Part shown: piece by piece, positions 1 to 64,000 of the stretch
How positions within the stretch are numbered: the first letter of the stretch is position 1
Layout of the letters: every line of letters begins with the position of its first letter
NCBI RefSeq assembly: GCF_036227605.1
Contig: NZ_CP109487.1
Location: 7,439,501 to 7,503,500 of the forward strand
Direction: 5' to 3'
Length of the DNA: 64,000 nucleotides
DNA from: Streptomyces sp. NBC_01439
GTDB lineage: Bacteria > Actinomycetota > Actinomycetes > Streptomycetales > Streptomycetaceae
Made by a program: the position numbers and the translations under genes
Notes under the pieces: generated by a model
What the model was told of the DNA's origin: nothing
The model's input: only the letters and a program-made list of their open reading frames with translations
Database searches by the model: none

Positions 1-347
1 TCGACGAGGGCACGGCGCTGGAGGCGATCAGACGCCTCGTCGCCGAGTCCGAGCCCAACGCCCAGCTGCTGGCCTTCCTCGTCACCGAGAACCAGCTGTT
101 CGAGGGCGACGAGGTCAACGAGGGGTGGGCCCGGCTCGATGCCCGCGTCAGCGCGCTCTTCCGGCGCGGCCAGGAAGAGGGCGACATCCGGATCGACCTG
201 AGCCCCGCGTGGCTCACCGAGGCGCTCTACGCGCTCGTCGGCGCCTGCGCCTGGGCCGTGATGGACGGCCGGGTCGCCGCCAAGGACTTCCAGTACATGA
301 TCATCGAGCTGTTGCTCGGTGGCGCCAGACGGAGTGTGGAGAAATGA
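1..347 (+). CDS. TetR-family transcriptional regulator, C-terminal part (partial)
   Basis: This is the 3' end of a gene whose start lies before the window; 114 codons are visible in the frame beginning at base 3. The helical, acidic/Leu-rich sequence (motifs such as LVTENQLF and YMIIELLLGGAR) is typical of the ligand-binding C-terminal domain of TetR repressors; the N-terminal HTH is not in view. Its TGA overlaps the ATG of the following efflux gene (ATGA), so the two are translationally coupled. A drug- or metabolite-responsive repressor of its own efflux operon is the likely role. The family call rests on the C-terminal style and on context only. Confidence 0.7.
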   Translation, partial: DEGTALEAIRRLVAESEPNAQLLAFLVTENQLFEGDEVNEGWARLDARVSALFRRGQEEGDIRIDLSPAWLTEALYALVGACAWAVMDGRVAAKDFQYMIIELLLGGARRSVEK

Positions 348-1888
348 GCAGCACCCAGCAGCTGAACAGCCCGACCGGGACGGAGACCAGGAGCCGCGGC
401 CGCTGGCTCGCCCTGGGCGTGCTGGTGCTCGCCGTGCTGCTCGTCGCCGTCGACGCGACCGTACTCGGCCTCGCCACGCCCGCGCTCTCCGAGGACCTCA
501 AGCCGTCCGGCACCCAGCTGCTGTGGATAGGCGACATCTACTCCTTCGTCATCGCCGGACTCCTGGTCTCCATGGGCAGCCTCGGTGACCGCATCGGCCG
601 CAAGAAGCTACTGCTCACCGGCGCCACCGCGTTCGGTGCCGTGTCCGTGCTCAACGCCTACGCGAGCAGCCCCGAGATGATGATCGTCGCCCGGGCCCTG
701 CTGGGCGTGGCCGGTGCGACCCTGATGCCATCCACCCTCGCGCTGATCCGCAACATCTTCCACGACCCCAAGGAGCGCAGCCTCGCGATCGGCATCTGGG
801 GCGCCACCGCCTCGGCCGGCGCGGCCGTCGGCCCGGTCGTCGGCGGAGCCCTGCTCCAGCACTTCTGGTGGGGCTCGGTCTTCCTGATCAACCTCCCCGT
901 GATGATCGCCCTGGTCGTCGTCGGAATCAAGCTGCTTCCCGAATCCAAGAACCCCGTCGCCGGCCCCTGGGACCTCGTCAGCGTGGGCCTCTCCCTCGTC
1001 GGCGTGATCAGCGTGGTCTACGCCGTCAAGGAAGTCGCCACCCACGGCGTGACCTGGGAGGTCGCGGCCACCGCGGTACTCGGCGCGGGCTCCCTGTACG
1101 CCTTCGTGCGCCGCCAGTTCGGCCTGGCGTCCCCGCTGCTCGACATGCGGCTCTTCAAGCACCGCGGCTTCTCCGGCGCGGTCCTCGCCGACCTGCTCAC
1201 CGTTTTCGGCCTCTCCGGGCTGGTCTTCTTCCTCTCCCAGTTCCTGCAGCTCGTCCAGGGCCGCGACCCGCTGGAGGCGGGCCTCGCCGAACTGCCCGCC
1301 GCCATCGGCGCGGTGGTCACCGGCCTGATCGCGGGCCGGTACGCCCGCCGGTACTCGGTGCGGTCCATCGTGGCCGGCGGACTCGGCGCCATCGGCGCGG
1401 CCCTCGCCGTGCTCACCCTGATCCACAAGGAGAGCGGCTACCCGCTGCTCGGCGCGGCCCTGCTCGTCGTCGGCCTCGGTGCCGGATTCTCCTTCACCGT
1501 CACCGCCGACGTGATCCTCTCCAGCGTGCCCAAGGAGCAGGCGGGCTCGGCCTCCGCCGTCTCCGAGACGGCGTACGAACTCGGCGCCGCCCTCGGCATC
1601 GCCCTGCTCGGCTCCATCGTCACCGGCGTCTACCAGAGCTTCACCGCCCCGGCCTCGGTCGCGGGCCCGGTCGCCGACGCCGCGCACGAATCCCTCGGCG
1701 GGGCCGTCGAGGCCGCCAAGGCACTGGACCCGCACACCGCCCAGGTGATGGTGGGCGCGGCCCAGGACGCCTTCGTCGACGGGCTGCGGCTCGCCTCCGG
1801 CGTCGGTGCGGCCGTACTGCTGGCCACCGCCGTGGCCGCCTGGTTCCTGCTCAAGGGCCAGCGGCTCCAGGACGGCCTCGAGCACTGA
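344..1888 (+). CDS. MFS drug:H+ antiporter, DHA2 (14-TM) family
   Basis: A 514-residue polytopic inner-membrane efflux pump. The ATG at 344 is chosen because it overlaps the TetR stop and lies just after GGAG. TM1 carries DATVLGLA (from about residue 37), and the cytoplasmic loop has the MFS motif A, GSLGDRIGRKK (about residues 78-88). RALLGVAGATLMPS and GAAVGPVVGGALL (motif C style) are characteristic of the QacA/LfrA/SmvA branch. Length fits the 14-helix DHA2 family. It probably exports hydrophobic cations or an antibiotic by proton antiport. Substrate cannot be read from sequence. Confidence 0.88.
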   Translation: MSSTQQLNSPTGTETRSRGRWLALGVLVLAVLLVAVDATVLGLATPALSEDLKPSGTQLLWIGDIYSFVIAGLLVSMGSLGDRIGRKKLLLTGATAFGAVSVLNAYASSPEMMIVARALLGVAGATLMPSTLALIRNIFHDPKERSLAIGIWGATASAGAAVGPVVGGALLQHFWWGSVFLINLPVMIALVVVGIKLLPESKNPVAGPWDLVSVGLSLVGVISVVYAVKEVATHGVTWEVAATAVLGAGSLYAFVRRQFGLASPLLDMRLFKHRGFSGAVLADLLTVFGLSGLVFFLSQFLQLVQGRDPLEAGLAELPAAIGAVVTGLIAGRYARRYSVRSIVAGGLGAIGAALAVLTLIHKESGYPLLGAALLVVGLGAGFSFTVTADVILSSVPKEQAGSASAVSETAYELGAALGIALLGSIVTGVYQSFTAPASVAGPVADAAHESLGGAVEAAKALDPHTAQVMVGAAQDAFVDGLRLASGVGAAVLLATAVAAWFLLKGQRLQDGLEH

Positions 1889-1921
1889 CCGCCCGCCGAA
1901 CGGGTGCCTTTCCGGCTAGAG

Positions 1922-1951
1922 TTGACAGGTCGTCGAAGTGCGGGACACCAT
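1922..1951 (+). promoter_or_regulatory. Promoter with exact -35 TTGACA; predicts a leaderless mRNA
   Basis: TTGACA at 1922-1927 is followed after 18 nt by CACCAT (1946-1951), seven nt before the ATG at 1959. This geometry puts the transcription start on the A of the start codon. There is no Shine-Dalgarno sequence before 1959, which agrees with leaderless translation. The -10 element is weak. Confidence 0.45.
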
Positions 1952-1958
1952 CCCGGCG

Positions 1959-3434
1959 ATGGAGATCAACGATCTGACCCCGGCGGAACGCCGCGTCTGG
2001 GAAGCCTTCCCGCGCGGCGACGGGGTCGACTTCCGGCACGCTCCCGAGGACAGCTCCGTCGACGGGGCCGACTGGGGTCCCGACCGCACCCTGCGCGCCG
2101 AGGTGCTGCGAGCGATCCTGCTGGGAGCCGGCCCCGTCGTGCAGGGCCGGATCCCCGGTCTCAAGATCAAGGGCGCGAAGATCGTGGGCAAGCTCGACCT
2201 GCGCTACGCCGTGATCGACCACCCCATCCGGCTGCGCGACTGCTGGTTCGAGCGCAAGCCCCTGATCTACGGGGCCCAGCTGCGCGCCCTGGTCCTCGGC
2301 TACTCCACCCTGCCCGGCCTGACGGCCTCCACGGTGCGCGTCGAGGTGGTCCTACGGCTCTCCTGCTGCCGGATCGCCGGGCCCGTGCGGCTCCAGGGCG
2401 CCAAAATATCCGGGGGGCTCTTCCTCCAGGGCGCCGTGATCGGCCCCACGGCCGGCGAGGAGGCGGACGAGCCCCCGCTCCAGCTCAACCACATCGAGGT
2501 CGACACCGACATCATCGCGAACGACCTGACCGTGCACGGCCAGCTCCGCCTCAACGGGGCCACCGTCGGCGGCCAGATCCAGCTCGACCGCGCCCGGCTG
2601 CTGGCTCCCGGGGGGATCGCCCTGCACGCCGAGAACCTGACCGTCGGCACCGACCTGCGCGCGCACCGGATGCAGGCCCGCGGCATGGTCAACCTCACCG
2701 GCTCCCGGATCCCGGGCCAGGTCAACCTCACCCGCGCCGACCTCGCCAATCCGGACGGGACCGCTCTGCGCGCCTCCAGCTGCGCCATCGGCGAGCTGTG
2801 GCTGCGCCGCTGCGCCCCGGTCCGGGGCGACGTGAACCTGCGCCGGTCCACCGTCGACCTGCTCCACATCGACCCGCAGGCCTGGCCCGAGCGGATCGCC
2901 ATCGACGGCCTGACCTACCGCACCCTCGCCCCGCACCTGCCCGCCGAGCAGCGACTGCCCGCCTTGGAGCGGGAGGAGTCCGGGTACCTCACGTACGCCT
3001 ACGAACAGCTCGCGGCGGCCTACCGCACGGCGGGTGACGAGGCGGCCGCCCGGACCGTCCAGCTCGCGAAGCTGCGCAGGCACCGCCACACCCTGCCCCG
3101 GGCCGCCCGGGCGTGGGGGCTGCTCCAGGACGTCACCGTCGGCTACGGCTTCCGGCCGCTGCGCGCGGCGGGATGGCTGCTGGCGTTACTGATGACCGGG
3201 TCGATCGCGTACGGCATCGACCCGCCGCGCGCCCTGAAGGCGGGGGAGGCACCGGACTTCAACCCGGTCTTCTACACGATCGACCTGATGGTGCCGATCG
3301 TCGGTTTCGGCCAGGAGGGGGCCTTCGCGCCGGGCGGCCTGCACCAGTGGCTGTCGTACCTGCTGATCGTGACCGGCTGGATCCTCGCCACCACCACGGC
3401 GGCGGGCGTCAGCCGGTCACTCCAGCGTCAGTAG
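1959..3434 (+). CDS. Beta-helix (pentapeptide-like) protein with C-terminal two-TM, pore-like segment
   Basis: A 491-residue protein. Such proteins are commonly labelled 'membrane-associated oxidoreductase', but no redox motif is visible. Residues ~45-320 contain repeated G-x-L-x-L-x-x-A-x-I units (such as LRLNGATVGGQIQLDRA) typical of right-handed parallel beta-helices. The C-terminus has two membrane helices, AAGWLLALLMTGSIAYGI and WLSYLLIVTGWILATTTAAG. Between them lies VFYTIDLMVPIVGFGQ, which resembles the pore helix and TVGYG filter of two-TM potassium channels. Start at 1959 rather than the in-frame GTG at 1938 because the promoter overlaps 1938. Codon 410 is a TTA leucine codon (3186-3188), so translation should need the bldA tRNA. 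Function unknown; channel-like architecture is inferred. Confidence 0.6.
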   Translation: MEINDLTPAERRVWEAFPRGDGVDFRHAPEDSSVDGADWGPDRTLRAEVLRAILLGAGPVVQGRIPGLKIKGAKIVGKLDLRYAVIDHPIRLRDCWFERKPLIYGAQLRALVLGYSTLPGLTASTVRVEVVLRLSCCRIAGPVRLQGAKISGGLFLQGAVIGPTAGEEADEPPLQLNHIEVDTDIIANDLTVHGQLRLNGATVGGQIQLDRARLLAPGGIALHAENLTVGTDLRAHRMQARGMVNLTGSRIPGQVNLTRADLANPDGTALRASSCAIGELWLRRCAPVRGDVNLRRSTVDLLHIDPQAWPERIAIDGLTYRTLAPHLPAEQRLPALEREESGYLTYAYEQLAAAYRTAGDEAAARTVQLAKLRRHRHTLPRAARAWGLLQDVTVGYGFRPLRAAGWLLALLMTGSIAYGIDPPRALKAGEAPDFNPVFYTIDLMVPIVGFGQEGAFAPGGLHQWLSYLLIVTGWILATTTAAGVSRSLQRQ

Positions 3435-3446
3435 GCGCGGCGCGGG

Positions 3447-4118
3447 TCAGGCGGCCTTCGCCTTGGTGGCGTACATGTCGACGTACTCCTGGCCCGAGAG
3501 GCGCATGACCTCGGCCATCACCGAGTCGGTGACGGCGCGCAGCACGTAGCGGTCGCGGTCCATGCCCTCGTAGCGGGAGAACTCCATCGGCTCGCCGAAG
3601 CGGACGGTGACCCGGCCCGGGCGCGGCATGCCGGCGCCGCCCGGCTGGAGCTTGTCGGTGCCGATCATGGCGAACGGCACCACGGGGGCGCCGGTCATCA
3701 GGGTGAGGCGGGCGATGCCGGTCCGGCCGCGGTAGAGGCGGCCGTCGGGGGAGCGGGTGCCCTCGGGGTAGATGCCGAAGATCTTGCCCTCTTCGAGGAT
3801 CCGGCGCCCGGTCATCAGGGCCGCCACGCCGCCGTTGGCCCCGTCACGGTCGACGGGGATCATGCCGGAGCCGCTGAAGAACCAGGCCATGGCGCGGCCC
3901 TTGATCCCCTTGCCGGTCACGTACTCGTCCTTGCCGATGAAGTGGACCGTGCGGTCGCACACCAGCGGCAGGATCATGGAGTCGATGAAGGTGAGGTGGT
4001 TGCCCGCCAGAATCACCGGTCCGGACCCGGGGATGTTCTCGATGCCCTCCACGCGGGTGCGGAACATCATGCGCATGACCGGTCCGACAGTGGCTTTGAT
4101 GAGCTTCGTACGGAACAA
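3447..4118 (-). CDS. 1-acyl-sn-glycerol-3-phosphate acyltransferase (PlsC family)
   Basis: A 223-residue membrane-associated acyltransferase that would transfer an acyl chain to lysophosphatidate in phospholipid synthesis. NHLTFID (catalytic H41-x4-D46) and the phosphate-binding YPEGTRS motif are present, as is a late VPFAMIGT segment, in the order of the LPLAT family. An in-frame ATG exists 45 nt upstream, but the TTG at 4118 is preceded by GGAGG at a 7-nt spacing and gives the usual family length, so TTG is preferred. Convergent with the preceding gene and divergent from glpQ, another phospholipid-related gene. Acyl acceptor not proven. Confidence 0.85.
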   Translation of the reverse strand: MFRTKLIKATVGPVMRMMFRTRVEGIENIPGSGPVILAGNHLTFIDSMILPLVCDRTVHFIGKDEYVTGKGIKGRAMAWFFSGSGMIPVDRDGANGGVAALMTGRRILEEGKIFGIYPEGTRSPDGRLYRGRTGIARLTLMTGAPVVPFAMIGTDKLQPGGAGMPRPGRVTVRFGEPMEFSRYEGMDRDRYVLRAVTDSVMAEVMRLSGQEYVDMYATKAKAA

Positions 4119-4217
4119 CGTGGGCCCTCCGGCATCGAAAAGCGGTTCGCGCACCCACCACACGGCGGTAGCGCAGGTGAGGACGATACTCGCGGGTCAG
4201 CTCCGAGCGCACATCGG

Positions 4218-4250
4218 GTTCACGTGTCGGATACGCAGTGTTGACGCACG
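4218..4250 (+). promoter_or_regulatory. PHO-box-like direct repeats upstream of glpQ
   Basis: Three consecutive 11-nt units start at 4218 (GTTCACGTGTC), 4229 (GGATACGCAGT) and 4240 (GTTGACGCACG). Units one and three share GTT(C/G)ACG. PhoP of Streptomyces binds 11-nt direct repeats of the GTTCACC type, and glpQ genes are known PhoP targets in S. coelicolor. The match is partial and the middle unit is poor. Confidence 0.35.
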
Positions 4251-4369
4251 TTTCCGCCACGTTCCCCGGATGTGCCGTCGTCGCACGCCCCGCAGTCACC
4301 CCTATTTGCCTACCATCGGCACGCCGATCGCGGGCCGCGACACGGCGATCACGAAGAGGAGTGGCACTC

Positions 4370-5554
4370 ATGACACAGGGTGGGGCAGCGCGGCGCACGG
4401 TCCTGGGGGCGGCCGTCCTGGCGGCGGGGACCGGGATCACGGGACTCGCGGCGGGTTCCGCCGCCGCGGACGACGGCTACGGCCACGGCGACGGCCGCGG
4501 AAACGGTGACGGGGGCCACCGGGACCTTCCCCACCCGACGGTCATCGGCCATCGCGGAGCCAGCGGGTACCGTCCGGAGCACACGATCGGTTCCTACCAG
4601 CTCGCCCTCGACCTGGGCGCCGACGTCATCGAGCAGGACCTCGTCCCGACCAAGGACGGCCACCTGGTGTGCCGCCACGAGAACGAGATCGGCGGGACCA
4701 CCGACGTCGCCGACCACCCCGAGTTCACCGCGCGGCGCACCACGAAGTCCGTCGACGGGGTCGCCGTCACCGGCTGGTTCACCGAGGACTTCACCCTGGC
4801 CGAGCTGAAGACCCTGCGCGCGAAGGAACGCATCCCCGCCGTCCGCCAGCGCAACACGCTCTACGACGGCCAGTGGGCCGTGCCCACCTTCGAAGAGGTG
4901 CTCCGCTGGGCCGACCGCGAGGGCAAGCGGCGCGGCAGGCGGGTGTGGCTGCACGTCGAGACCAAGCACCCCAGCTACTTCCGGGGTCTGGGCCTCGGCC
5001 TGGAGGAGCCCCTCGCCAAGCTCCTGCGCCGCTACGGGCGCGACGGACGCAGCGCCGCCGTCTTCCTCCAGTCCTTCGAGCCCTCCAGCATCCAGCGGCT
5101 CTCCCGGCTGGTCTCCGCGCCCCGCGTGGTCCTGCTCTCCGCGGCCGCCACCCGCCCCTGGGACTTCGAGGTGGCCAAGGACCCGCGCACGGTCGCCGAC
5201 CTGGTCAAGCCCGAGGGCCTGAAGTGGATCGCCGGCTTCGCCCAGGGCATCGGCCCGACCATGGACCTGATCCTCCCGCGCGACGCGGCCGGCAAGCTCG
5301 GCGCCCCGACCACCCTGGTGAAGGACGCCCACGCCCGGGGGCTGTTGCTGCACCCCTACACCGCGCGCAACGAGAACAGCTTCCTGCCCGCCGAGTACCG
5401 CAAGGGGACCGACCCCACCGCGTACGGGGACGCCCTCGGTGCCTTCCGGACCTACTTCGAACAGGGCATCGACGGGATCTTCACCGACAACCCGGACACC
5501 GGGCTGCTCGCGGCGGAGGCCTTCCGCCCGGGCCGACGCCCCGTCAACCGCTGA
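4370..5554 (+). CDS. glpQ: Secreted glycerophosphodiester phosphodiesterase (Tat substrate)
   Basis: A 394-residue exported enzyme that hydrolyses glycerophosphodiesters to glycerol-3-phosphate plus alcohol. The N-terminus GGAARRTVLGAAVLAAG is a twin-arginine signal, ending near AAADD. The GDPD catalytic signature follows: GHRGASGYRPEHT (H61-R62, E70-H71), an E-x-D metal pair in DVIEQDL, and the closing GIFTDNPD. The ATG at 4370 is preceded by AGAGGAG; an upstream in-frame ATG would break the signal peptide. A Gly/His/Asp-rich linker follows the signal. Divergent from a PlsC-like gene. PHO-box-like repeats upstream suggest induction at low phosphate. Confidence 0.9.
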   Translation: MTQGGAARRTVLGAAVLAAGTGITGLAAGSAAADDGYGHGDGRGNGDGGHRDLPHPTVIGHRGASGYRPEHTIGSYQLALDLGADVIEQDLVPTKDGHLVCRHENEIGGTTDVADHPEFTARRTTKSVDGVAVTGWFTEDFTLAELKTLRAKERIPAVRQRNTLYDGQWAVPTFEEVLRWADREGKRRGRRVWLHVETKHPSYFRGLGLGLEEPLAKLLRRYGRDGRSAAVFLQSFEPSSIQRLSRLVSAPRVVLLSAAATRPWDFEVAKDPRTVADLVKPEGLKWIAGFAQGIGPTMDLILPRDAAGKLGAPTTLVKDAHARGLLLHPYTARNENSFLPAEYRKGTDPTAYGDALGAFRTYFEQGIDGIFTDNPDTGLLAAEAFRPGRRPVNR

Positions 5555-5627
5555 GCGCGGCTGCCCGTACGAGTGGGCCGGGCCCGGTGGGGAAACCGTC
5601 CGGCCCGGTCCGCTCGTCCCGCCCGGC

Positions 5628-6188
5628 ATGGACCTGCTGAAGGCTGACTACGTCGACAAGCTCGGCCCGCTCCTCTCCGCCGAGGCGGCCGCGGAGGCCC
5701 CGGGCACCGGAATGGACGCGGCCGACCTGGAACAAGCCGTCTGGGTCAGGCTGCTGGAGAGCGGCCGGCACGCGCCCGATCCGGCCGAACCCGCGGAGCC
5801 GGCGCGGTGGCTGCGCCGGGCGGTCCGGGCGGAGGCCCGCCTGGCCCGGCGCCGGGCCAGGCGGGAAATCCCGTACGGCCACCGCCAGCACCCTGTGGAC
5901 GGGAGCGCACCGGCCGGCGCAGCCCCCGCGGCCGAGCCCGAAGACGCCCTCCTGCACGGCGAGGAGAACCGCGCACTCCGATCGGCGGTCGCCCGTTTAC
6001 CCGGCCGCTGTCCCGAGCTGATGAAGGCACTTCTTTCGCCCAGAGACCTCACTTACCGTGAAATCGCAGGAGAGTTGGGTATCTCACAAGGAAGTTTGGG
6101 GCCCGTCCGTTCCCGTTGCCTGGGATGTCTGCGCAGAATGCTGGCTGCAGAGGTTGCGGCTCCTGGCCTGCGGGGAAAGGAGCGGTAG
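5628..6188 (+). CDS. ECF-like RNA polymerase sigma factor with a TTA codon
   Basis: A 186-residue protein. The N-terminal half (DLEQAVWVRLLESGR, then WLRRAVRAEARLARRR) resembles sigma region 2. The C-terminal half has a region 4 helix-turn-helix, LTYREIAGELGISQGSLGPV, followed by RSRCLGCLRRML for -35 recognition. The 2-4 linker is Ala/Pro rich. The ATG at 5628 starts a product of normal size. Leucine 124 is encoded by TTA (5997-5999), so full-length product should depend on bldA tRNA and appear late in growth. No anti-sigma gene is adjacent. Regulon unknown. Confidence 0.8.
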   Translation: MDLLKADYVDKLGPLLSAEAAAEAPGTGMDAADLEQAVWVRLLESGRHAPDPAEPAEPARWLRRAVRAEARLARRRARREIPYGHRQHPVDGSAPAGAAPAAEPEDALLHGEENRALRSAVARLPGRCPELMKALLSPRDLTYREIAGELGISQGSLGPVRSRCLGCLRRMLAAEVAAPGLRGKER

Positions 6189-6225
6189 ACCAACGGGCTA
6201 CCAGGTGAGCTGGAGGCATGCGCAC

Positions 6226-6732
6226 ATGGGCATGAGCGTGACCATTTCGGCGGCGGCTGCCGAGGACGCTGAGCAGATCTTCAAACTGCAGTACCTGGCC
6301 TTCCAGCGGGAGGCCGAGCTGTACGGCAACTACCTCATCCAGCCGCTCACCCAGTCCCTGGACTCCCTCAAGGGGGAACTGGCGACGGACACCGTCCTGG
6401 TGGCCCGGCTCGGCGACGAGATCGTCGGAACCGTGCGCGGCAACGTCGACGAGGACGGCACCGGCAAGATCGCCAAGCTCTGCGTGCACCCCCGACTGCA
6501 GGGTCACGGCCTCGGGGCGCGCCTGCTGCGCGCGGTCGAGGAAGCCCTGGCGGGCCCCGGCCGCACCGCCCGCTTCCGCCTGCACACCGGACACAAGAGC
6601 GAGGCGAACCTGCGCCTCTACCGCAAGGCCGGCTACGTCAAGGTCGGCGGCCGCACCGCGTCCGACGGCGTCCAGCTGGTGATCCTGGAGAAGGAAGCCA
6701 AGGACCCGACGGACTTCACGGTCAGCGCGTAG
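6226..6732 (+). CDS. GNAT-family N-acetyltransferase
   Basis: A 168-residue single-domain acetyltransferase. The acetyl-CoA binding core is visible: KIAKLCVHPRLQGHGLGARL (motif A, Q/R-x-x-G-x-G/A) and, later, EANLRLYRKAGYVKVG (motif B). ATG at 6226 is preceded by GGAGG at 9 nt; the ATG two codons later is too far from it. It follows the sigma factor gene on the same strand by 37 nt and may be co-transcribed. Substrate is unknown. Confidence 0.85.
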   Translation: MGMSVTISAAAAEDAEQIFKLQYLAFQREAELYGNYLIQPLTQSLDSLKGELATDTVLVARLGDEIVGTVRGNVDEDGTGKIAKLCVHPRLQGHGLGARLLRAVEEALAGPGRTARFRLHTGHKSEANLRLYRKAGYVKVGGRTASDGVQLVILEKEAKDPTDFTVSA

Positions 6733-6739
6733 CCGCCCC

Positions 6740-7174
6740 TCAGCGCTTGCGCAGCCAGAGCATCCCGGTGATCGGCAGGATCACCGGGATGAACAGGTAG
6801 CCCATCCCGAACTGGGACCACACGGTCGTGTCGGGGAAGGACTCGGGTCGCACCAGGGTCCAGGTCCCCACGGCCAGCACACCGGCCAGCTCGGCGGCGC
6901 AGCAGACCAGCGCCGCCCTGCGGGCCTTCTCGCCGCCGCGCACGAGCGAGTACGTGATGAACGCGTAGACCAGCGCGGCCACGGCGGACAACGAGTACGC
7001 CAGCGGAGCCCGGTCGAACTCGGTGGAGATCTGGAAGGCCGAGCGGGAGACCGCGCCCACCACCATCACCCCGTACAGCCACACCAGCAGCAGACCGGGC
7101 CCGGAGACCAGCCGCCCCCGCCCGGAGGTCGTGGTGGCGGCGCCGGTGGCGTCCGTCCTGTCGGAGTCAGGCAC
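6740..7174 (-). CDS. Four-TM integral membrane protein of unknown function
   Basis: A 144-residue protein with a polar N-terminus (~25 residues) and four hydrophobic segments: LLLVWLYGVMVVGAV, LAYSLSAVAALVYAFITYSL, ALVCCAAELAGVLAVGTWTL and MGYLFIPVILPITGMLWL. It ends with a basic tail, LRKR. Its start overlaps the end of the upstream minus-strand membrane protein by 8 bp, so the two form a coupled two-gene unit. No recognisable catalytic motif; a two-subunit membrane complex is possible. Confidence 0.75.
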   Translation of the reverse strand: MPDSDRTDATGAATTTSGRGRLVSGPGLLLVWLYGVMVVGAVSRSAFQISTEFDRAPLAYSLSAVAALVYAFITYSLVRGGEKARRAALVCCAAELAGVLAVGTWTLVRPESFPDTTVWSQFGMGYLFIPVILPITGMLWLRKR

Positions 7175-7535
7175 CGGTGGTTCCCCAGATGTCGTAGAGC
7201 CGTACTTCGAGGACGGCGAGCACGACGGCGCCGGCGGCCACCGTGATCGATCCCCACTTGGTCCGCTCGCTCAGCGAGAGCACCCCGGCGGCCGGGACCG
7301 CGGCGAACGCGCCCACCAGGTAAGCCACGAAGATCACCGTGCCCTCGTCGGGCTTCTCGCCCTGGGCCAGCTTGACCAGGCCGATCACCAGCTGCGCCAG
7401 GACCAGCACGGTCACGACGGCCATGCCGATGAAGTGCCAGTCCTTGGTCGGCTGGTCCCGCCATGCGGCGTGGCCGCACCAGGCGGCGAGGGCGAGTGCG
7501 GCCACGCCGATGGCGACCGTCAGGGCGTCGAGCAT
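7167..7535 (-). CDS. Four-TM integral membrane protein of unknown function
   Basis: A 122-residue protein with hydrophobic segments near residues 3-25, 36-60, 66-88 and 96-112. It is the first gene of a two-gene minus-strand unit and overlaps the next gene by 8 bp. A short conserved-looking loop, RDQPTKDWHF, separates TM1 and TM2. No functional motif was recognised. Confidence 0.75.
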   Translation of the reverse strand: MLDALTVAIGVAALALAAWCGHAAWRDQPTKDWHFIGMAVVTVLVLAQLVIGLVKLAQGEKPDEGTVIFVAYLVGAFAAVPAAGVLSLSERTKWGSITVAAGAVVLAVLEVRLYDIWGTTGA

Positions 7536-7837
7536 GCAGCGAGGGTATTACGGGCCATAAGACCCGGTGCGCGCACCCCTGTCTCCCGGAAGCCCGCGCA
7601 CGGCCCGCGCACGGCCCGCGCCGCACCCGCGCTCCACCCGTGCGCCGCACCCGCGCGCTGTCCTCGTGCACGGCGCGGCGACCGTGGTCTTGACCACAGC
7701 GGGCCGGGTCGCCGCACTCCGGACCGGGCGGGCCGGACGGCCCCGGCATGCCGCGTCGGCGCAGGTCGGCGGCGGGGACTCGGCCTCGGACGGGAGGGGT
7801 GGCCTTGACCGGTGTCGTCCGGTATGTGGTCGAAATG
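7536..7837. other. Non-coding GC-rich intergenic stretch
   Basis: No gene is seen here. It lies between the divergent membrane-protein pair and the metNIQ leader region. It includes a tandem repeat of CCCGCGCACGG around 7600-7630, and long GC-only runs that create spurious open frames in several phases. Confidence 0.5.
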
Positions 7838-7854
7838 CGTCCGCTATTCGGACG
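7838..7854 (+). promoter_or_regulatory. Inverted repeat just upstream of the met leader promoter (candidate operator)
   Basis: CGTCCG (7838-7843) and CGGACG (7849-7854) form a perfect 6-bp inverted repeat around CTATT. It ends three bases before the proposed -35 of the leader transcript, a suitable place for an activator or repressor. The cognate regulator is unknown. Confidence 0.35.
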
Positions 7855-7857
7855 TCT

Positions 7858-7888
7858 TTGATCGGTCAGGGGATACGTCTGCTTTACT
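7858..7888 (+). promoter_or_regulatory. Promoter for the leaderless met leader peptide
   Basis: A -35-like TTGATC (7858-7863) and a -10-like TTTACT (7883-7888), 19 nt apart. The -10 ends seven nt before the ATG at 7896, which places transcription start on the start codon. There is no ribosome-binding site before that ATG. Confidence 0.45.
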
Positions 7889-7895
7889 GGGGCCC

Positions 7896-7982
7896 ATGAC
7901 CACGACGAGCAGCCGCACCCTTGCGACCGAGGCGACGATGACGCCCGGTGCTCGTTGTATGTGTCGAATGTGCGCCTTCTGA
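7896..7982 (+). CDS. Cys/Met-rich leader peptide upstream of metNIQ (28 aa)
   Basis: A 28-codon ORF starting MTTTSSRTL and ending CMCRMCAF, that is, three Cys and two Met codons in the last eight before the stop. It begins exactly where a leaderless transcript would start, and lies about 200 nt before metN. Clustered codons for the pathway's amino acids at the end of a short upstream ORF are the hallmark of ribosome-mediated attenuation. Cysteine-coding leaderless sORFs are known as attenuators in mycobacteria. Here Cys/Met starvation would stall ribosomes and change folding of the downstream leader RNA, controlling a methionine importer. The ORF is plain; the mechanism is inferred. Confidence 0.6.
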   Translation: MTTTSSRTLATEATMTPGARCMCRMCAF

Positions 7983-8085
7983 GGGCCCCTTCCTGAGCCT
8001 CGCGCCCCGAAGCGAGACCAGCCGCGCCACCACGTCACCAGCTGATGAACAGCACGGCTCGCTCCTGCCCCGCGCACGTGTCGAC

Positions 8086-8104
8086 ACCGTCATTTTCTGA
8101 CGGT
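8086..8104 (+). promoter_or_regulatory. Hairpin in the metNIQ leader (candidate attenuator)
   Basis: ACCGTCA (8086-8092) and TGACGGT (8098-8104) form a perfect 7-bp stem with a TTTTC loop, 104 nt after the leader-peptide stop and 82 nt before metN. There is no strong T tract after it, so Rho or translation effects are as likely as intrinsic termination. A second, weaker stem, CTCGC/GCGAG, lies near 7997-8014. Confidence 0.35.
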
Positions 8105-8185
8105 TCGTCCCGTATCGCGTCCCCAGATTGTTTGCCCCGTGCCGGCAGCCCGCTGCGCCGCGCACTCGACAGCGACGGAAATCCT

Positions 8186-9232
8186 GTGATCACCACATCA
8201 GGCCTCACGAAGGTCTACCAGTCCCGTGGCCGCGAGGTCACCGCCCTGGACGGCGTCGATCTCCACGTCCGCGAGGGCGAGGTCTACGGAGTCATCGGCC
8301 AGAGCGGCGCAGGCAAATCCTCCCTGATCCGCTGCGTCAACCTGCTGGAGCGCCCCACCACCGGCACGGTGACCGTGGACGGCGTCGACCTCACCGCCCT
8401 CGCCGGCCGCGGCCGCCGCGCGGGCAAGGAGCTCCGCCAGGCCCGCAGCCGCATCGGCATGGTCTTCCAGCACTTCAACCTGCTGTCCTCGCGCACCGTC
8501 CAGGCCAACGTCGAGCTGCCCCTGGAGATCCTCGGCATCTCCGGCCGCGAGCGCTCCCGCAAGGCCCTCGAACTCCTCGACCTGGTCGGCCTCGCCGACA
8601 AGGCCAAGGCCTACCCGACCCAGCTCTCCGGCGGCCAGAAGCAGCGCGTCGGCATCGCCCGCGCCCTGGCCGGCGATCCCAAGGTGCTGCTGTCCGACGA
8701 GGCCACCAGCGCCCTGGACCCCGAGACCACCCGCTCCGTCCTCGGGCTGCTGCGCGACCTCAACCAGCAGCTCGGCCTCACCGTGCTGCTCATCACGCAC
8801 GAGATGGACGTGGTCAAGACCGTCTGCGACTCGGCCGCCCTGATGAAGAACGGCCGGATCATCGAGTCCGGCACCGTCGCCGAACTCCTCGCCACCCCCG
8901 GCTCCGAGCTCGCCGGCGAACTCTTCCCGGTCACCGGCACCGCCACCGGCCCCGACCGCACGGTCGTCGACGTCACCTTCCACGGCGAAGCCGCCGTCCG
9001 GCCGGTCATCTCGCAGCTCTCGCGCACGTACAACATCGACATCTCGATCCTCGGCGCCGCGATGGACACCGTCGCGGGCCGGCAGATCGGCCGCATGCGC
9101 ATCGAACTGCCCGGCGGTTACGAGGACAACGTCGTGCCGGTCGGCTTCCTGCGCGAGCAGGGCCTCCAGGTCGACGTCATCGACGAGATCGACAACGAAC
9201 TGGCCGAGCTGGTCAAGGACGGTGCCAAGTGA
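8186..9232 (+). CDS. metN: Methionine ABC transporter ATP-binding protein
   Basis: A 348-residue ATPase that powers uptake of D/L-methionine. Walker A is GQSGAGKS (residues 38-45), the signature LSGGQKQR begins near residue 147, Walker B is VLLSDEAT (near 166, with Ser where Cys is common), and a switch His lies in LLITHEMD. The last ~80 residues match the NIL/ACT-like methionine-sensing domain that gives trans-inhibition in MetN. GTG at 8186 gives the family length and follows a weak GGAAA; an upstream in-frame ATG (8045) lies inside the structured leader and is rejected. The stop overlaps the metI start. Confidence 0.93.
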   Translation: MITTSGLTKVYQSRGREVTALDGVDLHVREGEVYGVIGQSGAGKSSLIRCVNLLERPTTGTVTVDGVDLTALAGRGRRAGKELRQARSRIGMVFQHFNLLSSRTVQANVELPLEILGISGRERSRKALELLDLVGLADKAKAYPTQLSGGQKQRVGIARALAGDPKVLLSDEATSALDPETTRSVLGLLRDLNQQLGLTVLLITHEMDVVKTVCDSAALMKNGRIIESGTVAELLATPGSELAGELFPVTGTATGPDRTVVDVTFHGEAAVRPVISQLSRTYNIDISILGAAMDTVAGRQIGRMRIELPGGYEDNVVPVGFLREQGLQVDVIDEIDNELAELVKDGAK

Positions 9233-9897
9233 CCTGGTCCGAAATGCAGCCCCTGCTCACCCAGGGCACCTACGACACCCTCTACATGGTGCTGTGGTCC
9301 ACCCTGGTGACCGTGCTCGGCGGCCTGCCCATCGGCATCCTGCTGGTCCTCACCGACAAGGGCGGCCTCCTGCAGAACCAGCCGCTCAACAAGGTCCTCG
9401 GCGTGATCGTGAACATAGGCCGCTCGCTGCCGTTCATCATCCTGCTGATCTTCCTGATCCCGGTCACCACGGCGGTCGTCGGCACCTTCATCGGCCCCAC
9501 CGCCATGATCGTCCCGCTCGCCATCGGCGCCGTCCCCTTCTTCGCCCGGCTCGTCGAGACCGCCGTCCGCGAGGTGGACCACGGTCTCATCGAGGCCGTC
9601 GAGTCCATGGGCGGCGGCATCCCCACCCTGGTCGGCAAGGTGCTCCTCCCGCAGGCCCTGCCCTCCCTGGTCGCCGGTGTCACCACCACCGTCATCACCC
9701 TTGTCGGCTACTCGGCCATGGCCGGCGCCGTCGGCGGCGAAGGACTGGGCTCCAAGGCCATCACCTACGGCTTCCAGCGCTTCGAGACCGGCTTCATGAT
9801 CGCCACCGTCGTGGTCCTGATCGCCCTCGTCACGGTGATCCAGCTGCTCGGCGACGGGGCGGTCCGCCTCCTCGCCCGCCGCGGCAGGGCCGCCTGA
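9229..9897 (+). CDS. metI: Methionine ABC transporter permease
   Basis: A 222-residue permease with five hydrophobic segments. The EAA loop, EAVESMGGGIPTLVGKVLLP (about residues 122-141), docks onto MetN. Start is the GTG of GTGA, overlapping the metN stop by 4 nt, so translation is coupled. Length and the motifs GRSLPFIILL and GGEGLGSKAI fit the MetI family. Confidence 0.93.
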   Translation: MTWSEMQPLLTQGTYDTLYMVLWSTLVTVLGGLPIGILLVLTDKGGLLQNQPLNKVLGVIVNIGRSLPFIILLIFLIPVTTAVVGTFIGPTAMIVPLAIGAVPFFARLVETAVREVDHGLIEAVESMGGGIPTLVGKVLLPQALPSLVAGVTTTVITLVGYSAMAGAVGGEGLGSKAITYGFQRFETGFMIATVVVLIALVTVIQLLGDGAVRLLARRGRAA

Positions 9898-9991
9898 AAA
9901 GACTTTCCCCCCAACAGAGCCCGCACTTGTCGTGCTTGGGCCGCCACCCCAGCAAGTCATCCGTACTTGTTCAGCAAGAAAGGCACTCTTC

Positions 9992-10858
9992 GTGCGTAAG
10001 AACATCAAGCTCACCGCCCTCGCCGCCACGGCCACCGCGCTCGCCCTCGGCCTCACCGCCTGCGGCAGCTCCTCGGACCCGTCGTCGGCGAAGGCCGACG
10101 GCGGCAAGGCCGACGAGAGCAAGCCCCTCGTCATAGCCGCCTCCCCGAGCCCCCACGCCGACGTCCTGAACTTCGTCAAGGACAAGCTCGCGGCCAAGGA
10201 AGGCCTCAAGCTGGAGGTCAAGGAGTTCACGGACTACGTCCTGCCGAACACCGCCACCGAGCAGGGCCAGGTCGACGGCAACTACTTCCAGCACAAGCCG
10301 TACCTCGACGACTTCAACAAGAAGAACAACACCCACGTCGTGCCCGTCGCGAACGTGCACCTGGAGCCCCTCGGCCTCTACTCCAAGAAGATCAAGGCCA
10401 TCGGTGACATCAAGGCCGGCCAGACCATCGCCGTCCCCAACGACACCACCAACGAGGGCCGCGCGCTCCAGCTGCTCGCCGCCAACAACCTGATCACCCT
10501 CAAGGAGGGTGTCGGCACCAGCGCCAAGCTGTCCGACATCACCGACAAGAAGGGCCTGGAGTTCAAGGAGCTGGAGGCCGCCACGGTCCCGCGCGCCCTG
10601 AACGACGTGGACGCCGCGGTCATCAACGGCAACTACGCCCTCGAGGCCAAGCTCTCGCCCGCCAAGGACGCGCTGATCCTCGAGAAGGCCGAGGGCAACC
10701 CCTACGCCAACTTCCTCGCGGTCAAGGACGGCAACCAGAACGACCCGCGGATCCAGAAGCTGGCCAAGCTGCTGAACTCCGACGAGGTCAAGAAGTTCAT
10801 CGAGGAGAAGTACCAGGGCTCGGTCATTCCGGCCTTCGGCGCCCCGGCCGCTTCCTGA
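9992..10858 (+). CDS. metQ: Methionine-binding lipoprotein (NlpA/MetQ family)
   Basis: A 288-residue lipid-anchored substrate-binding protein. The signal peptide ends in the lipobox LTAC (residues 21-24; Cys24 is the lipidated residue), followed by a Ser/Asp-rich tether. The core VIAASPSPHADVL, EVKEFTDYVLPNTA, QGQVDGNYFQHKPYL and IAVPNDTTNEGRALQLL are signature stretches of MetQ proteins. GTG at 9992 follows AAAGG at about 9 nt. It is 94 nt after metI in the same operon, which closes with a strong hairpin terminator. Confidence 0.93.
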   Translation: MRKNIKLTALAATATALALGLTACGSSSDPSSAKADGGKADESKPLVIAASPSPHADVLNFVKDKLAAKEGLKLEVKEFTDYVLPNTATEQGQVDGNYFQHKPYLDDFNKKNNTHVVPVANVHLEPLGLYSKKIKAIGDIKAGQTIAVPNDTTNEGRALQLLAANNLITLKEGVGTSAKLSDITDKKGLEFKELEAATVPRALNDVDAAVINGNYALEAKLSPAKDALILEKAEGNPYANFLAVKDGNQNDPRIQKLAKLLNSDEVKKFIEEKYQGSVIPAFGAPAAS

Positions 10859-10901
10859 ACCGGTATCTCCTGATCCGGTTCCTCCCGAACCGGTCATGAA
10901 T

Positions 10902-10939
10902 CTCGGCCCCGCACGCACCTGACGGCGCGCGGGGCCGAG
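10902..10939 (+). terminator. Hairpin terminator of the metNIQ operon
   Basis: CTCGGCCCCGC (10902-10912) pairs perfectly with 10929-10939, giving an 11-bp GC stem with a 16-nt loop, 43 nt after the metQ stop. There is no T tract, as is common for Streptomyces terminators. Confidence 0.75.
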
Positions 10940-11010
10940 CTCTGCCCGCTTCCGGGCAACCCGACCCTGCACATCACCCGGTCGATGCTGCATGCTGTGG
11001 CCTACGAACC

Positions 11011-11077
11011 GCACGCACGGTCCCGCACGAACGGTCCCGCACCGCGGTCGCATCGCACCACGGTCGCACCACGGTCT
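11011..11077 (+). repeat. Degenerate ~11-14-nt tandem repeat upstream of a GNAT gene
   Basis: About five copies of a GCAC-N3-CGGTC-type unit (GCACGCACGGTCCC, GCACGAACGGTCCC, then shorter versions) lie head to tail, directly before the Shine-Dalgarno of the GNAT gene at 11095. They could be a regulator-binding array or simple slippage. Confidence 0.55.
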
Positions 11078-11094
11078 CAGGCATGGAGCTGCGC

Positions 11095-11784
11095 ATGACT
11101 ACCACCTTCCCGGACGTCACCATCAGCACGGACCGGCTGGTGCTGCGCCCCTTCGAGGAAGAGGACGTCACCGCGCTGACCGAGATGATGAACGACGAGC
11201 ACGTCACCGCCTGGACCGGTGTGCCCCACCCCTACACCCGCGCCGAAGCGCACGCCTGGGCCACCCGGCACTCCCACGCGGAACGCACCGAGGGCCGCGG
11301 CATCGTCTTCGCCGTCACCGAGTTCCTCACCCAGCGCCTCGTCGGCATCGTGCACCTCCAGGGCACCAACTGGCACACCCGCGCCACCGAGGTCGGCTAC
11401 GTCACCGCCCCCTGGGCCCGCGGCGAGGGCTACGCCAGCGAGTCCGTCCTGGCAGTCGCCCAATGGCTCTTCCGCGCCCAGGGGTTCGAGCGGCTCGAAC
11501 TGCGCACCGCCGCCGACAACACCGCCTCGCAGCAGGTGGCCCAGAAGATCGGCTGCATCAGCGAGGGCGTCCTGCGCAACGCGTGGATAGTGCGGACGCA
11601 GACGGTCGACGGCGGTTGGGTCGACACCCGCACCGACCTCATCGTCTGGAGCCTGGTCCCCGAAGACCTCGACGAGGTCGACGGCTACGACAGCTACGGC
11701 AGCTACGACGGATACGCCCGCAGCACCGCCTTCCCGCACCGGGCCGACGCGAACGGCCACCCCGTCGGCGCCGACTGGAACTGA
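11095..11784 (+). CDS. GNAT acetyltransferase, RimJ/RimL type
   Basis: A 229-residue protein. RLVLRPFEEEDV at the start, EVGYVTAPWARGEGYASES (acetyl-CoA motif) and ERLELRTAADNTASQQVAQK with GCISEGVLRN are the classic RimJ/RimL order, a family that acetylates N-terminal amino groups of ribosomal and other proteins. ATG at 11095 has GGAG six nt upstream; the ATG at 11083 overlaps that site. An unusual Tyr/Gly/Asp/Ser tail (residues ~195-215; GYDSYGSYDGYARS) extends beyond the domain. Target unknown. Confidence 0.87.
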   Translation: MTTTFPDVTISTDRLVLRPFEEEDVTALTEMMNDEHVTAWTGVPHPYTRAEAHAWATRHSHAERTEGRGIVFAVTEFLTQRLVGIVHLQGTNWHTRATEVGYVTAPWARGEGYASESVLAVAQWLFRAQGFERLELRTAADNTASQQVAQKIGCISEGVLRNAWIVRTQTVDGGWVDTRTDLIVWSLVPEDLDEVDGYDSYGSYDGYARSTAFPHRADANGHPVGADWN

Positions 11785-11887
11785 ACTGATGACCGGGTAG
11801 TCTCACCGTGCCCGCCCCGACGAAACTTCGCCCGCCCCCCGGCTACCGCTGGGCGGTGCCCCCTGCCAGACCAGGAGACTGACGACG

Positions 11888-13087
11888 ATGGCCGACCGGG
11901 TCACGGTGATCGGCTGGGACGGTTCGCCCCTGACCGCGGGCGCCCGGTCCGCGCTCTCCGCCGCCACCCTCGTGGCCGGCGCCGCGCACCACCTCGCCCT
12001 CCCCGAAGTACCGCCCACCGCGGAGCGCATCCGCCTGGGCAGTGTCGGCCTCGCCGCACGCCGCATCGCCGGCCACCGCGGCACCGCGGTGGTCTTCGCC
12101 GACGGGGACCCGGGCTTCTTCGGCGCCGTACGCGTCCTGCGCGCCCCGGAGCACGGCCTGGAGGTCGAGGTGTTCCCGGCCGTGTCCTCCGTGGCCGCCG
12201 CCTTCGCCCGCGCCGGCATGCCCTGGGACGACGCGCAGGTGGTCGTCGCCCACCCCCGCACCCTGCGCCGCGCGGTCAACGTCTGCCGCGCCCACGCCAA
12301 GGTCGCCGTCCTCACCTCACCCGGCGCCGGCCCCGCGGAACTCGCACTGCTCCTCGAAGGAGTGCACCGCACCTTCGTCGTCTGCGAGGAACTCGGCACG
12401 GACCGGGAGCAGGTGAGCGTCCTCACCTCCGACAAGGCCGCCGACCACAGCTGGCGCGACCCGAACGTCGTCATCGTCATCGGGGGCGGGGGACCGGCCC
12501 CCGCCGAGGCGGGCTGGCTCCTCGGCCAGAGCACCGCCCGGTCCGTCGACCGCGGCTGGGCCGGGCCGCAGGCCGACGCGGGAGAAGGCGAGTCCGCCCA
12601 GCTCCGCGCGGCCCAACTCGCCCGGCTCGGCCCGCGCACCGGCGACCTCCTCTGGGACATCGGCGCCGGATCCGGCGGCGTGGCCGTGGATTCGGCCGCC
12701 CTCGGCGCCGCCGTCATCGCGGTGGACGCCGACCCGGCCGCCTGCGACCGCGTAACTGCCGCCGCCCGCGAGCGCGGAGTGCAGCTGCAGGCCGTCGCCG
12801 GGCGGGCGCCGCAGGTACTGGAGAACCTGCCCGAGCCCGATGTCGTCCGCGTCGGCGGTGGCGGCGCCGCCGTTGTCGCGGCCGTCGCCGAACGCCGTCC
12901 CGAACGGATCGTCAGCCACGCCTCCACCCGCGACGAGGCGGAGGCGATCGGCAGGGCACTCACCGAACACGGTTACGCCGTCGAGTGCGCGCTGCTCCAG
13001 TCCGTCGCCCTGGACACCCGGACCTGGGCCGAACAGGACCGTTCCGTGGTGTTCCTCCTGGCAGCGCAACGCCCCGCCACGCGCTGA
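11888..13087 (+). CDS. cobL: Precorrin-6Y C5,15-methyltransferase (decarboxylating), CbiE-CbiT fusion
   Basis: A 399-residue bifunctional cobalamin-biosynthesis enzyme that methylates C5 and C15 of precorrin-6B and decarboxylates the C12 acetate. Residues 1-~200 are a CbiE-type tetrapyrrole methylase (VTVIGWDGSPLT, VVFADGDPGFFG, FPAVSSVAAAFAR). Residues ~215-399 are a CbiT-type SAM methyltransferase (DIGAGSGGVAVDSA near 257). ATG at 11888 follows GGAG. It is followed by the bluB-cobT fusion on the same strand after a structured 273-nt gap. Confidence 0.93.
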   Translation: MADRVTVIGWDGSPLTAGARSALSAATLVAGAAHHLALPEVPPTAERIRLGSVGLAARRIAGHRGTAVVFADGDPGFFGAVRVLRAPEHGLEVEVFPAVSSVAAAFARAGMPWDDAQVVVAHPRTLRRAVNVCRAHAKVAVLTSPGAGPAELALLLEGVHRTFVVCEELGTDREQVSVLTSDKAADHSWRDPNVVIVIGGGGPAPAEAGWLLGQSTARSVDRGWAGPQADAGEGESAQLRAAQLARLGPRTGDLLWDIGAGSGGVAVDSAALGAAVIAVDADPAACDRVTAAARERGVQLQAVAGRAPQVLENLPEPDVVRVGGGGAAVVAAVAERRPERIVSHASTRDEAEAIGRALTEHGYAVECALLQSVALDTRTWAEQDRSVVFLLAAQRPATR

Positions 13088-13101
13088 GCCGAGGGCCGGG
13101 G

Positions 13102-13107
13102 TAGGCT
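13102..13107 (+). promoter_or_regulatory. -10 element (TAGGCT) for the bluB-cobT leader
   Basis: TAGGCT fits the Streptomyces housekeeping -10 consensus (TAGRAT-like) and would start a transcript near 13114, giving a ~247-nt leader before cobT. No convincing -35 was found. Confidence 0.3.
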
Positions 13108-13186
13108 GGCCGATCGTCGTACCGCTTCGGACCATTCGGGCATCGCGACACCACCGGGACGCGCGACGTGGCGCAGTCCACAGAGG

Positions 13187-13273
13187 ACCGTGACGGTTAT
13201 GGCCGTCACGGTGGCCGACGGGCGCGACAATGCTTACTGGTTGTCGTGCAGGCGCATGCGAGACGAGCTCGTC
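13187..13273 (+). ncRNA. Structured 5' leader of bluB-cobT: three successive inverted repeats
   Basis: Three stems in a row: ACCGTGACGG (13187-13196) with CCGTCACGGT (13203-13212), perfect 10 bp; GCGCGACAA (13222-13230) with TTGTCGTGC (13241-13249), 9 bp with one G-U; and the palindrome GACGAGCTCGTC (13262-13273). Codons across this stretch do not show the GC3 bias of nearby genes, so it is not an N-terminal extension of CobT. None of the conserved cobalamin-riboswitch boxes was found. It may be a regulatory RNA of another class. Confidence 0.4.
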
Positions 13274-13360
13274 GCACCGCAACCCCGCAGGCAAACCGCT
13301 CGGCGGCCTCGTGGGCGACCGGGCGATCGAAGAGGCAACACCGATGGGCGAGGGGTAAGC

Positions 13361-16300
13361 ATGACTGACACCGGCCAGGTCCCGGGCGAGGGTCTCCCGG
13401 ACAGTGCGGGCATGGTGGATCAGCAGAGCGTCCCCGCTCCGGTCCAGATCCCGGCACCGATTCCCGCTGGCTACGCCTTCCAGGACCTCATGGACAACCC
13501 GGCCGAGCCGGAGGACGAGGAACTGCTGCTGATGCCGAGCGGCCAGGGTGCGTGGAGCGACCCGCAGGTCGTCCCGCAGGCCCCCGCCTTCCCCGCCGCG
13601 CCCCAGCTCGGCGAGGTACAGATGTACCCGGACCCGTCCTACGCCGCCGAGCCCGCCTACCCCGAGGCCCCGGTCGCGTACACCGAGTTCCCCCCGCCCG
13701 TGTTCCCCGACGGCGGCTACAGCGCGGGCGCGCACGAGACGGGCGGCCGTGACTCCGGCGCGCTCGACCTCGGCGGGCTCGTCGTACCGCCCCCGGCGGT
13801 CCCCGTCGCCCCGGCGGCCCCCGTCCGGCGCCCCCTGCACATGGGTCCGCCCGTGCCCGAGGCCAACGGCGGAGTCGTACGCTCCCTCGCCGACCGCGGC
13901 CCGGCCGCCGCGCCCGCCCAGGCCGTCCCCATGGCCGCCGTGAGCACCCCGTCGGCGCCCCTCCCGCTGCGCCAGGCAGGACCTCCGACCACGGGACCCG
14001 AGTACCTGGACGTCCCGCGCGCCGAGGCCGCCCCGGTCCCCGCGGCCCAGCCGGGCGAGATCCCGCCGCAGGCCGGTGCGCCGTGGACGCCGGAGCCGGT
14101 GGCGGAGCCCGCCCCGGCACCCGCCGAGGTCGTGGCGCAGCCCGTGGAGCCGGAGCCCGTCCCGGCCCTCGCGGAACCGGCCGTCCAGCCCGAGCCGGTG
14201 GCGGCCGAGCCGCTGCAGCCGGAGCCCGTCGCGGTCGAGCCGGAGCCCGTCGCCGTCGTCGAGCCGGAGCCGGAGCCGGTCGTGGTCGTCCCGGAGCCCG
14301 TCGCCGTCCAGCCGGAGCCGGTCGTGGCGGAGCCGGCCGAGGCCGCGGCCGGGGAGCCCCAGGCCCAGCCCGAGCCGGTGGCCGCCGTGGTGCCCGAGCC
14401 GGTCCAGCCGGAGCCCGTTGCCGAGGTCCAGCCCGCGGCCGAGCCGGAGCCGGTGGTCCCGGCCGAGCCGATCGCGGCCCCGCCGGTTGCGGTGGAGCCG
14501 CAGGCCGAGCCGGTGGCCCCCGTCGAGCCGGTGGCCGCCGTGGTGCCCGAGCCGGTCCAGCCGGAGCCGGGCGCCGAGGCGCAGCCGGCACCGGAGCCCG
14601 AGTCCGAGCCGCAGCCCGAGTCCGTGCCCGAGCCGGCGGCCGTGGAGCCGCAGCCCGAACCCGAGTCCGCGCCCCAGCCCGACCCGGTGGCCCAGCCCAC
14701 CCCGGTGGCCCAGCCCACCCCGGTGGCCCAGGCCGAGCCGGTGGCCGTGGAGCCCCGGCCCGAGGAGGCCGCCCCGGCCGAGCCCGCAGCCGCGGAATCC
14801 GCCGAGCCCGCCGCGGGCGAGGCGGCCCCCGGCTACGCCGACGCCGAGCGCGAGGCCGTCCTGCGCGTCATGCGCGAGCGCCGCGACATCCGCAAGGGCT
14901 TCCGGACCGACCCGATCCCGCACGAGGTGCTGCTCCGCGTCCTGGAGGCGGCCCACACCGCCCCCAGCGTCGGCCACTCGCAGCCGTGGGACTTCGTCGT
15001 CATCCGCTCCGCCGAGACCCGCCGCACGATGCACGAGCTCGCCCAGCGCCAGCGCGAGGCGTACGCGAAGTCGCTGCCCAAGGGCCGGGCGAAGCAGTTC
15101 AAGGAACTCAAGATCGAGGCCATCCTCGACACCCCGGTGAACATCGTCGTCACCGCCGACCCCACCCGGGGCGGACGCCACACCCTCGGCCGGCACACCC
15201 AGCCGCAGATGGCCCCGTACTCCTCGGCCCTCGCCGTCGAAAACCTCTGGCTCGCCGCGCGCGCCGAAGGCCTCGGGGTCGGCTGGGTCAGCTTCTTCGA
15301 CGAGCGCGAGATGGTCCGCGAGCTGGGCCTGCCCGAGCACCTCGAGGTCGTCGCCTACCTCTGCGTCGGCTACGTCGACGAGTTCCCCGAGGAGCCCGAG
15401 CTGGCCCAGGCCGGCTGGTCGCAGCGCCGCCCGCTCTCCTGGGTGGTCCACGAGGAGACCTACGGCCGCCGCGCGCTGCCCGGTGAGGAGCCGCACGACC
15501 TGCTCTCGGAGACGGTCGCCAGCATCCGTCCGCTCGACGCGAAGGCCCTGGGCGAGGCCTGGGAGCGCCAGAAGCGCATGACCAAGCCCGCAGGGGCCCT
15601 GGGCATGCTGGAGATCATCTCCGCCCAGCTGTCCGGCCTCTCCCGGGTCTGCCCGCCGCCGATCCCGGAGCCGGCCGCGGTCGCGATCTTCGCCGGTGAC
15701 CACGGCGTGCACGCCCAGGGCGTCACCCCGTGGCCGCAGGAGGTCACCACCCAGATGGTGGCCAACTTCCTTGGCGGCGGAGCGGTCTGCAACGCCTTCG
15801 CCAACCAGGTCGGCGCCGAGGTCTGCGTGATCGACGTCGGCGTCGCGGGCGACCTCCCCGCCACCCCCGGCCTCCTGCCCCGCAAGGTCCGCCCCGGCAC
15901 GGCCGACCTCTCCACCGGCCCGGCGATGACCCGCGAGGAAGCCGTCGCGGCCATCGAGGTCGGCATCGAGACGGCCCGCGACCTGGTGGCGGCCGGCAAC
16001 AAGGCCCTCCTCACCGGCGAGATGGGCATCGCCAACACCACGGTCTCGGCGGCCCTGATCTCCGTCTTCACCGGCGTGGACCCGGCCGAGGTCACGGGCC
16101 GCGGCACGGGCATCAACGACGAGACGCACGCCCGCAAGGTCGAGGTCGTCCGCCGCGCCCTGGAGCTCCACCAGCCCGACCCGGCGGACCCGATCGGCGT
16201 CCTGGCGGCCATCGGCGGCCTGGAGCACGCGGCCATCGTCGGCCTGCTCCTCGGCGGTGCGTCGCTGCGCACCCCGGTGATCCTGGACGGCGTCAGCGCC

Positions 16301-16549
16301 GGAGCCGCCGCCCTGGTGGCCCGCGCCATCGCCCCCGAGTCCCTGTCGGCCTGCATCGCGGGCCACCGCAGCGCCGAGCCGGGCCACGTCGCCGCGCTCA
16401 ACAAGCTGGGCCTGCGCCCGCTGGTCGACCTGGACCTCCGCCTCGGCGAGGGCACGGGCGCCCTGCTCGCCCTCCCCCTGGTCCAGAGCGCGGCCCGCGC
16501 GATGCACGAGGTCGCCACGTTCGACTCGGCGGGCGTGACGGAGAAGTAG
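13361..16549 (+). CDS. cobT: Fusion: low-complexity N-terminus + BluB (DMB synthase) + CobT phosphoribosyltransferase
   Basis: A 1062-residue protein joining two successive steps of lower-ligand formation for vitamin B12. Residues 1-~490 are Pro/Glu/Val/Ala-rich, with dozens of PEPV-type repeats and an internal duplication around VVPEPVQPEP. Residues ~490-710 are a flavin nitroreductase-fold BluB domain (RERRDIRKGF, APSVGHSQPWDF, GLGVGWVSFFD), which makes 5,6-dimethylbenzimidazole from FMN. Residues ~715-1062 are CobT (KPAGALGMLE, FAGDHGVHAQGV, GEMGIANTT), which attaches ribose phosphate to it. ATG at 13361 follows GAGGGG. Direct channelling of the base between domains is plausible. The acidic N-terminus has no assigned function. 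Confidence 0.9.
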   Translation: MTDTGQVPGEGLPDSAGMVDQQSVPAPVQIPAPIPAGYAFQDLMDNPAEPEDEELLLMPSGQGAWSDPQVVPQAPAFPAAPQLGEVQMYPDPSYAAEPAYPEAPVAYTEFPPPVFPDGGYSAGAHETGGRDSGALDLGGLVVPPPAVPVAPAAPVRRPLHMGPPVPEANGGVVRSLADRGPAAAPAQAVPMAAVSTPSAPLPLRQAGPPTTGPEYLDVPRAEAAPVPAAQPGEIPPQAGAPWTPEPVAEPAPAPAEVVAQPVEPEPVPALAEPAVQPEPVAAEPLQPEPVAVEPEPVAVVEPEPEPVVVVPEPVAVQPEPVVAEPAEAAAGEPQAQPEPVAAVVPEPVQPEPVAEVQPAAEPEPVVPAEPIAAPPVAVEPQAEPVAPVEPVAAVVPEPVQPEPGAEAQPAPEPESEPQPESVPEPAAVEPQPEPESAPQPDPVAQPTPVAQPTPVAQAEPVAVEPRPEEAAPAEPAAAESAEPAAGEAAPGYADAEREAVLRVMRERRDIRKGFRTDPIPHEVLLRVLEAAHTAPSVGHSQPWDFVVIRSAETRRTMHELAQRQREAYAKSLPKGRAKQFKELKIEAILDTPVNIVVTADPTRGGRHTLGRHTQPQMAPYSSALAVENLWLAARAEGLGVGWVSFFDEREMVRELGLPEHLEVVAYLCVGYVDEFPEEPELAQAGWSQRRPLSWVVHEETYGRRALPGEEPHDLLSETVASIRPLDAKALGEAWERQKRMTKPAGALGMLEIISAQLSGLSRVCPPPIPEPAAVAIFAGDHGVHAQGVTPWPQEVTTQMVANFLGGGAVCNAFANQVGAEVCVIDVGVAGDLPATPGLLPRKVRPGTADLSTGPAMTREEAVAAIEVGIETARDLVAAGNKALLTGEMGIANTTVSAALISVFTGVDPAEVTGRGTGINDETHARKVEVVRRALELHQPDPADPIGVLAAIGGLEHAAIVGLLLGGASLRTPVILDGVSAGAAALVARAIAPESLSACIAGHRSAEPGHVAALNKLGLRPLVDLDLRLGEGTGALLALPLVQSAARAMHEVATFDSAGVTEK
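14084..14830 (+). repeat. PEPV-type coding repeat tract in the CobT fusion
   Basis: About 250 codons of imperfect repeats of Pro-Glu-Pro-Val/Ala units (GAGCCGGTG, GAGCCCGTC and similar). It includes a duplicated block (PVAAVVPEPVQPEP at two places) and a triple VAQPTP/VAQAEP run near 14691-14745. Such tracts change length by recombination or slippage. Confidence 0.85.
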
Positions 16550-16561
16550 CCCCGGTCTCCC

Positions 16562-16605
16562 GGGGCTCCGCCCCGGACCCCGCGCCTCAATCGCCGGCGG
16601 GGCTG
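16562..16605 (+). repeat. Dispersed GC-rich intergenic repeat, copy 1
   Basis: Contains GGGGCTCCGCCCCGGACC, then GCGCCTCAA and CGCCGGCGGGGCTG. The same element recurs inverted at 16765-16808 and 50957-51000, and directly at 56430-56474, always outside genes. It begins 12 nt after the cobT stop. Confidence 0.75.
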
Positions 16606-16764
16606 ATTCAGCCCGGCGATCGGATCTGCCGTGGGGCGGGGACACTCCGGGACGTCCCCGCAGGCCGAGCGAACCCACCGCCGGTCGGCAGGCCGGTCCG
16701 GCTCGGGGTTCGCGAGCCGAGGAGACGTCCCGGAGGGGCACCGTCCCACCGCGAAGCCGTCCCA

Positions 16765-16808
16765 CAGCCCCGCCGGCGTGTGAGGCGCAGGGCCCGGGGC
16801 GGAGCCCC
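16765..16808 (-). repeat. Dispersed GC-rich intergenic repeat, copy 2 (inverted)
   Basis: The reverse complement reads GGGGCTCCGCCCCGGGCCC, GCGCCTCA and CGCCGGCGGGGCTG, nearly identical to the copy at 16562-16605. Confidence 0.75.
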
Positions 16809-17010
16809 GATCCGTGACCGGCACCCACGCACGACACGAGGCCGACCCCGCACATCGGGCCCGGCGGGAGCCAGGCGCAGCCCCGTCCGCGCCTCGGGAC
16901 GGCCCGCGCCGTATGGTGGACCCGCACCAAGAATCCGCACGTCAGCACACCGCCGCTCCAGAGCCGCAGCGGCACGACAGAACGACCGCCGCACCAGGAG
17001 CCGCACCGCC

Positions 17011-18255
17011 ATGGCCGAAACCCCCGCCTACCCCGTCGGTCTCCGACTCGCCGGCCGCCGCGTCGTCGTCATCGGCGGCGGACAGGTCGCGCAGCGCCGC
17101 CTTCCCGCACTCATCGCGGCCGGCGCCGACGTCCTGCTCATCTCGCCCTCCGCCACCCCCTCCGTGGACGCGATGGCCGAGACCGGCGAGATCCGTTGGG
17201 AGCGCCGCCGCTACCGGGACGGTGACCTCGCCGACGCCTGGTACGCGCTGATCGCCACCCAGAACCGCGAGGACAACGAGCGCGCCTCCGCCGAGGCCGA
17301 GCGCGAGCGCGTCTGGTGCGTCCGCGCCGACGACGCCTCCGCCGCCACCGCCTGGACCCCCGCGACCGGCCGCGTCGAGGGGGTCACCGTCGCCGTGCTG
17401 ACCGGCAACGACCCCCGCCGCTCCGCGGCCGTGCGCGACGCCGTCGTGGAGGGCCTGCGCGACGGCACCCTCACCGCCCCGGCCCACCGGCACAAGGCCA
17501 CCCCCGGCGTGGCCCTCGTCGGCGGCGGCCCGGGCGACCCGGACCTGATCACCGTGCGCGGCCGCCGCCTCCTCGCCGAGGCCGACGTGGTCATCGCCGA
17601 CCGGCTCGGCCCCCGCGACCTGCTCGACGAGCTTCCGCCGCACGTCGAGGTCATCGACGCCGCGAAGATCCCGTACGGCCGGTTCATGGCCCAGGAGGCC
17701 ATCAACAACGCCCTGATCGAGCACGCCCGGGCCGGCAAGGCCGTGGTCCGGCTCAAGGGCGGCGACCCGTACGTCTTCGGCCGCGGCATGGAGGAGCTCC
17801 AGGCCCTCGCCGAGGTCGGCATCCCCTGCACCGTCGTCCCCGGCATCTCCAGCTCCATCTCGGTGCCCGGCGCCGTCGGCATCCCGGTCACCCACCGCGG
17901 TGTGGCGCACGAGTTCACCGTGGTCAGCGGCCACGTCGGCCCCGACGACGCGCGCTCGCTCGTGGACTGGGCCTCCCTCGCCAAGCTCACCGGCACCCTG
18001 GTGATCCTGATGGGCGTCGACAAGATCGGCCTGATCGCCGAGGCGCTGGTGCGCCACGGCCGCTCCGCGGACACCCCTGTCGCGGTGATCCAGGAGGGCA
18101 CCACCGCCACCCAGCGCCGGGTGGACGCCACCTTGGCCACGGTCGGCGAGACCGTGCGCGCCGAAGAGGTCCGTCCGCCGGCCGTCATCGTCATCGGGGA
18201 GGTCGTCCGCGTCAACGGCCCGGGCGACCCCACCCCGCCCACCACCAGCGCCTGA
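17011..18255 (+). CDS. cobA: Precorrin-2 dehydrogenase / uroporphyrinogen-III C-methyltransferase (CysG/CobA-like)
   Basis: A 414-residue bifunctional enzyme at the branch to siroheme and cobalamin. Residues 1-~110 form an NAD-binding fold with VVVIGGGQVAQRRL (18-31) for precorrin-2 oxidation. Residues ~165-414 form the SAM-dependent methylase (ALVGGGPGDPDLIT, VRLKGGDPYVFGRG, VVPGISSSISVPG, GIPVTHRG). It is shorter than enterobacterial CysG (~457), and the central dimerisation domain seems reduced, so ferrochelatase activity is uncertain. ATG at 17011 follows AGGAG. It sits just after cobL and cobT. Confidence 0.9.
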   Translation: MAETPAYPVGLRLAGRRVVVIGGGQVAQRRLPALIAAGADVLLISPSATPSVDAMAETGEIRWERRRYRDGDLADAWYALIATQNREDNERASAEAERERVWCVRADDASAATAWTPATGRVEGVTVAVLTGNDPRRSAAVRDAVVEGLRDGTLTAPAHRHKATPGVALVGGGPGDPDLITVRGRRLLAEADVVIADRLGPRDLLDELPPHVEVIDAAKIPYGRFMAQEAINNALIEHARAGKAVVRLKGGDPYVFGRGMEELQALAEVGIPCTVVPGISSSISVPGAVGIPVTHRGVAHEFTVVSGHVGPDDARSLVDWASLAKLTGTLVILMGVDKIGLIAEALVRHGRSADTPVAVIQEGTTATQRRVDATLATVGETVRAEEVRPPAVIVIGEVVRVNGPGDPTPPTTSA

Positions 18256-18297
18256 CAGGCCGTTGGCACCACACCCAGGACAAGGCAGTATCACCCT

Positions 18298-19110
18298 GTG
18301 GCTGATCTCATCACCGTCAACGACCCCGACGACCCGCGCCTGCGCGACTACACGGGCCTGACCGACGTCGAACTCCGGCGCAGGCGCGAGCCCGCGGAAG
18401 GCCTCTTCATCGCCGAGGGCGAGAAGGTCATCAGACGCGCCAAGGACGCCGGGTACGAGATGCGCTCGATGCTGCTCTCCGCCAAGTGGGTCGACGTCAT
18501 GCGCGACGTCATCGACGAACTCCCGGCCCCGGTCTACGCCGTGACCCCCGAGCTCGCCGAGCGCGTCACCGGCTACCACGTGCACCGCGGGGCCCTGGCC
18601 TCCATGCAGCGCAAGCCGCTGCCCACGGCCGAGGAACTGCTCTCCACGACCCGCCGCGTGGTCGTCATGGAAGCGGTCAACGACCACACCAACATCGGAG
18701 CCATCTTCCGCAGCGCCGCCGCCCTCGGCATGGACGCGGTGCTGTTGTCGCCCGACTGCGCGGACCCGCTCTACCGCCGCTCGGTGAAGGTCTCCATGGG
18801 AGCGGTGTTCTCCGTCCCCTACGCCCGCCTCGAGGCCTGGCCGAAGAGCCTGGACTCGGTGCGCGAGGCGGGCTTCAAGCTGCTCGCCCTCACCCCGCAC
18901 GAGAAGGCCACGGCGATCGACGTGGCCGCGCCGCAGTCCCTGGAACGGGTCGCGCTGATGCTCGGTGCCGAGGGCGACGGCCTGTCCACGCCCGCGCTGG
19001 TCGCCGCTGACGAGTGGGTGCGCATCCCCATGGCCCACGGCGTGGACTCGCTGAACGTGGGCGCGGCGGCCGCGGTCGCCTTCTACGCGGTGGCCCAGGG
19101 CCGCGCCTGA
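18298..19110 (+). CDS. SpoU/TrmH-family RNA 2'-O-methyltransferase
   Basis: A 270-residue SPOUT methyltransferase expected to methylate a ribose in rRNA or tRNA using SAM. The N-terminal RNA-binding part includes EGLFIAEGEKVIRRA. The catalytic domain shows NDHTNIGAIFRSAAALG (motif 1), LMLGAEGDGLS (motif 2) and MAHGVDSLNVGAAAAVAFY (motif 3, knot). GTG start at 18298. It is 42 nt after cobA and convergent with the kinase gene. The target nucleotide is not known. Confidence 0.88.
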   Translation: MADLITVNDPDDPRLRDYTGLTDVELRRRREPAEGLFIAEGEKVIRRAKDAGYEMRSMLLSAKWVDVMRDVIDELPAPVYAVTPELAERVTGYHVHRGALASMQRKPLPTAEELLSTTRRVVVMEAVNDHTNIGAIFRSAAALGMDAVLLSPDCADPLYRRSVKVSMGAVFSVPYARLEAWPKSLDSVREAGFKLLALTPHEKATAIDVAAPQSLERVALMLGAEGDGLSTPALVAADEWVRIPMAHGVDSLNVGAAAAVAFYAVAQGRA

Positions 19111-19139
19111 CCGGGCACGACCGGGCATGACCGGGCCTA
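19108..19139. repeat. Three tandem 10-bp repeats spanning two convergent stop codons
   Basis: TGACCGGGCA, CGACCGGGCA and TGACCGGGCC follow each other. They cover the TGA of the methyltransferase gene and end at the stop of the convergent kinase gene. Confidence 0.7.
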
Positions 19140-20357
19140 GAGCTTCTGGGCCGCCGCGATGCCCAGCGCCACGATCAGCGTCACCACGACGAACACGATC
19201 AGCCGCTGGCGCATCAGCTTCGGATCCGGCCGCGAGGGGCGCCGTCCCGTCCCCGTCGTCCTGGGGGCCGGACGGCCGCCCGTACGCCCCGAGGTCGGCC
19301 GGGAGGTCGGCCCGCCGGGGTGCTGCGGGTTGCGGGAGGACGAGGGCCGCGAGTGCGGACCGCTCGGCGGGCCGCCCTGTGCCCGGGGCGCGGTGGAGCC
19401 GCCCGTACGGCGCTCCGTACGCCGGCCGGGGTACTCCTCGGCCACGCCGATCCGCTCGGCCTCGGGCAGCCGTCCGGTCGGCCGCTCGGCCCGGGCCCGC
19501 TGGGCCGGCGGACGCCCGTCGGAGAGCCCCTGCGCCTCGCGGGCCGCGATCTCCTTGAGCCGCATCGACAGCTGGAGCGTGCTGGGCCGCTCCTCGGGGT
19601 CCTTGGCGAGGCAGGCCCGCACCAGGGGCGCCAGAGCGTCCGGCACGCCCTGGAGGTGCGGCTCCTCGTGCACCACGCGGTACAGCATGACCTCGGAACT
19701 GCCGTGCCCGAAGGGCGAGTCGGCGGTGGCCGCGTAGGCCAGGGTGGCGCCCAGGGCGAAGACGTCGGTGGCCGGGGTGACGGCGGCGCCGCGCACCTGC
19801 TCGGGTGCGAGGAACCCGGGGGAGCCGACGGCCGTACCCACATGGGTGAGGGTGCTCGCCCCGGTGGCCCAGGCGATGCCGAAGTCGATGATCCGGGGGC
19901 CCTTGGGCGACAGCAGGATGTTCGAGGGCTTGAGGTCGCGGTGCACGACCCCCGCCTCGTGGACGGCTACCAGGCCCTCGGAGAGCGCGGCGCCCACGGC
20001 GGCGATCTGCGCAGCCGTCAGGGGGCCTTCCTCGGCCACCTTGTCGTGCAGCGAGGGACCGGGCACGTACTGGGTCGCGAACCAGGGGCGCTCGGCCTCC
20101 AGGTCGGCGGCCACCAGGCGTGCGGTGCACCCGCCCCGGATCCGCCGGGCGGCGGACACCTCGCGGGCGAACCGCGAGCGGAACTCCTGGTCCTCGGCCA
20201 GATCCGGCCGGATGACCTTGAGCGCGACGCGCTGCCCCCGCCGGTCCGACCCCAGGTAGACCACGCCCATGCCGCCGGCGCCGAGCCGCCGGTGCAGTCT
20301 GAACGAGCCGACGACACGCGGGTCCTCGCGCCGGAGCCGCATCATCGCCATGTCCAC
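19137..20357 (-). CDS. Tail-anchored Ser/Thr protein kinase (PknB-type domain)
   Basis: A 406-residue kinase. The catalytic domain (residues 17-~275) is complete: GAGGMGVVY loop (27-34), Lys47 in VALKVI, HRDLKPSN (139-146, catalytic D141), DFG (158-160), APEQ and the late GDxxA-like TDVFALGATL. A basic Pro/Gly/Arg/Ser-rich linker (~280-380) leads to a single C-terminal membrane helix (LIVFVVVTLIVALGIAAA) with only QKL after it. Unlike PknB it has no extracellular sensor domain. GTG at 20357 or ATG at 20351 could start it. Convergent with the RNA methyltransferase gene. Confidence 0.9.
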   Translation of the reverse strand: MDMAMMRLRREDPRVVGSFRLHRRLGAGGMGVVYLGSDRRGQRVALKVIRPDLAEDQEFRSRFAREVSAARRIRGGCTARLVAADLEAERPWFATQYVPGPSLHDKVAEEGPLTAAQIAAVGAALSEGLVAVHEAGVVHRDLKPSNILLSPKGPRIIDFGIAWATGASTLTHVGTAVGSPGFLAPEQVRGAAVTPATDVFALGATLAYAATADSPFGHGSSEVMLYRVVHEEPHLQGVPDALAPLVRACLAKDPEERPSTLQLSMRLKEIAAREAQGLSDGRPPAQRARAERPTGRLPEAERIGVAEEYPGRRTERRTGGSTAPRAQGGPPSGPHSRPSSSRNPQHPGGPTSRPTSGRTGGRPAPRTTGTGRRPSRPDPKLMRQRLIVFVVVTLIVALGIAAAQKL

Positions 20358-20902
20358 CCCGCTGACCGGTCGTCCTGTTGACGTGGCACAGCTTACGGAC
20401 CATCCGGCATGCGTGCTCAGAGGCCGCGCCCTCGCCGGGGGATTCGGTTGTCAGTGCGCCACAGCACACGTGAGGGGGCGTCGGCGCTGCGGTCCGGGAG
20501 CGCTCCCGGGGTGGCCCACGGGGCCAAGCAGCCCTCGCGCCAAGGGGATTGGCGCCCGGGAGCGGGTTCGGACCCGCTGCGGCGCGTCCGTGGGCGGCTC
20601 CCGGCCGAGTCGATCTTGTCCGGGCTCGGTGGGCGGACACGCGACGACAGGTGGTGACGGAAGTGAGCGAAGTCACTACCCTCCGGTCATCCCCTCCGGG
20701 AAGACCCCCATAGCGGCGGAGCGGTCTCCACCCAGGGGAGTACGCGGGAGGGGCCCCGTCATCCTCCTGGAGGCCCGGCAATGGGTACGAGGGCATGAGG
20801 TCAGGAGCCGCCCACCGGCCTAGTGTTGAAGACAAGCGGCGGGTGGCGCACTCGTCCCCCGAGGTCACGAGCCCGCCGCTGCCAGACGACAGGGAGAGGA
20901 CC
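20358..20902. other. 545-bp non-coding region with palindromes
   Basis: No convincing gene is seen between the kinase and the small membrane protein. It contains a perfect 16-bp palindrome at 20494-20509, a stem with a TCGG tetraloop (AGCGGGT/ACCCGCT, 20561-20578), and a TAGTGT -10-like hexamer near 20821 that may serve the downstream gene. Confidence 0.5.
20494..20509. promoter_or_regulatory. LacI/CebR-type operator palindrome
   Basis: CCGGGAGCGCTCCCGG is a perfect palindrome whose inner 12 bp, GGGAGCGCTCCC, equals the core of the CebR operator (TGGGAGCGCTCCCA) known from Streptomyces. It is 137 bp upstream of the kinase start and about 394 bp upstream of the gene at 20903. The flanking base pair differs from the CebR consensus. 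Confidence 0.4.
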
Positions 20903-21088
20903 ATGGCGGACGTCGCACGGCAGGGACGCAAGGCATTCGCGTTCAACGGCCACGAGTCCGGTACCCGCCACCCCCTGGTGGCCGCGGCCATGGTGCTCCC
21001 CCTGGCCGCCCTGTTGCTCTTCCTCTTCGGAGGGTTCGAGCAGCTGGCGGCGCAGGCGTCGTCCGTAGGTGTGATGCTGGGGCGCTGA
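20903..21088 (+). CDS. Small single-pass membrane protein (61 aa)
   Basis: A 61-residue protein beginning MADVARQGRKAFAFNGHE, with a basic polar N-terminus and one membrane helix (AAAMVLPLAALLLFLFGG), then a short Gln/Ala/Ser tail. ATG at 20903 follows a strong GGGAGAGGA. It is followed by a strong hairpin terminator with a T5 tract, supporting an independent expressed gene. No known function. Confidence 0.7.
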   Translation: MADVARQGRKAFAFNGHESGTRHPLVAAAMVLPLAALLLFLFGGFEQLAAQASSVGVMLGR

Positions 21089-21180
21089 GCGGCGCCCCAG
21101 GTCCGGAAGAGCGGTCCGGACCGGGACATCGGCCTGTCGAACCCCGTGGGGACGGGGGAGCGGCGGACGGACGGCAGGTG

Positions 21181-21229
21181 AAGGGTGCTGCCCGTACGAC
21201 TGGGGAGTCGGACGGGCAGCACCCTTTTT
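21181..21229 (+). terminator. Strong intrinsic terminator with T tract
   Basis: AAGGGTGCTGCCCGT (21181-21195) pairs with 21212-21226, with an inner stem CGACT/AGTCG and a GGGG loop, running into TTTTT. It ends the transcript of the 61-residue gene. Confidence 0.9.
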
Positions 21230-21247
21230 CATGTGCCCCGGCGCTTC

Positions 21248-21320
21248 GTGCTCCCGTGCCTTCGTGCTCCCGTGCTCCTGTGCCGCCGTGCTCCTGTGCC
21301 TTCCGTGCGCTGCATGCTCC
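21248..21320 (+). repeat. Tandem 8-nt repeat, GTGCTCCC-type
   Basis: About nine head-to-tail copies of an 8-9-nt unit (GTGCTCCC, GTGCCTTC, GTGCTCCT and close variants) lie between two terminators, outside genes. It is a variable-number candidate. Confidence 0.7.
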
Positions 21321-21362
21321 CGGGCCGTCCGCGTGCCCGGCCCACCCGTGCGGGGGAACGCG

Positions 21363-21394
21363 AAAGCCCCGACCGTGAAGACGGTCGGGGCTTT
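21363..21394 (-). terminator. Terminator of the tRNA operon
   Basis: A perfect 14-bp stem, AAAGCCCCGACCGT (21363-21376) with its complement at 21381-21394, and a four-base loop. Read on the minus strand it lies five nt after the encoded CCA of the last tRNA-Val. Confidence 0.9.
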
Positions 21395-21398
21395 CAGG

Positions 21399-21473
21399 TG
21401 GTGCGCGATACTGGGATTGAACCAGTGACCTCTTCCGTGTCAGGGAAGCGCTCTCCCGCTGAGCTAATCGCGC
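21399..21473 (-). tRNA. tRNA-Val(GAC), copy A, CCA encoded
   Basis: The cloverleaf is complete on the minus strand: acceptor GCGCGAT/ATCGCGC, anticodon stem CTTCC/GGAAG with loop CTGACAC (anticodon GAC, reads GTC), T arm with GGTTCAATCCC. The discriminator A is at 21402 and CCA is encoded (21399-21401). It is the last gene of the five-tRNA operon. Confidence 0.95.
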
Positions 21474-21525
21474 GGGCTCCGCAGCTCGAAAGCCGCAGGT
21501 GCAACAAGGTGGTGCAGGTGCTGCG

Positions 21526-21597
21526 TGCGCGATACTGGGATTGAACCAGTGACCTCTTCCGTGTCAGGGAAGCGCTCTCCCGCTGAGCTAATCGCGC
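21526..21597 (-). tRNA. tRNA-Val(GAC), copy B
   Basis: Identical to copy A in all paired and loop positions, with acceptor GCGCGAT/ATCGCGC and discriminator A. The 3' CCA is not encoded here. A 52-nt spacer separates the mature parts of copies A and B. Confidence 0.95.
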
Positions 21598-21616
21598 GGG
21601 GATCCTTGCGGATCAG

Positions 21617-21688
21617 TGGACGATACTGGGATTGAACCAGTGACCTCTTCCGTGTCAGGGAAGCGCTCTCCCGCTGAGCTAATCGTCC
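21617..21688 (-). tRNA. tRNA-Val(GAC), copy C (variant acceptor stem)
   Basis: The body is identical to copies A and B, but the acceptor is GGACGAT/ATCGTCC. Two base pairs are changed with both partners, so pairing is kept. CCA is not encoded. Confidence 0.95.
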
Positions 21689-21689
21689 T

Positions 21690-21763
21690 TGGAGGTGGAG
21701 ACGGGATTTGAACCCGTGTAGACGGCTTTGCAGGCCGTTGCCTCGCCTCTCGGCCACTCCACC
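21690..21763 (-). tRNA. tRNA-Cys(GCA), CCA encoded
   Basis: Acceptor GGTGGAG/CTCCACC, anticodon stem ACGGC/GCCGT with loop CTGCAAA (anticodon GCA), discriminator T (U in RNA) and encoded CCA. It lies directly before the first Val copy in transcription order. Confidence 0.95.
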
Positions 21764-21802
21764 ATGGAGCTGCAGGGGTTCTCGGGAAGATCCCCCACTT
21801 CG

Positions 21803-21875
<73 letters not shown>

Positions 21876-21930
21876 AGGTCACCGTGTTCGCTCCGGGGTT
21901 TTTCCCCTTCGCTCCCTGGCGACGTGTTGA

Positions 21931-21958
21931 ACTCTAGCGGATTACCGGGCCAGCTCAA
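21931..21958 (-). promoter_or_regulatory. Promoter of the tRNA operon
   Basis: On the minus strand TTGAGC (21958-21953) and TAGAGT (21936-21931) are 16 nt apart, and would start RNA near 21924, about 50 nt before tRNA-Gly. Confidence 0.6.
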
Positions 21959-22055
21959 AAACGCGTTTCCGCAGCGTGCTGCCGCTCGATCACCACAGGT
22001 CACCCCGTCGTCACCGCACCGGCGCCGTGTCGTCACCGGTCATAGACTCGCAGCC

Positions 22056-23141
22056 GTGCACGACCTGCCTCCCATGGCCCGCTTCGGCGGCCTCCTCGCG
22101 ACCGACCTCCGAGACGTCACCAGCGATCCCGCCGCCCTCGACTCCACCGGCTTCTGGGCGGTGTCCGCCGACTTCGAAGGGCGGCTCGTCTGTGCGCGCT
22201 TCGGCGACGTACGCCGCGAGCCGGTCCCCGCGCCCGTTCCGGGCGCCTGGCGCGGACCCGACGCCGACCGGTGGACCTCCTCCCTCGACCGCGCCGCGTA
22301 CGTGGCCGGCGTACGGCGCGTCCGGGAACACATCGCCGCCGGCGAGGTCTACCAGGCCAACCTCTGCCGGGTGATGTCCGCGCCGCTGCCCCACCCCGAC
22401 CGCGCCGATGTCGACGCCCTCACCGCACTCCTCGCGCGCGGCAACCCCGCCCCCTTCGCAGGAACGATTCGCCTGGCCGCCCACGGCGTCGAGATCGCCA
22501 CCGCCTCGCCCGAGCTGTTCCTGCGCCGGTCCGGCCGGCACATCGAGTCCGGCCCCATCAAGGGGACCGGCCGCACCGTCGACGACCTGCTCCCCAAGGA
22601 CCACGCCGAGAACGTGATGATCGTGGACCTCGTGCGCAACGACCTCGGCCGGGTCTGCGCGACGGGCTCCGTCGCCGTCCCCGAACTGTGCGCCGTCGAG
22701 GAGCACCCGGGCCTCGTCCACCTCGTCTCCATCGTGAGCGGCGAACTCGCCGACGGCGCCGGCTGGCCCGAGCTGCTCGCCGCCACCTTCCCGCCCGGTT
22801 CCGTCACGGGCGCCCCGAAGTCCTCCGCCCTGCGGATCATCGAAGCCCTGGAAACCGCCCCGCGCGGCCCCTACTGCGGAGGCATCGGCTGGGTGGACGC
22901 GGACCGGCGCACCGCCGAGCTCGCCGTCGGCATCCGTACCTTCTGGATCGACCGCGAAGCCGCCGGCGGCCCCCGACTGCTCTTCGGCACCGGAGCGGGC
23001 ATCACCTGGGGCTCCGACCCCGACCGCGAGTGGGCGGAGACCGAACTCAAAGCCGCCCGGCTCCTGCGCGTGGCCATGGGCCACGAGGTGAGCGGTGGTA
23101 CGCAGGGGACGAACGACACGATCGGAAGGACCGCACCATGA
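22056..23141 (+). CDS. pabB: Chorismate-binding enzyme, aminodeoxychorismate synthase component I
   Basis: A 361-residue chorismate-utilising enzyme (anthranilate synthase I/PabB fold). GEVYQANLCR, GPIKGTGRT, KDHAENVMIVDLVRNDLGRV and PPGSVTGAPK (247-256) are the conserved chorismate-site blocks. The next gene, overlapping by 4 nt, is a PabC-like lyase, so the pair most likely makes 4-aminobenzoate for folate. The protein is shorter than E. coli PabB because the N-terminal barrel strands are reduced. GTG at 22056 is preferred: TAGACT (22043-22048) lies 7 nt upstream, predicting a leaderless mRNA. ATG at 22074 is the alternative. Confidence 0.85.
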   Translation: MHDLPPMARFGGLLATDLRDVTSDPAALDSTGFWAVSADFEGRLVCARFGDVRREPVPAPVPGAWRGPDADRWTSSLDRAAYVAGVRRVREHIAAGEVYQANLCRVMSAPLPHPDRADVDALTALLARGNPAPFAGTIRLAAHGVEIATASPELFLRRSGRHIESGPIKGTGRTVDDLLPKDHAENVMIVDLVRNDLGRVCATGSVAVPELCAVEEHPGLVHLVSIVSGELADGAGWPELLAATFPPGSVTGAPKSSALRIIEALETAPRGPYCGGIGWVDADRRTAELAVGIRTFWIDREAAGGPRLLFGTGAGITWGSDPDREWAETELKAARLLRVAMGHEVSGGTQGTNDTIGRTAP

Positions 23142-23959
23142 AGATCTGGCTCGACGGAGCCCTGACCGAGGTCGACAGCGCGAAGGTGTCCGTCTTCGAC
23201 CACGGTCTGACCGTGGGCGACGGCGTCTTCGAGACGCTGAAGGCCGAGCGCGGCCGCGCCTTCGCGCTCACCCGGCACCTGGAACGGCTCACCCGCTCGG
23301 CCCGGGGCCTGGGCCTGCCGGACCCCGACCTCGACGAGGTCCGCCGCGCCTGCGCCGCCGTACTGGAGGCCAACCCGCTGGAGCACGGCCGGCTGCGCAT
23401 CACCTACACCGGCGGGGTCTCCCCGCTCGGCTCCGACCGGGGGGACGCCGGGACCACCCTGATCGCCGCCGTCGCGGACTCCCCCCGCCGCCCGGACACC
23501 ACCGCCGTCGTCACGGTGCCCTGGGTCCGCAACGAGCGTTCCGCCGTGGCCGGGCTGAAGACCACCTCGTACGCCGAGAACGTGGTCGCCCTCGCCGCCG
23601 CGCACCGCGCCGGGGCCTCCGAAGCGCTCCTCGCCAACACCCTCGGCCGGCTCTGCGAGGGAACCGGCTCCAACGTGTTCGTCGTACTGGACGGGGAACT
23701 GCACACCCCGCCGCTCGAATCCGGCTGCCTGGCGGGCATCACCCGGGCCCTGATCGTCGACTGGGCCGGCGCCAAGGAGACCGACCTGCCCTTCGAGGTG
23801 CTGGAGCGGGCCGAGGAGGTCTTCGTGACCTCCTCGCTGCGCGATGCCCAGGCGGTGCTGCGGATCGACGACCGCGAGCTGGGAGCTGCGCCCGGACCGG
23901 TCACGGCCGAGGTGATGCGGATCTTCGAGGTGAAGGCGGCCGCGGACATCGACCCGTAA
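23138..23959 (+). CDS. pabC: Aminodeoxychorismate lyase (class IV PLP enzyme)
   Basis: A 273-residue fold-type IV PLP enzyme that would release 4-aminobenzoate and pyruvate from aminodeoxychorismate. FDHGLTVGDGVFETLKA, the PLP lysine in GLKTTSYAEN (about K141), EGTGSNVFVV and SGCLAGITR are the family motifs. ATG overlaps the pabB stop (ATGA). A branched-chain or D-amino acid aminotransferase is the alternative within this fold, but the pabB neighbour decides. Confidence 0.87.
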   Translation: MKIWLDGALTEVDSAKVSVFDHGLTVGDGVFETLKAERGRAFALTRHLERLTRSARGLGLPDPDLDEVRRACAAVLEANPLEHGRLRITYTGGVSPLGSDRGDAGTTLIAAVADSPRRPDTTAVVTVPWVRNERSAVAGLKTTSYAENVVALAAAHRAGASEALLANTLGRLCEGTGSNVFVVLDGELHTPPLESGCLAGITRALIVDWAGAKETDLPFEVLERAEEVFVTSSLRDAQAVLRIDDRELGAAPGPVTAEVMRIFEVKAAADIDP

Positions 23960-24019
23960 CGGGCGCCCGGCGGCCAGGAGGGCTGTCGCGGCGGCCGCGG
24001 GGCGGGTAGAACTCAAGGG

Positions 24020-24844
24020 ATGACCACCACCCTGCGGCCGTCCGGGCCGCTCCAGCACACGGCCGACGGCGCGCGTTCGCGCCCGTACGAGATCCGGGTC
24101 AACAGCAGGCGGGTCGGCACCTTGGTGATCGCCTCGGACACCCCCTTCGGGCCGACGGTCGGCGAGATCCGCCACCTGGACGTCGAGCAGGGCGACCGGC
24201 GGCGGGGGAGGGCCACCGTGGCCGCGCTCGCCGCCGAGGAAGTGCTGCGCGGCTGGGGCTGCCGCCGGGTCCGCGTCTCGGTCCCGGCGGACTCGGAGGC
24301 GGGTCTGTGCATGGCGGAGGCCCTCGGGTACGCCGAGTACAGCCGGTACATGGCCAAGGACCTGACGGCCGAGCCGCCCGCCCTCCCCGAGGGGGTGCTG
24401 GGCCGCCCCATGACGGACGCCGAGTACGAGGGCTGGTACGCCCGGGCCGTCGATTCCTACGCCGCGAAATGGAGCGGCCGCGGCATGTCCGCCGAGGCCG
24501 CCCGCGCCAAGTCGGTCGCCGACCACGAGAGCCAGCTGCCCCGGGGCCTGGCCACCCCGGGAGCGGCCTTCGTCGTCCTGGAGGCCGCCGGGGTGCCCGT
24601 CGGACACGTGTGGCTCGCGCCGCGCGGGGCGGGCTCGTACGTCTACGACATCGAGGTCCGGGCCGAACACCGGGGACACGGGTACGGCCGCCACCTGATG
24701 GAGCTGGCCGAGCACACCGCCCTCGCCGCCGGCCACCGCCTGCTGGCGCTCCAGGTCTTCACCGACAACACCCCGGCCCTGAGGCTCTACGTCTCCCTCG
24801 GCTACCGGCCCACCGACTTCAACTACGCCAAGGACCTGATCTAG
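24020..24844 (+). CDS. Tandem GNAT acetyltransferase (two domains)
   Basis: A 274-residue protein. The N-terminal domain (~1-115) keeps EIRHLDVEQGDRRRGRATV. The C-terminal domain (~125-274) has the better acetyl-CoA motif, DIEVRAEHRGHGYGRHLM, and the closing NTPALRLYVSLGY. Twin-GNAT proteins usually bind acetyl-CoA in one half only, and the C-terminal half looks functional. The stop codon lies within a 24-bp perfect hairpin. TAGAAC lies seven nt before the ATG, and AAGGG overlaps this spacer. Confidence 0.85.
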   Translation: MTTTLRPSGPLQHTADGARSRPYEIRVNSRRVGTLVIASDTPFGPTVGEIRHLDVEQGDRRRGRATVAALAAEEVLRGWGCRRVRVSVPADSEAGLCMAEALGYAEYSRYMAKDLTAEPPALPEGVLGRPMTDAEYEGWYARAVDSYAAKWSGRGMSAEAARAKSVADHESQLPRGLATPGAAFVVLEAAGVPVGHVWLAPRGAGSYVYDIEVRAEHRGHGYGRHLMELAEHTALAAGHRLLALQVFTDNTPALRLYVSLGYRPTDFNYAKDLI

Positions 24845-24911
24845 GCCGTCTCTTCCGGATCTTGCCTCGCCAAGATCCGGAAGAGACGGCCTAGTGCCGT
24901 GACAGCACTAG
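24841..24911. terminator. Bidirectional terminator: perfect 24-bp hairpin plus overlapping second hairpin
   Basis: Bases 24841-24864 pair perfectly with 24871-24894 around a 6-nt loop (CCTCGC). The last four bases of that stem (CTAG) also start a second stem, CTAGTGC (24891-24897) with GCACTAG (24905-24911). The structure covers the stops of both convergent genes. Confidence 0.85.
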
Positions 24912-25417
24912 GCGCTCTCCCCGGCGTCCGCCAGCAGGCGGTCGGCGATCTCCTCGATACGGGCGCGCAGGTCGTCCTGGCTCTTGCCGCCGTCGAGGCG
25001 CTGCCCGTCGATCACGTACGTCGGGGTGCCGGTGACGCCGATCGCCTTGCCCTCGGCCTGGTCGGCGTCGACGATCAGGATGTGCCGCCCGTCGATCAGG
25101 GCGGTGTCGAACTCCTCGACGTCGAGCCCCAGTTCACGCGCCACGTCCAGGAGGACCGGCTCGCCGCGCTCGGCCAGCTCCGCGGTGCGCGCCAGCACGG
25201 CCTCCGCGTAGGGCCACCCCCGGCCCTGCTCGACGGCCTCCTCGGCGGCCTGCGCCGCGGCGAAGGAGTGCTTGTGCTTCTCCAGGGGGAAGTGGCGCAG
25301 CCGGATGTCCAGCCGGTCGCCGTAGCGGGCCCGCAGGGCGCGTACGTCGTCCAGGGCGCGGTGGCAGTCCGGGCACTGCAGTTCGCACCAGACGTCGAGG
25401 ATCACGGAATCGGTCAT
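24908..25417 (-). CDS. DsbA-family thiol oxidoreductase (CPDC active site)
   Basis: A 169-residue thioredoxin-fold protein. CELQCPDC puts the redox pair CPDC at residues 15-18. A helical insert follows, then GVTGTPTYVIDG supplies the cis-proline. The order matches DsbA/FrnE-like cytosolic disulfide oxidoreductases; there is no signal peptide. ATG at 25417 follows GGGAG at 9 nt; the upstream open frame lacks coding character. Its 3' end shares a hairpin with the convergent GNAT gene. Confidence 0.85.
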   Translation of the reverse strand: MTDSVILDVWCELQCPDCHRALDDVRALRARYGDRLDIRLRHFPLEKHKHSFAAAQAAEEAVEQGRGWPYAEAVLARTAELAERGEPVLLDVARELGLDVEEFDTALIDGRHILIVDADQAEGKAIGVTGTPTYVIDGQRLDGGKSQDDLRARIEEIADRLLADAGESA

Positions 25418-25613
25418 GCGGACAGTCTCCCAGCCCCCGCCCGCCCCACCGACCGGGACCCGGGCCGGCTGACCCGGACCCAGGGAGGAGGCGCGACCCG
25501 GAGATGTCCCGGAGATCCGTCCGGGCGGGCCCCGGGACCTGGCCGGAGCGGCGGCGGCCGGTGCAGGATGGATAGGGACAGATCGCCCGATCGCCGAGAG
25601 CCCGGAGGGCCCC

Positions 25614-26045
25614 ATGCTTGCCGAGACCATTTGCTCCGCGGTGTCCGTGGCGGGCCTGGGCATCGCCGCGGTCACCGCCTACCGCAAGCGCTTCCTGTCC
25701 GCCGCGCGGATCACCGCGTACGCGCTCGTACCGGTCGCCCTGGTGATGACGGGGTTCGTGGAGTGGGTGTCCGGGATGGTCTTCAACCCGACCGTCTGGG
25801 CCGGCTTCGGACTGTTGGGGGTGTCCTGGCTGCTCTTCATGACCACCCGCGCCGTCGAACGCCGCGGCCTCACCGCGTCCGAGGAGCCCGGGGCACCCGG
25901 GAAGCCGAAGAAGAAGGTCAAGGGGAGCCCGGCCGCCTCCGCACCGTCCCTGGGGGCCGGCCGGGCCGGTGCGCAGCCCCAGTCCGCCGCTCCCGCGGAT
26001 GACTTCTCCGACATCGAGGCCATTCTCAAGAAGCACGGGATCTGA
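25614..26045 (+). CDS. Three-TM membrane protein with basic cytosolic tail
   Basis: A 143-residue protein. Three hydrophobic segments lie within residues 1-80 (ICSAVSVAGLGIAAVTA, ITAYALVPVALVMTGFVEW, AGFGLLGVSWLLFMTT). They are followed by a Lys/Pro/Ala-rich tail that ends in the acidic-basic helix DDFSDIEAILKKHGI. ATG at 25614 follows GGAGG. The terminal motif, separated by a flexible linker, looks like a protein-docking peptide. Function unknown. Confidence 0.75.
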   Translation: MLAETICSAVSVAGLGIAAVTAYRKRFLSAARITAYALVPVALVMTGFVEWVSGMVFNPTVWAGFGLLGVSWLLFMTTRAVERRGLTASEEPGAPGKPKKKVKGSPAASAPSLGAGRAGAQPQSAAPADDFSDIEAILKKHGI

Positions 26046-26157
26046 GCACGGGATCCGGCCCGGACCGGGCCTCGACCACAAGATCGAGCGAACTCCCGCC
26101 CGGATGTTGGCGTGTTGAGGGCTGGTCGGTGGTGCGCTGCGCCATCATCGCCCCGAC

Positions 26158-26319
26158 ATGTTCGACACATCGCACGGTGACCCGCCGGTACCCGCCCCTG
26201 CAGTGGAGGAGCCGCGAGGCTGTCTCTTCGCGCTCTCCCAACCACCCCTGATGATCTTCCTAGCGGTGATCGGCATCCTGCTGCTGCTCGCCGCCGTGCA
26301 CGATCTCTTCCTGCTCTGA
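26158..26319 (+). CDS. Small membrane protein (53 aa) overlapping the CGNR gene antisense
   Basis: A 53-codon ORF, MFDTSHGDPPVPA then a Pro/Glu-rich head and one strong membrane helix (LMIFLAVIGILLLLA) ending HDLFLL. Its last 60 bp overlap the 3' end of the convergent CGNR zinc-finger gene. Codon third positions are mostly G/C and the helix is too regular to be chance, so it is probably real. There is no Shine-Dalgarno, and a possible TTGAGG at 26115 has a poor spacing. Function unknown. Confidence 0.5.
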   Translation: MFDTSHGDPPVPAPAVEEPRGCLFALSQPPLMIFLAVIGILLLLAAVHDLFLL

Positions 26320-26880
26320 CGCCCCCGCGTCGGCCTCCTTGCGCCGGGCCCGGTACGCCGCCACGTGCAGCCGGTTCCCGCAGGTCCGGCTGTCGCAGTA
26401 GCGCCGGGAACGGTTGCGGGACAGGTCGACGAAGGCCCGTCGACAGTCCGGGGCCTCGCAGCGGCGCAGCCGATCCTGTTCGCCGGAGACCACGATGAAG
26501 GCCAGCGCCATGCCGCCGTCGGCCGCCAGGTGGTCGCCCACCGACGCGCCCGGTGCGAAGTAGTGCACGTGCCAGTCGTAGCCGTCGTGGTCGGTCAGCT
26601 GCGGGGTGGTGCCGGCCGTGGCCACGAGCTCGTTGATCAGTATCGAAGCCGCACGCGGGTTCGGGGAGGCGAAGACCTGGGCGAACTTGCCGCGCACGGT
26701 CCGGACGCCGGCCAGGTCGCGGGCGCTGAGCTCGCCGACGTCGCTGATCGAGTACTCCTGGACGAATCCGCGCAGCTCGCCGATGTCCGAGAGCCCGTCG
26801 GGCTGGTCGGCCTCGGCCGCGGTGTTCACCAGCGCGACGACGACGTCGAGCGCGCGACGGGTGTCGTGGGGGATCTGCAC
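26260..26880 (-). CDS. CGNR zinc-finger protein
   Basis: A 206-residue protein. The N-terminal ~150 residues match the ABATE/stress-responsive domain normally paired with this finger. The C-terminus has CEAPDCRRAFVDLSRN and RRYCDSRTCGNR, four cysteines plus the CGNR motif, a DNA-binding zinc finger of actinobacterial regulators. A short Gln/Glu-rich tail overlaps a convergent small ORF by 60 bp. It probably regulates transcription; the ligand and target are unknown. Confidence 0.88.
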   Translation of the reverse strand: MQIPHDTRRALDVVVALVNTAAEADQPDGLSDIGELRGFVQEYSISDVGELSARDLAGVRTVRGKFAQVFASPNPRAASILINELVATAGTTPQLTDHDGYDWHVHYFAPGASVGDHLAADGGMALAFIVVSGEQDRLRRCEAPDCRRAFVDLSRNRSRRYCDSRTCGNRLHVAAYRARRKEADAGASEQEEIVHGGEQQQDADHR

Positions 26881-27078
26881 GGGGTCTCCCTCAGGGGCCG
26901 GGCCTGCGACGACGGGAGCCGTCGCCGCTGCCGCCCGACAATAGCGGGTCCCGAACAGCAGGCCGGCGCCGTCCGCGCGGGTGGCTTCCGCGGGAACAGC
27001 GCCGGCACTGCCGTATGTGGTTGTCCGACCCGCACCGTCGCCCCGAGTCGGACGGTGTCGAGCGGCTGGGGGCCTGGC

Positions 27079-27492
27079 TCAGCTTTCGGCCAGGATGTGG
27101 GAGAGCTCCTTGTCGAGGTCGAAGTGCCGGTGCTCGGTCCCGGGTGGAACCGCGGCGTCCGTCCGCTTGAGGAACGACTCGAGTGCTCGGGCGGGTGCTT
27201 CGAGCAGCGCTTCTCCCTCCGGTGAGCTCAGGGCGATGCAGACGACGCCCTGACCGTGGCTGCGGGACGGCCAGACGCGGACGTCGCCGGTACCGGTGGG
27301 CCGGTGGAGACCCTCCGCGAGGAGGTCGCGGGCGAACACCCATTCGACCGTCTCCTCGGCGCCGGTGTGGAAGGTGGCGTGCACGGCGTAGGGGTCGGCC
27401 GTGTCATACCGCAGGCCCGCGGGAACAGGCAGTGAGGACTCGCTCGACACAACGAGGCGCAGGTGCAGCTCGCAGCTGACCGTGGTGTTCAT
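27079..27492 (-). CDS. ssgB: SsgB, sporulation-specific cell-division activator
   Basis: A 137-residue SALP-family protein that, with SsgA, positions FtsZ for sporulation septation in aerial hyphae. The sequence (MNTTVSCELHLRLVVSSE, TADPYAVHATFHTGAEETV, VRVWPSRSHGQG, LDKELSHILAES) and length agree with SsgB as I know it from S. coelicolor. ATG at 27492 gives exactly the expected 137 residues. This gene is diagnostic for a sporulating actinomycete. Confidence 0.95.
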   Translation of the reverse strand: MNTTVSCELHLRLVVSSESSLPVPAGLRYDTADPYAVHATFHTGAEETVEWVFARDLLAEGLHRPTGTGDVRVWPSRSHGQGVVCIALSSPEGEALLEAPARALESFLKRTDAAVPPGTEHRHFDLDKELSHILAES

Positions 27493-27633
27493 AAGCGCCA
27501 GGGCCTTTCGCTCAGTGTGCGCTCGGGGATTCGCACGTCGGCGAAATCGACATGCCACCTACGGTGCCGTTGTAAACCCCTCTGACCGTTTTGCGGACCT
27601 CTGGGTCCCTCGGACGGCGGATCCAAACCCGCA

Positions 27634-27662
27634 TTCCGGTGTGCATCGGGCTCCGGTAGATT
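27634..27662 (+). promoter_or_regulatory. Promoter for the PGPGW gene (leaderless geometry)
   Basis: TTCCGG (27634-27639), 17 nt, then TAGATT (27657-27662), which ends seven nt before ATG 27670. No Shine-Dalgarno is present. Confidence 0.5.
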
Positions 27663-27669
27663 CGACTCC

Positions 27670-28164
27670 ATGAATACGGGGAGTGACCGCGGTACCCGAG
27701 GGTCTGCCGCTGACGAAGCCACCACGGAAGCCACCACCGGATCGGCCGCGGACAAGACCGCGGACGAGACCGCGGAGGCCACCGAGCAGGCGCCGCACGT
27801 ATCGAAGGCCCCGGCCTTCATCAAGTCGAACAGGAGCCTGCATCTGAGCTGGCAGGTCGGCGTCTTCATCGTCGGCCTCGCGGTGATCGCCGCCGGCGTC
27901 GCGATGCTCGTGCTGCCCGGCCCCGGCTGGGTCGCGATCTTCGCGGGCCTGGCGATCTGGGCCACCGAGTTCGCCTGGGCCCACCTCGTGCTGCGCTGGA
28001 CGAAGCGGAAGGTGACCGAGGCCGCACAGAAGGCGCTCGACCCGAAGGTCCGCCGTCGCAACATCATCCTGACCAGCGTGGGCCTCGTCATCGCGGGCGC
28101 ACTGATCGGTTTCTACCTGTGGAAGTACGGGCTCGTCCTGCCCTGGAACCTCAAGGACCAGTGA
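27670..28164 (+). CDS. PGPGW-domain (TIGR02611-like) transmembrane protein
   Basis: A 164-residue protein. The N-terminal ~50 residues are Thr/Ala/Glu-rich. Then come two membrane helices flanking VLPGPGWVAIFAGLAIWATEF, the PGPGW signature. A basic amphipathic stretch, RWTKRKVTEAAQKALDPKVRRR, precedes a last helix and WKYGLVLPW. It is a conserved actinobacterial family of unknown function. It starts without a leader; see the promoter at 27634. Confidence 0.82.
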   Translation: MNTGSDRGTRGSAADEATTEATTGSAADKTADETAEATEQAPHVSKAPAFIKSNRSLHLSWQVGVFIVGLAVIAAGVAMLVLPGPGWVAIFAGLAIWATEFAWAHLVLRWTKRKVTEAAQKALDPKVRRRNIILTSVGLVIAGALIGFYLWKYGLVLPWNLKDQ

Positions 28165-28191
28165 TGGTCAAGGAGCACCGCTGACATGCGG

Positions 28192-28197
28192 TAATGT
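28192..28197 (+). promoter_or_regulatory. -10 element of the first tRNA-Val(CAC)
   Basis: TAATGT lies 14 nt before the mature tRNA 5' end. No clear -35 is seen at the usual distance. Confidence 0.35.
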
Positions 28198-28210
28198 TTG
28201 CGGTGCGTCC

Positions 28211-28282
28211 GGGCGATTAGCTCAGTGGGAGAGCACTTCGTTCACACCGAAGGGGTCACTGGTTCGAACCCAGTATCGCCCA
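28211..28282 (+). tRNA. tRNA-Val(CAC), copy 1
   Basis: Acceptor GGGCGAT/ATCGCCC, anticodon stem CTTCG/CGAAG with loop TTCACAC (anticodon CAC, reads GTG), T arm GGTTCGAACCC, discriminator A. CCA is not encoded. A 17-bp hairpin terminator follows. Confidence 0.95.
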
Positions 28283-28288
28283 CCCGGA

Positions 28289-28327
28289 CCGGAGGCCCGG
28301 AGACTTTCACAGTCTCCGGGCCTCCGG
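28289..28327. terminator. 17-bp hairpin terminator between tRNA-Val and the convergent membrane-protein gene
   Basis: Bases 28289-28305 pair perfectly with 28311-28327 around TTCAC. It can serve both directions. Confidence 0.85.
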
Positions 28328-28331
28328 CGTT

Positions 28332-30680
28332 TCACCGGAGCCGGCCGATCGCGGCCCGCAGTCGGCGGGCGTCGCGCAGCCGCCGCTCGTACGTCGCTCC
28401 CACCGCCAGCAGCAGCAGGCCCGCCAGGGCCGGCGGCACCCAGCGCGGGAGCGCCCCCGCGACCTGCACCACGTACGGGGCCAGCTCGTGCACCGCCACC
28501 GCCGCCAGCACGGCACCGCCGAGCAGGAGCGGAGCCTGGAGCCGCCACCGGGCGCCCAGCAGGGTCACCACCAGCGCGGCCGCCCCCAGCAACAGCGGGC
28601 GCAGCCAGCCCGCGTCCCCCCAGGCCGCCAACAGGCTCGGCACCAGCGTTGCCGCCAGACCCGGGCCGTACGCCGTCCAGGACGAGGCCTGCGGGTCCCG
28701 ACGGCGCCGCAGCAGACCCACCATGAGGGCGGGCACCGTCACCGGCAGCGCGTAGGCCTCCGGTGCGCTCACCCCCGCCTCGGCCAGCCGCACCCAGGTC
28801 GCCGCCGCGAACAGGGCCCCCGCCGCCCAGCCCAGCACCCGCCGGTCCGGCCGCACCGCGGCGCCGGCGCAGACCACCCCGGCCAGCGCCAGGACCAGCG
28901 CCAGGGTTCCGGCCCGCCCGGCCGACAGGCCCACCGCCACGGCGCCCGCCACGGCCGCCGCGATCTCGACGGGCAGCCGGACCCCGCCCAGCCGCGGCCC
29001 GAGGGCCGCCGCCAGCGCCGGGACCGCGAGCACCGGCAGCGCCCACCACACCACCGCCAGGTCCGACACCGCTCCCGCCGCCACCAGGACGCCAGTGGCG
29101 TACCCGACCGCGCACACGGCCGCCCCGGCCCGGACCGGGCGCGGAGCCGCCCCGTACGCCGCTGCCGCCGCGCAGCCCGCGCCCAGCAGACCCCAGACCG
29201 CGAAGGTCGCCGCCCGACCGTCCAGCGCGCCCAGGGACACGTTCGCGGCGCCCGTCAGGGCACACACGGCGGCCGTGGTCCGGGCCCCGCGCGCCGGGGA
29301 GCGCAGGGCGAGGACGCCCGCCGCGCCCGTCACCGCGAGCTGCGCGGCGAGCACCGCCACCACCGGGAACCCGAGCAGTACCGGGGCCGCGAACAGCCCC
29401 GCCCAGGCCGAGGCCACCGCCACCACCAACGGCTCCGGCCGGGACAGCGCCCGCGCGAGCCACCCGGCCGCCCCGGCCGCGATCAGCAGGGTCAGCGCGA
29501 CCGCCGCCCCCGGCAGGTACGGGTCCCGCGCCGGGGTCGTCGCCGCCCACACCTCGTCCAGCACCCGCAGCGGGGCCACCAGGGCCGCGACCGCCGCGGC
29601 ACCCGCCCACAGCGCCGCGAGCGACGCCACCGCGACACCGGCCCGGGCCGACCCGTTCCGGACCGCCGCCGGGAGCGCGCCGGCCCGTACCGCCGCCAGC
29701 AGCGGCAGCGCCAGCAGCAGGTGCACCAGCACCGTCCACGCCGGGTCCAGCCCGGGCCGGGCCAGCCCGCCCAGGCCGGCCACCGCCGCCAGGGCGCCGG
29801 TCAGCGCCGCGGCCGAGGCGCGCGGCTCCCGCCAGGCCGCCGCCACCCCGAGGGTCGCGCCGGCCAGCAGCAGCGCAGCCGGGGCCAGGGCCTGCGCCGC
29901 CGACCCGGCCGACCACGACTGGGCCACCCCGATCAGCAGCGCGCCCGCGCCCGTCACCGCCGCCGGGATCGCCGCCGCCCTGACCCGCACGGCGAGCGCC
30001 GCATCCAGTACGGCCGTCGCCAGCAGCGCCCAGCCGAGCGCCTGCGGGCCCGGCCGTACGGCCAGAGCAGCCAGCGGCAGCGCGAACTGCGCCGCCAGCA
30101 CCGCGGCCGGCAGCGGGATCCGCAGCTTCCGCAGCCCCGAGCCGTAGCCGGCCCACGCGGCCGCCAGCACGGCGGCCGCCCCCGCCGCGTAACCGGTGCC
30201 GTCCGTGTCCGGCATGCCGACCGCGTACAGCGCGTACGCATCGAGCACCGTCAGCAGCAGGCCGACCGCCGCGACCGACTCCGCCGTCGACCGCAGCCCG
30301 CGGCGCAGCAGGAGCACGGGCGTGCCCAGCGCCGCCGCCGTCACCGCGGCGAGCACCGCCGAGCGTCCGGCGATCCCCATGGACCCCCAGCTGACCAGCG
30401 TGAACGCGAGCGCCGCGACCGCCAGCAGTACCGCGCCCAAGGTGAGCAGCACGTTCTGCGCGCTCGGCGCGGAGGCCTCCTTCGCGGGACCGGCGGGGCC
30501 GGTGGGCCCGCCGGTCGCGGCCGGGCCCCAGCGGACCGGGGCGGGCACACTGCCGGGCTGGCGCAGCAGCCGCAGCAGCCAGTCCCGGCGGCCCAGCAAG
30601 TACAGCCGCCGGGCATCGAGTTGGGCCAGCTCACGGTCGATGAGCGCCAGCTCTTCGGCGGGCGGCAGAGGCGTGTTCAT
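28332..30680 (-). CDS. Very large polytopic membrane protein (782 aa), function unknown
   Basis: A 782-residue protein. Residues 1-45 form a charged helical head (PPAEELALIDRELAQLDARR), then a linker, then roughly two dozen Ala/Leu/Val-rich membrane helices to the C-terminus, ending in a basic tail. No substrate-binding or catalytic motif was recognised. The style resembles the large SCO7613-type actinobacterial membrane proteins without their zinc ribbon; that link is a guess. ATG at 30680 follows a minimal GGA. Two near-identical tRNA-Val genes flank it. Confidence 0.75.
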   Translation of the reverse strand: MNTPLPPAEELALIDRELAQLDARRLYLLGRRDWLLRLLRQPGSVPAPVRWGPAATGGPTGPAGPAKEASAPSAQNVLLTLGAVLLAVAALAFTLVSWGSMGIAGRSAVLAAVTAAALGTPVLLLRRGLRSTAESVAAVGLLLTVLDAYALYAVGMPDTDGTGYAAGAAAVLAAAWAGYGSGLRKLRIPLPAAVLAAQFALPLAALAVRPGPQALGWALLATAVLDAALAVRVRAAAIPAAVTGAGALLIGVAQSWSAGSAAQALAPAALLLAGATLGVAAAWREPRASAAALTGALAAVAGLGGLARPGLDPAWTVLVHLLLALPLLAAVRAGALPAAVRNGSARAGVAVASLAALWAGAAAVAALVAPLRVLDEVWAATTPARDPYLPGAAVALTLLIAAGAAGWLARALSRPEPLVVAVASAWAGLFAAPVLLGFPVVAVLAAQLAVTGAAGVLALRSPARGARTTAAVCALTGAANVSLGALDGRAATFAVWGLLGAGCAAAAAYGAAPRPVRAGAAVCAVGYATGVLVAAGAVSDLAVVWWALPVLAVPALAAALGPRLGGVRLPVEIAAAVAGAVAVGLSAGRAGTLALVLALAGVVCAGAAVRPDRRVLGWAAGALFAAATWVRLAEAGVSAPEAYALPVTVPALMVGLLRRRRDPQASSWTAYGPGLAATLVPSLLAAWGDAGWLRPLLLGAAALVVTLLGARWRLQAPLLLGGAVLAAVAVHELAPYVVQVAGALPRWVPPALAGLLLLAVGATYERRLRDARRLRAAIGRLR

Positions 30681-30725
30681 ATCCGGAGTGTGGCGGCGGT
30701 CACGCAGTCAGGACATGGGCGTGCG

Positions 30726-30746
30726 TACTCAGATGTGCCCTGAGTA
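30726..30746. promoter_or_regulatory. Inverted repeat TACTCAG-N7-CTGAGTA upstream of the large membrane protein
   Basis: TACTCAG (30726-30732) and CTGAGTA (30740-30746) are a perfect 7-bp inverted repeat, 46 bp before the start codon at 30680. This is a typical position for a dimeric repressor. The regulator is unknown. Confidence 0.4.
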
Positions 30747-30789
30747 GGTACCTGACGTACGGCCCGCGGGCCCCATCGGGAGAAGCGGT

Positions 30790-30818
30790 TTGAACCAGCC
30801 CCGAGCCTTCTGTATTGT
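30790..30818 (+). promoter_or_regulatory. Promoter of the second tRNA-Val(CAC)
   Basis: TTGAAC (30790-30795), 17-nt spacer, TATTGT (30813-30818): close to consensus, with transcription start expected ~7 nt before the mature tRNA. Confidence 0.75.
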
Positions 30819-30831
30819 TCAGTCCGTTCCC

Positions 30832-30903
30832 GGGCGATTAGCTCAGCGGGAGAGCACTTCGTTCACACCGAAGGGGTCACTGGTTCGATCCCAGTATCGC
30901 CCA
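30832..30903 (+). tRNA. tRNA-Val(CAC), copy 2
   Basis: Same cloverleaf as the copy at 28211, differing only at one D-loop base and one T-loop base (GGTTCGATCCC). Anticodon CAC. CCA is not encoded. A hairpin terminator follows. Confidence 0.95.
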
Positions 30904-30910
30904 CCGGGAC

Positions 30911-30940
30911 AGGCCGGTCCGTCACTGACGGACCGGCCTT
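30911..30940 (+). terminator. Terminator of tRNA-Val copy 2
   Basis: AGGCCGGTCCGTC (30911-30923) pairs with 30927-30939 around ACT: a 13-bp stem. It also faces the 3' end of the convergent exonuclease gene. Confidence 0.85.
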
Positions 30941-30970
30941 CCGCATTCCGGGCGCCTTCGAACACCGCTC

Positions 30971-31696
30971 CTACGCCGCCGTCGACAGGTCCGGTCGCAG
31001 CGGCCAGTGCGGATCCACCGGCTCCGGCGTCCCCTGGCGCGCGAACCACGCCTGCAGACCCCGCGCCTGCGCCGCGTGCCACACCGCCTGGAGGGTGTGC
31101 AGCTCGGCCGGCGTCAGCCGCTCCAGCCGGGCCGCGAACCGCCGCCCCACCGCCCGGACGAGTTCCAGCGAGGCCGTCGCGTCCGCCGCCGCGTCGTGCG
31201 CGCCCTCCAGCTCGATCCCGTAGTGCGCGCACAGGTCCGTCAGCGTCCGACGGCCCTTGCGGTAGCGGTCCAGGTGCTTGTCCAACACCCGCGGGTCCAG
31301 CACCGTCAACGGCCGGTCGTCCAGGTACCGCGACAGCGAGGACGCCCGGTGCCGGCGCAACTCCCGGTCCAGCAGCGTCAGATCGAACGGCGCGTTCATC
31401 ACCACCACCGGCCGTCCGGCCACCTGCTGCTCCCCGAGCGCCCGGGCTATCTCCTCCACCACCGGGGCGGGCCAGCGCCCGTGACGCTGCAGGTGCTCGT
31501 CGGTCAGCCCGTGCACTTCCGTAGCGCCCGGGGGCACCGGAATCCCGGGATTGACCAGCCAGCGCGTGGTGCGGACCCGGCCGCCCGCACACTCCTGGAC
31601 GATGAGCGCGGCGGACACGATCCGGTCCTGCTCGACGTCCACCCCGGTGGTCTCCGTGTCGAATGCGGCCAGCGGGCCCTCGTACCAGCGTGTCAT
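30971..31696 (-). CDS. DnaQ-like 3'-5' exonuclease (DEDDh family)
   Basis: A 241-residue nuclease. The exonuclease motifs are ordered as in DEDDh enzymes: AAFDTETTGVD (Exo I), NAPFDLTLLDRE (Exo II) and GAHDAAADATAS (Exo III, H-x4-D). HGLTDEHL is the conserved loop after strand 3. A ~50-residue C-terminal extension (LHTLQAVWHAAQARG) follows. ATG at 31696 has GAGGAG 6 nt upstream. It is a stand-alone proofreading or RNase-T-like enzyme; the substrate is not determined. Divergent from the DUF4365 pair. Confidence 0.88.
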   Translation of the reverse strand: MTRWYEGPLAAFDTETTGVDVEQDRIVSAALIVQECAGGRVRTTRWLVNPGIPVPPGATEVHGLTDEHLQRHGRWPAPVVEEIARALGEQQVAGRPVVVMNAPFDLTLLDRELRRHRASSLSRYLDDRPLTVLDPRVLDKHLDRYRKGRRTLTDLCAHYGIELEGAHDAAADATASLELVRAVGRRFAARLERLTPAELHTLQAVWHAAQARGLQAWFARQGTPEPVDPHWPLRPDLSTAA

Positions 31697-31900
31697 GGCG
31701 AACTCCTCGTCCCCGAGCGGCGGGTGGGGCTTCCTGGACACACGACCCCGCCGCATCGGTGATACCCGGGCTGTTTGCCCCGTACGCCGTTTGCGGGCAG
31801 TCGGGTGCGGAGACAACTTCCCTGGGGGACCGTACGCATGACCGGTCGTCACCCCGCACCGCTCGCGGCAGAGCCCGCAAGGCATGGGGGAGCCGGCGCC

Positions 31901-32479
31901 ATGGCGCTCACACAGCCCGAACCGGGCGGGGTGCTGCACGAGGGGACAGGTCCGCGGACCGGAGCCCTGCGCGGCACGCTCGCCACCACCGCCTGCATGG
32001 AGACCCTCCAGGTGGGATACCTGCACGCCGTCGCGGCCGCCGCCGGGTGCTCGCTCTCCCAGCCCTTCCCCGACAACGGCATCGACTGGCACGTCTCCCA
32101 CGGAGCGCCCGAACACGTCGTCGACGACGAGGTCACCATCAAGGTGCAGCTCAAGGCGACCTACCAGATACCGCCGCGGCCGGCCGGGGCCACCTTCGGG
32201 TTCACCCTCGACAACGAGCACCTGGTGAAGCTGGCCCGGACTCCCGTCGCCGTCCACAAGATCCTCGTCGTGATGCTCGTGCCGAGGGACCGCGACCAGT
32301 GGCTCGCCGCCGGGCACGACCGGCTCGACCTCAGGCACTGCTGCTACTGGACCAACCTCGCCGGACACCCCGTGACCGGCCGGCGCCGCACCACCGTACG
32401 GATCCCGACCACGCGGATCTTCGACGACCGTGCGCTGTGCGAGATCATGACCCGGGTCGGGTCGGGAGGGACACCCTGA
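31901..32479 (+). CDS. DUF4365 protein, predicted PD-(D/E)XK-type nuclease
   Basis: A 192-residue protein. After TTACMETLQVGYLHAVAAAAG it has GIDWHV, an acidic segment, then VTIKVQLKATYQI: the D...(E/Q)xK pattern of restriction-endonuclease-fold proteins, with Gln in the variable position. DUF4365 domains are predicted nucleases. ATG at 31901 has GGGGGAG upstream; the in-frame ATG at 31838 is a credible alternative, giving 213 residues. The stop overlaps the start of the next gene by one base (TGATG), so the two are coupled. Confidence 0.7.
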   Translation: MALTQPEPGGVLHEGTGPRTGALRGTLATTACMETLQVGYLHAVAAAAGCSLSQPFPDNGIDWHVSHGAPEHVVDDEVTIKVQLKATYQIPPRPAGATFGFTLDNEHLVKLARTPVAVHKILVVMLVPRDRDQWLAAGHDRLDLRHCCYWTNLAGHPVTGRRRTTVRIPTTRIFDDRALCEIMTRVGSGGTP

Positions 32480-33684
32480 TGAACCTGCACTCACCGCACC
32501 TCGAACCGCTCCCGTCCCCGCGGTACGCCCCGGGCGGTCCCGATCCCGCGCAGGTCGACCCGCAGGTGCTGGGAGCGCTGCTGCACCGGCACGGATGGCT
32601 GCGGCGCGGCGGCGCGGCCGGCCGGTACGGCCGCTGGACCCCGCCCGGCCGCTCGGGCACCAGCCTGCTCGTCCCCGAGAGCCGCACCTTCCCCGACTGC
32701 ACGGACCTGCTGGAGGAGGCGCTCACCGCCCTGGCGCACGGCGGACTGCCCTCGGCGCGCGAGGTGCTCCTCGGACTGAGCGTGCCCAGCGACGAGATCC
32801 GCTGGGACCGGGAGATCCCGGAGGGGCCCCACGGGTACCGGGGCGAGGCCTCCTGGTCCGTGCAGGAGCAGCTGCGCTCGGCCGCCCGCCGGCTCCTGCT
32901 CGCGGGGGCCCTCGCCGACCGGGCCCGGGCCGGCTACTACGGGGCCCGGTACCAGGCGCAGGCCGAGCGCGCCCTGGACGGGGTCCTGGTGGGGCCCTCT
33001 CCGGGCGGACGCCGGCTGACCGCGTACGTTCCCGTGGACGGCGGCCGGGGACCCGTGACCCGGCTGCACCACGCCCTGCACGCGGCCCGCGAGGCGGTGG
33101 ACTACCAGCGGGCCACCGGAGGCATGGAGGCCTTCGACGCGGCGGTGGCCGCCGGGGTCAGCCGGGAACTCGCCGAAGCGCTCATCGCCCTGGTCCGGGG
33201 CTCGGAGGGGGCCCGGATCACCCTGGCCTGGGCGCCGGCGGCCGGGGTCCCGGCCGGCTGTGCGGCCCGCCCCGAGCCGGTGGAGTTCTCCCCGGGCGAC
33301 CTGCCCGTGCTGCGCGAGGCCGCCGCCCGCTACACCCGCGCGGAACCCGCCGTACCGGTCCGGCTCGCCGGGGCCGTGGTGCGGATGCGGCGCAAGGCCG
33401 CCGGGGGAGGCGGAACCGTACGGCTGCGGGTGCTGGCCGGGGCGGAGGTCCCGTACGTCCGGGCGGCCCTCGACGAGGAGGCGTACCGCATAGCGGGCCA
33501 CGCCCACCTGGTGGGCCTGCCGGTCCGGCTCACCGGACGACTGCAACGCCGCGGCGGCTTCCGGCGGCTGTCCGACGCGGCGGACGTGACGCCCGTACCG
33601 ATGGACGAGGTCGAGCGGGACCGGCTGATGAAGTCCCTGGACGCGGCCTTCGACCCCGAGGACGTGCTGCCGTCGGACGACTGA
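32479..33684 (+). CDS. Unknown 401-aa protein coupled to DUF4365
   Basis: A 401-residue soluble protein with no family I recognise. It reads as mixed alpha/beta: a short N-terminal LLHRHGWLRR element, a helical middle (AQAERALDGVLV, HHALHAAREAVDYQ), a C-terminal beta-rich part (VRLAGAVVRMRRKAAGGGG, VRLTGRLQRRGGFRRL) that looks OB-like, and an acidic tail, DAAFDPEDVLPSDD. Translation is coupled to the predicted nuclease upstream, which implies a shared task. An OB-type nucleic-acid contact is inference only. Confidence 0.65.
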   Translation: MNLHSPHLEPLPSPRYAPGGPDPAQVDPQVLGALLHRHGWLRRGGAAGRYGRWTPPGRSGTSLLVPESRTFPDCTDLLEEALTALAHGGLPSAREVLLGLSVPSDEIRWDREIPEGPHGYRGEASWSVQEQLRSAARRLLLAGALADRARAGYYGARYQAQAERALDGVLVGPSPGGRRLTAYVPVDGGRGPVTRLHHALHAAREAVDYQRATGGMEAFDAAVAAGVSRELAEALIALVRGSEGARITLAWAPAAGVPAGCAARPEPVEFSPGDLPVLREAAARYTRAEPAVPVRLAGAVVRMRRKAAGGGGTVRLRVLAGAEVPYVRAALDEEAYRIAGHAHLVGLPVRLTGRLQRRGGFRRLSDAADVTPVPMDEVERDRLMKSLDAAFDPEDVLPSDD

Positions 33685-33767
33685 GGGGTGGCGCGGGGCG
33701 GCAGCGATCGGGGACGCTTCGCACGATGACCGGAACCGGTGCCGTCGACGAGAGCGAAGGGTGAAGC

Positions 33768-34328
33768 GTGACGAGGCAGCAGGGGGGATCGGTGGTACTT
33801 CGTCCCAGGTCGTGGAAGCTCTTGTCGAGGGTTCTTCCTCCGGTGCTCTACACGGGCGGGGCGATCTGCGTACTGAAGGGAGCCGCGGTTGGCGGCGCCG
33901 GGGAGGCCTGGTACGTAGCCGCTGTTCTGCTGGCTCTCGTCGCCTTCATCCAGCGACTCCTTTCGTCGCGCGTGCTGCTCGGCTCGACCACCCTGACCGT
34001 CGTCAACCCCGTCTTCACGTACTCCTGCCCTCGGGAGTCCGTGCGCTGGGCGTCCGTCCGTGATGACGGTGGTCTGGAAATCCATCTCCGAGACGGACAC
34101 GTCGTCGATGTATTCGCGTTCGGGGGGTCTCTGATCAGTCGAGTGGTCGGCAGCGGGCCGAAAGCCGCGGGTGAGATCTGGGGCTGGCTGAACGGGGCGC
34201 GCGAGGGAACCGGGGACGGAGCCGACATACCGCGGAGGGCGTGGACGAGAACGCCGTTCCCGGAGCTCGTGTCTGCTCTGGCAGCCCTCTTCGTCGGGGT
34301 CGGTCTGGTCCTCCGCGTCATCGCTTAG
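33768..34328 (+). CDS. Membrane protein with PH-like fold, unknown
   Basis: A 186-residue protein: two membrane helices near residues 20-58, then a beta-rich stretch (STTLTVVNPVFTYSCPRESVRWASV, then LEIHLRDGHVVDVFAFGG) reminiscent of bacterial PH domains, and a last hydrophobic helix (LVSALAALFVGVGLVLRVI). GTG at 33768 has GAAGGG upstream. Base use is slightly less GC biased than its neighbours. Function unknown. Confidence 0.65.
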   Translation: MTRQQGGSVVLRPRSWKLLSRVLPPVLYTGGAICVLKGAAVGGAGEAWYVAAVLLALVAFIQRLLSSRVLLGSTTLTVVNPVFTYSCPRESVRWASVRDDGGLEIHLRDGHVVDVFAFGGSLISRVVGSGPKAAGEIWGWLNGAREGTGDGADIPRRAWTRTPFPELVSALAALFVGVGLVLRVIA

Positions 34329-34375
34329 AGCGCCGGGTCGCCGCGGACTCCGGGACTTCGGTGGTGGAGCGATTC

Positions 34376-34392
34376 ACCGGGCCCGGCCCGGT
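34376..34392. terminator. Short hairpin between convergent genes
   Basis: ACCGGGC (34376-34382) pairs with GCCCGGT (34386-34392), 7 bp, in the gap between convergent genes. Confidence 0.45.
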
Positions 34393-34413
34393 CGCGGGAC
34401 AGTCTTGGCGGGC

Positions 34414-34914
34414 TCAGCGGTAGGCGGTGGCGCGGACGGTGTCGCCGCACAGGGCGAACTGGCCGCCGTCGGAAGGGGCCACCTGGAAGCCCACGCCCGC
34501 GGCGCCGATCACCAGCGTGGGGGCGACGGTCGGGTCTGCGCCGGAGGCGCAGTAGCCGTCCGCCTCGCCGAGGACCGGGGTGAAGGTCAGGACCGTCGAG
34601 GCGGTCCCGCCCGGGGGCAGCAGCACCGGCCGGGCCTCGCCCCGGGGGACGACGCGCAGCGGCTTGTTCTGGTCCGGAGAGCCCTGGCCCGCGAGGGCGA
34701 CCGTCGGGAAGCCCTGCAGCTGACAGGTCGGGCCGTTGTTGGCCACCGTGAACCGCACGTGCGTGGTGTCGGGACGCTCCGCGCCCAAGTCCGAGAGCAG
34801 GTCCCCGGTGCACGCGGGGGCTGGCGCCGCCACCGCGGGGGTACCGACGAGCAGTCCGCCCGCCAGCAGGGCCGTTGCGGCGCCCAAGGCAGCCGCCTTC
34901 CTGGTCACGCTCAT
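34414..34914 (-). CDS. Secreted DUF4232 protein
   Basis: A 166-residue exported protein. The signal peptide (MSVTRKAAALGAATALLAGG...AVAAPA) is followed by an Ig-like domain with CTGDL, RFTVANNGPTCQLQGFPTVAL, a Cys near LGEADGYCASG and a last Cys in FALCGDT: four cysteines for two disulfides, as in DUF4232. ATG at 34914 has AGGTG at 6 nt. A cell-wall or extracellular role is likely. Exact function unknown. Confidence 0.82.
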   Translation of the reverse strand: MSVTRKAAALGAATALLAGGLLVGTPAVAAPAPACTGDLLSDLGAERPDTTHVRFTVANNGPTCQLQGFPTVALAGQGSPDQNKPLRVVPRGEARPVLLPPGGTASTVLTFTPVLGEADGYCASGADPTVAPTLVIGAAGVGFQVAPSDGGQFALCGDTVRATAYR

Positions 34915-34924
34915 GGGTGTCACC

Positions 34925-35431
34925 TCATGCCAGGTCGGAAGATCCCCTTCCACCATCCCACGAGGTGCCCGTGGCGGCCCGGCCGAAGGAAGCCATGATC
35001 AGCCCCGGGACGGGGGAGAAGTCGCGGCCGCGGGTGAAGCCCAAGCGTTCGTACAGGGCCACCGCGGGGGCGTTCGCCGCGCCCGTGGTGACCTCGACCA
35101 AGCGGCCGGGGAACAGCTCGGTCAGGGCGTGGCGCAGCAGCAGGGAGGCGACGCCGCGGCGGAACCAGGACGGGGCCACGCACAACCGGTCGATGGAGAT
35201 GCCTTCGGGTGTTTCCTCCCAGGCGAGGAAACCGGCCGGCTCTCCGTCCTCGGCGACGGCACCCACCCAGTTCAGCGGTAGGGCCCGCATCCTGGCGAGG
35301 CCCTCGCCCAGCGCCGGGATGCCGTCGAAGCCGATCAGCTCCGCCTCCACCGCGTAGGCGGCCCGCCCGATCCGGTGCACGGCTGCCGCGATGGCGTCGT
35401 CGGTGAGGTCCAGCGTGCGTATCTGTGGCAT
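34925..35431 (-). CDS. GNAT-family N-acetyltransferase
   Basis: A 168-residue acetyltransferase: ISIDRLCVAPSWFRRGVASLLL (acetyl-CoA loop) and NAPAVALYERLGFTRG. The ATG at 35431 is chosen because TAGCGT, a good -10, ends seven nt upstream, giving a leaderless mRNA, and this -10 overlaps the alternative GTG at 35440. Substrate unknown. Confidence 0.83.
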   Translation of the reverse strand: MPQIRTLDLTDDAIAAAVHRIGRAAYAVEAELIGFDGIPALGEGLARMRALPLNWVGAVAEDGEPAGFLAWEETPEGISIDRLCVAPSWFRRGVASLLLRHALTELFPGRLVEVTTGAANAPAVALYERLGFTRGRDFSPVPGLIMASFGRAATGTSWDGGRGSSDLA

Positions 35432-35438
35432 GCGGGCC

Positions 35439-35444
35439 ACGCTA
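35439..35444 (-). promoter_or_regulatory. -10 element (TAGCGT) setting a leaderless start
   Basis: Read on the minus strand, TAGCGT lies seven nt before the ATG at 35431 and there is no Shine-Dalgarno. No strong -35 is seen. Confidence 0.4.
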
Positions 35445-35596
35445 CCGGCGGCTCACCCCGACAGGCCCGGAGTTTCGGGTGGGGCGGGGCCACGGCTTCG
35501 CGGCGCGGCGCGGCGGTGCCCCATGGCCCGGGGTGCGGGGGACCCGCTGAGCAGGCCCGGGTGGTAACCGTTTAGCGGCGCAGCCACTCCGCTCGG

Positions 35597-35602
35597 TACG
35601 AT
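35597..35602 (+). promoter_or_regulatory. -10 element (TACGAT) of thrS
   Basis: TACGAT would start RNA near 35609, giving a ~42-nt leader with GGAGA before the GTG. Candidate -35 hexamers (TTTAGC, TTAGCG near 35571) are 19-20 nt away. The leader is too short for a T-box. Confidence 0.45.
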
Positions 35603-35650
35603 TCAGGCGCGCGGCGTTCGCCCGCGCACCCCCTGAGTCAGGAGAGACCG

Positions 35651-37627
35651 GTGTCAGACGTCCGTGTGATCATCCAACGCGATTCCGAGCGGGACGAGCG
35701 CGTGGTGGCCACGGGCACTACGGCGGCCGAGCTCTTCGCCGGCGAGCGCACCATCGTCGCCGCGCGCATCGCGGGCGAGCTCAAGGACCTCGCCTACGAG
35801 GTGCAGGACGGCGAGACCGTCGAGCCGGTGGAGATCTCCTCCGAGGACGGCCTCAACATCCTGCGCCACTCGACCGCGCACGTCATGGCGCAGGCCGTGC
35901 AGGAGCTCTTCCCCGAGGCCAAGCTGGGCATCGGCCCGCCGGTCCAGAACGGCTTCTACTACGACTTCGACGTCGCCCGCCCCTTCACCCCCGATGACCT
36001 CAAGGCCATCGAGAAGAAGATGCAGGAGATCCAGAAGCGCGGCCAGCGCTTCTCCCGCCGCGTGGTCACCGACGAGGCGGCCCGCGAGGAGCTCGCCGAC
36101 GAGCCGTACAAGCTGGAGCTCATCGGCATCAAGGGCTCCGCGTCCACCGACGACGGCGCGAACGTCGAGGTGGGCGGCGGCGAGCTGACCATCTACGACA
36201 ACCTGGACGCGAAGACCGGCGACCTGTGCTGGCGCGACCTTTGCCGCGGTCCCCACCTGCCCACCACCCGCACCATCCCGGCGTTCAAGCTCATGCGCAA
36301 CGCGGCCGCCTACTGGCGCGGCAGCGAGAAGAACCCGATGTTGCAGCGCATCTACGGCACCGCGTGGCCGTCGAAGGAAGAGCTGAAGGCCCACCTCGAC
36401 TTTCTCGCCGAGGCCGAGAAGCGCGACCACCGCAAGCTCGGCAACGAGCTCGACCTCTTCTCCATCCCGGACGAGATCGGCTCCGGCCTCGCCGTCTTCC
36501 ACCCGCGCGGCGGCATCATCCGCCGGGTGATGGAGGACTACTCGCGCAAGCGGCACGAGGAGGAGGGCTACGAGTTCGTCTACTCCCCGCACGCCACCAA
36601 GGGCGCCCTCTTCGAGAAGAGCGGCCACCTGGACTGGTACGCGGAGGGCATGTACCCCCCCATGCAGCTCGACGGTGGTACCGACTACTACCTCAAGCCC
36701 ATGAACTGCCCGATGCACAACCTGATCTTCGACGCGCGCGGCCGCTCCTACCGCGAGCTGCCCTTGAGGCTGTTCGAGTTCGGTACGGTCTATCGCTACG
36801 AGAAGTCGGGCGTCGTCCACGGCCTGACCCGCGCCCGCGGCTTCACCCAGGACGACGCGCACATCTACTGCACCCGCGAGCAGATGGCGGAGGAGCTCGA
36901 CACGACCCTCACCTTCGTGCTGAACCTGCTGCGCGACTACGGTCTGACCGACTTCTACCTGGAGCTGTCCACCAAGGACCCGGAGAAGTTCGTCGGCTCG
37001 GACGAGGCCTGGGAGGAGGCGACCGCGGTCCTCGCGCAGGTCGCCGAGAAGCAGGGCCTCCCGCTGGTCCCGGACCCGGGCGGCGCCGCCTTCTACGGTC
37101 CGAAGATCTCGGTGCAGTGCAAGGACGCCATCGGCCGCACCTGGCAGATGTCGACCGTGCAGCTCGACTTCAACCTGCCGGAGCGCTTCAACCTGGAATA
37201 CACCGCGCCCGACGGCTCGCGCCAGCGCCCGGTCATGATCCACCGCGCGCTGTTCGGTTCGATCGAGCGGTTCTTCGCCGTGCTGCTGGAGCACTACGCG
37301 GGCGCCATGCCGCCGTGGCTGGCCCCGGTCCAGGCGGTCGGCATCCCGATCGGCGACGGGCACGTCGAGTACCTGCAGGAGTTCGCCGCGGCGGCGAAGA
37401 AGCAGGGCCTGCGGGTGGACGTGGACGCCTCCTCCGACCGCATGCAGAAGAAGATCAGGAACCACCAGAAGCTCAAGGTCCCGTTCATGATCATCGTCGG
37501 TGACGAGGACATGGCCGCGGGCACCGTCTCCTTCCGCTACCGCGACGGGTCGCAGGAGAACGGCATCCCGCGTGACCAAGCGCTGGCGAAGCTCGTTGAC
37601 GTGGTGGAGCGCCGCGTACAGGTGTGA
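35651..37627 (+). CDS. thrS: Threonyl-tRNA synthetase
   Basis: A 658-residue class II synthetase. It has an N-terminal TGS-like domain (residues ~1-65), an editing domain with [15 protein letters not shown] (conserved HxxxH), a catalytic core with MNCPMHN (zinc Cys) and [22 protein letters not shown] (motif 2), motif 3 in [13 protein letters not shown], and a C-terminal anticodon-binding domain ([19 protein letters not shown]). GTG at 35651 follows GGAGA. It heads the thrS-HIT-(pgsA) order known from actinobacteria. Confidence 0.97.
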
Positions 37628-37628
37628 C

Positions 37629-37718
37629 TCTGGTCCCCGCCGACGCGGGGATGGCCCCCTCTAGCCGTAGAACGGCGGCCAGCTCATGGTCTGCTCCCCG
37701 CCGCTGCGGGGTTCGGCC
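37629..37718 (+). CRISPR. Orphan two-repeat CRISPR type I-E-like element
   Basis: Two 29-nt units (37629-37657 and 37690-37718) are separated by a 32-nt unique spacer, a 61-nt period equal to type I-E arrays. Both have the I-E style core: CCCCGCcgacGCGGGG in the first and CCCCGCcgctGCGGGG in the second, preceded by CTG(G/C)T. The two units match at 23 of 29 positions by eye. It begins two bases after the thrS stop. No cas genes are in the window. It could instead be paired terminator hairpins that happen to share this spacing. Confidence 0.42.
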
Positions 37719-37743
37719 CCCGGAAAGTGATCACTTTCCGGGG
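37716..37743 (+). terminator. 14-bp palindromic terminator of thrS
   Basis: CCCCCGGAAAGTGA (37716-37729) is followed at once by its complement (37730-37743), then GCC and TTCTTC. It lies 28 nt before the -10 of the HIT gene. Confidence 0.85.
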
Positions 37744-37771
37744 GCCTTCTTCGTCCGCCAGGCCAAGGTCA

Positions 37772-37777
37772 TATGCT
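37772..37777 (+). promoter_or_regulatory. -10 element (TATGCT) giving a leaderless HIT mRNA
   Basis: TATGCT ends seven nt before ATG 37785. The ATG at 37773 lies inside this element, so it cannot be the start. Confidence 0.45.
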
Positions 37778-37784
37778 TGCCGCC

Positions 37785-38333
37785 ATGACGACTCAGCCGG
37801 AGCAGCAGATCGGTGTGGGCACGCAGGACGCGTTCCAGCGACTGTGGACGCCCCACCGGATGGCCTACATCCAAGGGGAGAACAAGCCGACCGGCCCGGA
37901 GGCCGGGGACGGCTGTCCCTTCTGCGGGATTCCGGAGATGTCGGACCAGGACGGCCTGATCGTGGCGCGCGGTCGGCACGTCTACGCGGTGCTCAATTTG
38001 TACCCCTACAACGGTGGGCACCTCATGGTCGTCCCGTACCGGCACGTCGCCGACTACACCGAGCTGGACGGGCCGGAGACGGCCGAGCTCGCCGACCTCA
38101 CCAAGCGGGCGATGGTCGCGCTGCGCAAGGCCTCGGGCGCGCACGGGTTCAACATCGGCATGAACCAGGGCGCGGCCGCCGGCGCCGGCATCGCCGCGCA
38201 CCTGCACCAGCACATCGTGCCCCGCTGGGGCGGGGACACGAACTTCATGCCGGTCGTGGGCCACACCAAGGTGCTGCCCCAACTCCTGGCGGACACCCGC
38301 CAGATGCTCGCCGACGCCTGGCCCGTCGACTGA
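37785..38333 (+). CDS. HIT-family protein, Ap4A phosphorylase-like
   Basis: A 182-residue nucleotide hydrolase/transferase. The histidine triad is HLHQHIVPRWGGD. An N-terminal CPFC pair resembles the zinc site of this branch, and LNLYPYNGGHLMVVPYRHV is the family's core strand. In mycobacteria the gene between thrS and pgsA (Rv2613c) is an Ap4A phosphorylase, and this one lies directly after thrS. Expected role: recycling of diadenosine tetraphosphate. Start set by the leaderless promoter. Confidence 0.85.
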   Translation: MTTQPEQQIGVGTQDAFQRLWTPHRMAYIQGENKPTGPEAGDGCPFCGIPEMSDQDGLIVARGRHVYAVLNLYPYNGGHLMVVPYRHVADYTELDGPETAELADLTKRAMVALRKASGAHGFNIGMNQGAAAGAGIAAHLHQHIVPRWGGDTNFMPVVGHTKVLPQLLADTRQMLADAWPVD

Positions 38334-38354
38334 GGTCCGTCCCGTGAGGACCGG

Positions 38355-38762
38355 TCAGGTCGGGTCCGGGCGGCGCCGCCGCCAGGTTTCCACCTCGGCC
38401 TCGACGTCGAACTCCGTCAGGCCCAGGGGCGGGCCCGGCGGGGGCCTGCGCAGGGCCGCGGCGATCTTCTTGTTGATCTCCGTGAGGAGGTCCCGCACCT
38501 GGCGTTCGGAGCGGGCCGCCCGGACCTCCTCCGCGGCGTCCTCGGCCTCCTTGCGCAGCGCGAGCGCCGGCGGCAGGACGGCGAAGCCCTCGCGGTGCAG
38601 CTTGTCCTTGATCCACCACTGCTCGTCGTAGGGCGCGTCCAGCGAGGCCAGCGGCTTGCCGTAGCCGGGCAGGCTCTCGAAGTCGCCCCGCTCGGTGGCC
38701 TGTCGGATCTGCCGGTCCACGAAGGACTCGAAGCTGACGCCCGGTGGTTTGCGCTCGGTCAT
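38355..38762 (-). CDS. DUF1992 (DnaJ-homologue-associated) protein
   Basis: A 135-residue protein with FESFVDRQIRQATERGDFESLPGYGKPL and DEQWWIKDKLHREG, the signature of DUF1992, a domain found in DNAJC28 relatives. A charged helix (AEDAAEEVRAARSERQVRDLL) and a Pro-rich end follow. No membrane segment. Molecular function is not established. Confidence 0.85.
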   Translation of the reverse strand: MTERKPPGVSFESFVDRQIRQATERGDFESLPGYGKPLASLDAPYDEQWWIKDKLHREGFAVLPPALALRKEAEDAAEEVRAARSERQVRDLLTEINKKIAAALRRPPPGPPLGLTEFDVEAEVETWRRRRPDPT

Positions 38763-38819
38763 GGTCCCTCCTCTGACGTCACCCCAGCCTACCCACGCGT
38801 GCCTGCGCGCCCCCGTGCG

Positions 38820-40499
38820 TCACGCGTCGTAGACGTCGGCCTTGCGCGGGGACGGCTCCTGGACGAGCCCGCTCATGATCGAGGAGCGGTTGGTGAAGCG
38901 GTCGGTGTCGACGCCGTTCTCCTCCAGCACCTTGAAGGTCGCCGCGTGGATCGACCGCAGGACCGGTGCCACCGTGCGCAGGGCGTCGTCCGCCATGAAG
39001 CGGTGGCGCCACATCGAGCTCGCCCAGACGTGGCGCAGGCCGAAGGGCTCGGGCAGGATCAGCTTGCCGCCGAAGAACTCGAGGAGCGGCGGGTACCAGG
39101 TCAGCGGGGCCCGCACGGCGAGGCGCACCACCTCCTGGGCGTCCACCAGCGGCAGCGGGCGCTCCACGGTCTCCCAGAAGCGGATGCTCTTGGGCACCTC
39201 CACGGTCGGAGCCGCGGACTTGCTGGTGAACAGTCCGTGTACGGGGCCCAGGGCGTGCGCGGTGACGTCCACGCGCAGCGTCTTGTAGAGCACGGTGACC
39301 GTGACCAGCATGTTGATGACCAGCTGGCCGTCCCAGAGCGGGTACTGGATGCCCAGGTAGTGCCGGTTGCCGGCGCTGAACTGCTGCTCGTTGCAGATCC
39401 GGGTGATCTCGTGCGGCTTGATGAGGAAGGCGTCCACGTTCTCGCCGGTGGGGCGGGCCACCTCGGCGGCGCCCTCGCCGATCGGGGTGACGATCCAGTG
39501 CTGGATCGCGGCGGCCGGGAAGCCGCCGGTGTGCAGGGGGCCCCGCTCCAGCTTGCGGAGCTGGGCGTCGATCCCGCGTATGACGTCCCAGCTGCGGAAG
39601 GGATGGATCTCCATGCCCTCGCTCTTGGGGGCCAGTTCCTCGGCCATCTGCCAGCTGCCCCATCGGGTGCCCATGCCCAGGATCCCCTTGGGCCCGGCGT
39701 AGAAGACCTGGTTGCTGCGGTCCTCCGCGGTGAGCTTGGCGAGCTGGTGGCGCAGGTCCTCGCGCGCCTTCTCGTCGGGGTTGCCGGGTACGGCCTCGGG
39801 GATCTTGGCGCCGACCCCGCCGCCCGACAGCAGTCCGTCCCAGCGGGCGCGCAGGTCCCGGGCGGTGGCCTCGCAGGTGCGGCGGGCGAGCAGCCAGCCC
39901 AGGGCCGGGGCGATGATCATGCCGCGGGCGTACAGGCCGAGGAAGCCGGTCAGCGGCAGCTTGAACATCAGGACGGCCGCTACCGCGCCGATGCCGACCA
40001 GGACCACGGTGCCGATCCAGGAGCTGTGCTTGCCCTCCTTGGCGGCCAGGGTCTTGCGGAGCTGGAAGAGGCCCAGCCACAGCAGCAGGCCGGGCAGGAA
40101 CAGCACGCCGCAGACCAGCATGATCAACCGGAGCCTTCGGTCGCGTTCCTTGCGGATGTGCGAGGCGGCCAGGCAGTGCTCCACCACCGTCTGCGGATCG
40201 GCGCCGAAGGACTGGATGAGGGGCTTGCGGCCCGGTCCGAGGGCACGGGCCTCCACGGCCCGGCAGAAGGCCTCGCCGAGGCTGGGTTCGAAGAGGGAGA
40301 TCTTGGGCGGTTTGATCGTCGCCGGGTGGTTCTCGTTGTTGGCGGTGAGTATCTTCTCGAGCTTGCTGTCCTTGCCGCCGTCCCGGTACGCGGCCGAGGC
40401 GAGGGCGTTGGTCGCCGCCGTCTGCCCGCCGCCCCCCTGCAGCGGAACCTGCGCTCCGGGCCTGAAGTCGAATCCGTCGTCCGCCACCGCTGCCCCCAT
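38820..40499 (-). CDS. Two-TM protein of unknown function (559 aa)
   Basis: A 559-residue protein. The soluble N-terminus (~1-130) contains TIKPPKISLFEPSLGEAFC. Hydrophobic segments include LIMLVCGVLFLPGLLLWLGL and WIGTVVLVGIGAVAAVLMF. A long C-terminal soluble domain has no motif I recognise (GMEIHPFRSWDVIRGIDAQL, PHEITRICNEQQFSAGNRHY). ATG at 40499 follows AGGA at 10 nt. It lies in a minus-strand block that interrupts the thrS-pgsA run. Confidence 0.72.
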   Translation of the reverse strand: MGAAVADDGFDFRPGAQVPLQGGGGQTAATNALASAAYRDGGKDSKLEKILTANNENHPATIKPPKISLFEPSLGEAFCRAVEARALGPGRKPLIQSFGADPQTVVEHCLAASHIRKERDRRLRLIMLVCGVLFLPGLLLWLGLFQLRKTLAAKEGKHSSWIGTVVLVGIGAVAAVLMFKLPLTGFLGLYARGMIIAPALGWLLARRTCEATARDLRARWDGLLSGGGVGAKIPEAVPGNPDEKAREDLRHQLAKLTAEDRSNQVFYAGPKGILGMGTRWGSWQMAEELAPKSEGMEIHPFRSWDVIRGIDAQLRKLERGPLHTGGFPAAAIQHWIVTPIGEGAAEVARPTGENVDAFLIKPHEITRICNEQQFSAGNRHYLGIQYPLWDGQLVINMLVTVTVLYKTLRVDVTAHALGPVHGLFTSKSAAPTVEVPKSIRFWETVERPLPLVDAQEVVRLAVRAPLTWYPPLLEFFGGKLILPEPFGLRHVWASSMWRHRFMADDALRTVAPVLRSIHAATFKVLEENGVDTDRFTNRSSIMSGLVQEPSPRKADVYDA

Positions 40500-40628
40500 C
40501 GCTGTGCGTTCCTGCTCTTTTGGTGCGCCGAAGAGCCTATCGGCGGATCTCACCCCATGGTCATGGGACAGGGAAATGCCGCCCACCGCAAGCTGGTTGG
40601 GTGGGCGGCCGACCCTGTGCTACACCAA

Positions 40629-42824
40629 TCAACTTCCCTTCTCGGCCTGTTCGCGCACCTTTTCCGCGATCTGCGGCGGCATCGGTTCGTGGCGTGCGTA
40701 CGCCCGCGCGAAGCGGCCCGTGCCGTGCGAGACGGAGCGGAGCTCGACGGCGTAGCGGCCGATCTCGATCTCCGGGATCTCGGCGCGGACCCGGGTGCGC
40801 CCCGGCGTGGCCTGGTCGGTGCCCACGACACGGCCGCGGCGGCCGGCCAGGTCGCTCATGACGGGGCCGACGTACTCGTCGGGGACGACGACGGCGAGCT
40901 CGGCGACCGGTTCGAGGAGGTCGATCCGGGCCTCGGCGGCGGCCTCCCGCAGGGCGAGGGCGCCGGCCGTTTGGAAGGCCGCGTCGGAGGAGTCCACCGA
41001 GTGCGCCTTGCCGTCGAGGAGGGTGATGCGCACGTCGACCAGCGGATAGCCGGCGGCGACCCCGCGGGCCGCCTGGGTCCGTACGCCCTTTTCCACGGAC
41101 TGGATGAACTGGCGGGGCACGGAGCCGCCGACGACCTTGTCGACGAACTCGATGCCGCTGCCGGGCGGGAGCGGTTCCACCTCGATCTCGCAGATGGCGA
41201 ACTGGCCGTGGCCGCCGGACTGTTTGACGTGCCGGCCGCGCCCGGCGGCCTTGGCCCCGAAGGTCTCGCGCAGGCTCACCTTGTGCGGGACGGGGTCGAC
41301 CTGCACGCCGTAGCGGGTGCGCAGCCGCTCCAGGGCGACGTCCTGGTGGGCCTCGCCGAGGCACCACAGGACGACCTGGTGGGTGTGCGGGTTCTGCTCC
41401 AGCCGCATGGTCGGGTCCTCGGCGACGAGCCGGGCCAGGCCCTGGGACAGCTTGTCCTCGTCGGCCTTGCTGTGCGCCTCGATGGCGAGGGGGAGCAGGG
41501 GGTCGGGCATGGTCCACGGCGCCATGAGGAGCGGGTCGTCCTTGGCGGAGAGGGTGTCGCCGGTCTCCGCGCGGGTCAACTTGGCCACGCAGGCCAGGTC
41601 TCCGGCGATGCACCGGGTGAGGACGCGCTGCTGTTTGCCGAAGGGGGAGGAGAGGGTGCCGACCCGCTCGTCGACATCGTGGTCCTCGTGACCGCGGTCG
41701 GCGAGGCCGTGCCCGCTGACGTGGACGGTCTCCTCGGCCTTCAGGGTGCCGGAGAAGACGCGTACGAGGGAGACCCGGCCGACGTAGGGGTCGGAGGAGG
41801 TCTTGACGACCTCGGCGACGAGGGAGCCGTCGGGATCGCAGGTGACGTCCGGGCGGGCGGCGCCGTCGGGGCGGGTGACGGTGACGGCGGCGCGCTCCAG
41901 GGGGGTGGGGAAGCCGCCGGTGACCAGTTCCAGGACTTCCACGGTGCCCAGGCCCTGGCGGGCGCCGTCGGCGGCGGGGGCGGCCATCAGGACGGGGTGG
42001 AAGGTGCCGCGCGCCACCGCCCGCTCCAGGTCGTCGACGAGGGTCTTGAGATCGATCTCCTCGCCGCCCAGGTAGCGGTCCATGAGGCTCTCGTCCTCGC
42101 TCTCGGCGATGATCCCCTCGATCAGCCGGGCGCGGGCGTCGGTGATGAGGGCGAGCTCGGCCGGGTCCGGGTCGCGCTCCACGCGCGTGCCGGAGGCGTA
42201 CTCGTAGACGCGCTGGGAGAGCAGGCCGAGCAGGCCGGTGACGGGGGCGTGCCCGTCGGGGCCGGGCGGGCCGTGCAGGGGGAGGTAGAGGGGGATCACC
42301 GCGTCGGGGTCGTCGTCGCCGAAGATCTCGCCGCAGACGGTGGTCATCTGCGCGTAGTCGGAGCGGGCGGCTTCCAGGTGGGTCACGACGATGGCGCGGG
42401 GCATGCCGACGGCTTCGCACTCGTCCCAGACCATGCGGGTGGCGCCGTCGATCCCGTCCGAGGCCGAGACGACGAAAAGGGCCGCGTCCGCGGCGCGCAG
42501 ACCGGCCCTGAGTTCCCCGACGAAGTCGGCGTATCCGGGGGTGTCCAGGATGTTGATCTTGATTCCGCCCCATTCGACGGGGACGAGGGACAGTTGGACG
42601 GAGCGCTGCCGGCGGTGCTCGATCTCGTCGTAGTCGGAGACGGTGGCGCCGTCCTCGACCCGGCCGGCCCGGTTGACCGCTCCTGCGGTCAGGGCGAGGG
42701 CTTCGACCAGCGTGGTCTTGCCGGATCCGCTGTGGCCGACCAGCACGACGTTCCGAATGGACGAGGGGCGGTCGGCCGTCAGTGCCCTGCCGGCGGCTCC
42801 GGCTTGGTGTGATGTGGCTCCCAT
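40629..42824 (-). CDS. Elongation factor G-like GTPase (EF-G2)
   Basis: A 731-residue paralogue of EF-G. P-loop GHSGSGKT (30-37), switch II DTPGYADF (94-101), then domain 2, GRGRHVKQSGGHGQFAICEIE (domain IV start) and a C-terminal ferredoxin-like domain (RRGRVVGTD). The G4 base-recognition motif, normally N/TKxD, reads THLE (148-151), which may change nucleotide specificity or affinity. ATG at 42824 follows GGGAGG at 10 nt. Divergent from pgsA. EF-G2 proteins are non-essential relatives with poorly known roles. Confidence 0.88.
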   Translation of the reverse strand: MGATSHQAGAAGRALTADRPSSIRNVVLVGHSGSGKTTLVEALALTAGAVNRAGRVEDGATVSDYDEIEHRRQRSVQLSLVPVEWGGIKINILDTPGYADFVGELRAGLRAADAALFVVSASDGIDGATRMVWDECEAVGMPRAIVVTHLEAARSDYAQMTTVCGEIFGDDDPDAVIPLYLPLHGPPGPDGHAPVTGLLGLLSQRVYEYASGTRVERDPDPAELALITDARARLIEGIIAESEDESLMDRYLGGEEIDLKTLVDDLERAVARGTFHPVLMAAPAADGARQGLGTVEVLELVTGGFPTPLERAAVTVTRPDGAARPDVTCDPDGSLVAEVVKTSSDPYVGRVSLVRVFSGTLKAEETVHVSGHGLADRGHEDHDVDERVGTLSSPFGKQQRVLTRCIAGDLACVAKLTRAETGDTLSAKDDPLLMAPWTMPDPLLPLAIEAHSKADEDKLSQGLARLVAEDPTMRLEQNPHTHQVVLWCLGEAHQDVALERLRTRYGVQVDPVPHKVSLRETFGAKAAGRGRHVKQSGGHGQFAICEIEVEPLPPGSGIEFVDKVVGGSVPRQFIQSVEKGVRTQAARGVAAGYPLVDVRITLLDGKAHSVDSSDAAFQTAGALALREAAAEARIDLLEPVAELAVVVPDEYVGPVMSDLAGRRGRVVGTDQATPGRTRVRAEIPEIEIGRYAVELRSVSHGTGRFARAYARHEPMPPQIAEKVREQAEKGS

Positions 42825-43138
42825 GATGCTCGTGCCTCCCGGTGGTGACGGTGAGGAGGGTCGGGTGGTGTGGGGGATAGGTGTCCGGATCGGGTGTCCC
42901 GGCCGCCTCCGCGGAGGCGGAACGCGGGATTCTTCGAGCTTTGCACTGGTGTCACATCCCGTCCATACGTCGTACCGGGGAGGTACCGGGGGCCCACCGG
43001 AGGCGGTCCGGGGCGTGAAGTACGTCTTACGTGACACGAACCGGTGGGTGCGCGGCGTTCGCGCGGTGGCGTGCTGGCTACGATGGGCCAGCCGGTGGCC
43101 GTGGTGGCCGTGCGGCCCAGCGACCCTCCGGGAAGGCC
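42825..43138. other. Divergent promoter region of EF-G2 and pgsA
   Basis: A 314-bp gap without genes. It holds a perfect 18-bp palindrome (42903-42920), a direct repeat GTACCGGGG x2 (42972-42991), and a TACGAT -10 at 43079-43084 suited to pgsA transcription. Confidence 0.55.
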
Positions 43139-43804
43139 ATGCTGAACAAGTACGCGCGTGCATTCTTCACGCGTGTTCTCACGCCATTCGCCGCATTTCT
43201 GCTCCGGCGGGGGGTGAGCCCGGACGCGGTCACCCTGATCGGCACGGCCGGAGTGGTGGCCGGCGCGCTGTGGTTCTTCCCCCGCGGCGAGTTCTTCTGG
43301 GGCACGATCACGATCACCCTCTTCGTCTTCTCCGACCTGGTGGACGGGAACATGGCCCGCCAGGCCGGTGTCTCCAGCCGGTGGGGAGCCTTCCTCGACT
43401 CCACCCTCGACCGGGTGGCGGACGCGGCGATCTTCGGCGGCCTCGCGCTCTGGTACGCGGGCAACGGGAACGACAATGCACTGTGCGCGGTGGCGATCTT
43501 CTGCCTGGCCAGCGGTCAGGTGGTCTCGTACACCAAGGCGCGCGGCGAGTCGATCGGGCTGCCGGTGGCCGTCAACGGGCTCATCGAGCGGGCCGAGAGG
43601 CTGGTGATCTCGCTGGTCGCGGCCGGCCTGTCCGGGCTGCAGACCTTCGGTGTGCCGTCCTGGATCGGCGTGCTGCTGCCGATCGCGCTGTGGATCGTGG
43701 CGGTGGGCTCGCTCGTCACCCTGATCCAGCGGGTGGTCACCGTGCGCCGCGAGTCGGCCGAGGCCGACGCGGCGGCCGCGTCCGCCGAAGGCGGCGCGGC
43801 CTGA
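43139..43804 (+). CDS. pgsA: CDP-alcohol phosphatidyltransferase (phosphatidylinositol-phosphate synthase)
   Basis: A 221-residue membrane enzyme with the full CDP-alcohol signature D66-x2-D-G-x2-A-R-x8-G-x3-D-x3-D91 (DLVDGNMAR ... GAFLDSTLD). It should join CDP-diacylglycerol to inositol phosphate, as the homologue at the same position in mycobacteria (PgsA1) does. Six hydrophobic segments and an Ala/Glu tail. ATG at 43139 sits close to GGAAGG. Coupled to the acyltransferase gene (TGATG). Confidence 0.92.
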   Translation: MLNKYARAFFTRVLTPFAAFLLRRGVSPDAVTLIGTAGVVAGALWFFPRGEFFWGTITITLFVFSDLVDGNMARQAGVSSRWGAFLDSTLDRVADAAIFGGLALWYAGNGNDNALCAVAIFCLASGQVVSYTKARGESIGLPVAVNGLIERAERLVISLVAAGLSGLQTFGVPSWIGVLLPIALWIVAVGSLVTLIQRVVTVRRESAEADAAAASAEGGAA

Positions 43805-44706
43805 TGGGCGCCATACAGGACAAGCTGGTCGACTCGCTGTACGGACTCGGCTGGGCCGGTGTCAAGAAGCTGCCCGAACCGGCCGCCGTGGCCCTGGGCC
43901 GGCGCATCGCCGACTTCGCGTGGAAGCGGCGCGGCAAGAGTGTGCTGCGGCTGGAGTCGAACCTGGCCCGGGTGGTGCCCGACGCCGGTCCGGAGCGGCT
44001 GCGCGAGCTGTCGCAGGCGGGCATGCGCTCGTACATGCGGTACTGGATGGAATCCTTCCGGCTGCCGACCATGGACCCGGAGCGCTTCAGCACCGACGTC
44101 GAGTTCCGGGACGAGCACCTGCTGCGCGAGGCCCTCGACTCCGGGCGCGGCGTGGTCGTGGCCCTGCCGCACCTCGCCAACTGGGACCTCGCCGGGGCTT
44201 GGGCCATCGGTCACATGGAGGCGCCCTTCACCACGGTCGCCGAGCGGCTGAAGCCCGAGACCCTCTACGACCGCTTCGTGGCTTACCGGGAGAGCCTGGG
44301 CATGGAGGTCCTGCCGCACAGCGGCGGCGCCGCCTTCGGCACCCTCGCCCGGCGGCTGCGCTCCGGCGGCCTGGTCTGCCTGGTCGCGGACCGGGACCTG
44401 TCGGCCTCCGGGGTCGAGGTGGACTTCTTCGGCGCCACGGCGCGCATGCCGGCCGGGCCGGCGCTGCTGGCCCAGCAGACCGGCGCGGTGCTGCTCCCGG
44501 CGACCCTGCACTACGGCGACACGCCGAAGATGTACGGCCGGATCCACCCCGAGGTAGAGGTGCCGAAGACCGGGACCCGGACCGAGAAGACCACCCTCAT
44601 GACCCAGGCGATGGCGGACGCCTTCGCCTGGGGCATCGCCGAGCACCCGGAGGACTGGCACATGCTGCAGCGGCTGTGGCTGGACGACCTGGAGGAGCGC
44701 CCGTAG
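43804..44706 (+). CDS. Phosphatidylinositol mannoside acyltransferase (PatA/HtrB-like)
   Basis: A 300-residue membrane-associated acyltransferase of the lipid A lauroyl-transferase superfamily. The catalytic H-x4-D lies in LPHLANWD (H122-D127), followed by LVADRDLSASG and ATLHYGDT. Start overlaps the pgsA stop by one base; the stop overlaps the pimA GTG. The pgsA-acyltransferase-pimA order is the mycobacterial PIM operon order, so it likely acylates the mannose added by PimA. Confidence 0.9.
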   Translation: MGAIQDKLVDSLYGLGWAGVKKLPEPAAVALGRRIADFAWKRRGKSVLRLESNLARVVPDAGPERLRELSQAGMRSYMRYWMESFRLPTMDPERFSTDVEFRDEHLLREALDSGRGVVVALPHLANWDLAGAWAIGHMEAPFTTVAERLKPETLYDRFVAYRESLGMEVLPHSGGAAFGTLARRLRSGGLVCLVADRDLSASGVEVDFFGATARMPAGPALLAQQTGAVLLPATLHYGDTPKMYGRIHPEVEVPKTGTRTEKTTLMTQAMADAFAWGIAEHPEDWHMLQRLWLDDLEERP

Positions 44707-45878
44707 TGAAGATCGGCATCGTGTGCCCGTACTCGTGGGACGTGCCGGGTGGCGTCCAGTTCCACATCCGGGACCTGGCGGAGCACCTGATCCGCCTCGG
44801 CCACGAGGTGTCGGTGCTCGCCCCGGCGGACGACGAGACCCCGCTGCCGCCGTACGTGGTCTCGGCCGGGCGGGCGGTGCCGGTCCCGTACAACGGCTCG
44901 GTGGCCCGGCTGAACTTCGGCTTCCTGTCGGCGGCCCGGGTACGGCGCTGGCTCCACGACGGCACCTTCGACGTGATCCACATCCACGAGCCGGCCTCGC
45001 CCTCGCTGGGGCTGCTGTCCTGCTGGGCGGCGCAGGGGCCGATCGTGGCGACCTTCCACACCTCGAACCCCCGGTCCCGGGCGATGATCGCGGCGTACCC
45101 GATCCTGCAGCCGGCCCTGGAGAAGATCAACGCGCGGATCGCGGTGAGCGAGTACGCGCGGCGCACGCTGGTGGAACACCTGGGTGGCGACGCGGTCGTC
45201 ATCCCCAACGGCGTCGACGTGGACTTCTTCGCCAAGGCCGAGCCCAACCCCGACTGGTCGGGGCAGACCCTGGGCTTCATCGGCCGGATCGACGAGCCCC
45301 GCAAGGGCCTGCCGGTGCTGATGGCGGCCTTCCCGAAGATCGTGGAGGCCTGCCCGGACGTACGGCTGCTCGTGGCGGGCCGCGGCGACGAGGAGGAGGC
45401 GGTCGCCTCCCTGTCCGCGGACCTGCGCAAGCGGGTCGAGTTCCTCGGCATGGTCTCGGACGAGGACAAGGCGCGGCTGCTGCGCAGCGTGGACGTGTAC
45501 GTCGCCCCGAACACCGGCGGCGAGAGCTTCGGCATCATCCTGGTCGAGGCCCTGTCGGCGGGCGCGGCCGTGCTCGCCTCCGACCTGGACGCCTTCGCCC
45601 AGGTCCTGGACCAGGGCGGGGCGGGCGACCTCTTCGCCAACGAGAACTCCGACGCGCTGGCGACGGCGGCGATCGCCCTGCTGCGGGACCCGGAGCGCCG
45701 GGCCGGGCTCAGCGCCCGCGGCTCGGCGCACGTGCGCCGCTTCGACTGGTCCACGGTCGGGGCGGACATCCTGGCCGTCTACGAAACGGTGACGGACGGC
45801 GCCGCGGCGGTGGCCGCGGACGAACGCGTCCCGCTCCGCACCCGCCTGGGCTTCTCGAAGGACACCACGTCCTCCTGA
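44706..45878 (+). CDS. pimA: Phosphatidylinositol mannosyltransferase (GT4)
   Basis: A 390-residue GDP-mannose-dependent glycosyltransferase that starts PIM synthesis on the inner leaflet. GGVQFHIRDLAEHL (acceptor site), FHTSNPRSRAM, IPNGVDVDFF, IGRIDEPRKGL and the E-x7-E in GGESFGIILVEAL are GT4/PimA landmarks. GTG overlaps the preceding TAG. A short Ser-rich tail follows. Confidence 0.92.
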   Translation: MKIGIVCPYSWDVPGGVQFHIRDLAEHLIRLGHEVSVLAPADDETPLPPYVVSAGRAVPVPYNGSVARLNFGFLSAARVRRWLHDGTFDVIHIHEPASPSLGLLSCWAAQGPIVATFHTSNPRSRAMIAAYPILQPALEKINARIAVSEYARRTLVEHLGGDAVVIPNGVDVDFFAKAEPNPDWSGQTLGFIGRIDEPRKGLPVLMAAFPKIVEACPDVRLLVAGRGDEEEAVASLSADLRKRVEFLGMVSDEDKARLLRSVDVYVAPNTGGESFGIILVEALSAGAAVLASDLDAFAQVLDQGGAGDLFANENSDALATAAIALLRDPERRAGLSARGSAHVRRFDWSTVGADILAVYETVTDGAAAVAADERVPLRTRLGFSKDTTSS

Positions 45879-45894
45879 GGATTCTCCTGAGGGG

Positions 45895-46485
45895 TCACCA
45901 CCCGGCGGAGACGACCTGATCGGGCCGGCCGCCGGGGGCGACGGCCACCTCGTGGACCACGCCGTCCGAGGTGGTCAGCCGGATCCGGTCGGGGGCCGTC
46001 CAGACGGCCTCGCGGAGCTCGTTGCCGGTGGCGTCGCCGTTGAAGTAGCCGACGGCCCAACGGCGCTCCCGGGGCCAGCTGCCCTGCTGGACGTACACAT
46101 ACCACAGCGGGTCGATCATGGCCGAGCCCTCTTCGACGACCAGGCGACGGTCGTCCCGTCCGGGGGCCGTCAGGCTCTGCGTCTGCTCCTGCCCACCGGC
46201 CAGCATGGCCAGCATGGTGGCGAGGCTCATGACCATGACTCCGAGAATGGCCACCGGGAGTCCCAGGGCGAGGCGCGTCGCCGTCTTCCGTGCTCCCAGC
46301 AGGATCCCCCCGACCAGGGCGACCAGCGTCACCCAGCCCATGGCGACGAAGTGGCCGTGCACCTGGTTCATCACGACGAGCCCGCCGTCCGAACCGCCCC
46401 AGACGTGGGCGGCCAGGGTGGCCGCCACGAGTGCGGCGGCCACCGCGAGCAGTGCGCGTGCCGTTGTTCTGCGGTGCGGCTTCAT
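45895..46485 (-). CDS. Membrane protein of unknown function (196 aa)
   Basis: A 196-residue protein with three hydrophobic segments in the first half (RALLAVAAALVAATLAAHVWG, AMGWVTLVALVGGILLG, ALGLPVAILGVMVMSLATMLA) and an acidic, Trp-rich soluble half (WYVYVQQGSWPRERRW, GVVHEVAVAPGGR). ATG at 46485 follows GGGGGACAGG. It sits convergently after pimA and divergently from the next gene. Not recognised. Confidence 0.7.
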   Translation of the reverse strand: MKPHRRTTARALLAVAAALVAATLAAHVWGGSDGGLVVMNQVHGHFVAMGWVTLVALVGGILLGARKTATRLALGLPVAILGVMVMSLATMLAMLAGGQEQTQSLTAPGRDDRRLVVEEGSAMIDPLWYVYVQQGSWPRERRWAVGYFNGDATGNELREAVWTAPDRIRLTTSDGVVHEVAVAPGGRPDQVVSAGW

Positions 46486-46580
46486 ATGTCCTGTCCCCCC
46501 GATGTTTATGGATCATGGACCTTACTGGTCCGGGGGCGGCCCGGACCAGGCCCGATGGAGGCCGGGGCCGCGCGGAGCGG

Positions 46581-46586
46581 TAGGGT
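46581..46586 (+). promoter_or_regulatory. -10 element (TAGGGT) giving a leaderless mRNA
   Basis: TAGGGT, near the Streptomyces consensus, ends eight nt before the GTG at 46595; no Shine-Dalgarno is present. Confidence 0.5.
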
Positions 46587-46594
46587 CGCGCAGC

Positions 46595-47137
46595 GTGATC
46601 GAAACCCTTGTCTGGATCGCCCTGGCTCTCGGAGTCATCGGGGTCTACCTCAGCTGGACCGCCGGCCGGCTCGACCGGTTGCACTCGCGGATGGACGCCG
46701 CGCGGGCCGCGCTCGACGCCCAGCTCGTGCGGCGGGCCTCCGTCGTGCTGGAGGTGGCCACCTCCGGGGTGCTCGACCCCGCCTCCTCCCTGGTGCTCTA
46801 CGAGGCAGCGCACGCCGCCCGGCAGGCCGAGGAGGACCACCGCGAGGTGGCCGAGAGCGAACTCAGCCAGGCACTGCGGGCGGTCTTCGCCGATGCCGAC
46901 CAGGTCGACGTGCTCAAGGCGGCCCCCGGTGGGGCCGAGGCCACGGAGGAGCTGGCGGCGGCCGTCCGCCGGGTTCCGATGGCGCGGCGCTTCCTCAACG
47001 ACTCGGTACGGGCCGCCCGCGCGCTGCGTCGGCACCGCAAGGTCCGCTGGTTCAGACTGGCGGGACACGCGCCGTTCCCGCTCGCCTTCGAAATGGACGA
47101 CGAGCCCCCGGTGGATCTTGCAGACCGGCCGACCTAG
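46595..47137 (+). CDS. Membrane-anchored coiled-coil protein of unknown function (180 aa)
   Basis: A 180-residue protein. An N-terminal helix (ETLVWIALALGVIGVYLSW) anchors it. A long helical part (AGRLDRLHSRMDAARAALDAQL, then AAHAARQAEEDHREVAESEL) resembles LemA-like architecture. The tail has ARRFLNDSVRAARALRRHRK and an acidic end. The GTG start at 46595 is fixed by the upstream -10. It precedes pdxS on the same strand. Confidence 0.7.
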   Translation: MIETLVWIALALGVIGVYLSWTAGRLDRLHSRMDAARAALDAQLVRRASVVLEVATSGVLDPASSLVLYEAAHAARQAEEDHREVAESELSQALRAVFADADQVDVLKAAPGGAEATEELAAAVRRVPMARRFLNDSVRAARALRRHRKVRWFRLAGHAPFPLAFEMDDEPPVDLADRPT

Positions 47138-47284
47138 GCCTTCGAGGGGCTTCCAAGGGCCGCGAGGGATAAATCAAGGAGCCACAGGCTCCACATTGGC
47201 CCTTGTAGTGGACTGATCCCCTGGGGTTTCCTCAGCCGAGTAGTACGAGCAGTACCCCGTCTTCCTTCCGAGTGAGGTCAATCC

Positions 47285-48202
47285 GTGAGCACGCTTCCCA
47301 CCTCCCCCCAGTCCGCCGAGTCGGCGATCGGCACCTCGCGCGTCAAGCGCGGCATGGCCGAGCAGCTGAAGGGCGGCGTGATCATGGACGTGGTCAACGC
47401 CGAGCAGGCGAAGATCGCCGAGGACGCCGGCGCCGTGGCCGTCATGGCCCTGGAGCGGGTTCCGGCCGACATCCGCAAGGACGGCGGCGTCGCGCGCATG
47501 TCCGACCCGAACATGATCGAAGAGATCATCGAGGCCGTCTCGATCCCGGTCATGGCCAAGTCCCGCATCGGCCACTTCGTCGAGGCCCAGGTCCTGCAGT
47601 CCCTCGGTGTCGACTACATCGACGAGTCCGAGGTCCTGACCCCGGCCGACGAGGTCAACCACTCCGACAAGTGGGCGTTCACCACCCCCTTCGTCTGTGG
47701 CGCCACCAACCTGGGCGAGGCCCTGCGCCGCATCGCCGAGGGCGCGGCCATGATCCGCTCGAAGGGCGAGGCCGGCACCGGAAACGTCGTCGAGGCCGTC
47801 CGCCACCTGCGCCAGATCAAGAACGAGATCGCCCGCCTGCGCGGCTACGACAACAACGAGCTGTTCGCCGCCGCCAAGGAGCTGCGCGCCCCGTACGAGC
47901 TCGTCAAGGAAGTTGCCGAGCTCGGCAAGCTCCCGGTCGTGCTGTTCTCCGCCGGTGGCGTCGCCACCCCGGCCGACGCCGCGCTCATGCGCCAGCTCGG
48001 CGCCGAGGGCGTCTTCGTGGGCTCCGGCATCTTCAAGTCGGGCGACCCGGCCAAGCGCGCCGCCGCCATCGTGAAGGCCACCACCTTCTACGACGACCCG
48101 AAGATCATCGCGGACGCCTCCCGCAACCTGGGCGAGGCCATGGTCGGCATCAACTGCGACACCCTCCCCGAGGCCGAGCGCTACGCCAACCGCGGCTGGT
48201 AA
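47285..48202 (+). CDS. pdxS: Pyridoxal 5'-phosphate synthase lyase subunit
   Basis: A 305-residue (beta/alpha)8 enzyme that builds PLP from ribose-5-phosphate, glyceraldehyde-3-phosphate and ammonia supplied by Pdx[43 protein letters not shown] (active-site Lys), [19 protein letters not shown] and the phosphate loop [10 protein letters not shown] are all present. GTG at 47285 has AGGT 7 nt upstream. pdxT follows after 7 nt. Confidence 0.97.
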
Positions 48203-48209
48203 TCCGATC

Positions 48210-48803
48210 ATGACGAACACCCCCGTGATCGGTGTCCTGGCCCTCCAGGGCGACGTGCGGGAGCACCTGATCGCCCTGGCCGCGGCGGACGCCGTGGCCA
48301 GGCCGGTCCGGCGTCCCGAGGAGCTCGCCGAGGTCGACGCCCTGGTGATCCCCGGCGGCGAGTCCACCACCATGTCGAAGCTCGCCGTGCTGTTCGGCAT
48401 GCTGGAGCCGCTGCGCGAGCGCGTGGCGGCCGGGATGCCCGTGTACGGCACCTGCGCCGGCATGATCATGCTCGCGGACAAGCTCCTGGACGGCCGTGAG
48501 GACCAGGAGACCCTGGGCGGCATCGACATGATCGTCCGCCGCAACGCGTTCGGCCGCCAGAACGAGTCCTTCGAAGCGAAGGTCGACTTCGCGGGCATAG
48601 CGGGCGGTCCGGTCGAGGGCGTCTTCATCCGCGCGCCCTGGGTCGAGTCCGTCGGCGCCGCCGCCGAGGTGCTCGCCACGTACGACGGCCACACGGTCGC
48701 CGTGCGCCAGGGCAACGTCCTCGCCACCTCGTTCCACCCCGAGCTGACCGGAGACGACCGCGTTCACGCGTACTTCGTCGACATGGTGCGCGCGGGGCTG
48801 TAA
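48210..48803 (+). CDS. pdxT: PLP synthase glutaminase subunit
   Basis: A 197-residue class I glutamine amidotransferase. Catalytic triad: Cys in [11 protein letters not shown], and His/Glu in [20 protein letters not shown] is the conserved glutamine-site loop. It forms the PdxS12T12 complex with the preceding gene product. Confidence 0.97.
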
Positions 48804-48814
48804 CGGGCTCCCGG

Positions 48815-48820
48815 TAGGAT
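48815..48820 (+). promoter_or_regulatory. Consensus -10 (TAGGAT) before yebC
   Basis: TAGGAT matches the Streptomyces consensus exactly and would start RNA about 34 nt before the ATG at 48861. No clear -35. Confidence 0.5.
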
Positions 48821-48860
48821 CGGAGACGAACACTGTTGGTGACGCGAAGGAGACAGGCAG

Positions 48861-49613
48861 ATGTCCGGCCACTCTAAATGGGCTACGACGAAGCACAAGA
48901 AGGCCGTGGTTGACGCCAAGCGCGGCAAGCTCTTCGCGAAGCTGATCAAGAACATCGAGGTCGCGGCCCGTATGGGCGGTGCCGACATCGATGGCAACCC
49001 GACGCTCTTCGACGCCATCCAGAAGGCCAAGAAGAGCTCGGTCCCGAACAAGAACATCGACTCCGCGGTCAAGCGCGGCGGTGGGCTCGAGGCCGGCGGC
49101 GCCGACTACGAGACGATCATGTACGAAGGCTACGGTCCGAACGGTGTCGCGGTGCTCATCGAGTGCCTCACCGACAACCGCAACCGTGCCGCGTCCGACG
49201 TGCGCGTCGCCATGACCCGCAACGGCGGTTCGATGGCCGACCCTGGCTCGGTCTCGTACCTGTTCAACCGCAAGGGCGTCGTCCTGCTGCCCAAGGGCGA
49301 GCTCTCCGAGGACGACGTCCTGGAAACGGTGCTCGACGCGGGTGCCGAAGAGGTCAACGACCTCGGCGACAGCTTCGAGATCATCAGCGAGGCCACCGAC
49401 ATGGTCGCGGTCCGCACCGCGCTCCAGACGGCCGGCATCGACTACGACTCGGCGGACTCCAACTTCCTGCCGACCATGCAGGTCGAGCTGGACGAAGAGG
49501 GCGCGCGCAAGATCTTCAAGCTGATCGACGCGCTGGAGGACAGCGACGACGTGCAGAACGTCTTCGCCAACTTCGACGTCTCGGACGAAGTCATGGAGAA
49601 GGTCGACGCCTGA
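48861..49613 (+). CDS. yebC: YebC/PmpR-family DNA-binding regulator or translation factor
   Basis: A 250-residue three-domain protein beginning [21 protein letters not shown], with [28 protein letters not shown] and NRKGVVLL. YebC proteins are described as transcriptional regulators and, more recently, as helpers of translation through proline stretches. ATG follows GGAGA. The pdxT-yebC-ruvC order is conserved. A strong terminator follows. Confidence 0.95.
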
Positions 49614-49623
49614 CCGAGCGTCA

Positions 49624-49660
49624 ACGGTGGGCCGACGGGGACACCCCGTCGGCCCACCGT
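49624..49660 (+). terminator. 17-bp terminator after yebC
   Basis: ACGGTGGGCCGACGGGG (49624-49640) pairs perfectly with 49644-49660 around ACA, followed by CGTTTCC. Confidence 0.9.
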
Positions 49661-49743
49661 CGTTTCCGTCCCCGGCACTCTCGGCGCGCCCCTCTGCCCG
49701 GCGGGTCGGTCCGTGCTGTCGGTGCACTGTCACAGGCGGCCGG

Positions 49744-49749
49744 TAGCCT
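49744..49749 (+). promoter_or_regulatory. -10 element (TAGCCT) before ruvC
   Basis: TAGCCT lies 31 nt before the ruvC start, downstream of the yebC terminator, so ruvCAB has its own start. No SOS box was seen between it and ruvC. Confidence 0.35.
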
Positions 49750-49780
49750 GCACACCTGCGCGAAGAAGGAGGTGGCGGTG

Positions 49781-50311
49781 GTGCGAGTGCTCGGTGTTGA
49801 CCCCGGGCTGACGCGGTGCGGTGTCGGCGTCGTCGAGGGGGTGGCCGGACGGCCGCTGACCATGCTCGGCGTGGGAGTCGTACGGACGCCCGCGGACGCC
49901 GAGTTGGGCCACCGGCTCGTCGCCATCGAGCAGGGCATCGAGGAATGGCTCGACGCTCACCGGCCCGAAGTCGTCGCGGTGGAACGGGTGTTCAGCCAGC
50001 ACAACGTCAGCACCGTGATGGGCACCGCCCAGGCGAGCGCCGTCGCGATGCTGTGCGCCGCCCGCCGCGGAATACCGGTCGCCCTGCACACCCCCAGCGA
50101 GGTCAAGGCCGCCGTCACCGGCAGCGGCCGGGCCGACAAGGCCCAGGTCGGCGCCATGGTCACCCGGCTGCTGAGGCTGGACGCACCACCCAAACCGGCG
50201 GACGCCGCCGACGCCCTCGCCCTCGCCATCTGCCACATCTGGCGGGCCCCCGCCCAGAACCGCCTCCAGCAGGCGGTCGCCCTGCACGCCTCGAAAGGCC
50301 GTACCCGATGA
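49781..50311 (+). CDS. ruvC: Holliday-junction resolvase RuvC
   Basis: A 176-residue nuclease that cuts Holliday junctions. Acidic residues lie in [24 protein letters not shown] and the C-terminal [22 protein letters not shown] is eight nt before GTG 49781; the adjacent GTG at 49778 is also possible. It overlaps ruvA by 4 nt (ATGA). Confidence 0.95.
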
Positions 50312-50940
50312 TCGCCTTCGTCAGCGGCCCGGTCGCCGCACTCGCCCCCACCCTTGCCGTCATCGAGGTCGGGGGAGTGGGCATGGCCGTGCAGTGCACG
50401 CCCACCACCATCGCCGGCCTGCGGATGGGGGAGCAGGCCCGGCTGGCCACCTCCCTCGTCGTGCGCGAGGACTCGCTCACCCTGTACGGCTTCGCCGACG
50501 ACGACGAGCGCCAGGTCTTCGAGATCCTGCAGACCGCCAGCGGGGTCGGACCGAGGCTCGCCCAGGCGATGCTCGCCGTGCACAGCCCCGACGCGCTGCG
50601 GCTGGCCGTCTCCACCGGCGACGAGAAGGCGCTCGTGGCGGTGCCGGGCATCGGCAAGAAGGGCGCCCAGAAACTACTCCTCGAACTGAAGGGCAAGCTG
50701 GGGGCTCCACTGGGTAGCAGCGGCCTCGTGGGCGCGCAGCGCGCCGCGGCCTCCGGGCCCGCCCCCTGGACCGAGCAGCTCTCCGCCGCCCTGATCGGCC
50801 TCGGCTACGCCTCGCGCGAGGCGGAGGACGCGGTCGCGGCGGTGACGCCGCAGGCCGAGGCCGCCATCGCCGCCGGCGGTTCGGCCCCCGTTCCGCAGCT
50901 CCTGCGGGCGGCCCTCCAGTCCCTGAACCGGGCCCGCTGA
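50308..50940 (+). CDS. ruvA: Holliday-junction branch migration protein RuvA
   Basis: A 210-residue junction-binding protein: an N-terminal OB fold ([12 protein letters not shown] ... [14 protein letters not shown]), two HhH motifs ([36 protein letters not shown]) and a C-terminal RuvB-binding domain ([19 protein letters not shown]). Coupled to ruvC. Confidence 0.96.
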
Positions 50941-50956
50941 CCCCTGCGCCCGCGTT

Positions 50957-51000
50957 CGGCCCCGCCGGCGATCGAGGAGCGGGTCCGGGCAGCGCCCGGG
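50957..51000 (-). repeat. Dispersed GC-rich intergenic repeat, copy 3 (inverted)
   Basis: The reverse complement reads CCCGGACCCGC, CTCGATCGCCGGCGGGGC, matching the copies at 16562 and 56430. It lies between ruvA and ruvB. Confidence 0.65.
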
Positions 51001-51091
51001 AACGGCGAAGGGGCGGGGCGGGGGGAACGCCCCGCAGGGACCGGCCGCAGGCGACCGACCACCGTACGAACCGAGAAGGCAGACTGACAGC

Positions 51092-52153
51092 GTGAACTGG
51101 GAAGACGAGAGCGACGACCGGATCGTGGCGGCCGCCGCCGACGGCGAGGACACCGCCGTCGAGGCGGCGCTGCGCCCCAAGGACCTCGGCGAGTTCGTCG
51201 GCCAGGAGAAGGTCCGCCAGCAGCTGGACCTCGTCCTGAAGGCCGCCAAGCAGCGCGGAGCCACTGCCGACCACGTCCTGCTCTCCGGCGCGCCCGGCCT
51301 CGGCAAGACCACCCTTTCCATGATCATCGCGGCCGAGATGGGCGCGCCCATCCGCATCACCTCCGGCCCCGCCATCCAGCACGCGGGGGACCTGGCGGCG
51401 ATCCTCTCCTCCCTCCAGGAGGGCGAGGTCCTCTTCCTCGACGAGATCCACCGCATGTCCCGGCCCGCCGAGGAGATGCTCTACATGGCCATGGAGGACT
51501 TCCGCGTCGACGTGATCGTCGGCAAAGGACCCGGTGCCACCGCGATCCCGCTGGAGCTGCCGCCCTTCACCCTGGTCGGCGCCACCACCCGGGCCGGACT
51601 GCTGCCCCCGCCGCTGCGGGACCGCTTCGGCTTCACCGGGCACATGGAGTTCTACGCCCCCGAGGAGCTGGAACGCGTCATCCACCGCTCCGCCCGCCTC
51701 CTCGACGTGGAGATCGACACCGCCGGCGCCGCCGAGATCGCCGGCCGCTCCCGCGGCACCCCGCGCATCGCCAACCGGCTGCTGCGCCGCGTCCGCGACT
51801 ACGCCCAGGTCCGGGCGGACGGCGTGATCAACCGCGAGGTGGCCGGTACCGCCCTCCAGGTGTACGAGGTGGACGGGCGCGGCCTCGACCGACTGGATCG
51901 CGCCGTTCTCGAAGCCCTGCTCAAGCTCTTCGGCGGCGGACCCGTGGGCCTGTCCACCCTCGCCGTGGCCGTCGGCGAGGAGCGGGAGACCGTGGAGGAG
52001 GTGGCGGAACCCTTCCTGGTCCGCGAGGGGCTGCTCGCACGTACCCCCCGGGGGCGGGTGGCGACGCCCGCCGCATGGGCCCACCTGGGGCTCGTCCCCC
52101 CGCAGCACGGCGGGAGTGGATCAAGCGGACAACAGGGCTTGTTCGGGGCCTGA
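51092..52153 (+). CDS. ruvB: Holliday-junction helicase RuvB
   Basis: A 353-residue AAA+ motor. Walker [10 protein letters not shown], Walker [10 protein letters not shown], sensor ATTRAGLL, arginine finger region RDRFGF, and a winged-helix C-terminus ([23 protein letters not shown]). GTG start. Separated from ruvA by 151 nt that hold a dispersed repeat. Confidence 0.97.
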
Positions 52154-52200
52154 CGGCGCGGAGGTTCGACCCCTCAGGAACTGCGGTGCCATGCTGGGCG

Positions 52201-52230
52201 TTGTTCCATCGGTGCGGACTCGCCTAGACT
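52201..52230 (+). promoter_or_regulatory. Promoter of the yajC-secDF operon
   Basis: TTGTTC (52201-52206), 18 nt, TAGACT (52225-52230): start expected near 52237, an ~80-nt leader before yajC. Confidence 0.6.
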
Positions 52231-52318
52231 CCGCCGATGCCGACCCTTCGGGTCGGTGTGCCCACCCCCGTAGAAAAGGCCGCCGTCCGCGTGCGGTCGT
52301 GCGAAGGATCTCCGTCCC

Positions 52319-52795
52319 GTGAATCTCGTGACACTCCTCCCGTTCATCGTGCTCATCGGGGCGATGTTCCTGATGACCCGCTCCGCGAAGAAGAAGCAGC
52401 AGGCAGCCGCGCAGATGCGCGACCACATGACGCCCGGCACCGGCGTCCGCACCATCGGCGGCATGTACGCCACGGTGAAGGAGATCGGTGACGACACGGT
52501 CACCCTGGAGCTGGCTCCCGGCGTCCACGCGATCTTCGCGAAGAACGCCATCGGTGCCGTTCTGGAGGACGCGGAGTACAACCGCATCGTCCACGGCATC
52601 GACGACGACGAGGCGACCGACACGCCGGTCGTCCCGGACGACGCCTCCTCGCTGACCGATGCCCCGAAGACGGACCTCACCAAGGGCGAGGACGAGGCTC
52701 CGGGGCTCGACCTGGGCAAGAAGGACGAGGACGCGCCCAAGGGCGACGGCGAGCCCAAGGACGGCAAGTCCGACGGCGAGGCCGGCGCGAAGTAA
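52319..52795 (+). CDS. yajC: Sec translocon accessory protein YajC
   Basis: A 158-residue single-pass protein: membrane helix LLPFIVLIGAMFLMT, basic RSAKKKQQAAAQM, then the YajC core PGTGVRTIGGMYATVKEI and VTLELAPGVHAIFAKNAIGAVL. An acidic Asp/Lys/Gly tail of ~60 residues is an extension relative to short YajC proteins. It assists SecDF. Confidence 0.93.
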   Translation: MNLVTLLPFIVLIGAMFLMTRSAKKKQQAAAQMRDHMTPGTGVRTIGGMYATVKEIGDDTVTLELAPGVHAIFAKNAIGAVLEDAEYNRIVHGIDDDEATDTPVVPDDASSLTDAPKTDLTKGEDEAPGLDLGKKDEDAPKGDGEPKDGKSDGEAGAK

Positions 52796-52804
52796 CGCGC
52801 CGCG

Positions 52805-52846
52805 GGGGACCGTGGAGGCGCCCGACCGGCGACCGGCACGGTCCCC
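52805..52846 (+). terminator. Hairpin between yajC and secD
   Basis: GGGGACCGTG (52805-52814) pairs with CACGGTCCCC (52837-52846), 10 bp with a 22-nt loop. It may attenuate or process the operon mRNA rather than end it. Confidence 0.5.
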
Positions 52847-52948
52847 GTCTGTGACACTTCTGCGGGGGGCAGGGGTCCCCACCACACATTTCGTGGCCGT
52901 CCCCGCGCTGACCCGGCGCGGGACGGTTGGACAGGGAGAAACGACAAG

Positions 52949-54745
52949 GTGGCAGCACCGAAGAAGGGCCGGCGGCCCACGGGGGCTCAGGGGAGGCCGG
53001 GGCGCGCCCTGGCGATCATCCTGATCGCGATGGTGGCGCTCACCGCTGGGATGTTCCTCTCCAAGCAGACGACTCCCAGGCTGGGCATCGACCTCGCCGG
53101 CGGCACGAGCATCACGCTCAAGGCCAAGAGCGAGCCCGGCAAAGAGAGCGCCATCAACGAGACCAACATGAACACGGCGGTCGGCATCATCGACCGCCGC
53201 GTCAACGGTCTCGGCGTGTCCGAGGCGGAGGTCCAGACCCAGGGTCGCGACCACATCATCGTGAACATCCCCAAGGGGACGAACGAGCAGCAGGCGCGCG
53301 AGCAGGTCGGTACCACCGCCCAGCTGTACTTCCGCCCGGTGCTCGCCTTCGCGGACGGCTCCCCGGCCGCTCCCGAGGGCACTGCGAGCCCGAGCCCGAG
53401 CCCGTCCGCGAGCGGCTCCGGCGCTCCCAAGGCCGGAGACGGCAAGACCAGCCCCTCCGCCAGCCCGTCGTCCAGCGCCACTTCCCAGGGCCGTGCGCTC
53501 AGCGAGGCCCTCAAGGCCCCGGCCGCGCCCACTCCCTCGCCCTCGGCGAGCGAGTCGAAGAAGGCAGACGACACCAAGGCCCCGTCGCCCTCCGCATCCG
53601 CCTCCGCGCCGGCGACCGGCGACGAGGCCGCCGCAGCGGCCCTCCAGGCCAAGTTCGCGGCGCTGGACTGCAACGACGAGGCGCAGCGCGCCGCCGCCGG
53701 CGCGGGCGCCAAGCCCGAGGAGCCGATGGTCGCCTGCGGCCAGCGCGGTACCGCCTGGGGCAAGTGGATCCTCGGTCCGGCCCAGGTCAACGGCCAGGAC
53801 GTGAAGGACGCCAAGGGTCAGATCGATCCCCAGCGCGGCCAGTGGATCGTCACCATGCAGTTCACCGACAAGGGCGCCGACAAGTTCGCCAAGATCACCG
53901 GTGAGCTGGCCACCAAGCAGATGCCGCAGAACCAGTTCGCCATCGTGCTCGACGGGCGGGTCATCTCCGACCCCTCCGTGAGCCAGGCGCTGACCGGCGG
54001 CAACGCCGAGATCTCGGGCGGCTTCACCCAGCAGTCCGCGCAGGACCTGGGCAACATGCTCTCGTACGGCGCCCTGCCGCTCACCTTCACCGAGGACAGC
54101 GTCACCACCGTCACCGCCGCGCTCGGCGGCGAGCAGCTGAAGGCCGGCCTGATCGCCGGCGCCATCGGCCTGCTCCTCGTGGTGATCTACCTGCTGGTGT
54201 ACTACCGGGGCCTGGCGTTCATCGCCATCGTCAGCCTCATGGTCTCCGCGATCCTGACCTACACGATCATGTCGCTGCTCGGAAAGGGCATCGGTTTCGC
54301 GCTGAACCTGCCGGCGGTCTGCGGTGCGATCGTGGCGATCGGCATCACGGCGGACTCGTTCATCGTGTACTTCGAGCGCATCCGCGACGAGATCCGCGAG
54401 GGGCGCACACTGCGTCCGGCCGTCGAGCGCGCCTGGCCGCGCGCCCGTCGCACGATCCTGGTCTCCGACTTCGTGTCGTTCCTGGCCGCCGCGGTGCTGT
54501 TCATCGTCACGGTGGGCAAGGTCCAGGGCTTCGCGTTCACACTGGGTCTTACGACCCTGCTCGACGTGGTCGTGGTGTTCCTCTTCACCAAGCCCGTCAT
54601 GACACTGGTGGCGCGTACGAAGTTCTTCGCCAGCGGTCACCCGTGGTCCGGGCTGGACCCGAAGCGGCTGGGCGCCAAGCCTCCGCTCCGCCGGTCCCGC
54701 CGTACCGGTTCCGCCCCCGCCCCCGTCGACGCAAAGGAGGCGTGA
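52949..54745 (+). CDS. secD: Protein translocase subunit SecD
   Basis: A 598-residue six-TM RND-type subunit that pulls secreted proteins across the membrane using the proton gradient. TM1, then TPRLGIDLAGGTSITL, IIDRRVNGLGVSEAEV, FTDKGADKFAKITGEL, GNAEISGGF, and the TM block from AGLIAGAIGLLLVV through GIGITADSF-type AIGITADSFIVYFERIRDE. A ~95-residue Ser/Pro/Ala/Lys insert (residues ~136-230) interrupts the P1 region, as in other Streptomyces SecD. GTG start. Confidence 0.95.
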   Translation: MAAPKKGRRPTGAQGRPGRALAIILIAMVALTAGMFLSKQTTPRLGIDLAGGTSITLKAKSEPGKESAINETNMNTAVGIIDRRVNGLGVSEAEVQTQGRDHIIVNIPKGTNEQQAREQVGTTAQLYFRPVLAFADGSPAAPEGTASPSPSPSASGSGAPKAGDGKTSPSASPSSSATSQGRALSEALKAPAAPTPSPSASESKKADDTKAPSPSASASAPATGDEAAAAALQAKFAALDCNDEAQRAAAGAGAKPEEPMVACGQRGTAWGKWILGPAQVNGQDVKDAKGQIDPQRGQWIVTMQFTDKGADKFAKITGELATKQMPQNQFAIVLDGRVISDPSVSQALTGGNAEISGGFTQQSAQDLGNMLSYGALPLTFTEDSVTTVTAALGGEQLKAGLIAGAIGLLLVVIYLLVYYRGLAFIAIVSLMVSAILTYTIMSLLGKGIGFALNLPAVCGAIVAIGITADSFIVYFERIRDEIREGRTLRPAVERAWPRARRTILVSDFVSFLAAAVLFIVTVGKVQGFAFTLGLTTLLDVVVVFLFTKPVMTLVARTKFFASGHPWSGLDPKRLGAKPPLRRSRRTGSAPAPVDAKEA

Positions 54746-54748
54746 GAG

Positions 54749-55804
54749 ATGTCGAAGCTGGGAGATCTCGGCGCCAAGCTGTACCGCGGTGAGGTCGGCT
54801 ACGACTTCGTCGGCAAGCGCTTTCTCTGGTACGGCGTTTCCATCCTGATCACCATCACGGCGATCGTCGCCCTGGCCGTCCAGGGCCTCAACATGGGCAT
54901 CGAGTTCAAGGGCGGTGCCGTCTTCACCACCTCGAAGTCCTCCATTTCCGTGGCCAAGGCGACGGAAGTAGCGGAGAAGGCCTCGGGCCACGACGCGATC
55001 GTCCAGCAGCTCGGCACCGGCGGCCTGCGCATCCAGATCTCCGGTCTGGACACCGCCGCCGCGACCGACGTCAAGAAGACCCTCGCCGCCGACCTCAAGG
55101 TCAGCGAGGCCGACATCAACGCCGACCTGGTCGGCCCCAGCTGGGGCGAGCAGATCGCGAACAAGGCCTGGACCGGTCTCGGCGTCTTCATGGTCCTCGT
55201 GGTGATCTATCTGGCCATCGCCTTCGAGTGGCGGATGGCGGTCGCGGCGCTGATCGCGCTGATCCACGACCTCACCATCACCGTCGGTGTGTACGCGCTC
55301 GTCGGCTTCGAGGTCACGCCGGGCACGGTCATCGGTCTGCTGACGATCCTCGGTTACTCCCTCTACGACACCGTCGTCGTCTTCGACGGTCTCAAGGAGG
55401 GCTCGAAGGACATCACCAAGCAGACCCGCTGGACGTACAGCGAGGTCGCCAACCGCAGCATCAACGGCACCCTGGTCCGCTCGATCAACACCACGGTCGT
55501 CGCGCTCCTCCCGGTCGCCGCGCTGCTGTTCATCGGCGGTGGCTTCCTGGGCGCCGGCATGCTGAACGACATCTCGCTGTCGCTGTTCGTCGGCCTCGCG
55601 GCCGGTGCGTACTCCTCGATCTTCATCGCGACCCCGCTGGTCGTCGACCTCAAGGAGCGTGAGCCGGCGATGAAGGCGCTCAAGAAGCGGGTGCTCGCCA
55701 AGCGGGCGGCCGCGGCGGCCAAGGGCGAGTCCCCGGACGAGGCCTACGCGGCCGAGGACGAGCCGCAGGTCGTGGCGCAGGGCCGGCCGGGGCGGCGACG
55801 TTGA
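54749..55804 (+). CDS. secF: Protein translocase subunit SecF
   Basis: A 351-residue partner of SecD with six TM segments: GIEFKGGAVFTT, GPSWGEQIANKAWTGLGVF, IALIHDLTITVGVYAL, LTILGYSLYDTVVVFDGLKE and RSINTTVVALLPVAALLFIGG. It starts three nt after secD. The basic tail, RVLAKRAAAAAKG, is cytosolic. The stop overlaps the apt TTG. Confidence 0.96.
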   Translation: MSKLGDLGAKLYRGEVGYDFVGKRFLWYGVSILITITAIVALAVQGLNMGIEFKGGAVFTTSKSSISVAKATEVAEKASGHDAIVQQLGTGGLRIQISGLDTAAATDVKKTLAADLKVSEADINADLVGPSWGEQIANKAWTGLGVFMVLVVIYLAIAFEWRMAVAALIALIHDLTITVGVYALVGFEVTPGTVIGLLTILGYSLYDTVVVFDGLKEGSKDITKQTRWTYSEVANRSINGTLVRSINTTVVALLPVAALLFIGGGFLGAGMLNDISLSLFVGLAAGAYSSIFIATPLVVDLKEREPAMKALKKRVLAKRAAAAAKGESPDEAYAAEDEPQVVAQGRPGRRR

Positions 55805-56355
55805 CCGCGCCGCTGTCCGAGGACGCCCGGGAGCTGCTCCTCAGCCGGATCAAGGACGTGGCGGACTATCCGAAGCCGGGCGTGATGTTCAAGGACATCA
55901 CCCCGCTGCTGGCGGACCCCGAGGCGTTCGCCGCGCTGACGGACGCACTGGTGGAGCTGGCCGGCCGGTACGGCGCGACGAAGATCGTCGGCTTGGAGGC
56001 GCGCGGGTTCATCCTCGCGGCTCCGGTCGCCGTGCAGGCCGGGATCGGCTTCGTGCCGGTGCGCAAGGCCGGAAAGCTGCCGGGCGCGACGCTCGCGCAG
56101 TCGTACGAGCTGGAGTACGGCACCGCGGAGATCGAGGTCCACGCCGAGGACCTGTCGGCCGGTGACCGGGTCATGGTCATCGACGACGTGCTGGCCACCG
56201 GCGGTACGGCCGAGGCCTCGCTCTCGCTGATCCGGCGGGCCGGTGCGGAGGTCGCGGGCGTGGCGGTGCTGATGGAGCTGTCCTTCCTCCCCGGGCGGGC
56301 CAAGCTGGCGCCCGCGCTGGGCGAGGCTCCGCTGGACGCGCTGATCGTGGTCTGA
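55801..56355 (+). CDS. apt: Adenine phosphoribosyltransferase
   Basis: A 184-residue purine-salvage enzyme converting adenine and PRPP to AMP. VADYPKPGVMFKDITPLL (family N-terminus), GLEARGFILAAPVA, and the PRPP loop VMVIDDVLATGGTA. The TTG start overlaps the secF stop (TTGA), so translation is coupled. The secDF-apt-relA order is conserved in actinobacteria. Confidence 0.96.
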   Translation: MTAPLSEDARELLLSRIKDVADYPKPGVMFKDITPLLADPEAFAALTDALVELAGRYGATKIVGLEARGFILAAPVAVQAGIGFVPVRKAGKLPGATLAQSYELEYGTAEIEVHAEDLSAGDRVMVIDDVLATGGTAEASLSLIRRAGAEVAGVAVLMELSFLPGRAKLAPALGEAPLDALIVV

Positions 56356-56371
56356 GTTCTGTTCTGCCGAG

Positions 56372-56410
56372 GCGGCGGGCATCCGGGAGGTTCCGGGTGC
56401 CCGCCGCTTT
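56372..56410 (+). terminator. Terminator after apt
   Basis: GCGGCGGGCATCCGG (56372-56386) pairs with 56393-56407 with one mismatch, followed by TTT. Confidence 0.85.
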
Positions 56411-56429
56411 CGTGTGCGGCGCCGCTGCC

Positions 56430-56474
56430 GGGGGGCGCCCCCGGACCCGCGCGCCTCAAATGCCGACGGGGCTG
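56430..56474 (+). repeat. Dispersed GC-rich intergenic repeat, copy 4
   Basis: CCCCCGGACCCGCGCGCCTC then AAATGCCGACGGGGCTG, in the same orientation as the copy at 16562. It lies between the apt terminator and relA. Confidence 0.65.
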
Positions 56475-56540
56475 ACGAGATCCGCGGCTCATCCCCGCAC
56501 ACCGGCGGGGCCTCGGGGAACGGGGTGACGCAACGCTCGC

Positions 56541-56546
56541 TACCAT
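56541..56546 (+). promoter_or_regulatory. -10 element (TACCAT) upstream of relA
   Basis: TACCAT lies 75 nt before the relA start, downstream of the apt terminator. No good -35 is seen. Confidence 0.35.
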
Positions 56547-56621
56547 GGGTTGTCCGGACCGGACACGGGCACCGGATCCTCCCCCAGACGCCGTTCGGGG
56601 GGACCCCCGTGAGGAGCGCTC

Positions 56622-59051
56622 TTGCCAGACGAGGTCCAGCCAATCTCCGCCGCGCAGCCCGACCCGCAGGCCGAGCAGACCACGGCGGCCCCCGCCACGC
56701 CCCCGCCGGCCCCGCCGGTGCCGCCGGTCAAGCCCGCGCCGTCGAAGTCCGCCGGGTCCTCCAACCGGGTGCGCGCCCGTCTCGCCCGGCTCGGCGTGCA
56801 GCGCTCGAACCCGTACAACCCGGTGCTGGAGCCGTTGCTCCGCATAGTCCGCAGCAACGACCCGAAGATCGAGACGTCGACGCTGCGCCAGTTGGAGCAG
56901 GCCTACCAGGTGGCCGAACGTTGGCACCGCGGCCAGAAGCGCAAGAGCGGCGACCCGTACATCACCCATCCGCTCGCGGTGACCACCATCCTCGCCGAGC
57001 TCGGCATGGACCCCGCCACCCTCATGGCCGGTCTGCTGCACGACACCGTCGAGGACACCGAGTACGGCCTCGAAGACCTGCGCCGTGACTTCGGCGACGC
57101 CGTGGCCCTCCTCGTCGACGGCGTCACCAAGCTGGACCGGGTGAAGTTCGGCGAGGCCGCCCAGGCGGAGACCGTCCGCAAGATGGTCGTGGCGATGGCC
57201 AAGGACCCGCGCGTCCTGGTCATCAAGCTCGCCGACCGGCTGCACAACATGCGCACCATGCGCTACCTCAAGCGGGAGAAGCAGGAGAAGAAGGCCCGCG
57301 AGACCCTCGAGATCTACGCCCCGCTGGCGCACCGGCTGGGCATGAACACGATCAAGTGGGAGCTCGAAGACCTCTCCTTCGCGATCCTCTACCCGAAGAT
57401 GTACGACGAGATCGTGCGCCTGGTCGCCGAGCGCGCGCCCAAGCGCGACGAGTACCTCGCCGTCGTCACCGACGAGGTGCAGGTCGACCTCAGGGCCGCC
57501 CGCATCAAGGCCACCGTGACGGGCCGCCCGAAGCACTACTACAGCGTCTACCAGAAGATGATCGTCCGCGGCCGTGACTTCGCGGAGATCTACGACCTGG
57601 TGGGCATCCGCGTCCTCGTCGACACCGTCCGGGACTGCTACGCGGCCCTGGGCACCGTGCACGCGCGATGGAACCCGGTCCCCGGCCGGTTCAAGGACTA
57701 CATCGCGATGCCCAAGTTCAACATGTACCAGTCGCTCCACACGACGGTCATCGGACCCAGCGGCAAGCCCGTCGAGCTGCAGATCCGCACCTTCGACATG
57801 CACCGCCGCGCCGAATACGGCATCGCCGCGCACTGGAAGTACAAGCAGCAGACCGTCGCCGGCACCTCCAAGGTCCGCACCGACGTCCCGCAGGCCGCCA
57901 AGGGCAGCGCCGGCCAGGACACGGTCAACGACATGGCCTGGCTGCGCCAGCTGCTGGACTGGCAGAAGGAGACCGAGGACCCGGGCGAGTTCCTCGACTC
58001 GCTGCGCTTCGACCTCTCCCGCAACGAGGTCTTCGTCTTCACCCCCAAGGGCGACGTCATCGCGCTGCCCGCCGGAGCCACCCCCGTGGACTTCGCGTAC
58101 GCCGTCCACACCGAGGTCGGCCACCGGACGATAGGGGCCAGGGTCAACGGCCGGCTCGTCCCGCTCGAGTCCACGCTCGACAACGGCGACCTGGTCGAGG
58201 TCTTCACCTCCAAGGCCGAGGGCGCCGGCCCGTCCCGCGACTGGCTCGGCTTCGTCAAGTCACCGCGGGCCCGCAACAAGATCCGCGCCTGGTTCTCCAA
58301 GGAGCGCCGCGACGAGGCCATCGAGCACGGCAAGGACGCCATCGCCCGGGCCATGCGCAAGCAGAACCTGCCGATCCAGCGCATCCTGACCGGCGACTCG
58401 CTCGTGACCCTCGCGCACGAGATGCGCTACCCCGACATTTCCTCCCTGTACGCGGCGATCGGCGAGGGCCACGTGGCCGCGCAGGGCGTCGTACAGAAGC
58501 TGGTGGCGGCCCTCGGCGGCGAGGAGGCGGCCAACGAGGACATCGAGGAATCGATCCCGCCGGCGCGCGGCCGCAAGCGGCGCACCAACGCGGACCCGGG
58601 CGTCGTCGTCAAGGGCGTCGAGGACGTGTGGGTCAAGCTGGCCCGCTGCTGCACCCCGGTACCGGGCGACCCGATCATCGGCTTCGTCACGCGCGGCAGC
58701 GGCGTATCGGTTCACCGCGCGGACTGCGTCAACGTCGACTCGCTCTCCCAGCAGCCCGAGCGGATGCTCGAGGTCGAGTGGGCGCCCACCCAGTCCTCGG
58801 TCTTCCTGGTCGCCATCCAGGTCGAGGCCCTGGACCGGTCCCGGCTGCTGTCGGACGTCACCCGGGTCCTCTCCGACCAGCACGTCAACATCCTCTCGGC
58901 GGCCGTCCAGACCTCCCGCGACCGGGTGGCCACCTCCCGGTTCACCTTCGAGATGGGCGACCCCAAGCACCTGGGGCACGTCCTGAAGGCCGTCCGGGGC
59001 GTCGAGGGCGTCTACGACGTCTACCGCGTGACCTCGGCCAGGCGGCCGTAG
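56622..59051 (+). CDS. relA: (p)ppGpp synthetase/hydrolase RelA (Rel)
   Basis: An 809-residue bifunctional alarmone enzyme that triggers the stringent response and antibiotic production. The HD hydrolase domain has HPLAVTTIL and [12 protein letters not shown] (near 139-150). The synthetase has [14 protein letters not shown] and [17 protein letters not shown] ([21 protein letters not shown]), a zinc-finger region ([21 protein letters not shown]) and a C-terminal ACT domain (VDALDR-type [18 protein letters not shown]) follow. A Pro/Ala-rich N-terminus of ~45 residues is present. TTG at 56622 has GAGGAG five nt upstream. Confidence 0.96.
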
Positions 59052-59077
59052 GCACGCCGCCGTGGGTACACCACACG

Positions 59078-59121
59078 AAGGGCGGCCCCGGTACGCGTTC
59101 CGCGTACCGGGGCCGCCCCTT
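59078..59121. terminator. 18-bp terminator between relA and the DUF349 gene
   Basis: GGGCGGCCCCGGTACGCG (59080-59097) pairs perfectly with 59101-59118 around TTC, then CTTT. It can serve both directions. Confidence 0.9.
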
Positions 59122-59176
59122 TGGTGAAGACCGCCCGAGGCACCGGTTCCGGCGCCGGGGGCGGCAATCAGCGCAA

Positions 59177-60406
59177 TCAGCCGCCGAACTCCTCCAGGCC
59201 CTTCAGGGCCTGGTCCAGCAGGGCCTGGCGGCCCTCCAGCTCGCGCGACAGCTTGTCGGCCTTGGCGTTGTTGCCCGCCGCGCGTGCCGCGTCGATCTGC
59301 TCACGCAGCTTGTCCACCGCCGCCTGGAGCTGGCCCGTCAGACCGGCCGCACGGGCCCGCGCCTCCGGGTTCGTACGACGCCACTCGCCCTCCTCGGCCT
59401 CCTGGATCGCCCGTTCGACCGAGTGCATGCGGCCCTCGACCTTCGGCCGGGCGTCCCGCGGCACGTGACCGATGCCCTCCCAGCGCTCGTTGAGGGAGCG
59501 GAACGCGGCACGGGCCGCCTTCAGGTCCGTCACGGGCACGAGCTTCTCGGCCTCGTCGGCCAGCTCCTCCTTGAGCTTCAGGTTCTCGATCTGCTCGGCG
59601 TCACGCTCCGCGAAGACCTCGCTGCGGGCCGCGAAGAACACGTCCTGCGCACCGCGGAACCGGTTCCACAGGTCGTCCTCGGACTCGCGCTGCGCCCGGC
59701 CCGCCGCCTTCCAGTCGGCCATCAGCTCGCGGTAGCGGGCCGCCGTCGGACCCCAGTCGGTCGACTTCGACAGCGACTCGGCCTCGGCGACCAGCTTCTC
59801 CTTGACCTTGCGGGCATCCTCGCGCTGCGCGTCCAGCGAGGCGAAGTGCGCCTTGCGGCGCTTGGAGAAGGCCGAGCGCGCGTGGGAGAACCGGTGCCAC
59901 AGCTCGTCGTCCGACTTGCGGTCCAGCCGCGGCAGCCCCTTCCAGATGTCCACCAGGGCGCGCAGCCGCTCACCCGCACTGCGCCACTGGTCGCTCTGGG
60001 CCAGCTGCTCGGCCTCGACGACCAGCGCGTCCTTGGCCGCGCGGGCCTCGTCCGTCTGCTTGGCCTTCGCTACCTTGCGCTCCTCGCGCCGGGACTCCAC
60101 GGTCGTGACCAGCTTGTCCAGCCGCACGCGCAGGGCGTCCAGGTCACCCACGGCATGGTGCTCCTCCACCTGCGTACGCAGGTGGTCGATCGCCGTCTGG
60201 GCGTCCTTGGCGGACAGATCAGTGGTCCGCACCCGCTTTTCGAGGAGGCCGATCTCGACCACCAGGCCCTCGTACTTGCGCTCGAAATAGGCCAGGGCCT
60301 CCTCAGGGGTGCCGGCCTGCCACGATCCGACGACCTGCTCGCCATCGGAAGTACGCACGTACACGGTGCCCGTCTCGTCGACTCGGCCCCACGGGTCGCT
60401 GCTCAC
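59177..60406 (-). CDS. DUF349 coiled-coil repeat protein
   Basis: A 409-residue highly charged helical protein. After an N-terminal beta segment (GTVYVRTSDGEQVVG) it has at least three DUF349 units, each marked by W-x-n-R or L-W-x-R-F: DIWKGLPRLDRKSDDELWHRF, DWKAAGRAQRESEDDLWNRF, and the degenerate RWEGIGHVPRDARP. GTG at 60406 follows GGAGG. DUF349 proteins include heat-shock-linked members. The biochemical role is unknown. Convergent with relA. Confidence 0.88.
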   Translation of the reverse strand: MSSDPWGRVDETGTVYVRTSDGEQVVGSWQAGTPEEALAYFERKYEGLVVEIGLLEKRVRTTDLSAKDAQTAIDHLRTQVEEHHAVGDLDALRVRLDKLVTTVESRREERKVAKAKQTDEARAAKDALVVEAEQLAQSDQWRSAGERLRALVDIWKGLPRLDRKSDDELWHRFSHARSAFSKRRKAHFASLDAQREDARKVKEKLVAEAESLSKSTDWGPTAARYRELMADWKAAGRAQRESEDDLWNRFRGAQDVFFAARSEVFAERDAEQIENLKLKEELADEAEKLVPVTDLKAARAAFRSLNERWEGIGHVPRDARPKVEGRMHSVERAIQEAEEGEWRRTNPEARARAAGLTGQLQAAVDKLREQIDAARAAGNNAKADKLSRELEGRQALLDQALKGLEEFGG

Positions 60407-60597
60407 AGCGCCTCCTCCACCTGATGCCTTGCGAGGGGTTCACCCCCTGGGCATCGTCCACAGTTTCCTGGGGCGGGCAGCGCCCGCCCTGCACAACGCC
60501 AACATAGGCGACCGCCGGGCCGGCTGTCCGCATCACGCACGACGCAATATCGGCGTACGGGATGCGGGCCGGCCGGGCCCGGGGTCGGCGCACCGGG

Positions 60598-61389
60598 TCA
60601 GTTCTGCGTGACCGTGCCCTTCTCGATCTTCACCTCGGTCTTGGGAGCGCCGTCCTGGCCGCCGTCGACCGTACCGGCCTTCGCGATCTCCTCGAGGACC
60701 TTGAGGCCGGCCGCGTCGATCTTGCCGAACGGCGTGTACGTCGGCGCCAGCGGGCTGTCCTTGTAGACCAGGAAGAACTGGCTGCCGCCCGAGCCCGGCT
60801 GGCCCGTGTTCGCCATCGCCACCGTGCCGGCCGGGTAGACGACCTGGCCGTTCGCGTCGGCCTTGCCCAGCGAGTCCAGGTTCTCGTCCGGGATGTTGTA
60901 GCCCGGGCCGCCGCGGCCGGTGCCCTCGGGGTCGCCGCACTGGAGCACGAAGATCCCGCCGGCCGTCAGCCGGTGGCACTTGGTGTTGTCGAAGTAGCCC
61001 TTGTCGGCGAGCGACTTGAAGGAGTTCACGGTCTGCGGGGTCTTGGCCGCGTCCATCGCGAAGTTGATGTCACCCGCGCTGGTCTTCAGCGCGAAGGTGT
61101 ACTTCGCCTTCTGGTCGATCGCCATCTCCGGCGAGGGGGACTGCTTGGGCGCGGGCTCGCTTGCCGATGCCGAGGGGTTCGCGGACGGGTCCGCGGCCTG
61201 GTCCTTCTTGTCCTTGTCGAAGACACCGCCCACGATCAGGCCGACCAGCGTCGCGATCACCACGGCCACGGCCGCGCCGATCACCGCCGCACGCTGGCGC
61301 CCCTTCTTCCGGGCCTCGGCGCGGCGCTTCTGCTGGCGCTCGTACTTCTCCCTGGCGAGCTGTCGCCGCCGCTGATCGCTCGTGACCAC
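60598..61389 (-). CDS. Membrane-anchored cyclophilin-type peptidyl-prolyl isomerase
   Basis: A 263-residue exported folding catalyst. A basic N-terminus (REKYERQQKRRAEARKKGRQR) and one membrane helix (AVIGAAVAVVIATLVGLIVGG) anchor it. A Ser/Pro/Ala linker leads to a cyclophilin domain (~95-260) with NSFKSLADKGYFDNTKCHRL, IFVLQCGDPEGTGRGGPGY and GSQFFLVYKDS. The Phe of the usual F-x-x-Q-x-G-D is kept in shifted form. GTG at 61389 has GGAGA 7 nt upstream. Confidence 0.9.
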   Translation of the reverse strand: MVTSDQRRRQLAREKYERQQKRRAEARKKGRQRAAVIGAAVAVVIATLVGLIVGGVFDKDKKDQAADPSANPSASASEPAPKQSPSPEMAIDQKAKYTFALKTSAGDINFAMDAAKTPQTVNSFKSLADKGYFDNTKCHRLTAGGIFVLQCGDPEGTGRGGPGYNIPDENLDSLGKADANGQVVYPAGTVAMANTGQPGSGGSQFFLVYKDSPLAPTYTPFGKIDAAGLKVLEEIAKAGTVDGGQDGAPKTEVKIEKGTVTQN

Positions 61390-61543
61390 CGGGTCGTCTC
61401 CTTGTACGTGTCTGATACTGCTGTCCGGGCTGGGCTAAGGCCGTACCGTATATGGGTTCGCTGTGTAATGAGCGGCGCCGGTAGGCTCTGAGCAGCAGGA
61501 TTCCTGTCTACGACCTCCCGCCTGATGATGATTGAGGACGAAC

Positions 61544-62254
61544 GTGCTGATTGCCGGGTTCCCCGCAGGCGCTTGGGGCACCAACTGCTACGTGGTCGCC
61601 CCCGCCGCCGGTGAGGAGTGCGTCATCATCGACCCGGGCCATCAGGCCGCCCGGGGCGTCGAGGAGACGCTGAAGAAGCATCGGCTCAAGCCCGTCGCGG
61701 TCGTGCTGACCCATGGCCACATCGATCATGTGGCCTCGGTGGTCCCGGTGTGCGGAGCACACGACGTACCGGCCTGGATCCACCCCGAGGACCGCTACAT
61801 GATGAGCGACCCGGAGAAGGCCCTCGGCCGCTCCATCGGGATGCCGCTCATGGGCGAGCTGACCGTGGGGGAGCCGGACGACGTACGAGAACTGGCCGAC
61901 GGCGCCACCCTGAAATTGGCCGGAATGGACTTCTCCGTGGCGCACGCGCCGGGCCATACCAAGGGGTCGGTGACCTTCCGGATGCCCGAGCTGGCCGACG
62001 TCCCGCCGGTCTTCTTCTCGGGCGACCTGCTCTTCGCCGGCTCCATCGGACGCACCGACCTGCCCGGCGGCTCCCACGCCGAGATCCTCGAATCGCTGGG
62101 CCGCGTGTGCCTGCCGCTCGACGACTCGACCGTGGTGCTGTCCGGCCACGGTCCCCAGACCACCATCGGCCGCGAGCGCGCGACCAACCCGTACCTTCGG
62201 GAAGTCGCCGCCGGGCTCGGAGACGGCACCGCCGCTCCACGACGAGGAATGTGA
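61544..62254 (+). CDS. Metallo-beta-lactamase-fold hydrolase (glyoxalase II-like)
   Basis: A 236-residue zinc hydrolase. The metal motif is [11 protein letters not shown], with further ligands in [25 protein letters not shown] and [11 protein letters not shown], as in hydroxyacylglutathione-hydrolase relatives. GTG at 61544 follows GAGGA. hisS starts 11 nt after its stop, so they are likely co-transcribed. The substrate may be a thioester other than glutathione, since streptomycetes use mycothiol. Confidence 0.87.
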
Positions 62255-62264
62255 CGAGAGTTTC

Positions 62265-63524
62265 GTGAGCACTTTCAAGGCCCCCAAGGGCACGTACGAC
62301 CTGATCCCGCCGTACTCGGCCAAGTACCTGGCGGTCCGCGACGCCATCTCCGCCCCGCTGCGCAAGGCCGGGTACGGCTACATCGAGACGCCGGGCTTTG
62401 AAGACGTGAACCTGTTCGCCCGAGGTGTCGGCGAGTCCACCGACATCGTCACGAAGGAGATGTTCACCCTCACCACCAAGGGTGGCACCAACCTCGCCCT
62501 GCGCCCGGAGGGCACCGCCTCCGTGCTGCGCGCGGCCCTGGAGGCCAGCCTGCACAAGCAGGGCAACCTCCCGGCCAAGCTCTGGTACTCGGGCTCCTAC
62601 TACCGCTACGAGCGACCGCAGAAGGGTCGTTACCGCCACTTCTCGCAGGTGGGTGCCGAGGCGATCGGCTCCGAGGACCCAGCCCTGGACGCCGAGCTGA
62701 TCATCCTGGCCGACCAGGCCTACCGCACCCTCGGGCTGTCGAACTTCCGCATCCTGCTGAACTCGCTCGGCGACAAGGAGTGCCGCCCGGTCTACCGCGA
62801 GGCGCTCCAGACCTTCCTGCGCGGCCTCGACCTCGACGAGGAGACCGTCCGCCGGGCCGAGATCAATCCGCTGCGCGTGCTCGACGACAAGCGGGCCGAG
62901 GTGCAGAAGCAGCTCGTCGGTGCCCCCGTGCTGCGGGACTACCTGTGCGACGCCTGCAAGGCGTACCACGAGGAGGTGCGGGAGCTGATCACGGCTGCCG
63001 GCGTCGTCTTCGAGGACGACGAGAAGCTGGTGCGCGGACTGGACTACTACACCCGCACCACCTTCGAGTTCGTCCACGACGGTCTGGGCGCGCAGTCCGC
63101 GGTGGGCGGAGGCGGCCGGTACGACGGACTGTCCGAGATGATCGGCGGACCGGCCCTGCCCTCGGTGGGCTGGGCGCTCGGCGTGGACCGCACGGTCCTG
63201 GCCCTGGAGGCCGAGGGCATCGAGCTGGACATCCCGGCGACGACCACGGTCTTCGCCGTGGCCCTCGGAGAGGCCAAGGCGACCGTGTTCGGCCTGGTGA
63301 CGCAGCTGCGCAAGGCGGGCGTCGCGGCCGACATGTCCTACGGCGGCAAGGGCCTCAAGGGCGCCATGAAGGACGCGAACCGGAGCGGTGCCCGCTTCGC
63401 GGTCGTGGTCGGTGAGCGGGACCTCGCCGAGGGCGTCGTCCAGCTGAAGGACATGGAGTCCGGCGAGCAGGCGGCCGTGCCCGTCGACGAGCTGGTCGAC
63501 ACGGTCCGGGCCCGCCTCGCCTGA
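62265..63524 (+). CDS. hisS: Histidyl-tRNA synthetase
   Basis: A 419-residue class II synthetase. [23 protein letters not shown] (motif 2), [19 protein letters not shown], the histidine-A loop [15 protein letters not shown] and [11 protein letters not shown], motif 3 in GWALGVDRT, then the C-terminal anticodon-binding domain. GTG start at 62265. Confidence 0.97.
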
Positions 63525-63547
63525 CGGCGACGCTTCGCACGCGCACG

Positions 63548-63585
63548 GGACGGGGCCGGGGATCTTTCCCCGGCCCCGTCCGTTC
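63548..63585 (+). terminator. 14-bp terminator of hisS
   Basis: GGACGGGGCCGGGG (63548-63561) pairs perfectly with 63568-63581 around ATCTTT, followed by GTTC. Confidence 0.9.
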
Positions 63586-63645
63586 ACAGGCTCGTACGGC
63601 ACAATGGCCCGTGCTTGATCACCTGGCAGATGTGGAGCGGGCGGT

Positions 63646-64000
63646 ATGACGACACGAAGCGCGGACGCGGACACCGCCCGGGGCAGGACCGTCGGGGGGA
63701 GCCGGGCCCTGGCCCTGCTGCTGGTGATCACCGGAGCCGCGGGCCTGCTCGCCGCCTGGGTGATCACGATCGACAAGTTCAAGCTGCTGGAGGACCCGAC
63801 CTTCAAGCCCGCCTGCAGCCTCAACCCGATCGTCTCCTGCGGCAACATCATGACGAGCGATCAGGCATCGGCCTTCGGCTTCCCGAACCCGATGCTCGGA
63901 CTCGTCGCCTACGGCATCGTGATCTGCGTCGGCATGAGCATGCTGGCCGGTGCCTCGTTCCGCCGCTGGTACTGGCTGACCTTCAACGCCGGCACCCTCT
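63646..64000 (+). CDS. Vitamin K epoxide reductase (VKOR) family protein (partial)
   Basis: The first 118 codons are in view; the gene runs past the right edge. A Thr/Arg-rich head, TM1 (ALALLLVITGAAGLLAAWV), an outer loop with CSLNPIVSCGNIM (the conserved loop-cysteine pair) and further TM segments. Bacterial VKOR re-oxidises the DsbA-like periplasmic oxidase using quinones. The C-x-x-C active site expected later is outside the window. ATG at 63646 has GGAG upstream. Confidence 0.87.
   Translation, partial: MTTRSADADTARGRTVGGSRALALLLVITGAAGLLAAWVITIDKFKLLEDPTFKPACSLNPIVSCGNIMTSDQASAFGFPNPMLGLVAYGIVICVGMSMLAGASFRRWYWLTFNAGTL

Follow-up and report, generated by a model that had tools for sequence, protein, structure and literature searches.

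A conserved, structured Cys/Met-tailed leader ORF upstream of metNIQ in Streptomyces as a candidate ribosome-read attenuator

The leader ORF, its promoter and its occurrence

The window, by which we mean the whole 64,000-nt stretch of Streptomyces sp. NBC_01439 DNA analysed here, carries a methionine importer operon preceded by a short ORF with a Cys/Met tail, and the locus raises the question of whether this ORF is translated and whether it controls the importer. An earlier note on this DNA had described a 28-codon ORF ending in CMCRMCAF, and this ORF is present at 7896–7982 on the plus strand, on which all leader and operon features below lie except the palindrome, which has no strand. Its translation is MTTTSSRTLATEATMTPGARCMCRMCAF*, the ORF list giving the frame from an upstream GTG. 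It is followed by metN (8186–9232, GTG start at 8186), which encodes the importer ATPase with a NIL domain (Pfam ABC_tran and NIL), by metI (9229–9897), encoding the permease (BPD_transp_1 domain), and by metQ (9992–10858), encoding an NlpA-family lipoprotein (Pfam PF03180, 3.8e-92). NCBIfam scores stayed under their cut-offs for metN (top match TIGR02314, 372.8 bits; cut-off 499.7), for metI (top match NF008049, 202 of 212 bits) and for metQ (MetQ models).

An extended −10 promoter element, TGC-TTTACT, was located at 7880–7888; its box TTTACT (7883–7888) stands 7 nt ahead of the ATG, as the earlier note had read it. Among relatives, all of 165 distinct ORFs have a −10 box 6–7 nt ahead of their ATG, as the finder itself demanded, and it reads TTTACT in 153. 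TGn preceded the box in 200 of 203 distinct elements. The ORF is an orthologue of S. lividans metL, the start of which is reported as leaderless (PMC8079986). The promoter layout and this orthologue start lend the leaderless idea partial support, and the leader mRNA probably begins right at the start codon.

We searched for the element with a covariance model built from 34 sequences, several of them out of genomes that were later searched. At E ≤ 0.01, it was detected in 191 of 199 Streptomyces genomes, with one copy each and two in one genome, and in 42 of 394 genomes (3 of 137 genera) of the class. For the family, searched at E ≤ 0.1, 94 of 150 genomes had matches, in 13 of 17 genera, and some few of these matches were weak or partial. 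A second family gave 6 matched genomes out of 100, one with a partial match, and these fell in 3 of 68 genera; judged by its taxonomy, the Actinomadura locus L046 probably belongs to this family. MetN homology was present in 223 of 224 loci, and in 205 of 206 when the window and the 17 loci fetched through MetN (L031–L047) were left out; in the exception, L193, the sequence ends shortly past the element. Two further loci (L237 and L242) have a truncated or decayed metN and an intact leader element. A plasmid search returned nothing.

Nine Streptomyces genomes, eight from the set of 199 and one from the class-wide search, had no model match: six of them had no MetQ at E ≤ 1e-20 (G079, which is 78% complete, among them), and three had MetQ at 54–65% identity. 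MetQ was also present in four of eight examined family genomes of other genera without a match. Upstream of metN, three of these seven MetQ-carrying genomes (L347, L349 and L351) have a leader of this kind that has diverged; it reads MFTTAH...CRMCGC after a TTTAAT box in L349 and L351. L346 has metN and the 3' part of the leader alone (RMCRMCA-stop), the promoter and 5' half being missing; the contigs of L348 and L352 break off at metN or within it, and for L350 the search beside MetQ revealed no MetN. Because divergent leaders were found upstream of metN in unmatched genomes, the missing matches partly reflect a lack of model sensitivity.

Reading frame, RNA structure and tail codons

The codon pattern CMCRMCAF-stop occurred in 70 of 392 Streptomyces genomes, with identical codons in 68 of the 70, and the backward-read pattern used as a control occurred 0 times among the matches listed. 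Over 118 distinct 28-codon elements, the majority-base frequency was 1.00 in the start codon, 0.90 in codons 2–20, 0.93 in codons 21–26 and 0.84 in the stop codon, whereas two stretches upstream of the ORF scored 0.43–0.44 and sequence far downstream 0.48; the lack of conservation that would have refuted the earlier note did not occur.

For the frame test, the promoter served to anchor the start and the nucleotide string CGAATG to anchor the end, which left the frame itself free. The ATG-to-CGAATG distance took 13 values between 63 and 99 nt and was divisible by three in all of the 181 distinct elements; these elements are related to each other and are not independent trials. As a control, the spacing from the stop to the downstream hairpin P4 took 19 values, spread 7/7/5 over the residue classes modulo 3 (26/105/26 elements). 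The rows were drawn from 224 loci, of which 26 failed the strict promoter/P4 anchor and 17 were duplicates; with looser anchors, 25 of these 26 were in frame, and L208 was without CGAATG. Most other counts refer to 203 distinct elements, which leave out L193, L047, L208, L237 and L242 (decayed metN) as well as duplicates. These results indicate that translation of the leader ORF is under selection, and the translated Cys/Met-tailed peptide proposed in the earlier note is supported by the frame kept over so many distances.

The ORF is also predicted to fold. In the minimum free energy fold, P1 joins a 5' arm at 7902–7910 (ACGACGAGC) to a 3' arm at 7950–7958 (GCTCGTTGT), the last codon of which is Cys codon 21, and encloses the hairpins P2 (7914–7925, CGCA-CCCT-TGCG) and P3 (7926–7949, ACCGaGGCG ... 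CGCCCGGT); the z-score for the whole 135 nt was −2.05. Both P1 arms and P3 show compensatory changes, the P3 loop varies freely, and the closing pair of P2 changes from A-T to C-G in 12 sequences. Covariation was assessed on 153 distinct 5' domains in a MAFFT alignment blind to structure, against 300 shuffles, which preserve column make-up and not relatedness, and against partners slid by 1–3 columns. Paired cells reached 87.3%, compared with a mean of 82.1 and a maximum of 82.9 in shuffles and 27–43% for slid partners, and double-change cells numbered 120 over the 153 sequences, compared with a shuffle maximum of 42 and 51–89 for slid partners. Two other counts gave no support: the 16 pairs with a double change were equalled by shuffles (maximum 16) and slid partners (13–18), and the 45 extra pair types fell inside the slid-partner range of 37–48. 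At P1 pair 14–56, G-C is replaced by A-U in 20 sequences, with Ser5 changed to Asn in 19 and Ala19 altered, mostly to Val; because all 20 come from other genera, these changes may be few events. Backed by the compensatory changes, most of the ORF appears to be a conserved three-way junction, and the alignments argue that the same stretch of about 90 nt is constrained twice over, by its reading frame and by its three-way-junction fold. Members from the second family differ in sequence, and where folded (e.g. L205 and L206) they have a long helix near the 5' end.

Beyond the stop codon, a pattern search in relatives identified the hairpin P4 (7999–8016, CTCGC-GCCCCGAA-GCGAG). The search pattern, which prescribed a GCCC(C)-GAA-type loop, picked it up in 182 of 203 distinct elements, with the loop GCCCCGAA in 177; in the stem, A-U replaces G-C in 2 elements and C-G replaces U-A in 4, and the hairpin is also present in the second family (L201–L206). 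RNAalifold's fold of the first alignment, with the tail paired to P4, was not adopted. Further downstream, the earlier note had pointed to a hairpin at 8086–8104. The 7-bp stem exists (ACCGTCA/TGACGGT), but its standing as a functional part did not hold up: it is present in 1 of 203 distinct elements, the window's own, and perfect 7-bp hairpins in the same part of the leader are not commoner than in shuffles (10 of 203 compared with a mean of 11.8).

The presumed control codons are codons 21–26, Cys-Met-Cys-Arg(CGA)-Met-Cys (7956–7973). Among 91 distinct nine-residue tails, Cys made up about 28% of residues compared with 2.8% in the remaining peptide, and Met about 17% compared with 3.4%, the counts of tail Met and of CGA/CGC being conditioned on the CG[AC]ATG anchor, which demanded one of each. 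TGT and CGA predominate in the tails, and both are rare in window genes. TGT accounted for 366 of 519 tail Cys codons in the 203 elements and for 6 of 85 in 30 predicted window genes, and CGA for 201 of 368 tail Arg codons compared with 20 of 923; over 103 distinct tails, the values were 168/247 and 102/225, respectively. The Arg ahead of the final Met was encoded by CGA in 161 of 165 distinct ORFs and by CGC in 4, the sole two codons that the anchor permitted. Cys preceded this Arg in 130 of 165 and followed the Met in 137 of 165, and the stop, counted after the Met, lay 3 codons away in 147 and 2 codons away in 18. The number of tail Cys ranged from 1 to 5, with a single Cys in 13 of the 91 distinct tails, and whole Cys, Met or Arg codons extend the tail in several species. 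By these counts, constancy in the tail is highest at the Arg(CGA)-Met codons and not at Cys alone. This pair, the three-way junction within the ORF and a palindrome upstream of it had been overlooked in the earlier note. One Streptomyces locus, L208, has the tail RCRCCTCAR, in which Arg-Met is lost and four Cys are present; it is of use for separating Cys from Met sensing.

Proposed mechanism, output step and rival explanations

With moderate confidence, we read the element as a ribosome-read attenuator of metNIQ that responds to Cys and/or Met. This reading starts from the selection on the frame and on the RNA structure, the composition of the tail, the place ahead of metN and the lack of an intrinsic terminator in a simple scan; that Cys and Met are the signals sensed we infer. 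Transcription would start at the A of the ATG, and a ribosome would load on the 5' AUG of the still-short RNA, entering before the P1–P3 junction closes. It would then melt the three-way junction and arrive at the Cys-Met-Cys-Arg-Met-Cys codons. When Cys-tRNA and/or Met-tRNA are scarce, the ribosome would pause and cover the P1 3' arm and the tail, and the importer would be expressed. When these tRNAs are plentiful, it would terminate a few codons on, P1–P3 and P4 would close, which may additionally keep further ribosomes off the 5' AUG, and metNIQ would be turned down, most likely through Rho acting on the naked C-rich leader.

Published expression data bear on this proposal. In S. coelicolor under oxidative stress, metN, metI and metQ were up 5.2-, 3.5- and 2.3-fold together with cysteine genes, as given in a table of HbpS-SenS-SenR-controlled genes (PMC4991794), a rise that a thiol-limited sensor would predict; the authors ascribe the response to SenR (PMC4991794). 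Counted against the attenuator reading are L208, with its Cys and without Arg-Met, and the single-Cys tails, which weaken the assignment of the sensed amino acid.

The tail could instead act as an arrest peptide, its nascent C-R-M-C C-terminus near the stop stalling the ribosome on a small molecule (e.g. Met, SAM or a thiol) and not through tRNA charging. Such a peptide would suit the fixed position of Arg-Met before the stop while the N-terminal residues drift among relatives, and the variable number of tail Cys. However, the Arg codon itself is conserved, within the two codons that the anchor allowed, and TGT is preferred, which points to RNA or decoding speed; Arg-Met is lost in L208, and whole codons have been added to the tail in several species. 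We regard an arrest peptide as unlikely.

For the output step of the attenuator, we considered the leader between the stop codon and metN (7983–8185). It opens with a conserved GGGCCCC right after the stop (7983–7989; majority-base frequency 0.90 in the 118 28-codon elements) and is C-rich, G-poor and rut-like (C 84 and G 54 of 203 nt), which places it in the top 2% of 203-nt stretches of the window. Across 203 loci, post-stop leaders had mean C and G fractions of 0.452 and 0.288, with C exceeding G in 203 of 203, compared with just 88 of 203 upstream of the start, where such skew is absent. A simple scan of 7400–8500 found no terminator-like site on either strand. For S. lividans metL, the published account likewise mentions no typical terminator and calls termination unclear (PMC8079986). 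Because the leader is C-rich and G-poor and no intrinsic terminator emerged from the simple scan, Rho-dependent termination is our first choice, plausible though short of probable; some other step is possible, and control of RBS access is rather doubtful.

No switching partner for the tail was found, which counts against the attenuator reading. Pairing with the mid-leader GCGCAC/GUCAC was persuasive by eye in a few loci and failed over the 203 elements, since tail:middle-leader duplexes (own, −23.46; cross, −23.28; shuffled, −25.33 kcal/mol) were no better than swapped ones and weaker than shuffles. A mycobacteria-like translational control would have the stalled ribosome stop the tail (UGUCGA-AU-GUGCGC) from pairing with GCGCACUCGACA, which lies shortly before the metN Shine-Dalgarno sequence. 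Tail:RBS complementarity was better than in shuffles in 164 of 203 elements, and Cys-coding leaderless sORFs of mycobacteria are reported to attenuate downstream translation (PMC9031893). Yet the pairing showed no covariation (own −22.80 compared with cross −22.71, the own partner being the better one in 111 of 203), was not seen by eye in the second family (L201–L206), and masking by a stalled ribosome left RBS accessibility unraised. In a random 100 of the 203 leaders, the opening energy of the metN start had a mean of 7.43 with masking compared with 6.79 free, and masking lowered it by more than 0.5 in 19 of the 100; in-silico folding of these leaders thus leaves RBS release by a stalled ribosome unsupported, and we consider this translational control improbable. 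Directly ahead of the metN start, CTCGACAGTGACGGA (in the window CTCGACAGCGACGGA, 8164–8180) is strongly conserved in Streptomyces, where it provides a weak Shine-Dalgarno sequence and may serve a further role.

That the leader is a riboswitch, a metabolite-binding RNA in which the ORF is incidental, seems very unlikely. The three-way junction, the P4 loop common to the two families and the very high nucleotide conservation would fit it, but the frame, start, stop and Cys/Met/Arg tail are strictly kept, and none of 4227 Rfam families matched the leader. At the gathering score, Rfam detected tRNAs alone in the window and nothing in the leader or in the loci of six relatives, and a search including the SAM riboswitches found nothing in 7750–8230 at E up to 5. 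The tRNA genes of the window comprise five clustered at 21402–21875 on the minus strand and two single ones at 28211–28282 and 30832–30903.

Upstream of the promoter, the palindrome GTCC-N7-GGAC (GTCCGCTATTCGGAC, 7839–7853) has half-sites and spacing as in the published NdgR ChIP motif (PMC4340878). Of 203 distinct elements, 167 have an exact copy in the 110 nt preceding the ATG, at −56 to −59 in 128, at −66 to −68 in 36 and elsewhere in 3; a relaxed pattern added 18, and 18 had none. The background was 1 in 44,036 nt of post-ORF leader. The NdgR motif, as published, has CAC after GTC (GTCCAC), which the window site does not, so that the match is not full (PMC4340878), and naming NdgR as the owner of the palindrome would be a guess. 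RsrR was rejected, its motif being an 11-3-11 repeat unlike GTCC-N7-GGAC. At the sulfite reductase locus of the same genome (L297:625–764), a leader ORF, MNGAGIALVSRRHVDLGRMSSAICPAR, has an exact GTCC-N7-GGAC starting 56 nt before it, near the metL spacing. That a DNA-binding regulator at this palindrome is the main control of metNIQ, with a minor or constitutive leader, is highly improbable: the two preferred positions (164 of 203), the likeness to the NdgR motif and the site at the sulfite reductase leader would agree with it, but it leaves selection on the leader frame and structure unexplained, and SCO1559 is absent from the main text of the NdgR ChIP-seq paper (PMC4340878).

Relation to known leaders

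Contrary to the earlier note, the attenuator idea is not novel, as metL of S. lividans TK24 (SLIV_29928) is already listed as a leaderless, methionine-dependent metNIQ attenuator (PMC8079986). The window has the same type of sequence ahead of the same operon and a near-identical peptide (MSTTSDRTPATEATTTPGARCMCRRMCAF in S. lividans; PMC8079986), and the peptide is identical to that of S. lividans in L178, L179 and L182. The published entry describes metL for one strain and notes several methionines and threonines (PMC8079986); to it we add the taxonomic distribution, the conserved fold and the Cys and Arg codons of the tail. Among the matches listed in a search of literature titles and abstract starts, no description of a Streptomyces metNIQ attenuator besides PMC8079986 was found.

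What the present analysis adds is a conserved, structured and taxonomically bounded family of putative attenuators that does not score in the NCBI Cys-leader families. The Cys-rich leader families Ms5788A and Ms4527A, which by their names we take to be the mycobacterial polycysteine group, did not match the window peptide; even at E up to 10, NF042933, NF042934 and NF042936 recognised neither the window peptide nor those of two distant relatives, and the metL peptide matched no NCBI actinobacterial leader family. As positive controls, the L301 peptide scored 45.7 of 45 bits with NF042933 and 29.2 of 27 with NF042934, and the L312 peptide 38 of 27 with NF042934. These peptides come from short Cys-containing ORFs of the window's own genome (L301:1208–1297 and L312:1001–1108) that match NF042933 (Ms5788A) and/or NF042934 ('putative leader peptide'); one precedes a rhodanese-family match by about 200 nt and the other a cysK/M match by about 400 nt. 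Unlike the metL peptide, they carry a VDLCR motif and a second Cys. Around sulfur-gene homologues of this genome, 11 loci were scanned for leaderless ORFs with at least 3 Cys in the last ten residues, and none was found; a looser look at four of these loci revealed VDLCR-type ORFs in two. Since Rfam 15 gave no match, the element is a good candidate for a new RNA-family entry.

Like a classical trp-type attenuator, the element has a translated leader peptide enriched in candidate control codons; unlike it, no intrinsic terminator was found in the scan described above. It resembles the LEU element of actinobacterial leuA in combining a leader peptide with a conserved RNA structure and no obvious terminator (PMC1262725). 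In the LEU element, the codon run was proposed to pair with the Shine-Dalgarno box (PMC1262725), whereas here the three-way junction lies within the ORF and pairing with the RBS region is without covariation support. The 2005 survey of actinobacterial leaders, in its account of methionine operons, reports no conserved RNA structures before them (PMC1262725).

Our more tentative proposal, which we hold to be possible and not probable, is a sulfur-amino-acid sensor of new build. Its ORF would be a conserved three-way junction enterable solely by the first, co-transcriptional ribosome on a leaderless mRNA, and its Cys/Arg(CGA)/Met tail near the stop would combine information on cysteine and methionine availability (or a signal from the nascent chain) to control an importer and not a biosynthetic operon, in two actinobacterial families. 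In the mycobacterial polycysteine attenuators, a stalled ribosome frees a sequestered downstream RBS. The element resembles them as a probably leaderless sORF with Cys codons before a sulfur operon (PMC9031893, PMC9094748), but its Cys codons take turns with Met and Arg codons, in the window as in most relatives, and form no consecutive run, the ORF is structured, and the operon serves transport and not synthesis. If the attenuator reading is true, it would offer a testable handle on the cysteine/methionine balance of Streptomyces, and ribosome-based cysteine control would extend from mycobacterial operons to Streptomyces methionine import through a different leader family and build.
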